A stretch of DNA of 32,427 nucleotides, from contig JACROD010000023.1 of NCBI GenBank assembly GCA_016214605.1, forward strand, positions 1 through 32,427, written 5' to 3'. This stretch comes from Candidatus Kaiserbacteria bacterium. GTDB taxonomy: Bacteria > Patescibacteriota > Minisyncoccia > Phycocordibacterales > UBA2100. The translations under genes and the position numbers were made by a program. The notes under the pieces are model-generated. The model had not been told where the DNA came from and ran no database searches. It worked only from the letters and a program-made list of their open reading frames with translations. Of the stretch, positions 1-32,427 are shown piece by piece; positions within the stretch are counted from its first letter, which is position 1; each line of letters starts with the position of its first letter.

Positions 1-125
1 AAATCCTACAGATATTGAGCGTGTCGCTATTCGACAAAAACGGCTTGGTTGAGCTATTTTCCGAGCGCAAGCTACAAAACAACGTCAAGGGTTTTGAAAA
101 TATGGCTTCGTTGTTTGATTTTTAA
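1..125 (+). CDS. C-terminal end of a DDE transposase (partial, IS4-like)
   Basis: Frame 3 is open from the window edge to a TAA at 123-125 and gives 40 residues. It is too short for the ORF track. The tail has the shape I associate with C-termini of IS4-type DDE transposases: a hydrophobic start (ILQILSVSLFDK), then a charged linker, then an end in SLFDF. No catalytic residue is visible because the DDE core lies outside the window. The stop codon overlaps by four bases the stop of the convergent gene at 122-409, which suggests that the right end of the insertion sequence is what truncates that gene. The family assignment is by recollection of tail sequences, so it is moderate at best. Confidence 0.5.
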   Translation, partial: ILQILSVSLFDKNGLVELFSERKLQNNVKGFENMASLFDF

Positions 126-409
126 CGGGACACGAGTGGTATCTTAGCGTCTTTTAATACGGCCGCTAAATAATCTCTATACTCTTCTTGAGGGGCAAAT
201 TTTGATACTCTCAAAATTGGAGCAATGACAACGGATCCAACATGACTAACAAACATTCCAAGAAAGTAATATAAAAAGGCCCCCAAAATCCAATCTTTTT
301 GTATAAGTGAGTATGATGTTAGGTTTGTAACCAAATAAGCAAAAAGAACACCTGGGAGCAGATAGTTTAAAATGTTGTAGGAAGAAACCTTGCTAAATAA
401 CTCATTCAT
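122..409 (-). CDS. Truncated small integral membrane protein
   Basis: 95-residue protein beginning MNELFSKVSSYNILNYLLPG, with two hydrophobic segments at about residues 13-33 and 41-66. The N-terminal SSYNxxNYLLPGV layout resembles a family of roughly 170-200-residue bacterial membrane proteins of unknown function, recalled from memory. Here the reading frame ends right after KIPLVSR, where such proteins normally continue into a second membrane half. The last codons lie in the sequence next to the transposase stop and probably come from the end of the insertion sequence. I read it as a C-terminally truncated gene. No clear Shine-Dalgarno was seen. Confidence 0.5.
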   Translation of the reverse strand: MNELFSKVSSYNILNYLLPGVLFAYLVTNLTSYSLIQKDWILGAFLYYFLGMFVSHVGSVVIAPILRVSKFAPQEEYRDYLAAVLKDAKIPLVSR

Positions 410-652
410 TTTGGAAGTTTAGCATCTTCACTTCGCATAACAAATCAAGAATCCATGCACAAAATAATTTATATTAACCCCTGACTCTGGGGTCAAGCCA
501 TTCAATCAGAGAAAATCACGAGACACTTTGCATTTCCTCCATCCGTTGCATCAACTTAATCAAAGCAAGCCGCTGAGCCATTTGTTGCATGAATTCTCTA
601 TTGAAAAATAACGGTATATTAAGGTGATGTTCGGGGAGCCTGATATCGACAG

Positions 653-674
653 ACCCACCCTAGCGGTGGGTTTT
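653..674 (+). terminator. Intrinsic terminator-like hairpin
   Basis: ACCCACC and GGTGGGT arms with a 5-nt loop, followed by TTTTG. It has no obvious plus-strand gene to terminate now. It may be left over from a deleted gene, or it may insulate the promoter just downstream. Confidence 0.55.
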
Positions 675-696
675 GTCATATCGCAGCGACAAAAAC

Positions 697-725
697 TTGA
701 CAATATAATCAAAATATTCTAATTT
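697..725 (+). promoter_or_regulatory. Sigma70-type promoter for the gene at 779
   Basis: A perfect -35 TTGACA (697-702), a 17-bp AT-rich spacer and a -10 TAATTT (720-725). Transcription would start near 732, giving a leader of about 47 nt with GAAAGGA upstream of the ATG at 779. Confidence 0.65.
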
Positions 726-778
726 AGTTTTTAGTCATAAAGTCAAAGTTCAACCATAGCCACGAAAGGACCGACCAG

Positions 779-1063
779 ATGAACCTTGTCGCAATGCAGA
801 TCGCCGAAAGTCGGCGCAAGATCAAAATGACCATTCTCTACCGCGCAGGCGGGGTGTGGCATAAATCGGAGATCGGCAAGCTCGCCAACGGCCTAGTGAC
901 CGAAGTGAGTCAGCTTCCTGAGCATCCCGAGCATCTCGTCGTCTTCGGGCATCACACCAAGGAGGAGACGCTCCGGGCGCTCGGCAGAGGAGTGGCTTAC
1001 ACCGTCACACAGGTCGTCGGCATATACCAGAAAGACCTTCCCTTCGTCCCCGGGTTTGCCTGA
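779..1063 (+). CDS. Hypothetical small protein, 94 aa
   Basis: Complete small gene with a canonical promoter upstream, an AGGA-type ribosome binding site about 10 nt before the ATG, and a strong terminator 13 nt after the stop, so it is very likely expressed. The protein is soluble, with no signal peptide or membrane segment. It has a basic N-terminus (ESRRKIKMTI) and mixed alpha/beta character. I recognise no domain. An antisense ORF at 893-1132 is a shadow. It stands alone between the decayed insertion-sequence region and the HxlR regulator. Confidence 0.65.
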   Translation: MNLVAMQIAESRRKIKMTILYRAGGVWHKSEIGKLANGLVTEVSQLPEHPEHLVVFGHHTKEETLRALGRGVAYTVTQVVGIYQKDLPFVPGFA

Positions 1064-1075
1064 TCGGCAACAAAA

Positions 1076-1110
1076 AGCGGCGCACCAGTAGGGTGCGCCG
1101 CTGATCTTTT
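1076..1110 (+). terminator. Strong intrinsic terminator
   Basis: Perfect 11-bp inverted repeat AGCGGCGCACC / GGTGCGCCGCT with loop AGTAG, followed by GATCTTTT. It ends the transcript of the gene at 779. Confidence 0.85.
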
Positions 1111-1171
1111 GCCCGTTGTCAATATGGTCCATGCACGTGTGACCTCACTCATCCATCGCTGTTCTTGTTGA

Positions 1172-1459
1172 TTATAAATACTTCGCCTCGTAGCGGCGCA
1201 TGGCGTTTTCGATGATGCGGATGCCGCGCCCTTTTTCGGTGGCAGTGTAGACGCCGTCTTTAGTCTTCTTGACCATTCCCTCCCTAGAAAGTCGGGCGAG
1301 CTTGAGTGTGAGTGTGCGCGAGGAGATGCCGTCGAGGCTGCGTTCGAGCTCGCAAAAGCGTTTGGGTCCCTCGATGAGATTGTGCACGATGAGTATCGTC
1401 CAGGTATCGGAGAGGAGCGTTGCGACGGTCGTTATGGGGCATTTCGGCTGTGCTTGCAT
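1172..1459 (-). CDS. HxlR/DUF24-family winged-helix transcriptional regulator
   Basis: 95 residues, the normal size for an HxlR (DUF24) regulator. Visible family signatures are CPI at residues 7-9, LLSDTWTILI (15-24), GPKRFCELERSLDGISSRTL (31-50, recognition-helix region) and a C-terminal wing. Cys7 is at the position of the redox-active N-terminal cysteine of characterised members such as YodB and CatR. A second cysteine is at residue 36. The gene is divergent from the LUD-domain gene at 1570, and two palindromes lie in the shared promoter region. A local, probably electrophile- or redox-responsive repressor of that gene and of itself is inferred. A -10 TATAGT lies 13 nt upstream of the start, with -35 TTGTAA inside the first palindrome. 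Confidence 0.9.
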   Translation of the reverse strand: MQAQPKCPITTVATLLSDTWTILIVHNLIEGPKRFCELERSLDGISSRTLTLKLARLSREGMVKKTKDGVYTATEKGRGIRIIENAMRRYEAKYL

Positions 1460-1472
1460 ATGCAGTATAAAT

Positions 1473-1500
1473 ACTATACCAGCGATTCAATGCTTTACAA
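1473..1500 (-). promoter_or_regulatory. Predicted promoter of the HxlR gene
   Basis: On the minus strand TTGTAA, a 16-bp spacer and TATAGT (plus-strand 1473-1478). The -35 lies inside the palindrome at 1493-1507, so a bound regulator would block its own promoter. Confidence 0.5.
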
Positions 1501-1549
1501 GGTAAAGCAATTGTCGTATGGGGCGTTATCCACACTTTACTTTGTAAAG
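1493..1549. promoter_or_regulatory. Twin palindromic operator for the HxlR regulator
   Basis: Two palindromes of the same design: CTTTACAAGGTAAAG (1493-1507) and CTTTACTTTGTAAAG (1535-1549). Both are CTTTAC-N3-GTAAAG, and their centres are 42 bp apart, about four helical turns. The design resembles the TTAC-Nx-GTAA type operators of DUF24 regulators. The first overlaps the HxlR promoter and the second overlaps the -35 region of the LUD gene. Binding by this HxlR protein is inferred from position and symmetry. Confidence 0.75.
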
Positions 1550-1563
1550 TAGTGCCTTATAGT
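1536..1563 (+). promoter_or_regulatory. Promoter giving a leaderless LUD mRNA
   Basis: -10 TATAGT at 1558-1563 with a weak -35 (TTTACT) inside the second operator. The ATG at 1570 lies six bases after the -10, so transcription should start at or next to the start codon. Confidence 0.6.
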
Positions 1564-1569
1564 ATCTGC

Positions 1570-2211
1570 ATGGAACAAGGACAAACACGCGCGCAGTCTT
1601 ATTCGCAGACGGCAGACAGTCAGATAATCCAGGCCACGATGGATGCGCTGTCTGCTCGTCATTTTATTCCTTATCGTGCCGAGAATCGATCCGAGGCACT
1701 ATCGAAGATCCGTGAGCTTATTCCTGCTGGCGTCTCGGTCATGAATGGTTCGTCCCGAACGCTCCAGGATATCGGTTTTATCGATGTGCTCAAAAATCAC
1801 GATCATCCGTGGGACAATCTCCACGACGCGATTCTTGCCGAGACCGATCCGGACAAGCAGGCACAGTTGCGCAAGTATTCGGTAGCCTCTGACTTTTATC
1901 TCGGCAGCGTGCATGCGCTCACGCAGGAAGGCGAACTCGTGATCGCCTCGAATACAGGCAGTCAGCTCCCCCATCTGGCCTTCACGTCGCCCAACATCAT
2001 TCTGGTCGTAGGCAGCCAGAAGATCGTCCCGACGCTCGATGATGCAATGCGGCGCCTGCAAGCGCATGTCATCCCGCTTGAGGACGAACGCATGAAAGAA
2101 GCGTATGGTTTTGGAACGACCCATGCCAAAACGCTCATTCTGCATCGCGAGAATCCCAGCATGGGACGCAAGGTCAACGTGATCATCGTCGACGAAACGC
2201 TCGGGTTTTGA
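1570..2211 (+). CDS. LUD-domain protein (LutC/YkgG-like, DUF162)
   Basis: 213-residue protein of the LUD (lactate utilisation, DUF162) family. Features seen: an N-terminal helical part, SVMNGSSRTLQDIG (with the family's conserved Ser/Gly loop), ELVIASNTGSQLPHLAF, and a C-terminal segment with VNVIIVDETLGF. LutC in Bacillus takes part in L-lactate oxidation, but stand-alone copies like this one have no established reaction. No iron-sulfur partner (LutA/LutB) is encoded nearby. The ORF track extends six codons upstream to a GTG. I choose the ATG at 1570 because the -10 element lies six bases before it and the upstream GTG would lie within the promoter. Control by the divergent HxlR protein is inferred. 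Confidence 0.85.
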   Translation: MEQGQTRAQSYSQTADSQIIQATMDALSARHFIPYRAENRSEALSKIRELIPAGVSVMNGSSRTLQDIGFIDVLKNHDHPWDNLHDAILAETDPDKQAQLRKYSVASDFYLGSVHALTQEGELVIASNTGSQLPHLAFTSPNIILVVGSQKIVPTLDDAMRRLQAHVIPLEDERMKEAYGFGTTHAKTLILHRENPSMGRKVNVIIVDETLGF

Positions 2212-2319
2212 TGCGGCACGGTGGTGTCTTGAGGTGTGGAATGTGTGTTACTGTGTACAGGTCGAAATACGCAATAATAATAGTAATAAGCATCGTTTTA
2301 CTCATCATAAAAATAAAAT

Positions 2320-2814
2320 ATGAAAAAGATCATCATTTTTATTATTGTCATCGTGGCGGCTGGTCTGGGGTGGTATTACCTTACGCAAATGAACCAAGCA
2401 GGCGAGACAGATCAGGCGGCGGTTCAGGCAGCTCCGACGAACGACACTACGACGACGCAAGAGAAGACGATGGCGGTCGAGCCTGTGGTCACGGTCACAT
2501 CGAGCAGCGACCTTGGCAGTTTCTTGGTTGCTAAGAATGGCATGACTTTGTACCTGTACACCAAGGACGCATCGGGAGTATCGAATTGCTACGACGCCTG
2601 TGCGACCAACTGGCCTCCATATACCGTAGGCGAGGGCGAGAATCTCTCCGGAGGCGATGGGGTGATTGGCCAATTGTCTACGATCGTCCGCAAAGACGGT
2701 TCGTTGCAGCTCGCATACAAGGGAGTGCCGCTCTATTTCTGGAAAAATGACGCCAAACCCGGAGATACGACCGGACAGAACGTCAACAAAGTCTGGTTTG
2801 TCGTAAAGCCTTAA
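2320..2814 (+). CDS. Membrane-anchored COG4315 (secreted repeat) protein
   Basis: 164 residues. It has an N-terminal hydrophobic anchor (MKKIIIFIIVIVAAGLGWYY), then an acidic Thr/Gln-rich linker to about residue 55, then a domain of the 'secreted repeat of unknown function' type (Lipoprotein_15, COG4315). Family hallmarks are LVAKNGMTLYLYTKDASGVS, CYDACATNWPP with its paired cysteines, and GVPLYFWKNDAKPGDTTGQ. No lipobox cysteine is visible, so anchoring is probably by the uncleaved N-terminal segment. The upstream region is AT-rich without a clear Shine-Dalgarno, and a strong terminator follows. The biochemical function of the family is not known. Confidence 0.85.
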   Translation: MKKIIIFIIVIVAAGLGWYYLTQMNQAGETDQAAVQAAPTNDTTTTQEKTMAVEPVVTVTSSSDLGSFLVAKNGMTLYLYTKDASGVSNCYDACATNWPPYTVGEGENLSGGDGVIGQLSTIVRKDGSLQLAYKGVPLYFWKNDAKPGDTTGQNVNKVWFVVKP

Positions 2815-2838
2815 TCCAAAGACCGGGCAGGTCAGATA

Positions 2839-2870
2839 GAAAACCGCTTGCGCGAGCAGGCGGTTTTCTT
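2839..2870 (+). terminator. Intrinsic terminator
   Basis: GAAAACCGC (2839-2847) pairs with GCGGTTTTC (2860-2868), followed by TTTG. It ends the COG4315 gene. The 140 bp after it hold no supported gene. Confidence 0.8.
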
Positions 2871-3008
2871 TGTCGCGTCCGGCGTCGTCGCATCTGAAGC
2901 GATTCTTGCAGGGTCATCTGCGGGGTCGAGGTCCTCGCTTACGGCACGGCGGTCTATGTCGAACAGGCGGCAGAATAAAAGCACTATATTTGGTTGTTGT
3001 AAAAATGA

Positions 3009-3035
3009 ATGCCGCCCGAGATTATCGGGCGGCAT
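3009..3035 (-). terminator. Terminator of the MscS-like gene
   Basis: Perfect 11-bp arms ATGCCGCCCGA / TCGGGCGGCAT with a 5-nt loop, directly after the stop of the minus-strand gene and followed on that strand by TCATTTTTAC. Confidence 0.85.
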
Positions 3036-3036
3036 T

Positions 3037-3573
3037 TTAGTTCCCTTTTTTCTTGGGATCGCCGTAGTACCCGCGCGAAAGATTGGTCACGGGACCCATC
3101 GAGCTATGGGGGATCATATGCACTTCCCCTCCGTTGCCACGCAATATAGTGATCCGGAAAGTGATCTTTTCCACCATGCCCTCATATCCATTGACCCTGA
3201 TATACTCATCGACGTGATATTGGCCTTCATACCAGATGAAGATGCGTGGAGAGAATTCTTTTGCCAATATGCCGACAATAGGGCTGATGAGCATGCCGAT
3301 GACAATAGTGGCGATACCGGCGCCGAGAAGGGATGGAAAGATGTCGTAGCCGAAAAGATCAAGCGCCAGAAAGAAGGCAATGTAGAAGATCGCCGCGTTG
3401 CCGATCAGGTGAAGGGCACCCTTGACCCACGTATCCGCGAACCTTTTGAAGTCGTTGCTCGCATCCATCAGTGAGATCCCGGTGACGATCGTATTGACAA
3501 TCCAGTGTAATGCCAGTTTGCCGCTTACTATGAGGAGGATGATGAAAAGCGCCTTGAGCGCCACGATAAGCAT
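3037..3573 (-). CDS. Small MscS-family mechanosensitive channel-like protein
   Basis: 178 residues from the chosen start. Two to three membrane segments (about residues 3-30, 50-80 and 85-105) are followed by the MscS beta domain. Recognisable parts are [20 protein letters not shown] (TM3-like, Gly/Ala-rich), an [20 protein letters not shown] beta core and [20 protein letters not shown]. It lacks the long C-terminal alpha/beta vestibule of E. coli MscS, so it is a minimal version. The ORF track start is 31 codons upstream. The internal ATG at 3573 is better because AGGAGA lies seven bases before it. Likely role: release of solutes under osmotic downshock, by family. Confidence 0.8.
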
Positions 3574-3642
3574 GGCAGGTTCTCCTGTTTTCCTATCCGT
3601 CACATTTCTATCGCCAGTGTAGCACCCGCAAAGCGTCTGTGC

Positions 3643-3786
3643 ATGGTGGCACCGGCGCCGGCTCAATCCTCAATGGACCGTATGATGGCGAGCGGCACGC
3701 CGGAGCAGATCGCGCGCGTCACGCAGGCATTTCTCCAGATGAAAAAGTCTGACATCGCGAAGCTGGAGGAGGCGTACGCAGGATGA
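3643..3786 (+). pseudogene. C-terminal remnant of a PhnB-like VOC protein
   Basis: An open frame of 47 codons ending at TGA 3784-3786. Its last 37 residues ([20 protein letters not shown], then [16 protein letters not shown]) read like the C-terminal helix of PhnB/3-demethylubiquinone-methyltransferase-like VOC proteins, which commonly end in a KMKKFDI..L..AY motif. The rest of the fold is missing. Upstream is the divergent MscS-like gene. A good terminator follows at 3806. I interpret it as the leftover 3' end of a deleted gene that kept its terminator. Confidence 0.5.
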
Positions 3787-3805
3787 TCGTAAAGAAGAAA
3801 AACAC

Positions 3806-3836
3806 ACCGCCGGATTTGCGTCTGGCGGTTTGTTTT
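3806..3836 (+). terminator. Intrinsic terminator
   Basis: ACCGCCGGA / TCTGGCGGT (9 bp with one G-T wobble), loop TTTGCG, then TTGTTTTTT. It belongs to the remnant ending at 3786. Confidence 0.8.
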
Positions 3837-3855
3837 TTATCGGGATCGTGAGACG

Positions 3856-4212
3856 CTACATCCCCGGCATGTCCATGATCTCCATGACATCCACCCATGC
3901 TCCGGGGATCTTGAAATGTGGATGACTGGTCGAGAAAAGCTTAGCGGCTTCTTCGTGGGATTCTGCTTGGACGATCGAGTAGCCACCGATGTCGTTCTTG
4001 GTATCAGTAACTCCCTCGACCGTCACACGCTTCGTCTTACCGAGTGGTTTCCCCGCATCGACGAGTTCTTTTTTATTCATGTCTATCCAGTCGTTCCAGT
4101 CGGTCATGCCTGCTTCCCGTTCTTCAGGGCTTGCATCGGCCATCTCGGCCATGAGCTTCTGGAATTCTGCGATCGGTGCCATATAAAGCACCAAATACTG
4201 TTTCTTTTTCAT
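3856..4212 (-). CDS. YCII-related domain protein
   Basis: 118 residues of the YCII/DGPF type (a ferredoxin-like alpha/beta fold). Visible: a KKKQYLVLYMAP first strand, the WNDWIDMNKKELVDAGKPLG helix, then VEGVTDTKNDIGGYSIVQAE and SHEEAAKLFSTSHPHF, ending in a Met-rich strand VDVMEIMDMPGM. The conserved HPHF segment near residue 96 is where the family keeps a putative catalytic His. Function is uncertain; some relatives are found beside ECF sigma factors or VOC genes, but no sigma factor is seen here. Single gene, no clear leader. Confidence 0.85.
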   Translation of the reverse strand: MKKKQYLVLYMAPIAEFQKLMAEMADASPEEREAGMTDWNDWIDMNKKELVDAGKPLGKTKRVTVEGVTDTKNDIGGYSIVQAESHEEAAKLFSTSHPHFKIPGAWVDVMEIMDMPGM

Positions 4213-4292
4213 ACGAGTGTAAAATTAACCGCTAAAAACTCATAGTACTCTTCAGTACATAAACATAAGATGAATAGTGACTCTCTTATGGT

Positions 4293-4430
4293 ATGATCGC
4301 GGCAGAAAATAGGAGAAAACAACATGAAAGCAAGTATCGTGATACCGGCGCACAACGAAGCCGGGTGCCTACGCTCAACCCTTGAGGCGGTCCGTCTTTT
4401 TTCCTTGATATAGTATAGTCGCGGCAGAAC
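4293..4430 (+). repeat. Duplicated promoter/leader segment
   Basis: TATGATCGCGGCAGAA near 4293-4308 and TATAGTCGCGGCAGAA near 4415-4430 are nearly identical. Each contains a -10-like hexamer, and each precedes a gene start (the GT2 remnant and the phosphoesterase). It could mean a local duplication, or recombination between two similar leaders. Confidence 0.5.
4324..4413 (+). pseudogene. 5' remnant of a family 2 glycosyltransferase
   Basis: AGGAG six bases before an ATG opens a 29-codon frame beginning MKASIVIPAHNEAGCLRSTL. This is the classical N-terminus of GT2 glycosyltransferases (IVIPAHNE strand-loop that binds the nucleotide). The frame stops at TAG 4411-4413 just as it enters the next promoter. 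The homologous part stops around EAVR. The gene was apparently truncated by a deletion that joined its first 80 bp to the promoter of the phosphoesterase. The sequence before its start (TATGATCGCGGCAGAA) closely matches the one before the next gene (TATAGTCGCGGCAGAA). Confidence 0.6.
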
Positions 4431-4460
4431 AGAGAGTACATGCATCCCAAAGGAGTGATC

Positions 4461-5255
4461 ATGCCTAAGCATGGACGACGGGAAGAGGTAGATACCGTGG
4501 GCATTAGTGATATGCACCTAGGTCTACCACTGAATAATGCACGTGGCTGCCTGATTGCAGTCAGCCGCTTCAAGGCAAGAAGATACGCGATGGTTGGAGA
4601 TTGCTTCGATAACTCGAATTTTGATCTTGGCTATCTGCCGTATTCCAGCCGGCAGTTGTATCGTGGAGATCGACCGCATCGACTCAACAAAGACGAAAAG
4701 GCGCTTCTCAAATTTTTCAAAAAGAAGGAGAAGCAGGGCTGTGTGGTCGACAGGATCACGGGCAATCACGACGAACCGATCTGGCGCGTCATCTCTATGT
4801 TTCTGGAAAGGCCAGCGACAGAGGAATGTCTGACCGAGATCATGGGTGCACTGTGTCTGGAGATACACGGTGACCAGTTTGATGCCTTTTATCACAAGCA
4901 TAAATGGACCAGCGAGATCGCCACGCGCGCGTATGAAAAGCTATCGTATATGGGACCTCGTGCACGATGGCTGTGCTCTATGCTCAAGCGGCGTGCAAAA
5001 TCATACACACGTGCGCTCGATTGTGTCGCACAAGGAGCGACCTTGCATGCGGCCCACCTGGGCGCTCGCCATGTCTTTTGCGGCCATACTCATCATGGGG
5101 AACACCGTGAACTCAATGGTGTACACTACTACAATTACGGCTGCTGGACGCAGGAAGACTGTTCGCTGGTCACGATCGGTGAGAAAGGGATCCGTATTCA
5201 CCATTATTATCCCGATGGTACCCCGACTTGGATCGATGGACCGTATCCGATCTAA
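4461..5255 (+). CDS. Calcineurin-like metallophosphoesterase (LpxH-like fold)
   Basis: 264 residues. The metal-binding motifs of the calcineurin-like phosphoesterase superfamily are all present: D-x-H in ISDMHLG (about residue 17), GDCFDN (about 46), GNHDE (about 103) and GHTHHGEH (about 208), with AAHLGAR before it. The spacing resembles the UDP-2,3-diacylglucosamine hydrolase-like group seen in many bacteria outside lipid A synthesis, where the substrate is unknown. No other lipid A genes are in the window, so an LpxH role is not supported. AGGAG lies five bases before the ATG at 4461, so the upstream ATG at 4440 in the ORF track is rejected. A long hairpin terminator follows. Confidence 0.85.
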   Translation: MPKHGRREEVDTVGISDMHLGLPLNNARGCLIAVSRFKARRYAMVGDCFDNSNFDLGYLPYSSRQLYRGDRPHRLNKDEKALLKFFKKKEKQGCVVDRITGNHDEPIWRVISMFLERPATEECLTEIMGALCLEIHGDQFDAFYHKHKWTSEIATRAYEKLSYMGPRARWLCSMLKRRAKSYTRALDCVAQGATLHAAHLGARHVFCGHTHHGEHRELNGVHYYNYGCWTQEDCSLVTIGEKGIRIHHYYPDGTPTWIDGPYPI

Positions 5256-5265
5256 AAAGCCAAGC

Positions 5266-5302
5266 AGTCGCCCTTCGACCGAGTCGAAGGGCGACTTTCT
5301 CT
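5266..5302 (+). terminator. Long-stem intrinsic terminator
   Basis: Perfect 14-bp arms AGTCGCCCTTCGAC / GTCGAAGGGCGACT with a 3-nt loop CGA, followed by TTCTCTT. It ends the phosphoesterase transcript. Confidence 0.75.
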
Positions 5303-5355
5303 TCTCCACAATCCCCATTGAAAACAACGAGGGTTCTACCAATATCATATACAAC

Positions 5356-5682
5356 ATGGGTCACGAGAAAAATGCGTATTGGTACGACTCGCATCTCTCG
5401 ATCGAAGAGACCCGCAAGCTTGCCCCGTATCAAAATGCGACCGGCTTGCAGGTGACCGCAGGTGTCCTCGGTGCGATCGTATGGGCCATAGAGAATCCGC
5501 ATGCGGGCCTCGTGGAGGCCGAAGATATGGATCATGACCGTGTGATGGATATCCTCGAGCCCTACATGGGCCGTATGTATGGCGAATACACCGATTGGAA
5601 TCCCCTCAAGGGCCGCGATGGCCTCTTCCCCGAAGACGTCGATGCCGAAGACCCCTGGCAGTTCAAGAATTTTCGATATTAA
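5356..5682 (+). pseudogene. C-terminal fragment of homospermidine synthase
   Basis: 108 codons from the first in-frame ATG, beginning MGHEKNAYWYDSHLSIEETR and ending DPWQFKNFRY. This is the conserved C-terminal quarter of homospermidine synthase (a saccharopine-dehydrogenase-like NAD enzyme of about 470 residues). Markers include LAPYQNATGLQVTAGVLGAI, VWAIENP and LFPEDVD. The NAD-binding N-terminal domain is absent: upstream sequence is the phosphoesterase terminator and a short linker. It cannot be an active synthase. The fragment is surprisingly well conserved without stops, so either the loss is recent or the piece is still translated for another use. No good Shine-Dalgarno precedes the ATG. 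Confidence 0.75.
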
Positions 5683-5711
5683 CGAGCAGTGACAGTGATG
5701 CACAGCGTGCC

Positions 5712-5740
5712 TTGTGTAAGATTGTTACGTGTTGTATAAT
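5712..5740 (+). promoter_or_regulatory. Promoter of the CPBP protease gene
   Basis: -35 TTGTGT (5712-5717), a 17-bp spacer and a perfect -10 TATAAT (5735-5740). The start codon at 5789 follows after about 42 nt of leader with a strong AGGAGG. Confidence 0.75.
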
Positions 5741-5788
5741 CTCGTGTAGAGAAGTAAGGACCCGAAAAGCAGGACAGAGGAGGTTCAC

Positions 5789-6535
5789 TTGTCCAATAGA
5801 ATCAATAGACGATCGAATGATGACTACGTCATCATGCTCATCTCGCTTTTTATCAACGTCCTGATCATGGTCGGCATAGGAATCTATGTTTGGCACATGT
5901 CGGACGCCTTCCCCTTTGGATTCTGGCAGTTCTGGAATATCCAGGGATCGCTCTCACAGGCGATCATTGGGGCCTGGCCGATCTATCTCTGGGGGGCAGG
6001 ATTGACCGCACTCGTCGCATTCACGCGATGGAATGGATATAGGGCAAAACCGCTCCATATCTTTACGATAGGGTTCCTCATCAGCCTGTTCGCGGGCGTC
6101 TTCGAAGAGATCAAATATCGATGGCTGCTATTCTTCGTGGTCATGGCGATGATCCCTTTGGGGGACTGGCTGATGCTCGGATTCATGGGCTATCATCCGA
6201 TCCAATGGATCTACGTCTCGGTCATCTGTCCGGTCGCCAACTTCTTCACGCTCGGATATCTCGAGCCCTATCTGCTCAACGGATACGGCTGGGCAGTGGC
6301 GGCGGCGATCATCAGTGTCAACGGCAAATTCCGCAACGGACACAAATATCTCGGGACCTTCGGATATGTAAATTCGTGGTTCCTCGGGATGTATTTCTTC
6401 TGGGTGGTATTCCATTACGGTCTCATCGCCGCGATCATCATCCACTTCCTCTACGACCTGTTCATTTTCACAGTGCCCGCCATTGACGCGGTTCTGGAGA
6501 ATAGACAACGAACAGTTTTTAGGCGGAGAACCTAA
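5789..6535 (+). CDS. CPBP-family intramembrane metalloprotease
   Basis: 248 residues with about seven hydrophobic segments. The CPBP (CAAX protease and bacteriocin-processing) motifs are visible: EEIKYR (EExxxR, about residue 107), an aromatic run ending in FHYG (about 209), and HFLYD (HxxxD, about 221), the usual metal-binding set. Family members cleave prenylated or other membrane-embedded substrates; the substrate here is unknown. The start is TTG at 5789, justified by AGGAGG six bases upstream and by the lack of another suitable in-frame start nearby. The C-terminus is basic (RQRTVFRRRT). It is a single-gene unit with its own promoter and terminator. Confidence 0.8.
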   Translation: MSNRINRRSNDDYVIMLISLFINVLIMVGIGIYVWHMSDAFPFGFWQFWNIQGSLSQAIIGAWPIYLWGAGLTALVAFTRWNGYRAKPLHIFTIGFLISLFAGVFEEIKYRWLLFFVVMAMIPLGDWLMLGFMGYHPIQWIYVSVICPVANFFTLGYLEPYLLNGYGWAVAAAIISVNGKFRNGHKYLGTFGYVNSWFLGMYFFWVVFHYGLIAAIIIHFLYDLFIFTVPAIDAVLENRQRTVFRRRT

Positions 6536-6551
6536 ATAGAGACTTAAAGAG

Positions 6552-6576
6552 CCCCGAGCGATCGGGGTTTTTCTTT
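6552..6576 (+). terminator. Intrinsic terminator
   Basis: CCCCGA / TCGGGG with a 4-nt loop GCGA, followed by TTTTTCTTTT. It ends the CPBP gene. Confidence 0.85.
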
Positions 6577-6629
6577 TGTTGTGAGGATTTTGTAGTATGA
6601 TGTTCAGATAAAATTAACAATAGGAATCG

Positions 6630-6635
6630 TACAAT
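6630..6635 (+). promoter_or_regulatory. -10 element giving a leaderless VOC transcript
   Basis: TACAAT ends seven bases before the ATG at 6643. No Shine-Dalgarno is present. Confidence 0.5.
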
Positions 6636-6642
6636 AATCTAT

Positions 6643-7110
6643 ATGAACATGAACCCGGTAGTCCATTTTGAAATGCCTTATGAGGATCGTGCGCGCATGG
6701 CCGACTTTTATACCAAGACCTTCGGCTGGAAGGCCCAAATGATGGGGCCCGAAATGGGCGAATACGCCGTCGTGCATACTGGCGAGACCAATTTTTCTTA
6801 GCGGTAAACCGCTTTAGAAAAATGGCCATGCCCTTGTGGTAAGACGGATGAGAATCAAATGCTCAAAAAGCCGGGGATGATCAACGGCGGCCTCTTCAAG
6901 AAGACCCCCGACAATCAGCATCCCTCGATCGTCATCGCGGTCGAGGATATCCGCGCATCGATCCAAAAGGTCAAAGACGCGGGCGGCAAGATCATCGACA
7001 TGGAGACACCCGGAGAGCCGATGGAGATCCCCGGCATCGGGCTCTATATCGGATTTATCGACACCGAGGGCAATCGGGTCTCTATGCTCCAGCCGACGGC
7101 GATGATGTAG
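6643..7110 (+). pseudogene. VOC-family (glyoxalase-like) gene split by a 57-bp repeat
   Basis: The first part (6643-6801, 52 codons, beginning MNMNPVVHFEMPYEDRARMA) gives the first half of a VOC/glyoxalase-like protein. It runs into TAG at 6799, inside an inserted palindromic repeat. The second part resumes in the same frame at 6844 (TDENQM..., ORF-track ATG at 6859) and ends in VSMLQPTAMM at 7110. Deleting 6789-6845 (57 bp) joins GAG-AC to G-GAT-GAG and restores a continuous GETDENQ reading, as expected in homologues. Two stops (TAG 6799, TAA 6805) in the insert prevent read-through. The full protein would be about 137 residues with paired beta-alpha-beta-beta-beta modules. The C-terminal half alone has no ribosome binding site that I can see. 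Confidence 0.85.
6784..6840 (+). repeat. 57-bp palindromic dispersed repeat, copy 1
   Basis: Starts GAGACCAATTTTTCTTAGC and ends GGCCATGCCCTTGTGGT. It matches the copy at 31882-31938 at 55 of 57 positions; the differences are G/A at 6803 and A/G at 6808. The segment 6788-6825 is an imperfect hairpin: CCAATTTTTCTTAGCGG, loop TAAA, CCGCTTTAGAAAAATGG. AGAC occurs at both ends (6785-6788 and 6842-6845), so a 4-bp target duplication is possible. It interrupts the VOC coding sequence, which shows it is an insertion. Confidence 0.85.
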
Positions 7111-7162
7111 GCCCGGCTCCCTTTTTGCCATTCAGGAAAACTTTAGGTACGCTGGAGGGTAT

Positions 7163-7723
7163 ATGAACAACACCAAGATTGTGTGGGGTATTATCATCGT
7201 TATTATTATCAGCGCAGGGATCTATTTTTCACTCGTAAAAAAAGTCGAAGCGCCGACCGATGAGTTGGATGAGAGAGCTCTCATTAAGGATTTTGATCCG
7301 AGAAACACAGTAGTTAGGGTCAATGGTGAGATGCTGAGATTTGTAGACGGGGTGTCAGAAGTAGAAGTCGCTCCCGGCTCCGCCTCCAAGATCATCACCA
7401 AATACTTTGGTAATGAAACGCACGGTGATCTCAATGGTGATGGAAAAGAAGATATCGCGTATCTCATCACTCAGGATGGCGGCGGGAGTGGTACATTCTT
7501 TTATGTAGTTGCTGTGCTTACGCTACATGACAGCTATTACGTCAGCAATGCGTTTCTGATCGGAGATAGGATCGCGCCGCAGACGACCGAGATCGTCTCA
7601 GGGGAGCTTCGCGTCAATTATGCCGAGCGCAAGCCGGGCGAGCCGATGACCGCACAGCCTTCGGTCGGAGTGACGATGCACCTCAAGGTAACGCCGGATG
7701 GGGTGCTCGAGCTCGCCAAATAG
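7163..7723 (+). CDS. Membrane-anchored protein with EF-hand-like loop
   Basis: 186 residues: an N-terminal membrane anchor (IVWGIIIVIIISAGIYFSLV, residues 6-25), an acidic linker, then an extracellular domain of unknown family. The segment GDLNGDGKEDIAYLITQD around residue 94 has the DxNxDGxxD pattern of calcium-binding EF-hand/dockerin or FG-GAP-type loops. The region after it (GGGSGTFFYVVAVL) fits a beta-rich fold. GGAGG lies four bases before the ATG, and a terminator follows. Similar proteins occur in CPR genomes as far as I recall, but no function is established. Confidence 0.7.
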   Translation: MNNTKIVWGIIIVIIISAGIYFSLVKKVEAPTDELDERALIKDFDPRNTVVRVNGEMLRFVDGVSEVEVAPGSASKIITKYFGNETHGDLNGDGKEDIAYLITQDGGGSGTFFYVVAVLTLHDSYYVSNAFLIGDRIAPQTTEIVSGELRVNYAERKPGEPMTAQPSVGVTMHLKVTPDGVLELAK

Positions 7724-7738
7724 CAAAAGAAAAAAGAA

Positions 7739-7766
7739 ATCGCCCCGAGTATCCTCTCGGGGCGAT
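7739..7766. terminator. Bidirectional hairpin between convergent genes
   Basis: Perfect 11-bp arms ATCGCCCCGAG / CTCGGGGCGAT with a 6-nt loop, between the convergent genes ending at 7723 and 7793. The minus-strand side is followed by TTCTTTTTTCTTTT, a better T-tract than the plus side. Confidence 0.85.
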
Positions 7767-7792
7767 TGTGCTATAGCCGCTGCTTGTACAGT

Positions 7793-8368
7793 TTATATCT
7801 GCATAATCTCTGCTTGCCAGGCGTCTATTGCCGGAAAGTGATGGATGAATCCGATAATATTGAGTGTGAGATTGTCGTGGATGAAATACGCGACGCCGAT
7901 CTCCATCGCGAGCGCAAGGAAGATGACGGTCCACACCGAGAAGCGCCAGGCGAGCACGAAGCCAAGTGTCATCATGAGGGTATCCATGATCGAATTGATG
8001 ATGCTGTCGCCCACGTATCCGCGCGCGAGGGCCTGCTGTCGATACGCCTCGATCACCATAGGAGTATTCTCGGCGATCTCCCAGCCTATTTCGAGACTCA
8101 TGGCGAGCAGGAGCCGTTGCTGCAGAGACCAGCGCGGGAAGATGGCCCATGTGAAAAGAAAGAAAAGAAATCCGTGGATGATATGGGAGAAGCTATACCA
8201 ATCGGATAGGTGCTGCGACATGCCCGAAGAAGTGATCACTCCTTCCCAGAGCTTCACGTATCCGCAGGTACATATCGCCGGCTGGCCAAAGAGATAGAGC
8301 ACGGCCGCTTGGATGACGATTAGCACGCAGCCGAGCGGCCAAAAATATCGCCATGAGGATGTAATCAT
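7793..8368 (-). CDS. DUF2585 (UPF0314) integral membrane protein
   Basis: 191 residues with about five membrane segments. Family-specific stretches are plain: ICTCGYVKLWEGVITSSGMS (residues 32-51), QHLSDWYSFSHIIHGFLFF, SLEIGWEIAENTPMVIEAYR, a GDSIINSIMDTLMM segment and a FIHDNLTLNIIGFIHHFPAI segment. The conserved histidines and acidic residues in membrane segments hint at an enzymatic or metal-binding role, but none is known to me. GGAGG lies 13 bases before the ATG, a little far. It is a single-gene unit ending at the shared hairpin. Confidence 0.85.
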   Translation of the reverse strand: MITSSWRYFWPLGCVLIVIQAAVLYLFGQPAICTCGYVKLWEGVITSSGMSQHLSDWYSFSHIIHGFLFFLFTWAIFPRWSLQQRLLLAMSLEIGWEIAENTPMVIEAYRQQALARGYVGDSIINSIMDTLMMTLGFVLAWRFSVWTVIFLALAMEIGVAYFIHDNLTLNIIGFIHHFPAIDAWQAEIMQI

Positions 8369-8446
8369 ATGATATATTCTACCTCCTTTTATGATCCTTC
8401 ACGAGAGATGGAATGTATGGTAGAAGGAATAAGGAATATAGTCACG

Positions 8447-8473
8447 CTCTTCGCGTAGTGCGAAGAGGTACTT
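8447..8473 (+). terminator. Hairpin with plus-strand T-tract, no matching gene
   Basis: CTCTTCGC / GCGAAGAG with a 5-nt loop, then GTACTTTTT. No plus-strand gene precedes it. It may protect the DUF2585 promoter region or be a relic. Confidence 0.45.
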
Positions 8474-8498
8474 TTTATAAAAATAATAAAAAATAAAA

Positions 8499-8521
8499 AC
8501 CGCGGAGTAATTCTCCGCGGT
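8499..8521 (-). terminator. Terminator of the IDO gene
   Basis: ACCGCGGAG / CTCCGCGGT with a 5-nt loop. On the minus strand it is followed by TTTTATTTTTTATT, a strong T-tract. Confidence 0.9.
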
Positions 8522-8528
8522 CTTGTCT

Positions 8529-9719
8529 TTAAGCGGCACTTTTGATAAGTGCGTGCCGCGTGTCTAGGATATGTCGGAAGAGCGACTTGTCGAACTTCGT
8601 GCCGCCAGTACCCACATTGTGCGGATTCGCGTGCTCGCCGCGTTTCGACGGCTGGTTGAAGATGTACGCCTTTGCAAACCGGTAGTGTTGGATGCGAAAT
8701 GCGACCATCTGCTTGATGCATGCGTTGTACACCTCGGTGAGCTCTGGATGCTGGAGCACGAAATCGCGGATACTCGCCCCCTTCTCCACGAGCTCCAGCA
8801 GCGCCCGATGCTCCACCTGCATGTATCCGCGCATCTCGCGCAAGTGCACGCTTAATTCATCCGTCGCGTCATGCACGATACCCATGATCGCGTCAAGGAA
8901 CGGGAAGATCACGCTCTGTGCGCCAGTCTCACCGCGGTAGACTTGCGGTTTGCCTTTGTACTTTTTGACACCTTTATAGATGATGCCCTTCCGGATTTCC
9001 TTGTCGGAATGCTCCTTGGTGCCGAAGATGAACGGCCGCACGCGCTCTTTGTAGATGTACGGGTCGCAGTTCTTCGTGAGTGCTTTGAGCGTGTCTACGA
9101 TAGCAGTCAGCGCTATGAGGATCTTCCAAAGCTCATCTCGACAGGGTTCAACGTCTCCTTTCTGTGCGGCATCCTTTGCATGAACGCCACCGTCGATCGC
9201 TTGTCCCGCACGCGCTTCGATATCGATGTGGGGGAGGATAAACCCCGATTCGTCGAGACCGCCGTAAAAGGTACGGATAAGAGCCAGATTGCGGTATTCG
9301 ATCGGTCCGGATGGATCGAGACGGGACCAATTGTACGGGGCATACGACGTATACGCGAGGCACGGGTGCCTGCCGAGTGCATCTGCAAATGCCACGAGCG
9401 GCACCGCGATGTTTGCCGGGATTACTAGGCGTGGTTTTTCATCACGCCAGAGTTCCCATATGTATGCCGCCGTCGCGAAGTTTAGGTCGCGGAAGATTGC
9501 TTCTTGCATGTGCGTTGAATAATTACGCGGGTCAACTTTCGGGATGCGTATCTTCTCGAATGTAGGACCCCAGCATCCGGCATGAAGCCATGCCGGTATC
9601 TCCTGCACGGCACGTTCGAGCGACCGAAATTCTTTCGGTAGCTTCCGTGGAGGATCACGACTGGGCAGGAACCCGCGTTCGGCGCTTACGCCGTATTTCT
9701 TCAGGTCGACAGGTGTCAT
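8529..9719 (-). CDS. Indoleamine 2,3-dioxygenase-family heme protein
   Basis: 396 residues, the usual size for the IDO family (about 400). Signature parts: YGVSAERGFLPSRDP at the N-terminus; RTFYGGLDESGFILPHIDIE with its RxFYGGxxxE-type core (about residue 150); YRGETGAQSVIFPFLDAIMG; HLREMRGYMQVEHRALL; AFRIQHYRFAKAYI, whose His is in the region of the proximal heme ligand; and GTGGTKF, the substrate-pocket glycine loop. The known reaction is oxidative opening of the Trp pyrrole ring to N-formylkynurenine with O2. Other family members have unclear substrates. I start at the second ATG (9719) because GGAG lies six bases before it. No kynurenine-pathway partner is nearby. Own terminator. Confidence 0.85.
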   Translation of the reverse strand: MTPVDLKKYGVSAERGFLPSRDPPRKLPKEFRSLERAVQEIPAWLHAGCWGPTFEKIRIPKVDPRNYSTHMQEAIFRDLNFATAAYIWELWRDEKPRLVIPANIAVPLVAFADALGRHPCLAYTSYAPYNWSRLDPSGPIEYRNLALIRTFYGGLDESGFILPHIDIEARAGQAIDGGVHAKDAAQKGDVEPCRDELWKILIALTAIVDTLKALTKNCDPYIYKERVRPFIFGTKEHSDKEIRKGIIYKGVKKYKGKPQVYRGETGAQSVIFPFLDAIMGIVHDATDELSVHLREMRGYMQVEHRALLELVEKGASIRDFVLQHPELTEVYNACIKQMVAFRIQHYRFAKAYIFNQPSKRGEHANPHNVGTGGTKFDKSLFRHILDTRHALIKSAA

Positions 9720-9799
9720 GGACATCTCCGTCCCTTTCTTGGTGTGACAAAAAACTAGACTACAAACAGGCTACTCGGTATCCGCCTATTGTCAAATAC

Positions 9800-10030
9800 T
9801 TATCGTTTTGCCTTATTGCGCTTCTCCTCGTCCATCACGCGGGTGACCTCGCGCTCGCGCATTTCGAGCATGTGTTTGCCTTCGACGAGCTTTTTCTTGA
9901 GATCCTCGACTTTTTTCTTGGCTGCTTCGAGGGCGAGCTCGGCGGTGTGGTATTCCATCTCCTGGTGTTTGACCTCTTGGGTGTGCCAGGCGACCTGTCG
10001 TTTCATTTGGGCGAGCTGCATCGGGTCCAT
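9800..10030 (-). CDS. Small coiled-coil protein, 76 aa
   Basis: Highly charged helical protein starting MDPMQLAQMKRQ. It has heptad-like spacing through the whole length (TAELALEAAKKKVEDLKKKL) and ends in EEKRNKAKR. It has no membrane segment or recognised domain; it is likely a parallel or antiparallel coiled coil of structural or adaptor type. The ORF track starts 11 codons upstream, but TATAAT (minus strand, 10037-10042) lies six bases before the ATG at 10030. The transcript should therefore begin at that ATG. Confidence 0.65.
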   Translation of the reverse strand: MDPMQLAQMKRQVAWHTQEVKHQEMEYHTAELALEAAKKKVEDLKKKLVEGKHMLEMREREVTRVMDEEKRNKAKR

Positions 10031-10036
10031 GGTCCT

Positions 10037-10042
10037 ATTATA
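10037..10042 (-). promoter_or_regulatory. -10 TATAAT, leaderless start of the coiled-coil gene
   Basis: Perfect -10 hexamer on the minus strand with six bases (AGGACC) before the ATG. The same arrangement, TATTAT then AGGACG then ATG, occurs at trpS. No good -35 was found. Confidence 0.6.
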
Positions 10043-10065
10043 CGCTTGTTTTTTATTCTGCAAGT

Positions 10066-10098
10066 AAAAGAAAATCCCGCGGTCTGTGCGACCGCGGG
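10066..10098 (-). terminator. Terminator of the aminotransferase gene
   Basis: CCCGCGGTC / GACCGCGGG with a 5-nt loop. On the minus strand it is followed by ATTTTCTTTT. It separates the aminotransferase from the promoter of the coiled-coil gene. Confidence 0.85.
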
Positions 10099-10114
10099 GC
10101 GATAGTTTTCTGAG

Positions 10115-11422
10115 CTATGCCGCTATTGGCCATGATTGGGCTGCATCGATCTTGGCGCTGATCTCAAGAAGAGCAACGCGGATCGCCCTGCATGCTTCGT
10201 CGATCATCTCGTCGGTGATGGCGAGGATCGGCGGGGAGATACGCACGTGCGCGATGCGTCCGTAGTGAGGATCGTCGTACACATGGCCATGTTTCATAAA
10301 GATGCGCTGGCCATACTCTCCCGCAAGTAATCTGCGGCAAAGCGACTCTGCAGAGGTGATGCCGCGGATACGCAGACCGATCAGAGAACCCCGATACTCG
10401 ACATCGACATGCGGAATATCCTTTAGGTTTTCAGCAAATCGACGACCGATCTCCTTGGATCGCTTCCCTATCGCATCGCCATGCTTTTCTAGATATTCGA
10501 TCACGGCGGTGGCGACGACGCATTGGAGCGGAGAACCGCTGAATGTTGCCCCATCCGTTCCGGGCGCAAAGACAGACATGAACTCGTCGGTCCCCACGAG
10601 CGCCGAGATGGGCAGCAGACCGCCGCCGAGCGCTTTACCGAGCACGACTGCATCGGGTCGATAGATATGTTCTTCAGTGTCGTATTCTTGAAACGACAAC
10701 CTATCCCCGCAGCGATAGAAGCAGTCTTGGATCCCGTCGAGTACGACATATTTTCCGAGTGTTCGGGCGATCTGTATGATCTCGCGATATTCACCGTGAT
10801 CAAACAACGGCCCGCCTTCTCCGCGATGCATCTCCAGGATGATGCCGATGACATCATCTCTTGCGAGCACGGATCGGATCGCTTTGATCGTGCGCGGTAC
10901 TACGATGAATCCTCTCGATCGCGGACCTTTCCCTTTGTACTGGTCCACATCGAATCGCGCATTGGTGGTGAAGGAGCGTCCGCGACCGTGGAAGTAGTTT
11001 TCAATGAGTACCACTTTGGGTTTCTTGATACCGCGTCTTTCTGCGTGCAAAAAGAGTGCAGTGGCAGCGCTTTCTGTCGCAGAGCCGCCATCTGATTTGG
11101 CGAGGACGCGATCAAATTCGGTAAACCGGGTGATCGCCTCGCAGAACATGGCATACGGTACCGAATAGATCACGTTTGAGACCAGATCCAAGCAGCAGCG
11201 CGGATTCAACAAGAACCGCACGAGCGCAAAGATCACGAACTTCCAGCTATGCGTGAGCACCGCCGAGTATCCGGAGAGCAGGTCGAGGATCTTGTTGCCT
11301 TCAGGATCCCAAAAATAAGCCCCCTTTGATGCAACGGCGACCGCGGGATAGCGGTTGTAATTTTGCGCACTGTGCTTGTCCGTGACGCGCCGGCTCTCGG
11401 CGCTCGTCCAGCGTCTTTTCAT
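10115..11422 (-). CDS. Class III PLP aminotransferase, ornithine aminotransferase-like
   Basis: 435 residues, fold type I. The N-terminal NYNRYPAVAVASKGAYFWDP and LDLLSGYSAV match ornithine aminotransferases (RocD type). The lysine for PLP is in LGKALGGGLLPISA (about residue 287), and an Asp in VVLDGIQDCFYRCG is at the pyridine-nitrogen position. Several usually invariant parts are changed: the NQGHCHP loop after YSAV reads LTHSWKF, the NTGAEAVE phosphate-binding loop reads SDGGSATES, and EPIQGE reads EMHRGE. The cofactor lysine and aspartate are kept, so it may be an active enzyme with another substrate. AGAGGAG lies six bases before the ATG. Single gene with terminator. Confidence 0.75.
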   Translation of the reverse strand: MKRRWTSAESRRVTDKHSAQNYNRYPAVAVASKGAYFWDPEGNKILDLLSGYSAVLTHSWKFVIFALVRFLLNPRCCLDLVSNVIYSVPYAMFCEAITRFTEFDRVLAKSDGGSATESAATALFLHAERRGIKKPKVVLIENYFHGRGRSFTTNARFDVDQYKGKGPRSRGFIVVPRTIKAIRSVLARDDVIGIILEMHRGEGGPLFDHGEYREIIQIARTLGKYVVLDGIQDCFYRCGDRLSFQEYDTEEHIYRPDAVVLGKALGGGLLPISALVGTDEFMSVFAPGTDGATFSGSPLQCVVATAVIEYLEKHGDAIGKRSKEIGRRFAENLKDIPHVDVEYRGSLIGLRIRGITSAESLCRRLLAGEYGQRIFMKHGHVYDDPHYGRIAHVRISPPILAITDEMIDEACRAIRVALLEISAKIDAAQSWPIAA

Positions 11423-11542
11423 GTGCCGCTCCTCTGATTCGTAAGACTATATTCCAATTTATTTTTACCACAAATCCGGCTTCTTTGCTAGTAGTCGTGT
11501 TGGCTCATGGCTTCTTCAGGATGAAGCGCAAATACTGTCCTT

Positions 11543-12142
11543 ATGAGGCGGATACGCATACTTTTGGTGGGACTGCTCGGCGTTTCAGCGGCGGTCTTTT
11601 TCGGTGTCACGCTCGTGCGTGCGATGTGGTATGACGTGCAGGTAGAGGTGCCGGCACCGCCAAGGCCAGCGCCGGCTGCCATTCCCATCGACCCACCTTC
11701 CCAGCTTGTCATACCAGCACTCCAAATAGACGCCGATATCGAACACATCGGTCTGGTCGCGTCTGATCGCATGGCTGTGCCGCACAGTTTTAAGGACGCG
11801 GGTTGGTACAAATATGGCCCGGTACCGGGTGATGAAGGCACAGCGATCATCTTGGGACATCTGGACAATGGTCTCGGTCTCACGGGTGTATTCAAGCGGC
11901 TCCACGAGCTTGTCCCCGGAGATGAGATCGAAATATTGACCGAAGGTGGGCGCACGGTGCGTTTTCGCGTGACGTCACTCGCGGACTATCCCTACAAGGA
12001 TGTTCCTCCTACGGCACTCGTTTCTTCTGATGCCAAGTTGATACTCATTACGTGTGCGGGGCATTGGACCTACGACAAAGATCAGGGCATGACCTACGAC
12101 CACAGACTGGTCGTCTCTGCCCGCCTCATGAACACACTGTGA
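11543..12142 (+). CDS. Sortase family transpeptidase
   Basis: 199 residues: a membrane anchor at 5-27, a Pro-rich linker (EVPAPPRPAPAAIPIDPP) and a sortase barrel from about residue 55. The catalytic triad of the family is visible: His in ILGHLDN (about residue 105), Cys in LILITCAGHW (about 172) and Arg in DHRLVVSARL (about 189). LVIPALQIDADIEHIGL is the typical first strand. The type is close to class E/F-like sortases from memory. The two secreted proteins downstream on the same strand could be substrates; the second has a C-terminal anchor. No clear Shine-Dalgarno. Confidence 0.85.
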   Translation: MRRIRILLVGLLGVSAAVFFGVTLVRAMWYDVQVEVPAPPRPAPAAIPIDPPSQLVIPALQIDADIEHIGLVASDRMAVPHSFKDAGWYKYGPVPGDEGTAIILGHLDNGLGLTGVFKRLHELVPGDEIEILTEGGRTVRFRVTSLADYPYKDVPPTALVSSDAKLILITCAGHWTYDKDQGMTYDHRLVVSARLMNTL

Positions 12143-12253
12143 TTCATCAGCGTTTAATCACCGCTCTGCTCTACTGAAGCGGTAGGTCGATTCATCACAA
12201 CGATGTCTGGCCGACCGCTTGCTTACTAGCAATTAATAACTAAAAGATCATGT

Positions 12254-13414
12254 ATGAAATCTTCTAATCGTTTATCTTTTGGCAACTTTTTCCTTCTCGG
12301 GTTCCTTGTGACAGCCCTGCTTATCCTTGCTGCGATAGGGGGAGGATCTCCTCTTGTCGCGCGAGCGGAGGCGGGCGGTCCGACGGTGACCCTATCAAGC
12401 ACGACATCGAGTCCGACGAGTGAGAGCGCGATCCCTGTCAGCGCGTTGTTCTCCGAATCGGTGACGGGTCTGAGCACGAGCAGTATTGTCGCGACCAACG
12501 GTACGATAAGCGACCTGTCCGGATCGAGTACGGTTTTCACGTTCGTTCTCAATCCCATTGCCGATGGCACGACCACGGTGATGATCCCTTCCGACGTGGC
12601 ATCTTCCACGTCGGCGTCAAGTACGGGGAATCAGGCTTCTAATACACTGGAGTTTTTGTTCATGCCGAGCGGCACGTCGAGCACGTCGACCATGCCGATG
12701 ATCTCGAATGTCGCAGCGACCAGTACCGGCACGACGTCGGAAATGATCACGTGGGCGACCGATGTACCGGCGAGCTCTTGGGTGTTGTACGGCACGACGA
12801 CGACCTATGGGCTTGCGACGCCATTCGAGGCGGGACCGGTGACCGATCACATGGCAGATGTGACGGGACTTCAAGATTCGACGCTTTACCACTTTGTCGT
12901 GAGTTCCGGCAATGCAATGGGGACCACAACCTCGCCTGATTTCACCTTCATGACCGGATCGACGAGTGTTGCGACCAGTACTGCGAGCACGACGCCTCTT
13001 GCGGTCACGGGCGTCGATACGATAACGTCTGTCGCCGTCGCAGACAATACATTTGCCAGCGGATGGAAATGGGTTCTGCACCTCACCGTGCCGGATACTG
13101 AGAATGCCTTCCGTATGAAGTTCGGCGACTTCTTGGCTTCGGGATCGACAAGTACCATCGGGATCGCCAACAATCTGCGCATCTTCTCCCCTCAGTCATC
13201 CACTATGGTTGATGAAGGGTCTTCAATGACCGAGGTCGACAATAACTACGGGGCTTGGATGTATCTGACCGGTGACTCCTCCACTTCGATTCCGGGAAGG
13301 CAGATCAATGTGACGGTGGAAATGCGCATACCTGCGGGCACCGCATCGGGCACCTACACGACAAGCTTCGGGGCGCAATCAATACCGTCTGCGGCGACGT
13401 CGACGACACCTTAG
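12254..13414 (+). CDS. Secreted Ser/Thr-rich protein with Ig-like and FN3-like domains
   Basis: 386 residues. It has a signal peptide or N-terminal anchor (FFLLGFLVTALLILAAIGGG, about residues 12-31, with ARAEA-type cleavage site near 40). A bacterial Ig-like domain follows (about 44-135: PTVTLSSTTSSPTSESAIPV, with FSESVTGLSTSSIVATNGTI). Next comes a fibronectin III/purple-acid-phosphatase-N-like domain (about 150-235: ITWATDVPASSWVLYGTTTT, ending in VTGLQDSTLYHFVV). A C-terminal beta-rich domain (about 255-375) is unrecognised. There is no C-terminal membrane anchor. Likely surface or secreted adhesin-type protein, placed between a sortase and a second surface protein. Confidence 0.75.
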   Translation: MKSSNRLSFGNFFLLGFLVTALLILAAIGGGSPLVARAEAGGPTVTLSSTTSSPTSESAIPVSALFSESVTGLSTSSIVATNGTISDLSGSSTVFTFVLNPIADGTTTVMIPSDVASSTSASSTGNQASNTLEFLFMPSGTSSTSTMPMISNVAATSTGTTSEMITWATDVPASSWVLYGTTTTYGLATPFEAGPVTDHMADVTGLQDSTLYHFVVSSGNAMGTTTSPDFTFMTGSTSVATSTASTTPLAVTGVDTITSVAVADNTFASGWKWVLHLTVPDTENAFRMKFGDFLASGSTSTIGIANNLRIFSPQSSTMVDEGSSMTEVDNNYGAWMYLTGDSSTSIPGRQINVTVEMRIPAGTASGTYTTSFGAQSIPSAATSTTP

Positions 13415-13468
13415 CAGAGGGTCGTTGCAAGGTTGCATATTAACAGCCGATAATCACCAAATGATCTT

Positions 13469-13981
13469 ATGAAAACTAAAAATCTCGTCCCTGCTCTCCT
13501 TCTCATCGTCATGACGACGCCGGTCTTCGCTTCCGAGATCACCGGGACCTTGAGCGCGGGATCAGGAAGCGCTCTTGCCGGGACCGTAGTGAGTGCTTCT
13601 TCGAGCACCACTACGACCTCCACATCGACCGGAACGATCGGAGGGAGTGTGACTCCTGCGAGCGGAGGTCTGAGCGGGACGGTGGTCGCTCCACCAACGA
13701 CGCAGACCACCTCCGGTGGCAGTACCGGGGGTGGAGGCGGCGGTAATGGGCCTCCAGTCGGTCTTATTTCGACGCCGACAGGAGGTGGCGGGGGCTCGGT
13801 CTTGGGAACCTCGACGAGGGCAACGACAACGGGCGTCCCATCCGGCACGGGCGGCGGCACGGTTGTTCCCGGCGTAGGCAACACGGGGTCCGGAGCGCAG
13901 GCGCCGTGGACATATGCCGTACTCGCTCTTTCAGTGGTGAGTATGACCGGAAGCCTACTCTATCTGCGCAAGGAATTTTAG
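13469..13981 (+). CDS. Ser/Thr/Gly-rich surface protein with C-terminal anchor
   Basis: 170 residues: a signal peptide ending near VFASE (residue 23), then low-complexity Ser/Thr and Gly stretches, then a C-terminal block with GVGNTGSGAQ, a hydrophobic helix (TYAVLALSVVSMTGSLLYL) and a basic RKEF end. This tripartite end (short motif with xNTG, membrane helix, positive tail) resembles a cell-wall sorting signal. Together with the sortase 1.4 kb upstream it makes a plausible enzyme-substrate pair. The motif is not a canonical LPxTG. The long antisense ORF at 13411-13884 is a composition artefact. Confidence 0.7.
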   Translation: MKTKNLVPALLLIVMTTPVFASEITGTLSAGSGSALAGTVVSASSSTTTTSTSTGTIGGSVTPASGGLSGTVVAPPTTQTTSGGSTGGGGGGNGPPVGLISTPTGGGGGSVLGTSTRATTTGVPSGTGGGTVVPGVGNTGSGAQAPWTYAVLALSVVSMTGSLLYLRKEF

Positions 13982-14027
13982 GATTTCTTGAAGTGTGACG
14001 CGGTCTGCCGACAATTAAAGTCAAGTA

Positions 14028-14072
14028 AGTAACACCAGTGGGCGGCCCTCAGGGCCGCCCGCTGGTGTTACT
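14028..14072. terminator. Long inverted repeat between convergent genes
   Basis: 22-bp arms (AGTAACACCAGTGGGCGGCC... / ...GGCCGCCCGCTGGTGTTACT) with one mismatch and a single base between them. It overlaps the stop of the GH15 gene. T-tracts are poor on both sides, so termination strength is uncertain, but the stem is very stable. Confidence 0.7.
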
Positions 14073-15165
14073 GTGTTTGGTCTTGTTCCTCAGCGCTTTT
14101 CGCGGGGTCTAGGTGATGTTCGTTGATCTCATGCAGGGCGACGATAAAGAGACTCTCGCTCCAGCCGAGCGGGGTGTTTTCGTTGTGTTTGGCCGAATTG
14201 GAATAGTACAGTTCCGGAACCTCGCCGTTTTTGGTGACGGTCTGTTTGGTTTTTTCGAGATATTCTTTTGCTTTTTCTACATTGCCGATCTTTTCATAAA
14301 TGATCGCAAGCCAGCTCAAGCCAAAGGTCCACTCGGCTTCCTCGGACCAGCCATCGGGGTTTTTGTTGTAATATTTGTCGCCTTTGTAACGGATCACGCC
14401 GCGTTCGCGCAAGAGATGGTATTCAACATTTTCGAGGATCACCGCGGTCTCCCATTCGCTCAAAAGATTGTACGGCCATATGAGGGAAAGCAGCGCCAGG
14501 TCGGCGAACTTGCGCTGTGATTCGCGCGGGAGGAGCGCATGGAGCATCACCTGCCCTTTTTGGATCAGCTCATCGGGGACCTCGACGCCCTCGATATTGC
14601 GGGCGGCTATGAGGCCAGCTAGGCATGCGCCTACCGAAGAGGCATGCAGTTCCTGATCCTCTTCCCACATGCCGGAATCCGGGTCATGCCAGTATTCGAG
14701 CGTGGAAAGATACCATACGAGTTTTTGCAGGACCCGCACGTCATCGTCATCTTGTACGATGAGGCCTTTTTGCTTCTTTTCCATTTGGCCGACCTCGAAG
14801 AGTATGCATCCGATCGAGTCGTTTTGTTTGTTGCCCCATTCCTCCCAATATTCTTCGAAGGTCTCAGGATGGTAGCGCGGGTGGATGTATTCGTGCGTGT
14901 ACTGCGGCTTCTTGCTGATTGCGTGGTCGATCTTGTACTCGTGTTTTTTAAAAATATCGAGGATCGCGCGGTAGGTCTTGCGGACAGTCTCGTAATCTCC
15001 GATTACTTCGAAGGCAAGGCATTCGTAAAAGTTGTCACGCAGCCATGCTTTGTTGTAGCCGGTCTCGACATCTTTTTTGCTCGCGGCAAATAAGCCCGAT
15101 TCGTACTGGAGGCTCTCAAGGATCTTGAGGTGCTGTTCGATCAGTTTGTGATACATGACGGTCAT
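14068..15165 (-). CDS. Glycoside hydrolase family 15-type protein
   Basis: 365 residues from the chosen start, an (alpha/alpha)6-barrel protein of the GH15 (glucoamylase/trehalase) type. Typical segments: GYNKAWLRDNFYECLAFE near the N-terminus, HDPDSGMWEEDQELHASSVG (central acid in WEE), WSEEAEWTFGLSWLAIIYEK, and the C-terminal NGEVPELYY..NTPLGWSESL with the usual acidic/Trp pair. Family role: exo-hydrolysis of alpha-glucans or trehalose. No signal peptide, so it is cytosolic, acting perhaps on internal glycogen or imported sugar. The start is set at 15165 because TACAAT lies six bases upstream. The ORF-track start 32 codons upstream would lie before the promoter. Confidence 0.8.
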   Translation of the reverse strand: MTVMYHKLIEQHLKILESLQYESGLFAASKKDVETGYNKAWLRDNFYECLAFEVIGDYETVRKTYRAILDIFKKHEYKIDHAISKKPQYTHEYIHPRYHPETFEEYWEEWGNKQNDSIGCILFEVGQMEKKQKGLIVQDDDDVRVLQKLVWYLSTLEYWHDPDSGMWEEDQELHASSVGACLAGLIAARNIEGVEVPDELIQKGQVMLHALLPRESQRKFADLALLSLIWPYNLLSEWETAVILENVEYHLLRERGVIRYKGDKYYNKNPDGWSEEAEWTFGLSWLAIIYEKIGNVEKAKEYLEKTKQTVTKNGEVPELYYSNSAKHNENTPLGWSESLFIVALHEINEHHLDPAKSAEEQDQTQ

Positions 15166-15171
15166 GGGAGT

Positions 15172-15177
15172 ATTGTA
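15172..15177 (-). promoter_or_regulatory. -10 TACAAT, leaderless start of the GH15 gene
   Basis: On the minus strand TACAAT is followed by ACTCCC and then the ATG at 15165. No convincing -35 was found. Confidence 0.5.
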
Positions 15178-15258
15178 GCGCATTTTTGCGGCGATCTTTT
15201 TGATAAAAGATAACTCGAGTATAGAGTTCTGGATACTCGAGTTTATTTGGTATGAAAA

Positions 15259-15285
15259 CACCCGGAAGGTCAGACCTCCCGGGTG
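15259..15285 (-). terminator. Terminator of the patatin gene, GTCAGAC-centred
   Basis: 13-bp arms CACCCGGAAGGTC / GACCTCCCGGGTG with one mismatch and one base between. On the minus strand it is followed by TTTTC. The centre is GGTCAGACC; a similar palindrome lies at 17450-17472. Confidence 0.75.
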
Positions 15286-15292
15286 GTATGTA

Positions 15293-16396
15293 TTACGATG
15301 CAGGCTCTAATTCCGATTCGCCCTGATGGCGTTTGATGGCCATGTGAGCGTGCTCGAGACATTCCCGCATCAGATCTTTGCCGCTTTCTCCCGCATTATG
15401 TACAATCATGGGATCGCTTTCAAACGGCGAGATCGATCTTTTCGGGAACAAGGCCGTGCACTTTACGCGCGGATGTACCTTGTGCATTCTTTTGAGCGAT
15501 CTGCTTATCTCGTCATCGATCGATAGCGTCCCGCGCCTTGTTGCGGAAGGCACCGTCGACAGCAGGATCAGTCCGATCCACGATTCCCACCATGATGCCC
15601 ACCACTCCATGCTCGACATGTGCAACAACGATTCCCATGTTGACAGGTCATACGTCGTGGGTCTCGGGGCGATTACAAGGACATGACTTGGACGCATGAT
15701 CTTCATCGCTTCTCCCAACGGCAGGGGCATGCTGCCTGCACCGTCGGAGTACTTTGCTTTTCGATGCGGTTCATGTGGATGGATACCCGCGAGTTCGATC
15801 TCCGGGGAGAAGCGGGGAATGGTCATCGCGGCTTCCGCAATTCTGCTCCAATGGTCCGGGCCTTCCTCCACCTTTAACCTGACGACGCTACCCTTGCCGG
15901 ATTCCCACTCGGTGACCGCGGTGTAGATACTTGACTTATAGATGCGAAGAGCCTCGTGATCGAGTATCTCCAGCATCGGGATGATCACGTCATCATGTAA
16001 TCGGATCCTTGCATCTCCTCTCGTAAAGAATCTGACGAATTTTCGCCTCACCAGATCCTCATAGAACGGTCTTACCAGATGAGACTTCTTGCAACCGAAT
16101 GCCAGAGCATTCGGCACAGCTGCTGAGATGGGGAAAAGTCCGATAGGGTCGTCATTGTAACCCTCTTCTTGCAGTACTTCGAACATTCCCGCTGAGACGA
16201 CGCCGGCGATTCCGCCACCGAGGCCGACAATGACGAGACGGAAAGGTTTAGGTTTTCCGTTCTTGTCGAGTGCGACCCTTCCCTTTTCATCTACGATCAC
16301 CAACGGGCCGCCATGGGTCCGCTGATATTCCTTGGATCGGATCCAATCCTCAAGAACCACGAGAGGTCTTGGATTATTGCTGAACACTCTAAACAC
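15293..16396 (-). CDS. Patatin-like phospholipase domain protein
   Basis: 367 residues. The patatin oxyanion loop is present (VIVGLGGGIAGVVSAGMFEV, about residues 55-74), as is the acidic dyad partner (YSDGAGSMPLPLGEAM, about 218, replacing the usual DGG). The nucleophile elbow normally reads GxSxG but here reads FPISAAVPNALAFG: the serine is kept while both flanking glycines are lost. Activity is therefore uncertain; it may be a pseudoenzyme or a divergent acyl hydrolase. The N-terminal 50 residues are extra. The start is GTG with GGAGG five bases upstream. It is divergent from the Phe hydroxylase gene. Confidence 0.7.
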   Translation of the reverse strand: MFRVFSNNPRPLVVLEDWIRSKEYQRTHGGPLVIVDEKGRVALDKNGKPKPFRLVIVGLGGGIAGVVSAGMFEVLQEEGYNDDPIGLFPISAAVPNALAFGCKKSHLVRPFYEDLVRRKFVRFFTRGDARIRLHDDVIIPMLEILDHEALRIYKSSIYTAVTEWESGKGSVVRLKVEEGPDHWSRIAEAAMTIPRFSPEIELAGIHPHEPHRKAKYSDGAGSMPLPLGEAMKIMRPSHVLVIAPRPTTYDLSTWESLLHMSSMEWWASWWESWIGLILLSTVPSATRRGTLSIDDEISRSLKRMHKVHPRVKCTALFPKRSISPFESDPMIVHNAGESGKDLMRECLEHAHMAIKRHQGESELEPAS

Positions 16397-16553
16397 GTGA
16401 TCCTCCCTGATTCATCGTTTCTTCATCTCTATCCTATAAGACAGGGTACCTGCTATTGCGGTGTGTGCAAGGAGATTTCCTATTGACAAAGAGACTATAT
16501 CGCACCACTATCACATCTAGAAAATATCGTTTACCAGATGTGAGGTATGAATC
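16397..16553 (+). promoter_or_regulatory. Divergent promoter region, patatin and Phe hydroxylase genes
   Basis: Plus strand: TTGACA at 16483-16488, a 17-bp spacer and a weak CACTAT. The leader contains CACATCT (from 16512) pairing with AGATGTG just before the GAGG ribosome binding site of the hydroxylase gene, a small hairpin that could limit access. Minus strand: GGAGG before the GTG of the patatin gene. Confidence 0.45.
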
Positions 16554-17390
16554 ATGGCACACCTGATCAAGGCCGCGCTTTCGGCGAACTATACGATCGA
16601 TCAACGATGGAAAGACTATACGAAGGGCGAGCATGACACGTGGAGATTACTCGCGGAAACGCAAGAGCGCGTATTGCTCGGACGCGCTTGCGAGGAATAC
16701 ATGAATGGACTGAGTCGTCTCCCAATCCTGGGGAAAGGCATTCCAGATTTTCGCGAACTGAGCGAAGTATTGTATGGCTTGACAGGGTGGAGGGTCGTGG
16801 CGGTTCCCGGGCTCGTCCCCGACGGGGCTTTCTTCGACTATCTGGCTCGCCGCATATTTCCGGCCGGTCAGTTTATTCGAAATCCGCGACAGCTCAAATA
16901 CCTCCAGGAACCGGACGTCTTCCATGATGTATTTGGTCATGGTCCCCTGCTTGCTGATCCGACGATCGCAGACTATATGGAAGCTTATGGGAGAGGAGGG
17001 CTCAAGGTCTTGCACCAGCCGAACCGCTTGAAAGAACTGGCTCGTTTGTATTGGTATACGATCGAGTTTGGTTTGCAGAGGACAAAAGATGGTCTTTTGC
17101 GCATCTATGGGGCCGGGATCCTGTCATCGAGCGGTGAATCGGTCTTTAGTCTTGAATCGCACGCGCCCTATCGAATCGACTTCGACCTTGAGCGGGTCAT
17201 GCGCACGAAATATCAGATCAGCAGCTTCCAGGACGTTTACTTCGTCATCTCAAATTTGAAAGATCTCATGGAGGTGACTCTGCAAGACTTCGAGTCGCTC
17301 TACGGTTCTCTCGTGTCGAAACAGGAGATCGAGATCGGTCTCGTGTACCCGTATGAGAACGATATCTCGCCCAATCCCAAATTGGCTTAG
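16554..17390 (+). CDS. phhA: Phenylalanine 4-hydroxylase (phenylalanine 4-monooxygenase)
   Basis: 278 residues, the size of monomeric bacterial PhhA. The iron site is intact: EPDVFHDVFGHGPLL provides the two histidines (HxxxxH, about residue 125) and LARLYWYTIEFGLQ the glutamate (about 168). RVVAVPGLVPDGAFFDYLAR and YGAGILSSSGESVFSLES are standard pterin- and substrate-pocket regions. No regulatory ACT domain is present. Reaction: Phe plus O2 and tetrahydropterin to Tyr. No pterin-recycling gene (phhB) is nearby, so the cofactor source is unclear. It has a -35/-10 region upstream and a strong terminator downstream. Unusual for a CPR-like genome. Confidence 0.9.
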   Translation: MAHLIKAALSANYTIDQRWKDYTKGEHDTWRLLAETQERVLLGRACEEYMNGLSRLPILGKGIPDFRELSEVLYGLTGWRVVAVPGLVPDGAFFDYLARRIFPAGQFIRNPRQLKYLQEPDVFHDVFGHGPLLADPTIADYMEAYGRGGLKVLHQPNRLKELARLYWYTIEFGLQRTKDGLLRIYGAGILSSSGESVFSLESHAPYRIDFDLERVMRTKYQISSFQDVYFVISNLKDLMEVTLQDFESLYGSLVSKQEIEIGLVYPYENDISPNPKLA

Positions 17391-17402
17391 AGGTGTGTTG
17401 AA

Positions 17403-17436
17403 GCCGGCGGTCCCCTGGGGACCGCCGGCCTTTCTT
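17403..17436 (+). terminator. Terminator of the Phe hydroxylase gene
   Basis: 13-bp arms GCCGGCGGTCCCC / GGGGACCGCCGGC with one base between, followed by CTTTCTTTTT. Confidence 0.9.
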
Positions 17437-17449
17437 TTTGTGATAAAAG

Positions 17450-17472
17450 TGAAGGAAGTCAGACTTCCTTCA
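17450..17472. repeat. Perfect palindrome TGAAGGAAGTC-A-GACTTCCTTCA
   Basis: 11-bp perfect arms around one base, about 45 bp upstream of the -10 of the DUF6629 gene and just after the hydroxylase terminator. It could be an operator or a second hairpin. The core GAAGTCAGACTTC is similar to the palindrome at 15259-15285. Confidence 0.6.
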
Positions 17473-17516
17473 TGCGCGAAATGCTGCTTAACTCTGATTT
17501 TTGATATCGGGTACGG

Positions 17517-17522
17517 TATAAT
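17517..17522 (+). promoter_or_regulatory. -10 TATAAT of the DUF6629 gene
   Basis: Perfect hexamer 11 nt before the ATG at 17534. It predicts a leader of only about 4-5 nt, and there is no Shine-Dalgarno. Confidence 0.6.
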
Positions 17523-17533
17523 ACTCGATATCT

Positions 17534-18184
17534 ATGTGTTTTTCAGCTACGGCCAGTTTCGTCGCGGGGGGCGCCTTGTCGGCGGCGGGAGTCGTCACGC
17601 TCAAGAGTGTACGACAAAAGCGCGAACTCCCACTCGCCTCGATTCCTCTTCTCCTCGGGATCCAGCAATTGACCGAAGGATTCGTATGGATGTCACTCAT
17701 GTACAGCGAAGCAGCTCTCAATGCGATCGCCACTCACATCTACTACGTATTCGCACACATATGGTGGCCCGTGTTCATTCCGATCGCGGTGGCGCTCATC
17801 GAGCCGGTGCCTCAACGTCGGCGCATGATGTGGGTGCTCGAAGCGGTCGGGATCCTCGTGGGCGGGTATTTTGTCAATATGATGGCGACGCGGCCGATCA
17901 CATCGAGCATACTCAACGACAGTATCGTCTACAGTCATCCGGGGATCTATGTGTACCACGTACTCGCGCTCTATGTACTCGTTGTGTGCGGGAGCTTCCT
18001 GCTCTCCAGTAAGCGACTCATCAATCTACTCGGCGTCCTTTTAGCCGTTGCTTTTGCGGTGTGCTTTTTCTTCTATTTTGCCGTCCTTGCGTCGGTGTGG
18101 TGCTTCTTTGCGGCGGTGCTCAGTATCGTCATTTACGTGTATTTTTTGGATCAAGGTTCTAAGCGCACTCCACACGTTCGATGA
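17534..18184 (+). CDS. DUF6629 integral membrane protein
   Basis: 216 residues with about seven membrane segments. The N-terminus MCFSATASFVAGGALSAAGV and the following LPLASIPLLLGIQQLTEGFV are the hallmark of the DUF6629 family, which I recognise from memory. The family has no assigned function. It appears to be a single-gene unit with a near-leaderless promoter. Its 3' end overlaps the convergent cyclophilin gene by 26 bp, so the two transcripts must overlap. Confidence 0.8.
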   Translation: MCFSATASFVAGGALSAAGVVTLKSVRQKRELPLASIPLLLGIQQLTEGFVWMSLMYSEAALNAIATHIYYVFAHIWWPVFIPIAVALIEPVPQRRRMMWVLEAVGILVGGYFVNMMATRPITSSILNDSIVYSHPGIYVYHVLALYVLVVCGSFLLSSKRLINLLGVLLAVAFAVCFFFYFAVLASVWCFFAAVLSIVIYVYFLDQGSKRTPHVR

Positions 18185-18635
18185 TCATGGGTGAGACGGG
18201 TCGGTCCGATGCGCCAACTGGCGTATTTTCGATCATCTGCACCACATCCATTCCTACCGTCACGCGGCCAAAGACCGTGTGTTTGGTATCAAGAAAATTA
18301 TTCGGAGCAGTGTTGATGAAGAATTGACTGCCGTTGGTATTGGGGCCGGCATTGGCCATCGAGATCGTGCCGATCTCGTTGTGATTGTTGGCATGAATCT
18401 CATCGTCGAATTTGTATCCGGGGCCGCCGGTCCCCCACTGTGCCGCGAGCGAGTCATCCTTGGTCTGCGGATCGCCGCCTTGGATCATAAAGTTGGCGAT
18501 CACGCGATGAAATTTGGTCCCGTCATAAAAGCCTTCTTTGGCGAGTTTCACAAAATTGGCGACGGTATTCGGTGCGTCGGTAGAGAGGAATTCGATCGTG
18601 ATGTCGCCCTGATTGGTATGAAGAATTGCGTGCAT
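18159..18635 (-). CDS. Cyclophilin-type peptidyl-prolyl cis-trans isomerase
   Basis: 158 residues. Cyclophilin signature stretches: FVKLAKEGFYDGTKFHRVIA (Arg of the active site), NFMIQGGDPQ, GTISMANAGPNTNGSQFFIN and HTVFGRVTVGMDVVQMIENT. No signal peptide, so it acts in the cytosol on proline bonds during folding. The ORF-track frame begins 29 codons upstream; MHAILHTNQG at 18635 is the standard start. A -10 TACAAT lies 13 nt upstream (18649-18654). A 106-bp inverted-repeat element sits just beyond that promoter. Confidence 0.92.
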   Translation of the reverse strand: MHAILHTNQGDITIEFLSTDAPNTVANFVKLAKEGFYDGTKFHRVIANFMIQGGDPQTKDDSLAAQWGTGGPGYKFDDEIHANNHNEIGTISMANAGPNTNGSQFFINTAPNNFLDTKHTVFGRVTVGMDVVQMIENTPVGASDRPVSPMIIERVECA

Positions 18636-18665
18636 AAGATAAATGATGATTGTAGTAATACGGAA

Positions 18666-18771
18666 ACAGCGAACGTGTCTGTATAAAAAGTTCCGCGCAG
18701 GGCGGCGGCCCGAGCGAAGCAAATTTTCAGCAGAAAATTATGTGTACTTTTTAGATAGACACGTTCGCTGT
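18666..18771. repeat. 106-bp element with 26-bp terminal inverted repeats
   Basis: The left arm (18666-18691) starts ACAGCGAACGTGTCTG and continues TATAAAAAGT. The right arm (18746-18771) is its reverse complement at 24 of 26 positions. The 54-bp centre is GC-rich on one side and contains a small TTTTC-AGCA-GAAAA hairpin. It encodes nothing. It lies between the small Lys-rich gene and the cyclophilin promoter. A MITE-like element or a large structured RNA/terminator are the two readings; no target duplication was seen. Confidence 0.65.
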
Positions 18772-18790
18772 CCTTGTCGATTCCATTCGA

Positions 18791-18859
18791 CTATTTCTTT
18801 TTGTTCTTGTCCTTCTTGGGCTTCTTCACTTCCTTGCGCTTATCCTGTCCTTTTGCCAT
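18791..18859 (-). CDS. 22-residue Lys-rich microprotein
   Basis: ATG at 18859 opens a 22-codon frame MAKGQDKRKEVKKPKKDKNK ending in KK and a stop. Small proteins with an MAKG.D.KKEVKKPKK-type sequence are annotated in several bacteria as far as I recall, which supports a real gene. It is too short for the ORF track. More than half the residues are Lys/Arg, so nucleic-acid or ribosome association is a guess. The upstream region is AT-rich without a clear Shine-Dalgarno. Confidence 0.6.
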   Translation of the reverse strand: MAKGQDKRKEVKKPKKDKNKKK

Positions 18860-18902
18860 ATCAAAAATATTATGATTTCTAATCGTAAAATGATAACACA
18901 CT

Positions 18903-19136
18903 TTATGGGATGTCTACCAAGAAGGTCTTTGAGGGCGAGCGGCGCCCTTTGAGAAATCGTACTTTTTTCACCGGTATATTGAAATGCAGCGCTACAAGCT
19001 CGACGATCCGTTCATTGGCGAGGTTGTGCTCGGGTTTTTCTTTGACGGAAACGGCGAGCGTGTCTGGAGAGATCACGCGCACCGTTTCCTTTTTTGCGTC
19101 GGTCGTCGCGCGTATTTTAATGATCCGTGCCGACAT
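18903..19136 (-). CDS. DUF167 (YggU-like) protein
   Basis: 77 residues. The family layout is clear: ARIIKIRATTDAKKETV first strand, SVKEKPEHNLANERIVELVA with the characteristic pattern, then VKKVRFLKGRRSPSKTFLVD. Known family structures are small alpha/beta folds; the function is unsettled. The ATG at 19136 is preferred over the ORF-track start seven codons earlier, which would overlap the previous gene; it follows that gene's stop by four bases. The kinase gene and this one form a two-gene operon. Confidence 0.85.
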   Translation of the reverse strand: MSARIIKIRATTDAKKETVRVISPDTLAVSVKEKPEHNLANERIVELVALHFNIPVKKVRFLKGRRSPSKTFLVDIP

Positions 19137-19140
19137 GATC

Positions 19141-19707
19141 TCAGGAAATACTTGCAAGCGCCTGCTCTACCTGTGCGAACAACTCTTCGGTCGTGCCGTC
19201 GTTGCGGAAAAGGACATCGGCTTTGGCCATCACAGCGGAGATATTTTGCTTGGTCGGGTCCGAGTTGGACATTTCTCGCGTCTCGTCCGCAGTGAACTTT
19301 TCAAACGATATGGCATCCGTCTCAGACGCGCGGCTTGTGATCCGTTGGTAGCGGGCTTTGATATCCGCATCAACGGCCCATAAAAGGGCGCCGTGCGCCT
19401 TCAGATACTCGGCTTCGCCGATGGAGCGGATCGATTCGATAACGAAATTCCCGCCGTCTGCGAGCGCTCGTTCGACCAGATGTTCGGTAATGTAGCCAGA
19501 TCCGTGCATCGCACGCAGGTCGTTGCCAACGGCGACCATAGTGTCGCGATCGCTCTTGAGACCGCGGCGCGCGATTTCCTCATTCAGGAAATCGCGCACG
19601 GACAGATGCTTGAATCCATGCCGTTTGACCAGATCGTCGACGACGGTACCTTTTCCCGCGCCCAAAGTGCCAGTTATGCCGATGATGATTCCTTTACGGG
19701 TGTCCAT
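19141..19707 (-). CDS. P-loop nucleotide kinase (dephospho-CoA kinase/NMP kinase-like)
   Basis: 188 residues. Walker A GITGTLGAGKGT at residues 10-21 is followed by a helix, LSVRDFLNEEIARRGL (an NMP-binding-like segment), NFVIESIRSIGEAEYL (Walker-B-like position) and RYQRITSRASETDAISFEKF (lid-like, Arg-rich). The size and layout fit dephospho-CoA kinase-like or deoxynucleotide kinase-like enzymes. CPR genomes often carry such AAA/NMP-kinase proteins, and the substrate cannot be assigned from sequence alone. AGGA precedes the ATG by seven bases, with -10 TATAAT (minus strand) at 19748-19753. Confidence 0.65.
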   Translation of the reverse strand: MDTRKGIIIGITGTLGAGKGTVVDDLVKRHGFKHLSVRDFLNEEIARRGLKSDRDTMVAVGNDLRAMHGSGYITEHLVERALADGGNFVIESIRSIGEAEYLKAHGALLWAVDADIKARYQRITSRASETDAISFEKFTADETREMSNSDPTKQNISAVMAKADVLFRNDGTTEELFAQVEQALASIS

Positions 19708-19747
19708 ATTCGATTTCCTTGTCGTTACACTAATGAGCCCCGTCCCG

Positions 19748-19753
19748 ATTATA
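19748..19753 (-). promoter_or_regulatory. -10 TATAAT for the kinase-DUF167 pair
   Basis: On the minus strand TATAAT lies 40 bp upstream of the kinase ATG, with a poor TTTGCT -35 at 16 bp spacing. Confidence 0.5.
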
Positions 19754-19849
19754 CCTGTTTACGGAGATAAGCAAACAGTAGAACATGATTAGTGATCATG
19801 AAAGTACTCACTGCGAGCCGGGCCCATACTGCCTTCATCCGATACCCCA

Positions 19850-20974
19850 TCACTTGATGGTGTCTTGCGTGGCGGCAACCAGCTTCTTCATGTCTTCGAA
19901 TCGCCCTGTCTCGGTAGAGCCGAGGACGACGGCGATCACGCGATGACCCGGCACAGGCTCAAATACAATGGCGAGATTGCCGCCAGCCAGATCGGTATAG
20001 CCGGTCTTGCCCATGATGATCCCCGGGATCGCGTTGAGGGCTTTGTCAGTGTTGATAGCTGTAGCGGTCGCGCCATTGAGCGACATGAGCGAGAAGGAAG
20101 ATTGCGTCGTACCGGCAAAAAGACGCGGTGAGGTCGATGCGGCGTATGCAAAAAGCGTGGCAACATCGCGCGCGGAGCCATAGGCGCCGGATTGCGTCGT
20201 ACTTTCGTCGAGGCCACTTACATTGAGGAAGTAGGTCTTGCTGAGGCCGAGCTGTTTGGCCAGATCATTCATACGCCACAGAGTGGCGCTCGTTGCGCCC
20301 CCTATCGGCGCCAGTGGGTATTTCGCGCGAAGGCTTTCATTCGCTGCTTCTGCAAGTATCTCAGCGCCGTCGTTGCTTGATGCGGCGAGCGTGAGGTCGA
20401 TCACGTCGCCGATGCGCCAGGTATCGCCCGTGATGAGACGGTCGGGGCTCGCCGGGTAGCCGGTGTCTCGAGGGATGACGAGTCGCATCTCGGGAGTCAA
20501 TACTTCGGATACGACGAGCGCCATCGGGACTTTGGTGATCGATGCGAGCGGGAGCTGTGCGTCGGGATTGAGACTGTAGAGTATGTGATTGTCGGTGACG
20601 TCAAGCACGTAAGCGGCGCTTGCTTGCAGTGTGGTGGAAGCGAAGGCGGCTGGAGCGATCTGTACCGGTACGGCTGCTGCCGCTACCTGATTTCCAACAT
20701 CTTTTTTCGATGCGGTGTCTGCGTTTGTTTGCAGATAGGAAACGGTGAATACCGTACTTGCGGTAAAGATGAGCGCCAAAGAGAGGGTTCCAATGGAGCT
20801 GATCGCCGAGGGCCCCGGCCCGGCTCCATGGATGATGTCCGCGCCTTCAGTGAGCTCCAATGGATGCGTCGGCTCCGGAAGAGCTGGTTCGGATAGATCG
20901 ATATGGTAGATACTATCCGGCGTATTAGGCGGAGTGATCGGTGTTGGTTGTATCGGTGGTAGTGGTTGCTCCAT
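19850..20974 (-). CDS. dacA: D-alanyl-D-alanine carboxypeptidase, S11 (PBP5-type), membrane-anchored
   Basis: 374 residues from the chosen start. A cytosolic Pro-rich N-terminus (about 60 residues) precedes a membrane segment (SSIGTLSLALIFTASTVFTV) and the extracellular peptidase. All three penicillin-binding motifs are present: SITK (SxxK, LPLASITKVPMA), SSN (SSNDGAEILAEA) and KTG (GKTGYTDLAGG). Role: trimming of peptidoglycan stem peptides. It is last in the trpS-aspS-scpA-scpB run and overlaps the 3' end of scpB by about 50 bp (86 bp if the ORF-track start at 21010 is used). The start is uncertain among three nearby ATGs; 20974 has GGA nine bases upstream. The C-terminal PBP5-like domain is missing. 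Confidence 0.88.
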   Translation of the reverse strand: MEQPLPPIQPTPITPPNTPDSIYHIDLSEPALPEPTHPLELTEGADIIHGAGPGPSAISSIGTLSLALIFTASTVFTVSYLQTNADTASKKDVGNQVAAAAVPVQIAPAAFASTTLQASAAYVLDVTDNHILYSLNPDAQLPLASITKVPMALVVSEVLTPEMRLVIPRDTGYPASPDRLITGDTWRIGDVIDLTLAASSNDGAEILAEAANESLRAKYPLAPIGGATSATLWRMNDLAKQLGLSKTYFLNVSGLDESTTQSGAYGSARDVATLFAYAASTSPRLFAGTTQSSFSLMSLNGATATAINTDKALNAIPGIIMGKTGYTDLAGGNLAIVFEPVPGHRVIAVVLGSTETGRFEDMKKLVAATQDTIK

Positions 20975-21545
20975 GATTCGATCCATCAAGCGGCTGTTTT
21001 TGAGCCTCAAATGCTAATAATGCAGGATATATTGTACCATAATTTGGCAAGTCTTCTACACGTGCGACCCCTAGGTGGGCTAAGAGTTCCGTCGACGGGC
21101 GGTAGAGGTATTCGCGACTATCGGCCGGATTGCCGGCGCGTTCGATCAGTCCGCGCGAGAGTAGTGTGCGGATCGTGGAGCCGGTATTGACACCACGGAT
21201 GTAGTCGATGCGCGATTTGGTCGATGCTCCGCAGTACAGGATGATCGCGAGCACCTCGAGTCCCGCGTCACCGATCTCTTTGTCCTGCGCATATGCCGCT
21301 TCGATCACTCCGCTCACCATGGGTGCCACCGCGAGCGAGACCTCGGTCTCGGTACGGATCAGCGTAAGACCGCGCCCATTGAAGCGGGTCGCGAGCTCGT
21401 CCAGCACTCCCCCGAGTGCTATCGTTTCGATGCGGAGCTTGGCCGCGAGTGCCTTGAGGCTCAGTGTTCCTCCTTCGACAAAAAGAAAAGCCTCGGCTTG
21501 AGCGACGAGATCGCGTGCTGGTGGTGTGGATGATTCTGATGGCAT
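20925..21545 (-). CDS. scpB: Segregation and condensation protein B
   Basis: 206 residues: two winged-helix domains typical of ScpB (AEAFLFVEGGTLSLKALAAK near the N-terminus; GDAGLEVLAIILYCGASTKS and IDYIRGVNTGSTIRTLLSRG in the second). A poorly conserved Thr-rich tail (GATTTTDTTNTDHSA) overlaps the dacA start region. It binds ScpA and SMC as the kleisin complex that compacts and segregates chromosomes. It starts four bases after the scpA stop. Confidence 0.92.
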   Translation of the reverse strand: MPSESSTPPARDLVAQAEAFLFVEGGTLSLKALAAKLRIETIALGGVLDELATRFNGRGLTLIRTETEVSLAVAPMVSGVIEAAYAQDKEIGDAGLEVLAIILYCGASTKSRIDYIRGVNTGSTIRTLLSRGLIERAGNPADSREYLYRPSTELLAHLGVARVEDLPNYGTIYPALLAFEAQKQPLDGSNHGATTTTDTTNTDHSA

Positions 21546-21549
21546 ATTT

Positions 21550-22287
21550 TTATGTACCGTAACTCGGTGCGGTGATTTGCTCCACCTCTATGGTGATGTC
21601 CTCGAAGAGCTTGTCTTGGGTCACACTCGCCGATCCGGTGCGGACGAGCTCGAGCACCGCCAAGAAGTATACTATAACCTCATGACGGTCTTTTGCTGTT
21701 TTTGTGAGTTCGCTGAATCGGGTCTTGATCGCGCCGGAGATGCGCTTGTGGAGGTGTTTGATCACGTCCTCGAGCGCGAGTACGGGCGCCACGGCCGCTT
21801 TTGCGATCGCTTCGGGCTGAGGCAGGATATCCATGATGCGCTGTGCGGCGCGCGCAAGCAGCGGAATGCTCGTTTCTGCCGGGGCGAAAACCACGGGGCG
21901 AAGTGGCGCGCGCTGCATCAGAATAAGCGGTGCTTTGCCCCATGTCGCCCGCAAGTCCTTGGCGGCGCCGCGAATGAGCGCATATTGCGCGAGACGGCGT
22001 TCAAGCTCTTCGACTGATTCGCGCTCGTCCTCTGAGAGAACAAGGCCGGGCAAGAGGGTGCGGGATTTGATGAGAAGGAGCGTCGAGGCGATGAGAATGA
22101 ATTGCGACGTTTCTCCGAGCGGAAGTTCCGGCAGACCTTCGACATAGGCGAGGTACGCATCGGTCACCTCCGCGAGCGAGACATCAGATATCGACATCTT
22201 GCGCGATTCGATCAGATCGAGGAGCTTTTCGAGCGGGCCTTGGAATACTTGGGTCTCGAGTATAAATCGATCGTCGGGCATGGTCAT
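21550..22287 (-). CDS. scpA: Segregation and condensation protein A (kleisin)
   Basis: 245 residues. The N-terminal signature FQGPLEKLLDLIESRKMSIS and the following DVSLAEVTDAYLAYVE are diagnostic for ScpA. QFILIASTLLLIKSRTLLPG marks the central helix, and a C-terminal winged-helix with KDRHEVIVYFLAVLELVRTG binds the SMC head. I start at the ATG (22287) that overlaps the aspS stop as ATGA, predicting translational coupling. The ORF-track start 37 codons earlier lies deep in aspS. Confidence 0.92.
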   Translation of the reverse strand: MTMPDDRFILETQVFQGPLEKLLDLIESRKMSISDVSLAEVTDAYLAYVEGLPELPLGETSQFILIASTLLLIKSRTLLPGLVLSEDERESVEELERRLAQYALIRGAAKDLRATWGKAPLILMQRAPLRPVVFAPAETSIPLLARAAQRIMDILPQPEAIAKAAVAPVLALEDVIKHLHKRISGAIKTRFSELTKTAKDRHEVIVYFLAVLELVRTGSASVTQDKLFEDITIEVEQITAPSYGT

Positions 22288-23612
22288 TCCGAAAGCCGCA
22301 CGTCGATGCGGTTCATATCGCGGGGGAAGAGGGTCGCTTCTTTGACATTGTCGAGGCCGAGCATCTTTTGGGTGAGGCGTTCGAGGCCCATCCCCCATCC
22401 GCCATGCGGCGGAACGCCGTATTTGAACGCTTGCAGATAGAACATGAAACTGAGCGGGTCGAGACCTTTGAGGCGCATCTTTTCCATCAGTGTGTCGTAG
22501 TCGTGGACGCGCTGGCCGCCGGTCGTGATCTCAACACCACGGAAGAGAAGGTCGAAGCTCTTGGTGAATCCGGGGTCACTTTCATCCTCCATGGTGTAAA
22601 AGGGGCGCTTGGAGACGGGATAGTGTGTGATGAAGATAAAATCGCTATCAAGCTGCTCCTTGGCATATGTGCACAACCAGCGTTCATGCTCGGGTTCGAG
22701 GTCTGGTTCGTGCGTGCAATCGACGCCCGTCTCTTTCGAGATGAGCGCTTGCGCTTCGCGCAGCTTCATGTGCGGGATCTCTTGCGGGACGGTCGGGATC
22801 CCTGCGCCAAAAAGTGCGAACGCATCCGCGCACGTCTTGCGCAGATGATCCGTGAGATAGATCATGAGGCGATTTTCCAGATGCATGATATCCGTGTGGT
22901 CTTCAATGAAGCCCATCTCGATATCCATTGAGGTGTATTCGTTGAGGTGACGCGTAGTCGCATGTTTCTCCGCGCGGAAGACGTTGCCCACCGAAAAGAC
23001 GCGTTCGAAAACGCCGACCATGATCTGCTTGTAGAGTTGTGGCGAAGTGGCGAGGAAGGCGTTCTTGTCCTTGAAATATTCCACCTTGAAGATATCGCCG
23101 CCGCCTTCGGCATCATCCCCCACCAGTTTGGGGGCCTGGAATTGCTTGAAGCCTTCGCTTTCGAGGAAGTCGCCGTATGCACGGACGATCTCTGCCTGTA
23201 CGGTGAAAATCGCGCGCTCACGCGAGCGGCGCAGGGTAAAGGGGCGATGGTCGAGGAGTGTGTCGAGATTCACCTCGGCGTCAAGCTCGAACGGCAGGTC
23301 CTGCGCGACCGTGATGATCTGCACCTGTTTGATCTCGAGCTCTATGTCGCCGTTTTGTCTACCCTCCTGTACATTTTTCTCGGGGCGTTTGTTGACGACT
23401 CCTTCGACCGCGACGATGTACTCGTTGCGAGTCTCCTTAGCCGTCTCGGTTGCCGCACTCCCCGGGAGCACGACGCCCTGGACCGAGCCCGAGCGATCGC
23501 GAAAGTCAAAAAAGATCATCTTGCCTTGGTCGCGTCGCACCGATACCCAGCCTTTGATAAGCACGTCGGTACCGATATGCGCTGAGAGGTCTTTGATGTA
23601 TGTTCGTTGCAT
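22284..23612 (-). CDS. aspS: Aspartyl-tRNA synthetase, archaeal/non-discriminating type
   Basis: 442 residues, the short archaeal/eukaryotic-type AspRS without the bacterial GAD insertion. It has an N-terminal OB fold (VLIKGWVSVRRDQGKMIFFD), class II motif 2 (VGNVFRAEKHATTRHLNEYT) and motif 3 (GGWGMGLERLTQKMLG). The aspartate pocket stretch AFLATSPQLYKQ is present. This type usually also charges tRNA-Asn, with GatCAB completing the route; no gat genes are in the window. It lies six bases after trpS and overlaps scpA by four. Confidence 0.92.
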   Translation of the reverse strand: MQRTYIKDLSAHIGTDVLIKGWVSVRRDQGKMIFFDFRDRSGSVQGVVLPGSAATETAKETRNEYIVAVEGVVNKRPEKNVQEGRQNGDIELEIKQVQIITVAQDLPFELDAEVNLDTLLDHRPFTLRRSRERAIFTVQAEIVRAYGDFLESEGFKQFQAPKLVGDDAEGGGDIFKVEYFKDKNAFLATSPQLYKQIMVGVFERVFSVGNVFRAEKHATTRHLNEYTSMDIEMGFIEDHTDIMHLENRLMIYLTDHLRKTCADAFALFGAGIPTVPQEIPHMKLREAQALISKETGVDCTHEPDLEPEHERWLCTYAKEQLDSDFIFITHYPVSKRPFYTMEDESDPGFTKSFDLLFRGVEITTGGQRVHDYDTLMEKMRLKGLDPLSFMFYLQAFKYGVPPHGGWGMGLERLTQKMLGLDNVKEATLFPRDMNRIDVRLSE

Positions 23613-23618
23613 ATATGA

Positions 23619-24557
23619 TTATATTCTTACGCCTATCTTTTCTCGCACATCCTGCATCTTGGCATCTGCCTGTGCACGGGCGCGCAGAGCCCCTTCTTCG
23701 AGAACGGTTTTTACGTCTGCGTCGGTGATGTCGGCCCGGACTTCGCGCATCGGCGCGACCATCCTTTCGATATCTTCGATGAGTGCTTCTTTGAGGTGCT
23801 TGTACTTGCCCTTGTGTTCCTCATAGAGTGGGAGGAGGTCGCCGTCGGCTTGGAAGAGCTTGTGGATCGCGTGGACATGCTCAGGTCTGTCGCCTGTAGA
23901 ATCTGTGACGATGCCCATGACGGCCTTGGCGATCTCGTCCTTGGTGCCGAAGAGTGGGATCGTATTTCCGTAACTCTTGCTCATCTTCTTGCCGTCGGTG
24001 CCGGGGATCGTGGCGATCGATTCCATGATGATTTCTTTTGGTTCTTTAAAAGTCTCACCATAGGAATTGTTGAACTTGGCGGCTGCTTCGCGCGCGTATT
24101 CGACATGTTGCTTCTGGTCGGCACCCACCGGTACGACATCGGTGTCGTAGAGGAGGATGTCGGCGGCCATGAGCATGGGGTAGGTAAAGAGACCAGCGTT
24201 GGCCTCAAGACCCTTGGCGATCTTGTCCTTGTACGCATGCGCCTGCTGGAGGAAGGGCACCGTGACGAGGCAGTCGAAGATCCATGCGAGCTCGGTATGA
24301 GCGGATACATCGGACTGTTTGAAGATAACCACATCGGCGGGATTAACGCCGACGGCGAGGTAATCCTTGACGACATTGATGATGTTGGCGCGCATTGCCT
24401 CGGGGTCCTTCAGTGATGTGAGCGCGTGGTAATCGGCCACCATGAGCATACTGTCGTAGTCTCCAGCTATCTCAAGGAAGGGCTTTAACGCGCCGAAATA
24501 GTTGCCGATATGCAAGGTCCCGGAAGACTGTATGCCTGTGAACAGCCGCTTTTTCAT
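23619..24557 (-). CDS. trpS: Tryptophanyl-tRNA synthetase
   Basis: 312 residues, class I. The HIGH-like motif (GTLHIGNYFGALKPF) is near the N-terminus, and the KMSKS motif lies in DGKKMSKSYGNTI (about residue 195). YPMLMAADILLYDTDVVPVG and GADQKQHVEYARE are standard TrpRS segments. It is the first gene of the trpS-aspS-scpA-scpB-dacA run. The start at 24557 lies six bases after TATTAT, a leaderless arrangement; the ORF-track start 19 codons upstream is rejected for that reason. Confidence 0.95.
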   Translation of the reverse strand: MKKRLFTGIQSSGTLHIGNYFGALKPFLEIAGDYDSMLMVADYHALTSLKDPEAMRANIINVVKDYLAVGVNPADVVIFKQSDVSAHTELAWIFDCLVTVPFLQQAHAYKDKIAKGLEANAGLFTYPMLMAADILLYDTDVVPVGADQKQHVEYAREAAAKFNNSYGETFKEPKEIIMESIATIPGTDGKKMSKSYGNTIPLFGTKDEIAKAVMGIVTDSTGDRPEHVHAIHKLFQADGDLLPLYEEHKGKYKHLKEALIEDIERMVAPMREVRADITDADVKTVLEEGALRARAQADAKMQDVREKIGVRI

Positions 24558-24563
24558 CGTCCT

Positions 24564-24569
24564 ATAATA
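24564..24569 (-). promoter_or_regulatory. -10 TATTAT, leaderless start of trpS
   Basis: On the minus strand TATTAT is followed by AGGACG and the trpS ATG. The spacing and next six bases closely match the coiled-coil gene (TATAAT, AGGACC, ATG). AGGA could also act as a short Shine-Dalgarno if transcription starts further upstream. Confidence 0.55.
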
Positions 24570-24597
24570 CCAGAAAAGAACACTCACGGCACGTTGC

Positions 24598-24613
24598 TGT
24601 CGGCGCACCGACA
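24598..24613 (-). terminator. Weak hairpin after the histidine kinase gene
   Basis: TGTCGG / CCGACA with a 4-nt loop, eight bases beyond the kinase stop. There is no clear T-tract, so partial read-through into trpS is possible. Confidence 0.35.
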
Positions 24614-24620
24614 CCCCCCG

Positions 24621-26726
24621 TTACGCCATCGGAAACTCCACGGTGAATTGTGCGCCGGTGCCCGGACCTTGGGATTCAGCCCAGATCTTGCCGCCATGCG
24701 CTTCAACGACGATCTTGGCCACAAAGAGGCCGTAGCCGGTCGAATGCACGTTGACCTTAGTCGAATCCTTACCCTTTCCGCCTTCGGTAAAAAGCCTTGC
24801 CATGTCTTCCGGCACGATGCCGACACCTGTATCTTTGACCGACAAGCGAAATGTATGATCCGTGCGCGCGAGTTCTATACGGATTTTCCCTCCCGAGGGT
24901 GTGTATTTAATTGCATTGTCGATAACGTTGCGGATCACGTGCCGAGCAATCTTCTCCTCGTCGCCGGTCATCGAAAAATCTCCTTCACCGACCGATATCT
25001 CGAATGCGAGATGTTTCTTTTCTGCCGCGGATTCTTGCTGATGCATCACATGTGTGAGAGCCTCCTTGAGGTCGAATGGCTTCTTGTAATAACTCATCGT
25101 CCCCTTTCTGAGATTGGCAGCGCTCATAATGTCGATCACGGTCGAGACGCCTTCTTCCATTTCTACGAACGCATCGTTCGACATCTGTCTGAGCTCCGGT
25201 GAGACCGGTCCGAAATCCCCCTCTTTGAGCGATGCAAAGGCGTACATGCCTTTCGTCATGTACGACTTAACCTCATGGCTTACGAAATGCAGGAGGGTCT
25301 CTTGCCGGGAATTGGCATCGGTGAGCTCTTGTGTCCGCTCCTTGACCTTCTCTTCGAGTCCGCGGCTGTATTCATAGAGTTCTTGCCGGGATTTCTTGAG
25401 CGCCTGGCTCATTTGATTGAACGAGATCGCAAGAGTCCCGATCTCGTCCTTGCTTTGGATCTGGAGATTATAATCAAAGTTTCCCTTTCCGATCTCTTGC
25501 GCCCCCTTGGTCAATTCCTGGACGGGTTTGACGATTTGAGTGACCAGAATGAAGCTGGCCAGCGAGATCATGAGGAGAATGAGGAGGCTTATCGGTAGCA
25601 TTGTATAGGTGATCGTATCGCGTATCGAACTCGATATTTCAGCGTGCAGGGAGGTCACCGCTTTAAGCATGACATCTTTTTCGACGACGATGGCCATGCT
25701 AAATCCCGTCTGCTTGAGCGGTGCGTATGCCACAAAGAGCTCTTTTCCCCCGCTCGTGATCGAGCCGAAACCTTTGAGTCCGCTTTCCATCTCTTTTAAT
25801 AAAGGCAGGAACGTGGGAGTGGAAGACGAGAGATCGGTGCGTACTTCACCTGTCTGCCGGGGCCTGCCGAGGATGTCTCGGTATGCCCGATCCGGAAAAG
25901 CGACCGTGTGTCCGTCTTTGTCCACCAGGAAAGAATATGATCCCTCGACCGGCGAGTACTCGCCGATGGTCTTGATGATGTCATTGAGCAAGACGTCGAT
26001 CCCGACGACCCCTTGAAAGCCATCTTTGGTGTAGACCGGTGCGGAGGCGGTGATCATGAGGCCGCGCTGTGCCGGATCATCATACAGCGGAGACCAGACG
26101 ATATTTTTTTCGGGATCGTTCTTTGGGGTAGCCTGCTTGTAGACGATGTCTTCGAGCGAATTATAATCGGGCGGTGCGACGCTGCCGAGGACGATATTGG
26201 GATAGTATCGCGATATACCCCTCGTATCGATCTCATAGGCGGCGACGATATTTGGGTTGGTCGATAACATGCCGGGAGCGACGAAGTCCAGATAAGCGCT
26301 GTGTTCGATGTGCGCCCTATCGATCGCGGTCAGGGTGATGAAGTTGGGAATAAAGACCGTCGAGATGTCCGATTCTTTGTTGAGATATCGTCCGTTTTCG
26401 CGGTATATCCGGTCGCCAAATTGCCAATATGCGTCATTGCCGAACGCCGCGGGATATTCGTATGTGTTTTGTGCAAATGCCGCGAGCTTGCTTGCCTCGT
26501 TCTTCATGTGTTCAAACAAAAAGTCCTGCTGTTCGGCGGCGGAATCGGTGAGTTGTATGAGGAAGTCCTTTGCTTGTTGGCGTAGTGTAACGGCAGTGGC
26601 ATCTTCGGCGTTGACGCCCGCCGTCTGGGTCGAGAGCACACCGAGCGCGGTCGTGATTAATATCGTGATGGCGGTCAATCCGAGCGCGAAGGTGAGAATC
26701 TCTTTTTTGAGGCTCTTGAAGAACAT
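24621..26726 (-). CDS. Sensor histidine kinase with dCache sensor and HAMP domain
   Basis: 701 residues: a membrane segment (about 10-34), a large extracellular double-Cache domain (about 40-345; GFQGVVGIDVLLNDIIKTIG and AFPDRAYRDILGRP are typical), a second membrane segment (LPISLLILLMISLASFILV), HAMP (KPVQELTKGAQEIGKGNFDY), a short coiled coil, HisKA with the phospho-accepting His in FVSHEVKSYM, and HATPase with N-box RNVIDNAIKY, G1 DTGVGI and G2 GYGLFVAKIV. The kinase core looks active. No response regulator is adjacent, so the partner is elsewhere. dCache domains often sense amino acids, amines or carboxylates; the ligand here is unknown. The start is set by TACAAT nine bases upstream. 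Confidence 0.92.
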   Translation of the reverse strand: MFFKSLKKEILTFALGLTAITILITTALGVLSTQTAGVNAEDATAVTLRQQAKDFLIQLTDSAAEQQDFLFEHMKNEASKLAAFAQNTYEYPAAFGNDAYWQFGDRIYRENGRYLNKESDISTVFIPNFITLTAIDRAHIEHSAYLDFVAPGMLSTNPNIVAAYEIDTRGISRYYPNIVLGSVAPPDYNSLEDIVYKQATPKNDPEKNIVWSPLYDDPAQRGLMITASAPVYTKDGFQGVVGIDVLLNDIIKTIGEYSPVEGSYSFLVDKDGHTVAFPDRAYRDILGRPRQTGEVRTDLSSSTPTFLPLLKEMESGLKGFGSITSGGKELFVAYAPLKQTGFSMAIVVEKDVMLKAVTSLHAEISSSIRDTITYTMLPISLLILLMISLASFILVTQIVKPVQELTKGAQEIGKGNFDYNLQIQSKDEIGTLAISFNQMSQALKKSRQELYEYSRGLEEKVKERTQELTDANSRQETLLHFVSHEVKSYMTKGMYAFASLKEGDFGPVSPELRQMSNDAFVEMEEGVSTVIDIMSAANLRKGTMSYYKKPFDLKEALTHVMHQQESAAEKKHLAFEISVGEGDFSMTGDEEKIARHVIRNVIDNAIKYTPSGGKIRIELARTDHTFRLSVKDTGVGIVPEDMARLFTEGGKGKDSTKVNVHSTGYGLFVAKIVVEAHGGKIWAESQGPGTGAQFTVEFPMA

Positions 26727-26800
26727 ATGGCATTCATTGTATACGCAATGGGGCGCCACGGCGCTCTCGATGTGCGCTTATGTTGTGGACAATGATTTGC

Positions 26801-26806
26801 TATAGT
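26801..26806 (+). promoter_or_regulatory. -10 TATAGT of the decarboxylase gene
   Basis: 14 nt before the ATG at 26821, with a weak TTATGT -35 at 17-bp spacing. The predicted leader is about 7 nt, with no Shine-Dalgarno. Confidence 0.5.
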
Positions 26807-26820
26807 AGCTTCACACGCAT

Positions 26821-27984
26821 ATGTCCGCATTCAACCCTGATGATTTCCAATTATCGCGCGAGCACTCACAGCGGCTTGATCATCTGCACGACGCATTTAT
26901 TAGCGGTGTCGAGCGACACCTCGGCTTCCCGGCCAATATCCTCTACGATTACACCGATCTCCATCGCTTTTTCAACTTCACTATCAATAATGTGGGCGAT
27001 CCGTTTGCGGACGAAGGTATCTATGAGATCAATACCCACGCATTTGAGCGTGAGGTACTGGCCTTTTTTGCCGATCTCTATCATGCATCAGAGGGCGCAT
27101 ATGGCGGGCACATCACCAACGGCGGCACCGAAGGTAATATGTACGCGCTCTATCTGGCTCGTGAGGCATTGCCGGACGGCATCATGTATTTCTCGCACGA
27201 TGCGCATTACAGCATGCCCAAGATCGCCAAGGTCCTCGGTGTGCCCTATCGCCTAATACGTTCACAGGCCAACGGCGAGATGGACTATACCGATCTGGAA
27301 AAGCAGCTAGGGGAGCATCCTGATCGCCCGCCGATCATTGTCGCGACCATCGGTACCACCATGAAAGGCGCCGTCGATCGGATCGAAGAGATCGTCGAAG
27401 TGCTCAAGTGTAATGCCATCGAGAATTTCTATATCCACTGCGATGGTGCACTCGGAGGCATGGTCCTTCCTTTCGTCGAGCACGCGCCGCTTTTTGATTT
27501 TCAGTTGCCGATCAGCTCGATCTCCGTCTCCGGACACAAGATGATCGGCTCCCCCATCCCCTGCGGCGTCGTGATCGTACGCAAAGAGCACGTCGCGCGC
27601 GTACAGCGAGAGATCGAGCTGATTGGCTCTCACGATACGACCCTTTCCGGCTCGCGCAACGGCCACTCGGTGCTTTTTCTCTGGTGTGCGGTCCAAAGAT
27701 TCGGCATCGATGGCTTCAAACAAATGATCGCCCGATGTTTCGATCTCAAGAAATACACACTCAAAAAGCTCAAAGAAACATCATGGGATGCGTATTCTGG
27801 AGACTATTCGGTCATTATCATGATCAAACGGCCCTCAGACAGGCTGGTTCGCAAGTGGCAGCTCGCCATCGAAAAAGATTCCGCGCACCTGGTAATCATG
27901 CCCAACATCACCAAAGAGCACATTGATGCTTTCATAGAAGATCTGCGGCAAGAAAAAACGCGCCTCATCAAGAAAAAGAAATGA
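26821..27984 (+). CDS. PLP-dependent group II decarboxylase, histidine/serine decarboxylase-like
   Basis: 387 residues, fold type I. Key parts: GGHITNGGTEGNMYALYLAR (PLP phosphate loop, about residue 97), MYFSHDAHYSMPKIAK (His stacking on PLP), NFYIHCDGALGGMVLPFV (Asp on the pyridine nitrogen, about 215) and SVSGHKMIGSPIPCGVV (Lys forming the Schiff base, about 240). The pattern matches bacterial pyridoxal-type histidine decarboxylases (about 380 residues) and plant serine decarboxylases. The sequence cannot tell histidine from serine as substrate, and the amine product (histamine or ethanolamine) is therefore open. No amine/amino-acid antiporter is adjacent. Strong hairpin downstream. Confidence 0.85.
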   Translation: MSAFNPDDFQLSREHSQRLDHLHDAFISGVERHLGFPANILYDYTDLHRFFNFTINNVGDPFADEGIYEINTHAFEREVLAFFADLYHASEGAYGGHITNGGTEGNMYALYLAREALPDGIMYFSHDAHYSMPKIAKVLGVPYRLIRSQANGEMDYTDLEKQLGEHPDRPPIIVATIGTTMKGAVDRIEEIVEVLKCNAIENFYIHCDGALGGMVLPFVEHAPLFDFQLPISSISVSGHKMIGSPIPCGVVIVRKEHVARVQREIELIGSHDTTLSGSRNGHSVLFLWCAVQRFGIDGFKQMIARCFDLKKYTLKKLKETSWDAYSGDYSVIIMIKRPSDRLVRKWQLAIEKDSAHLVIMPNITKEHIDAFIEDLRQEKTRLIKKKK

Positions 27985-27996
27985 ACGCCAAAAGAA

Positions 27997-28022
27997 AAAC
28001 ACCGGCGCTGAGGCCGGTGTTT
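27997..28022. terminator. Bidirectional hairpin between convergent genes
   Basis: Perfect 10-bp arms AAACACCGGC / GCCGGTGTTT with loop GCTGAG, between the decarboxylase gene and the convergent secreted-protein gene. The minus side continues TTTTCTTTTGG, a usable T-tract. Confidence 0.85.
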
Positions 28023-28031
28023 GAGCTTGCG

Positions 28032-28550
28032 TTAGCGATATATCCGCTGTCTCCACTCGATCAAAGAGCGGCCCGAAGCAGGATCATAGGGCTTGAATGT
28101 GACAACAGGCGTGCACTCAGTTCGCTTCCAAGGGCCGTCTTTTGGCGTAGAGATATCTAGTGAGTATCTTGCCGCAAAAGCACGTGTCGATGCCCCTTCT
28201 TCGGTAAAGTTGACGCCGAGCAGCGATGTCTCTTCAGTGATGATGCCTACTTGCCGTTCGCAGTGGATGCCGACCGCGTAGTGGGAGCGGTAGACAATAG
28301 CTATTGCGCGGTCGAATGCTTTCTGAGTGTGTGACCTATCAGCCGCATATACGATAGCCTCGGCATGAAGTGCTTCATCTGCTGTGGGGTAGCAATGATC
28401 TGTAGCCACTCCCACCCCATCTGCAAACACCGCTACAGCCCCGTAGCATTGGAGGTGGTGCGGGTCATCTTCTGCTATGGCGGCCTGTATGACGCTGCCG
28501 CCCAGTAAAAAGCCAATGGCCAAAGCGGTCATTTTGATCGCATTTCTCAT
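28032..28550 (-). CDS. Secreted protein of unknown function
   Basis: 172 residues with a clear signal peptide (MTALAIGFLLGGSVIQAAIA, cleavage near AIAED). The mature part has four cysteines (LQCYG, DHCYP, IHCER, TECTP) that could make two disulfides. It includes HAEAIVYAADRSHTQKAFDR. I recognise no family. A ribosome binding site (AAGGA) lies nine bases before the ATG. It has its own promoter upstream. Confidence 0.7.
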   Translation of the reverse strand: MRNAIKMTALAIGFLLGGSVIQAAIAEDDPHHLQCYGAVAVFADGVGVATDHCYPTADEALHAEAIVYAADRSHTQKAFDRAIAIVYRSHYAVGIHCERQVGIITEETSLLGVNFTEEGASTRAFAARYSLDISTPKDGPWKRTECTPVVTFKPYDPASGRSLIEWRQRIYR

Positions 28551-28618
28551 TTCGCATTCCTTTTACGCTTGATCCACATATCCAGACTGCGTGGATTTTT
28601 TCTTTTTTGACTAGTGTG

Positions 28619-28647
28619 ATTATGTCACGAATATACAAAATATGCAA
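28619..28647 (-). promoter_or_regulatory. Promoter of the secreted protein gene at 28550
   Basis: On the minus strand TTGCAT (28642-28647), a 17-bp spacer and CATAAT (28619-28624). The leader of about 60 nt contains an ATCCAC / GTGGAT stem. Confidence 0.55.
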
Positions 28648-28653
28648 AGAAAG

Positions 28654-28675
28654 GCCCGTGCAATGAAGCACGGGC
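28654..28675 (-). terminator. Terminator of the Gly/Tyr-rich protein gene
   Basis: GCCCGTGC / GCACGGGC with a 6-nt loop. On the minus strand it is followed by CTTTCTTT. Confidence 0.75.
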
Positions 28676-28695
28676 TTTGAAGGCCAACAACGATG

Positions 28696-29391
28696 TTACT
28701 CGTCGTATTCGACCGGAGGTTCAGAAGCTTGCTCGACGACAGGGATGCCCTGCGCCCGCGCAGCTTCCATGATCTGGTGAAAGGCAGCCCGGATCTGAGC
28801 CGGATCTCCTGATCGCAGCTGTTGCCAGATCCAGGAATAAGTTCCCCTATCCATGACCGTGTAGCATCCGATTTTGCTCAGATAGATGTAGGCCGGACCA
28901 GGATATCCGATATTTTCATACCAAATCCCCGGAATACCGCCAGCATCTTGCGGACCGGTGCCGCGGGGTTTTTCCCACTGCACCGTGTAGGGGTTCCAGA
29001 CCGGCTGCAACGTTCGTACACAGGCCAGCCGTGGTGGTGGCGTTTGTTGCTGAGCAAAAGCTGCGAAAACCCCACTCATGGCCATGGCGATGATAGCATT
29101 GCCGCCACCACCGTGATGGTAGCCGCCGCGCCACCCACCGCCCATAGGGCGAGGATAGTAGCCGCCGCCGTAGCCTTGGCCACCATAGTAGCCACCGTTG
29201 TAGCCGCGACCGCGCATCCACACAGGTGGATTGCCGTCACGACCGTTGCGGCCGTCGTCGTTCATCTCTTGGTTTCGGTCGTGTCGCTGCGCCCAAGCGT
29301 CTGCGCCACCGCCGTAGCCCCAACCTTGTGCAAAAGCATCGCTGCCGGTAAAAGCAGCAAGCAAAAGCGCAAGAATCAGATATTTCCTCAT
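28696..29391 (-). CDS. Secreted Gly/Tyr-rich protein
   Basis: 231 residues with a signal peptide (YLILALLLAAFTGSDAFAQ). A Gly/Tyr/Arg low-complexity section follows (about 21-98, with GGYYGGQGYGGGYYPRPMGG), then a short hydrophobic helix (NAIIAMAMSGVFAAFAQQQ) and a more globular C-terminal part with two cysteines and many Trp/Tyr (PVWNPYTVQWEKP, IPGIWYENIGYPG). It is unrecognised as a family. A good ribosome binding site (AGGAGG, seven bases before the ATG) and promoter indicate expression. Possible surface-coat or pilus/adhesin material, by composition only. Confidence 0.7.
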   Translation of the reverse strand: MRKYLILALLLAAFTGSDAFAQGWGYGGGADAWAQRHDRNQEMNDDGRNGRDGNPPVWMRGRGYNGGYYGGQGYGGGYYPRPMGGGWRGGYHHGGGGNAIIAMAMSGVFAAFAQQQTPPPRLACVRTLQPVWNPYTVQWEKPRGTGPQDAGGIPGIWYENIGYPGPAYIYLSKIGCYTVMDRGTYSWIWQQLRSGDPAQIRAAFHQIMEAARAQGIPVVEQASEPPVEYDE

Positions 29392-29450
29392 TTTCGCCTC
29401 CTAGCGAAGGTGTTGACTCAACTCAAAGATCAATTTGACCTTCTAATGCA

Positions 29451-29478
29451 ATTGTAGCACAATATAATAAAAAAGCAA
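29451..29478 (-). promoter_or_regulatory. Promoter of the Gly/Tyr-rich protein gene
   Basis: On the minus strand TTGCTT (29473-29478), a 16-bp spacer and TACAAT (29451-29456). The -35 abuts the upstream gene's terminator. The leader of about 52 nt includes GTTGACTCAAC, an 11-bp palindrome. Confidence 0.65.
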
Positions 29479-29516
29479 GCACCAAAAAGCCCCTTAAAAT
29501 AGGGGCTTTTTGGTGC
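29479..29516 (-). terminator. Perfect 15-bp intrinsic terminator
   Basis: GCACCAAAAAGCCCC / GGGGCTTTTTGGTGC around an 8-nt AT-rich loop. It ends the Tyr-rich gene at 29531 and lies directly against the next promoter. Confidence 0.9.
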
Positions 29517-29530
29517 AGTGTTCGTCTGGC

Positions 29531-30022
29531 TTAGTAACCGTAATAACCGCCGTAAGGATTGTAGCTGCTGTAGGGATTATATCCACTGTAGTAGCTAGGG
29601 TAAGAGTTGCCGCCGTAATAACTATTGCCGCCACTGTAGCCGTATGCTCCGCCATAGTACGCAGGCTGATATTGAGTCTGGTATTGACCGTAGCCGTAAC
29701 CCGAATAGTTGTTTCCATAGCCGCTATAGCTTTGTTGCGGGTTCATGATCATCCAGCCGGGGCCATATGGACTGCTGGAGCGCGCGAGGCGCTGTGCACA
29801 GTCGCCGTAGCCATAGTCGGTGCAGTCGGTGCCGATATAGAAGCGAAGGCTTTGCAGAGACATGGCCTGCGCGGCAAGCTGGGCACTATACATACTGTTG
29901 CTGTTGCCCTGATACGGATTTGTCTGTTGGTACATCGGCATGGAGCTATAAGCCGAAGCCGCCAATGGCGTGACCAATAGGACCAGTGCCGCGAGTGTGA
30001 ATGAGTATTTCTCGATATGCAT
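29531..30022 (-). CDS. Secreted Tyr/Gly/Ser-rich protein
   Basis: 163 residues: a signal peptide (FTLAALVLLVTPLAASAYS), a helical section with a cysteine pair (YIGTDCTDYGYGDCAQRL, about residues 62-79), then a C-terminal half made of Tyr-Gly/Ser/Asn repeats (SGYGYGQYQTQYQPAYYGG and similar) ending in GGYYGY. About one quarter of the second half is tyrosine. It is unrecognised. TATTAT lies seven bases before the ATG, so the mRNA is probably leaderless. The antisense ORF at 29510-29980 is a composition shadow. Confidence 0.7.
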   Translation of the reverse strand: MHIEKYSFTLAALVLLVTPLAASAYSSMPMYQQTNPYQGNSNSMYSAQLAAQAMSLQSLRFYIGTDCTDYGYGDCAQRLARSSSPYGPGWMIMNPQQSYSGYGNNYSGYGYGQYQTQYQPAYYGGAYGYSGGNSYYGGNSYPSYYSGYNPYSSYNPYGGYYGY

Positions 30023-30029
30023 ACATTAA

Positions 30030-30035
30030 ATAATA
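30030..30035 (-). promoter_or_regulatory. -10 TATTAT, leaderless start of the Tyr-rich gene
   Basis: On the minus strand TATTAT is followed by TTAATGT and then the ATG at 30022. No Shine-Dalgarno is present. Confidence 0.5.
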
Positions 30036-30149
30036 GGTTAATTGCCGTTAAGGCCGCGTGAAGACTGGTGCCACGCATGGTGCGATAGGGGCACGTGGAG
30101 CTAGATTGCCACAAAGCTTATGCTCACACAAGCGCTCTCTGTGATGTGG

Positions 30150-30656
30150 TCACGAGCGGACGAAGGCCATGAGGAGGTATCCTGCGATAAGCCACCAAAA
30201 TGCGTATGCGGCGCCAAAGACGGTCTCGATGACCGGGCCAAAGTGCCACACTGACTGGAGCGCGGGTACCTGGATCCACATGACGAGGGTAATGATCGTC
30301 GCGGAGAGACCGGCTACGATAGAAACGGTCGGCGTGCTCCCCGATCCGCCCAATGCATACATGATCCGATACACGAGGACAAAAAGCACCCCAAAAAGCA
30401 AGGCGAAGACTGCAGACTGTACGTAGGGTGAGGTGATTTTATCGAGTAGGGGGCCGAGGAACGAAGCGTGGGCGAGGAGGCCTGCAGAAAAGACCGTGAG
30501 CGGAAGTGTCACGGCGAGTGTCGCCGCGCGCGCGGTGTCGCTGCGCAGCGAATCAATCACCAGGATTATCAGGAATGCGATGATGATCACCCAATCAATC
30601 GGTGCGTGCGCGAATATCGCGGTCGTCGAAGCAAGTGTGGTCGAAGCAAGATCCAT
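30150..30656 (-). CDS. Integral membrane protein of unknown function (CvpA-like size)
   Basis: 168 residues with about five membrane segments (about 19-38, 43-65, 78-98, 108-128, 143-165). The layout (WVIIIAFLIILVIDSLRSDT first helix, later LVYRIMYALGGSG) is loosely reminiscent of colicin V production-type proteins, but I cannot confirm the family. Its start is 17 bases after the dnaJ stop on the same strand, yet a -10 TATACT lies seven bases before its ATG. Both read-through and its own leaderless promoter are possible. Confidence 0.6.
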   Translation of the reverse strand: MDLASTTLASTTAIFAHAPIDWVIIIAFLIILVIDSLRSDTARAATLAVTLPLTVFSAGLLAHASFLGPLLDKITSPYVQSAVFALLFGVLFVLVYRIMYALGGSGSTPTVSIVAGLSATIITLVMWIQVPALQSVWHFGPVIETVFGAAYAFWWLIAGYLLMAFVRS

Positions 30657-30663
30657 TCCCTCT

Positions 30664-30669
30664 AGTATA
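30664..30669 (-). promoter_or_regulatory. -10 TATACT before the membrane-protein gene
   Basis: On the minus strand TATACT is followed by AGAGGGA and then the ATG at 30656. AGAGGGA could also act as a ribosome binding site for dnaJ read-through mRNA. Confidence 0.45.
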
Positions 30670-30673
30670 CTCC

Positions 30674-31759
30674 CTACAATCCTTCGCTACGGAGTTTCTC
30701 CACAAGGTCACGTGCCGCCTTCGAGAGCTTCTTGGGGAACTGAATATCAATGCGTACCAGCAGGTCGCCGCGCGATCCGCGGCCCGACGGTACGCCTTTT
30801 GACTTGAGGCGGATCATTTCGCCATGGACGACTCCGGCGGGTACGGGGACGCTCTCGTCGCCGTCAAGTGTGCGGACGGTGTAGGTGCCACCGAGGAGTG
30901 CATCGGTGAGCTTGATCGAGAGTGTGGTGATGAGCGTCGTGCCCTCACGCGTGAAGGCTGAGTCCTGCTTCACATGGAGCTTTACATAGAGATCCCCCGC
31001 GCCGCCGCCCGGGGCCACTTCTCCCCTGCCCGGCATGCGGATCATCTCGCCGTCGGAGACTCCGGCAGGTACCGAGACATGGATCTCTTCTTGACGTCTC
31101 GCGACACCTTCGCCACGGCAGGTGGGGCACACGGTCTCAGGGATCTCTCCGCGCCCGTGGCATTTGGGGCAGGTGCGCGTGGTCGTGACGGTGCCAAAGA
31201 TCGAATTGCGTGTCTCGCGGATTTCGCCCTTGCCATTGCAGCTCGTGCAGGTGACCATCTTGGAGCCTTTCTTGGCGCCCGATCCTTCGCAGGTCTCGCA
31301 GACACCGATCTTGGATACGAGGACGCGGCGATCGGTACCAAAAATGCTTTCTTTGAATGAAAGCTCGATATCGATCGAGACGTCGCGGCCCCTCGACTGC
31401 GCTCGGGACGCGCCTCCGCCGCCGAAGAATTCACCAAAGATATCGCCGAGATCGAATTCGACATTTTGGCCGTTGAAGTCAAAACCGCCGCCGTTTTGGA
31501 AACCGGAAAAATCGAATCCGCCAAAACCGCCCCCTTGCGGTCCCCCACCACCGGCAAACGTCTTGCCGTATGCATCGTATTCAGCGCGCTTCTTCTTGTC
31601 GGACAAAACCGAATAGGCTTCACTCACTTCTTTGAACTTGGCCTCGTCACCGCTTTTCTTGTCAGGGTGATATTTGTGAGCGAGCGTGCGAAAAGCCTTC
31701 TTGATATCTTCTTCGCTAGCCTTTTTTGATACTCCAAGGATGTCGTAATAGTTTTTCAT
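30674..31759 (-). CDS. dnaJ: Chaperone protein DnaJ
   Basis: 361 residues, type I DnaJ with all parts: J domain with HPD ([17 protein letters not shown]), a Gly/Phe-rich linker (residues about 70-118), four CxxCxGxG zinc motifs ([32 protein letters not shown]) and the C-terminal substrate-binding domains. It activates DnaK ATPase and hands over unfolded clients. No dnaK or grpE is next to it in the window. The start is at 31759 with no clear Shine-Dalgarno; a hairpin-rich leader precedes it. Confidence 0.95.
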
Positions 31760-31849
31760 AGATTAACCGAGACAAAATGTCGCCTGCCCCGTGAGGACAC
31801 CCTAGTGTCCTTCTACGGGGTAGTAGTTCTTTGCCATGGGGAGATTATA
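31760..31849 (-). promoter_or_regulatory. dnaJ promoter and structured 5' leader
   Basis: On the minus strand TATAAT (31844-31849) precedes a leader of about 80 nt. It holds a stable hairpin (31787-31820): outer CCCCGT / ACGGGG and inner GGACAC / GTGTCC around a 3-nt loop, separated by small internal loops. A minor GACA / TGTC stem lies nearer the start codon. No CIRCE element is seen. A temperature- or stress-sensitive leader is possible but not shown. Confidence 0.5.
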
Positions 31850-31881
31850 TACAGATCAGCCCGTTTTTGCGAGGTGGGTTT

Positions 31882-31938
31882 GAGACCAATTTTTCTTAGC
31901 AGTAAGCCGCTTTAGAAAAATGGCCATGCCCTTGTGGT
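31882..31938 (+). repeat. 57-bp palindromic dispersed repeat, copy 2
   Basis: Same start (GAGACCAATTTTTCTTAGC) and end (CCATGCCCTTGTGGT) as copy 1 at 6784-6840, with two substitutions. Both are in the central stem: G to A, which breaks one pair, and A to G in the loop. AGAC again occurs on both sides (31883-31886, 31943-31946), here 60 bp apart rather than 57. It is intergenic, between dnaJ and the gene at 32030. Confidence 0.85.
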
Positions 31939-32029
31939 GCAAAGACTGACACTATCAGCGTATTCGCGGTATTGTATTGCAATAAGTATTGTGATACTAG
32001 TTAGCTTAGTTGTTGATTAGGAGGATGAA

Positions 32030-32272
32030 ATGACCGATGTGTCACTCGAAGAACAAATCCTATCAAAACTTACTCTCAGTGGGAGTATGTCTGCAGGGGA
32101 TCTCGTTGATGAGATTATTGTCGATCTCTGTGGTTCACGCGACTTTCGGGAATTTCGAAAAGCTGAAAAACAACATTCCAGCAAAATACGACGAGAAATT
32201 CGGCGTCTTATGGATTCCGATTGCATTCAACTGGGGCAGGGTATGAAATTGGAGAGAGTAGAAATTTCCTAA
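32030..32272 (+). CDS. Small hypothetical protein, 80 aa
   Basis: Soluble, charged protein beginning MTDVSLEEQILSKLTLSGSM. The pattern (short helices, then KIRREIRRLMDSDCIQLGQG) looks like a winged-helix-type fold with a DNA-binding helix, though I do not recognise the family. A strong ribosome binding site (AGGAGG, five bases before the ATG) and a good terminator show it is a real gene. A second ORF in another frame (32037-32246) is a shadow. Confidence 0.65.
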   Translation: MTDVSLEEQILSKLTLSGSMSAGDLVDEIIVDLCGSRDFREFRKAEKQHSSKIRREIRRLMDSDCIQLGQGMKLERVEIS

Positions 32273-32314
32273 ATACTACAGCGTCACCCCCATTTGTCCC
32301 CCAGGGCTTTTTCG

Positions 32315-32347
32315 AGAGCCTGCCACTTGCGCAGGCTCTTTTTTTAT
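32315..32347 (+). terminator. Intrinsic terminator of the gene at 32030
   Basis: AGAGCCTGC / GCAGGCTCT with a 7-nt loop, followed by TTTTTTT. The T-tract overlaps the 3' end of the minus-strand partial gene. Confidence 0.85.
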
Positions 32348-32427
32348 TTATTTTCCGTTCCTGTATCGGGTGGGGTCTGGCCGTCTTGTGGCGGGGTCTG
32401 ATCTTCCGGCTTTTGTTCGGGTTGGGC
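32344..32427 (-). CDS. Pro/Gln-rich C-terminal tail of a protein (partial)
   Basis: The minus strand is open from the window edge to TAA at 32344-32346, giving 27 residues that begin AQPEQKPEDQTPPQDGQTPP. It is an acidic, Pro/Gln-rich disordered tail. Nothing of the body of the protein is visible, so no function is proposed. The frame was chosen over the two alternatives on composition. Confidence 0.45.
   Translation of the reverse strand, partial: AQPEQKPEDQTPPQDGQTPPDTGTENK

Follow-up and report, generated by a model that had tools for sequence, protein, structure and literature searches.

A 57-bp hairpin repeat of Patescibacteria, very probably a gene-free mobile DNA element

The stretch of DNA analysed here (the window, 32,427 nucleotides) contains one 57-nt sequence at two places, which raises the question of what this unit is and how it came to lie at both of them. 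The two copies, both on the plus strand, are identical at 55 of 57 positions (96%) and form the strongest direct repeat within the window. A BLAST search of the whole genome with copy 1 as the query recovers copy 2 with E=1.9e-21, far above chance. Both mismatches between the copies are in or beside the loop and one of them disrupts a pair; the earlier note had described the repeat and its differences near the hairpin tip exactly. Copy 1 splits a glyoxalase-like gene, and copy 2 is located in the gap from which dnaJ and an ORF of 80 residues diverge. The features are as follows.

6643..7110, plus strand: interrupted glyoxalase-like gene (Pfam PF00903 once the flanks are joined)
6784..6840, plus strand: copy 1 of the unit, within the glyoxalase/VOC-like gene
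6799-6801 (TAG) and 6805-6807 (TAA), plus strand: in-frame stops of copy 1
30674..31759, minus strand: dnaJ, its start about 120 bp from copy 2
31882..31938, plus strand: copy 2 of the 57-bp hairpin unit, between dnaJ (minus) and the small ORF (plus)
31889..31896, plus strand: copy 2, 5' arm of the P2 outer stem, ATTTTTCT, pairing with 31914-31921
31898..31902, plus strand: copy 2, 5' arm of the P2 inner stem, pairing with 31907-31911; the A in GCAG breaks one pair
31907..31911, plus strand: copy 2, 3' arm of the P2 inner stem
31914..31921, plus strand: copy 2, 3' arm of the P2 outer stem, AGAAAAAT
31922..31938, plus strand: copy 2, conserved 3' tail, GGCCATGCCCTTGTGGT (family form GGAAGTACTCTTGTGGT)
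31928-31930 with 31936-31938, plus strand: copy 2 tail, possible small hairpin P3
32030..32272, plus strand: small ORF of 80 aa with no family, neighbour of copy 2

Nothing supports the 80-aa ORF as a part of the element, and it is considered a neighbour only. No tRNA or tmRNA was found in the window. A near-perfect inverted repeat of 22 bp with a 1-nt centre is present at 14028-14072.

The family to which the two copies belong has a uniform architecture. Nearly all of 151 copies are 52-58 nt long and are built, in this order, of GCGACC (GAGACC in the subfamily of G000, the window's own genome), the hairpin P2 and a conserved tail of 17 nt. P2 comprises an outer stem, an asymmetric T/TT bulge and an inner stem. 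At the foot of the hairpin, GACC faces GG or G. The ends of the element, GCGACC and GTGGT, show a weak terminal complementarity (GCGACCA...TGGTGC). Covariation was measured on two gap-free alignments, each of equal-length units, in which 94.9% and 92.2% of the cells are paired versus 81% and 80% after shuffling. Changes on both sides occur at 9 of the 13 P2 pairs in each alignment, and double changes are found in 34 and 26 cells versus 9.5 and 5.5 in the shuffles. The earlier note's remark that there is no compensatory pairing is thus true of the window pair alone. One-sided (wobble, G-T) changes are almost absent from P2. This dominance of full swaps, with nearly no G-U intermediates, points to a constraint that probably acts on the DNA palindrome rather than on RNA. 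For P3, located in the tail, the two aligned sets show no changes other than wobble ones; its fuller versions in diverged relatives are suggestive of a second hairpin formed by the tail. An outer helix, P1, was considered as a part of the element and dropped, since the complementarity of the flanks is confined to a subset of copies and fits insertion into pre-existing hairpins.

G000, the genome of a Kaiserbacteria-like Patescibacterium (1.09 Mb in 34 contigs), carries about 10 copies according to BLAST and 13 according to the covariance model, and relatives carry copies as well, so that the repeat is not restricted to a single pair, an outcome that the earlier note had considered damaging to its proposal. 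The covariance model detects the element in 23 of the 52 genomes of the genus with 1-15 copies each, some carriers having a single copy only, and, with a stricter cut-off, 7 of 287 genomes sampled across the phylum carry it. A scan of GTDB for the pattern of the conserved ends matched 118 contigs, nearly all of them from Patescibacteria, with titles that include Kaiser-, Taylor-, Lloyd-, Nomura-, Niyogi-, Vogel-, Wolfe- and Zambryskibacteria. Other Patescibacteria, a few unlabelled bins and two contigs labelled Gammaproteobacteria and Omnitrophica complete the set; the last two may be mis-binned. The same pattern had 0 matches in viral contigs, and a phage origin was rejected on this ground. 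The patchy distribution fits mobile DNA.

Some copies are associated with other repeats. At four loci of G000 (L001, L006, L013 and L022), the copies adjoin a repeat, TCAAGGAGCTACGGCACCG, with GAATTC/CAGAAT hairpins. Nested within a unit at L025 (G015:C15, about 1399-1547), and bordered by CTTAG direct repeats, is a repeat with two hairpins, roughly 85-90 bp long (CCCGTTCATAAATAAC...GTTATTTATGGAC). A sequence resembling this double-hairpin repeat is located downstream of a RAYT at L071.

Copies inside genes can be compared with empty homologues. The homologues of the glyoxalase-like gene in G053, G005 and G007 are intact at the site of copy 1, and the gain is exactly 57 nt, the two stops included. 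The codon at this site is E (GAG) in 4 of 4 homologues, and for this reason the target of copy 1 was apparently GAGAC. If no target duplication took place here, one later substitution is needed, GAGAC to AAGAC; a 4-bp duplication (GTCT) fits equally. The dusB gene (tRNA-dihydrouridine synthase) of Paceibacterota STE_50 (L201) contains two head-to-tail units, antisense and with the frame kept open, that separate V from A in the PIVAQ motif; this motif is present as such or nearly so, ungapped, in 20 DusB homologues. This dusB has gained the two 57-nt units and nothing more, and the letters at the site are also compatible with a duplication of 4-5 bp (TCGC or GTCGC). In prmC of Parcubacteria S40-23 (L254), one unit in the sense orientation is open in frame as 19 codons, and the insert aligns to a gap in HemK structures. 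Yet another unit opens an rsmH gene in frame, although the true start codon of this gene may lie elsewhere. In G010, one unit interrupts a degenerate second 5S gene; an intact 5S gene lies alongside, and insertion into a sole 5S rRNA gene was therefore rejected. Per copy, the total gain is one unit in dusB as in the glyoxalase gene, with which a duplication of 4-5 bp would still be compatible. On comparison of these sequences, insertion appears to add exactly one unit, with no further target duplication evident.

Different inserts are present in some of the same genes. A second short insert, LPTGRQATSR, is found in the PrmC of L254 where HemK has a gap, and it may derive from a further in-frame repeat. 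In G023 (L087, G023:C14, near 1401-1530), the glyoxalase homologue has a different, GC-rich in-frame insert of about 30 residues near the same spot as copy 1, and a sequence like it adjoins a unit in G055, beside the L138 copy. The insert of G023 and G055 probably represents a second gene-invading repeat family.

Relative to tRNA and protein genes, the copies occur in either orientation, and 19 of 127 are at most 100 bp from a tRNA gene, as compared with 2.8% of random positions. Seven of the 127 pattern copies, each of them antisense, are fused to a tRNA gene, and the joint invariably falls exactly between bases 72 and 73. At these fusions the unit begins ACCACAAG immediately after acceptor base 72 and provides base 73 and the CCA (ACCA); CCA is not encoded in the majority of the remaining tRNA genes at these loci. 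Since the search pattern partly dictates the last acceptor base, the constancy of that base is no evidence. The gene of the CCA-adding enzyme recurs near copies, probably as the neighbour of a tRNA gene. Flank-to-flank complementarity is 12.64 versus 10.69 +/- 0.27 in shuffled pairings, and strong flank helices make up 13.6% versus 2.7%. This excess is due to a subset of copies sitting in the loops of pre-existing hairpins such as terminators (for example, L161, L167, L181 and L209).

Head-to-tail arrays have a constant junction, GTGGT^GCGACC (^ marks the joint), and the stems often differ within one array (L184, L215, L237, G052 and G007). The pre-insertion targets match the unit's own junction at a mean of 2.81 of 8 positions versus 2.18 +/- 0.10 in shuffled sets, 0 of 1000 of which reach as high; G is enriched at -2 and C at +2, giving the weak consensus GN^GC. 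The target in PrmC is unlike the junction and counts against this likeness. Targets that resemble the junction may also explain the head-to-tail arrays. The target of copy 1, GGC^GAGAC, fits the junction GGT^GAGAC if one change, to AAGAC, followed later, and this is the best explanation of an observation of the earlier note, namely that both window copies start with GAGACC and are followed by AAGAC (6841-6845 with a 0-nt gap for copy 1; 31942-31946 with a 3-nt gap for copy 2). The note concluded from AAGAC that the flanks are not random. AAGAC, however, occurs within 0-3 nt downstream of just 3 of 128 non-tandem copies, two of which are those of the window, and GAGACC or GCGACC forms the 5' end of the element itself and is not a flank. 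The GAGAC-like target that it proposed survives in the apparent target of copy 1 and in the weak family-wide preference for junction-like targets, but AAGAC is not a feature of the family.

The repeat is very probably a non-autonomous, gene-free mobile DNA element of about 52-58 bp, consisting of a bulged hairpin and two conserved ends. It counts against this reading that neither movement nor polymorphism has been seen directly, that the search for an autonomous copy or a linked transposase gave none, and that some genomes have a single copy. In the proposed pathway, the hairpin would be recognised by a trans-acting enzyme, for which a transposase or recombinase of a single-strand kind (HUH-type or similar) is the likeliest candidate, and the two ends of the element would be joined to form a circular or end-joined intermediate. 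The intermediate would then insert where the target resembles the end-to-end junction, and the surviving copies would mostly be those that landed where harm is small. The single-strand enzyme and the end-joined intermediate, taken alone, are a tentative proposal with a somewhat less than even chance of being right. A more speculative suggestion is that the gene-free hairpin travels with its ends joined, probably as a single-strand circle, and selects targets similar to its own joint, which would produce the head-to-tail arrays and the caps placed exactly at the CCA end of tRNA genes; its enzyme would belong to a class so far linked to no repeat.

The unit could instead be a MITE, a shortened descendant of an ordinary IS, mobilised by a transposase that duplicates its target. 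Like a MITE, it is short, dispersed and non-autonomous, its ends are weakly complementary, and both intragenic sites for which empty homologues are known allow direct repeats of 4-5 nt to be read. However, GGTCGC/GGTCTC, the presumed duplication, does not vary among copies whose flanks are unrelated and therefore belongs to the element, most copies have no flanking direct repeat, and no full-length parent IS sharing the terminal repeats was found near the 118 loci. A MITE origin is thus considered unlikely.

It is improbable that the unit is the REP sequence of a co-resident RAYT (REP-associated tyrosine transposase), amplified by that enzyme. RAYT-like PF01797 genes are plentiful in the genus (45 of 52 genomes; 6 genes in G000 and 12 in G015), and a bulged hairpin with a conserved foot and no obvious target duplication would suit such an enzyme. 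These genes, however, are flanked by palindromes of their own, usually perfect and with GTCYGAC or similar centres, none of which is like the unit, and the unit is without the GT[AG]G foot. The density of RAYT genes near copies equals the background (7 in 867 kb, none adjacent), and the copy number does not rise and fall with the number of PF01797 genes (rho 0.22, p 0.12). The earlier note had suggested looking for a transposase whose terminal hairpins match the unit; none was found among the PF01797 proteins.

The palindromes at RAYT loci of G000, G007 and G015 (L065-L082 and others) are often centred on GTCYGAC, for example TTGTGCAAGTCTGACTTGCACAA, and the RAYT loci of the genus are regarded as a CPR counterpart of REPtrons or TIRtrons.

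The neighbourhoods of the 118 loci contain no autonomous copy or linked transposase and no recurrent non-housekeeping gene; a recurrent neighbour was rejected as the mover, the clusters near copies consisting of housekeeping genes or of that same background of RAYTs. Nor does the presence of the element go with that of TnpA-IS200-type genes (E<1e-30; 2/6 against 21/46 genomes).

That the unit is a cis-acting RNA (riboswitch-like, a terminator or a processing signal) selected for RNA function is very improbable: strong P2 covariation, G-U wobble tolerated in P3, conserved junction sequences and the frequency of copies near tRNA genes and terminators would agree with it, but the unit matches no Rfam family, occurs in both orientations, as tandems, inside coding regions and in a degenerate 5S copy, swaps its P2 pairs with scarcely any G-U intermediate, as fits a DNA palindrome, and has no recurrent non-housekeeping neighbour gene.

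As a mobile element, the unit is closest in behaviour to the palindromic elements of Rickettsia and Wolbachia (RPE and WPE), which are small, gene-free, found in reduced genomes between genes and in frame within protein genes, and have no dedicated transposase known (PMC10969869, PMC3767692, PMC3733652). The unit is likewise a multicopy palindromic hairpin without a gene, in frame within protein genes (two units in DusB, one in PrmC). Length, end tag and host set it apart, and it is not a member of these families: it is 52-58 bp long versus their about 100-150, its ends are GCGACC and GTGGT, not CGTC, and its hosts are nearly always Patescibacteria, a different phylum from that of RPE, with no Rickettsiales among the GTDB matches. 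It also differs in its long conserved 3' tail, end-to-end tandems and exact junctions between tRNA bases 72 and 73. The CGTC-tagged REPs are palindromes tagged at one end, some of them intragenic, with no associated transposase (PMC3733652). The unit, too, is a one-end-tagged and sometimes intragenic palindrome, but its tag is GCGACC, its bulged stem is longer, its tail has 17 nt versus 3 bp, and it clusters head to tail, whereas they form head-to-head dimers.

GTAG-tagged REPs, which belong with RAYTs (TnpA-REP), are bulged hairpins on a conserved foot, with no evident target duplication (PMC3733652, PMC6006769). The unit shares the bulged hairpin and conserved foot, but has no GT[AG]G foot and was not found adjoining a RAYT gene. 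With the subterminal hairpins of IS200/IS605 (TnpA-IS200), it has in common a bulged hairpin with conserved single-strand segments and insertion without evident duplication, and the proposed joining of its ends would resemble their circular intermediate. In contrast to IS200/IS605, it is a single unit and has no gene enclosed by a left and a right end, and TnpA-IS200-type genes do not follow its presence. Searches of a part of the literature, open-access papers only, gave no description of palindromic elements in Patescibacteria.

Small selfish palindromes that enter genes without breaking the frame have been known chiefly from Rickettsia and Wolbachia; the element extends them by an example at the level of a phylum, and its hosts are genomes under extreme reduction. 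For annotation it is a warning, as units may add inserts of 19 residues to conserved proteins such as DusB and PrmC. How gene-free hairpins move has been a question since the Rickettsia elements were first described, and the empty sites, exact tRNA junctions and arrays of this family provide handles on it.
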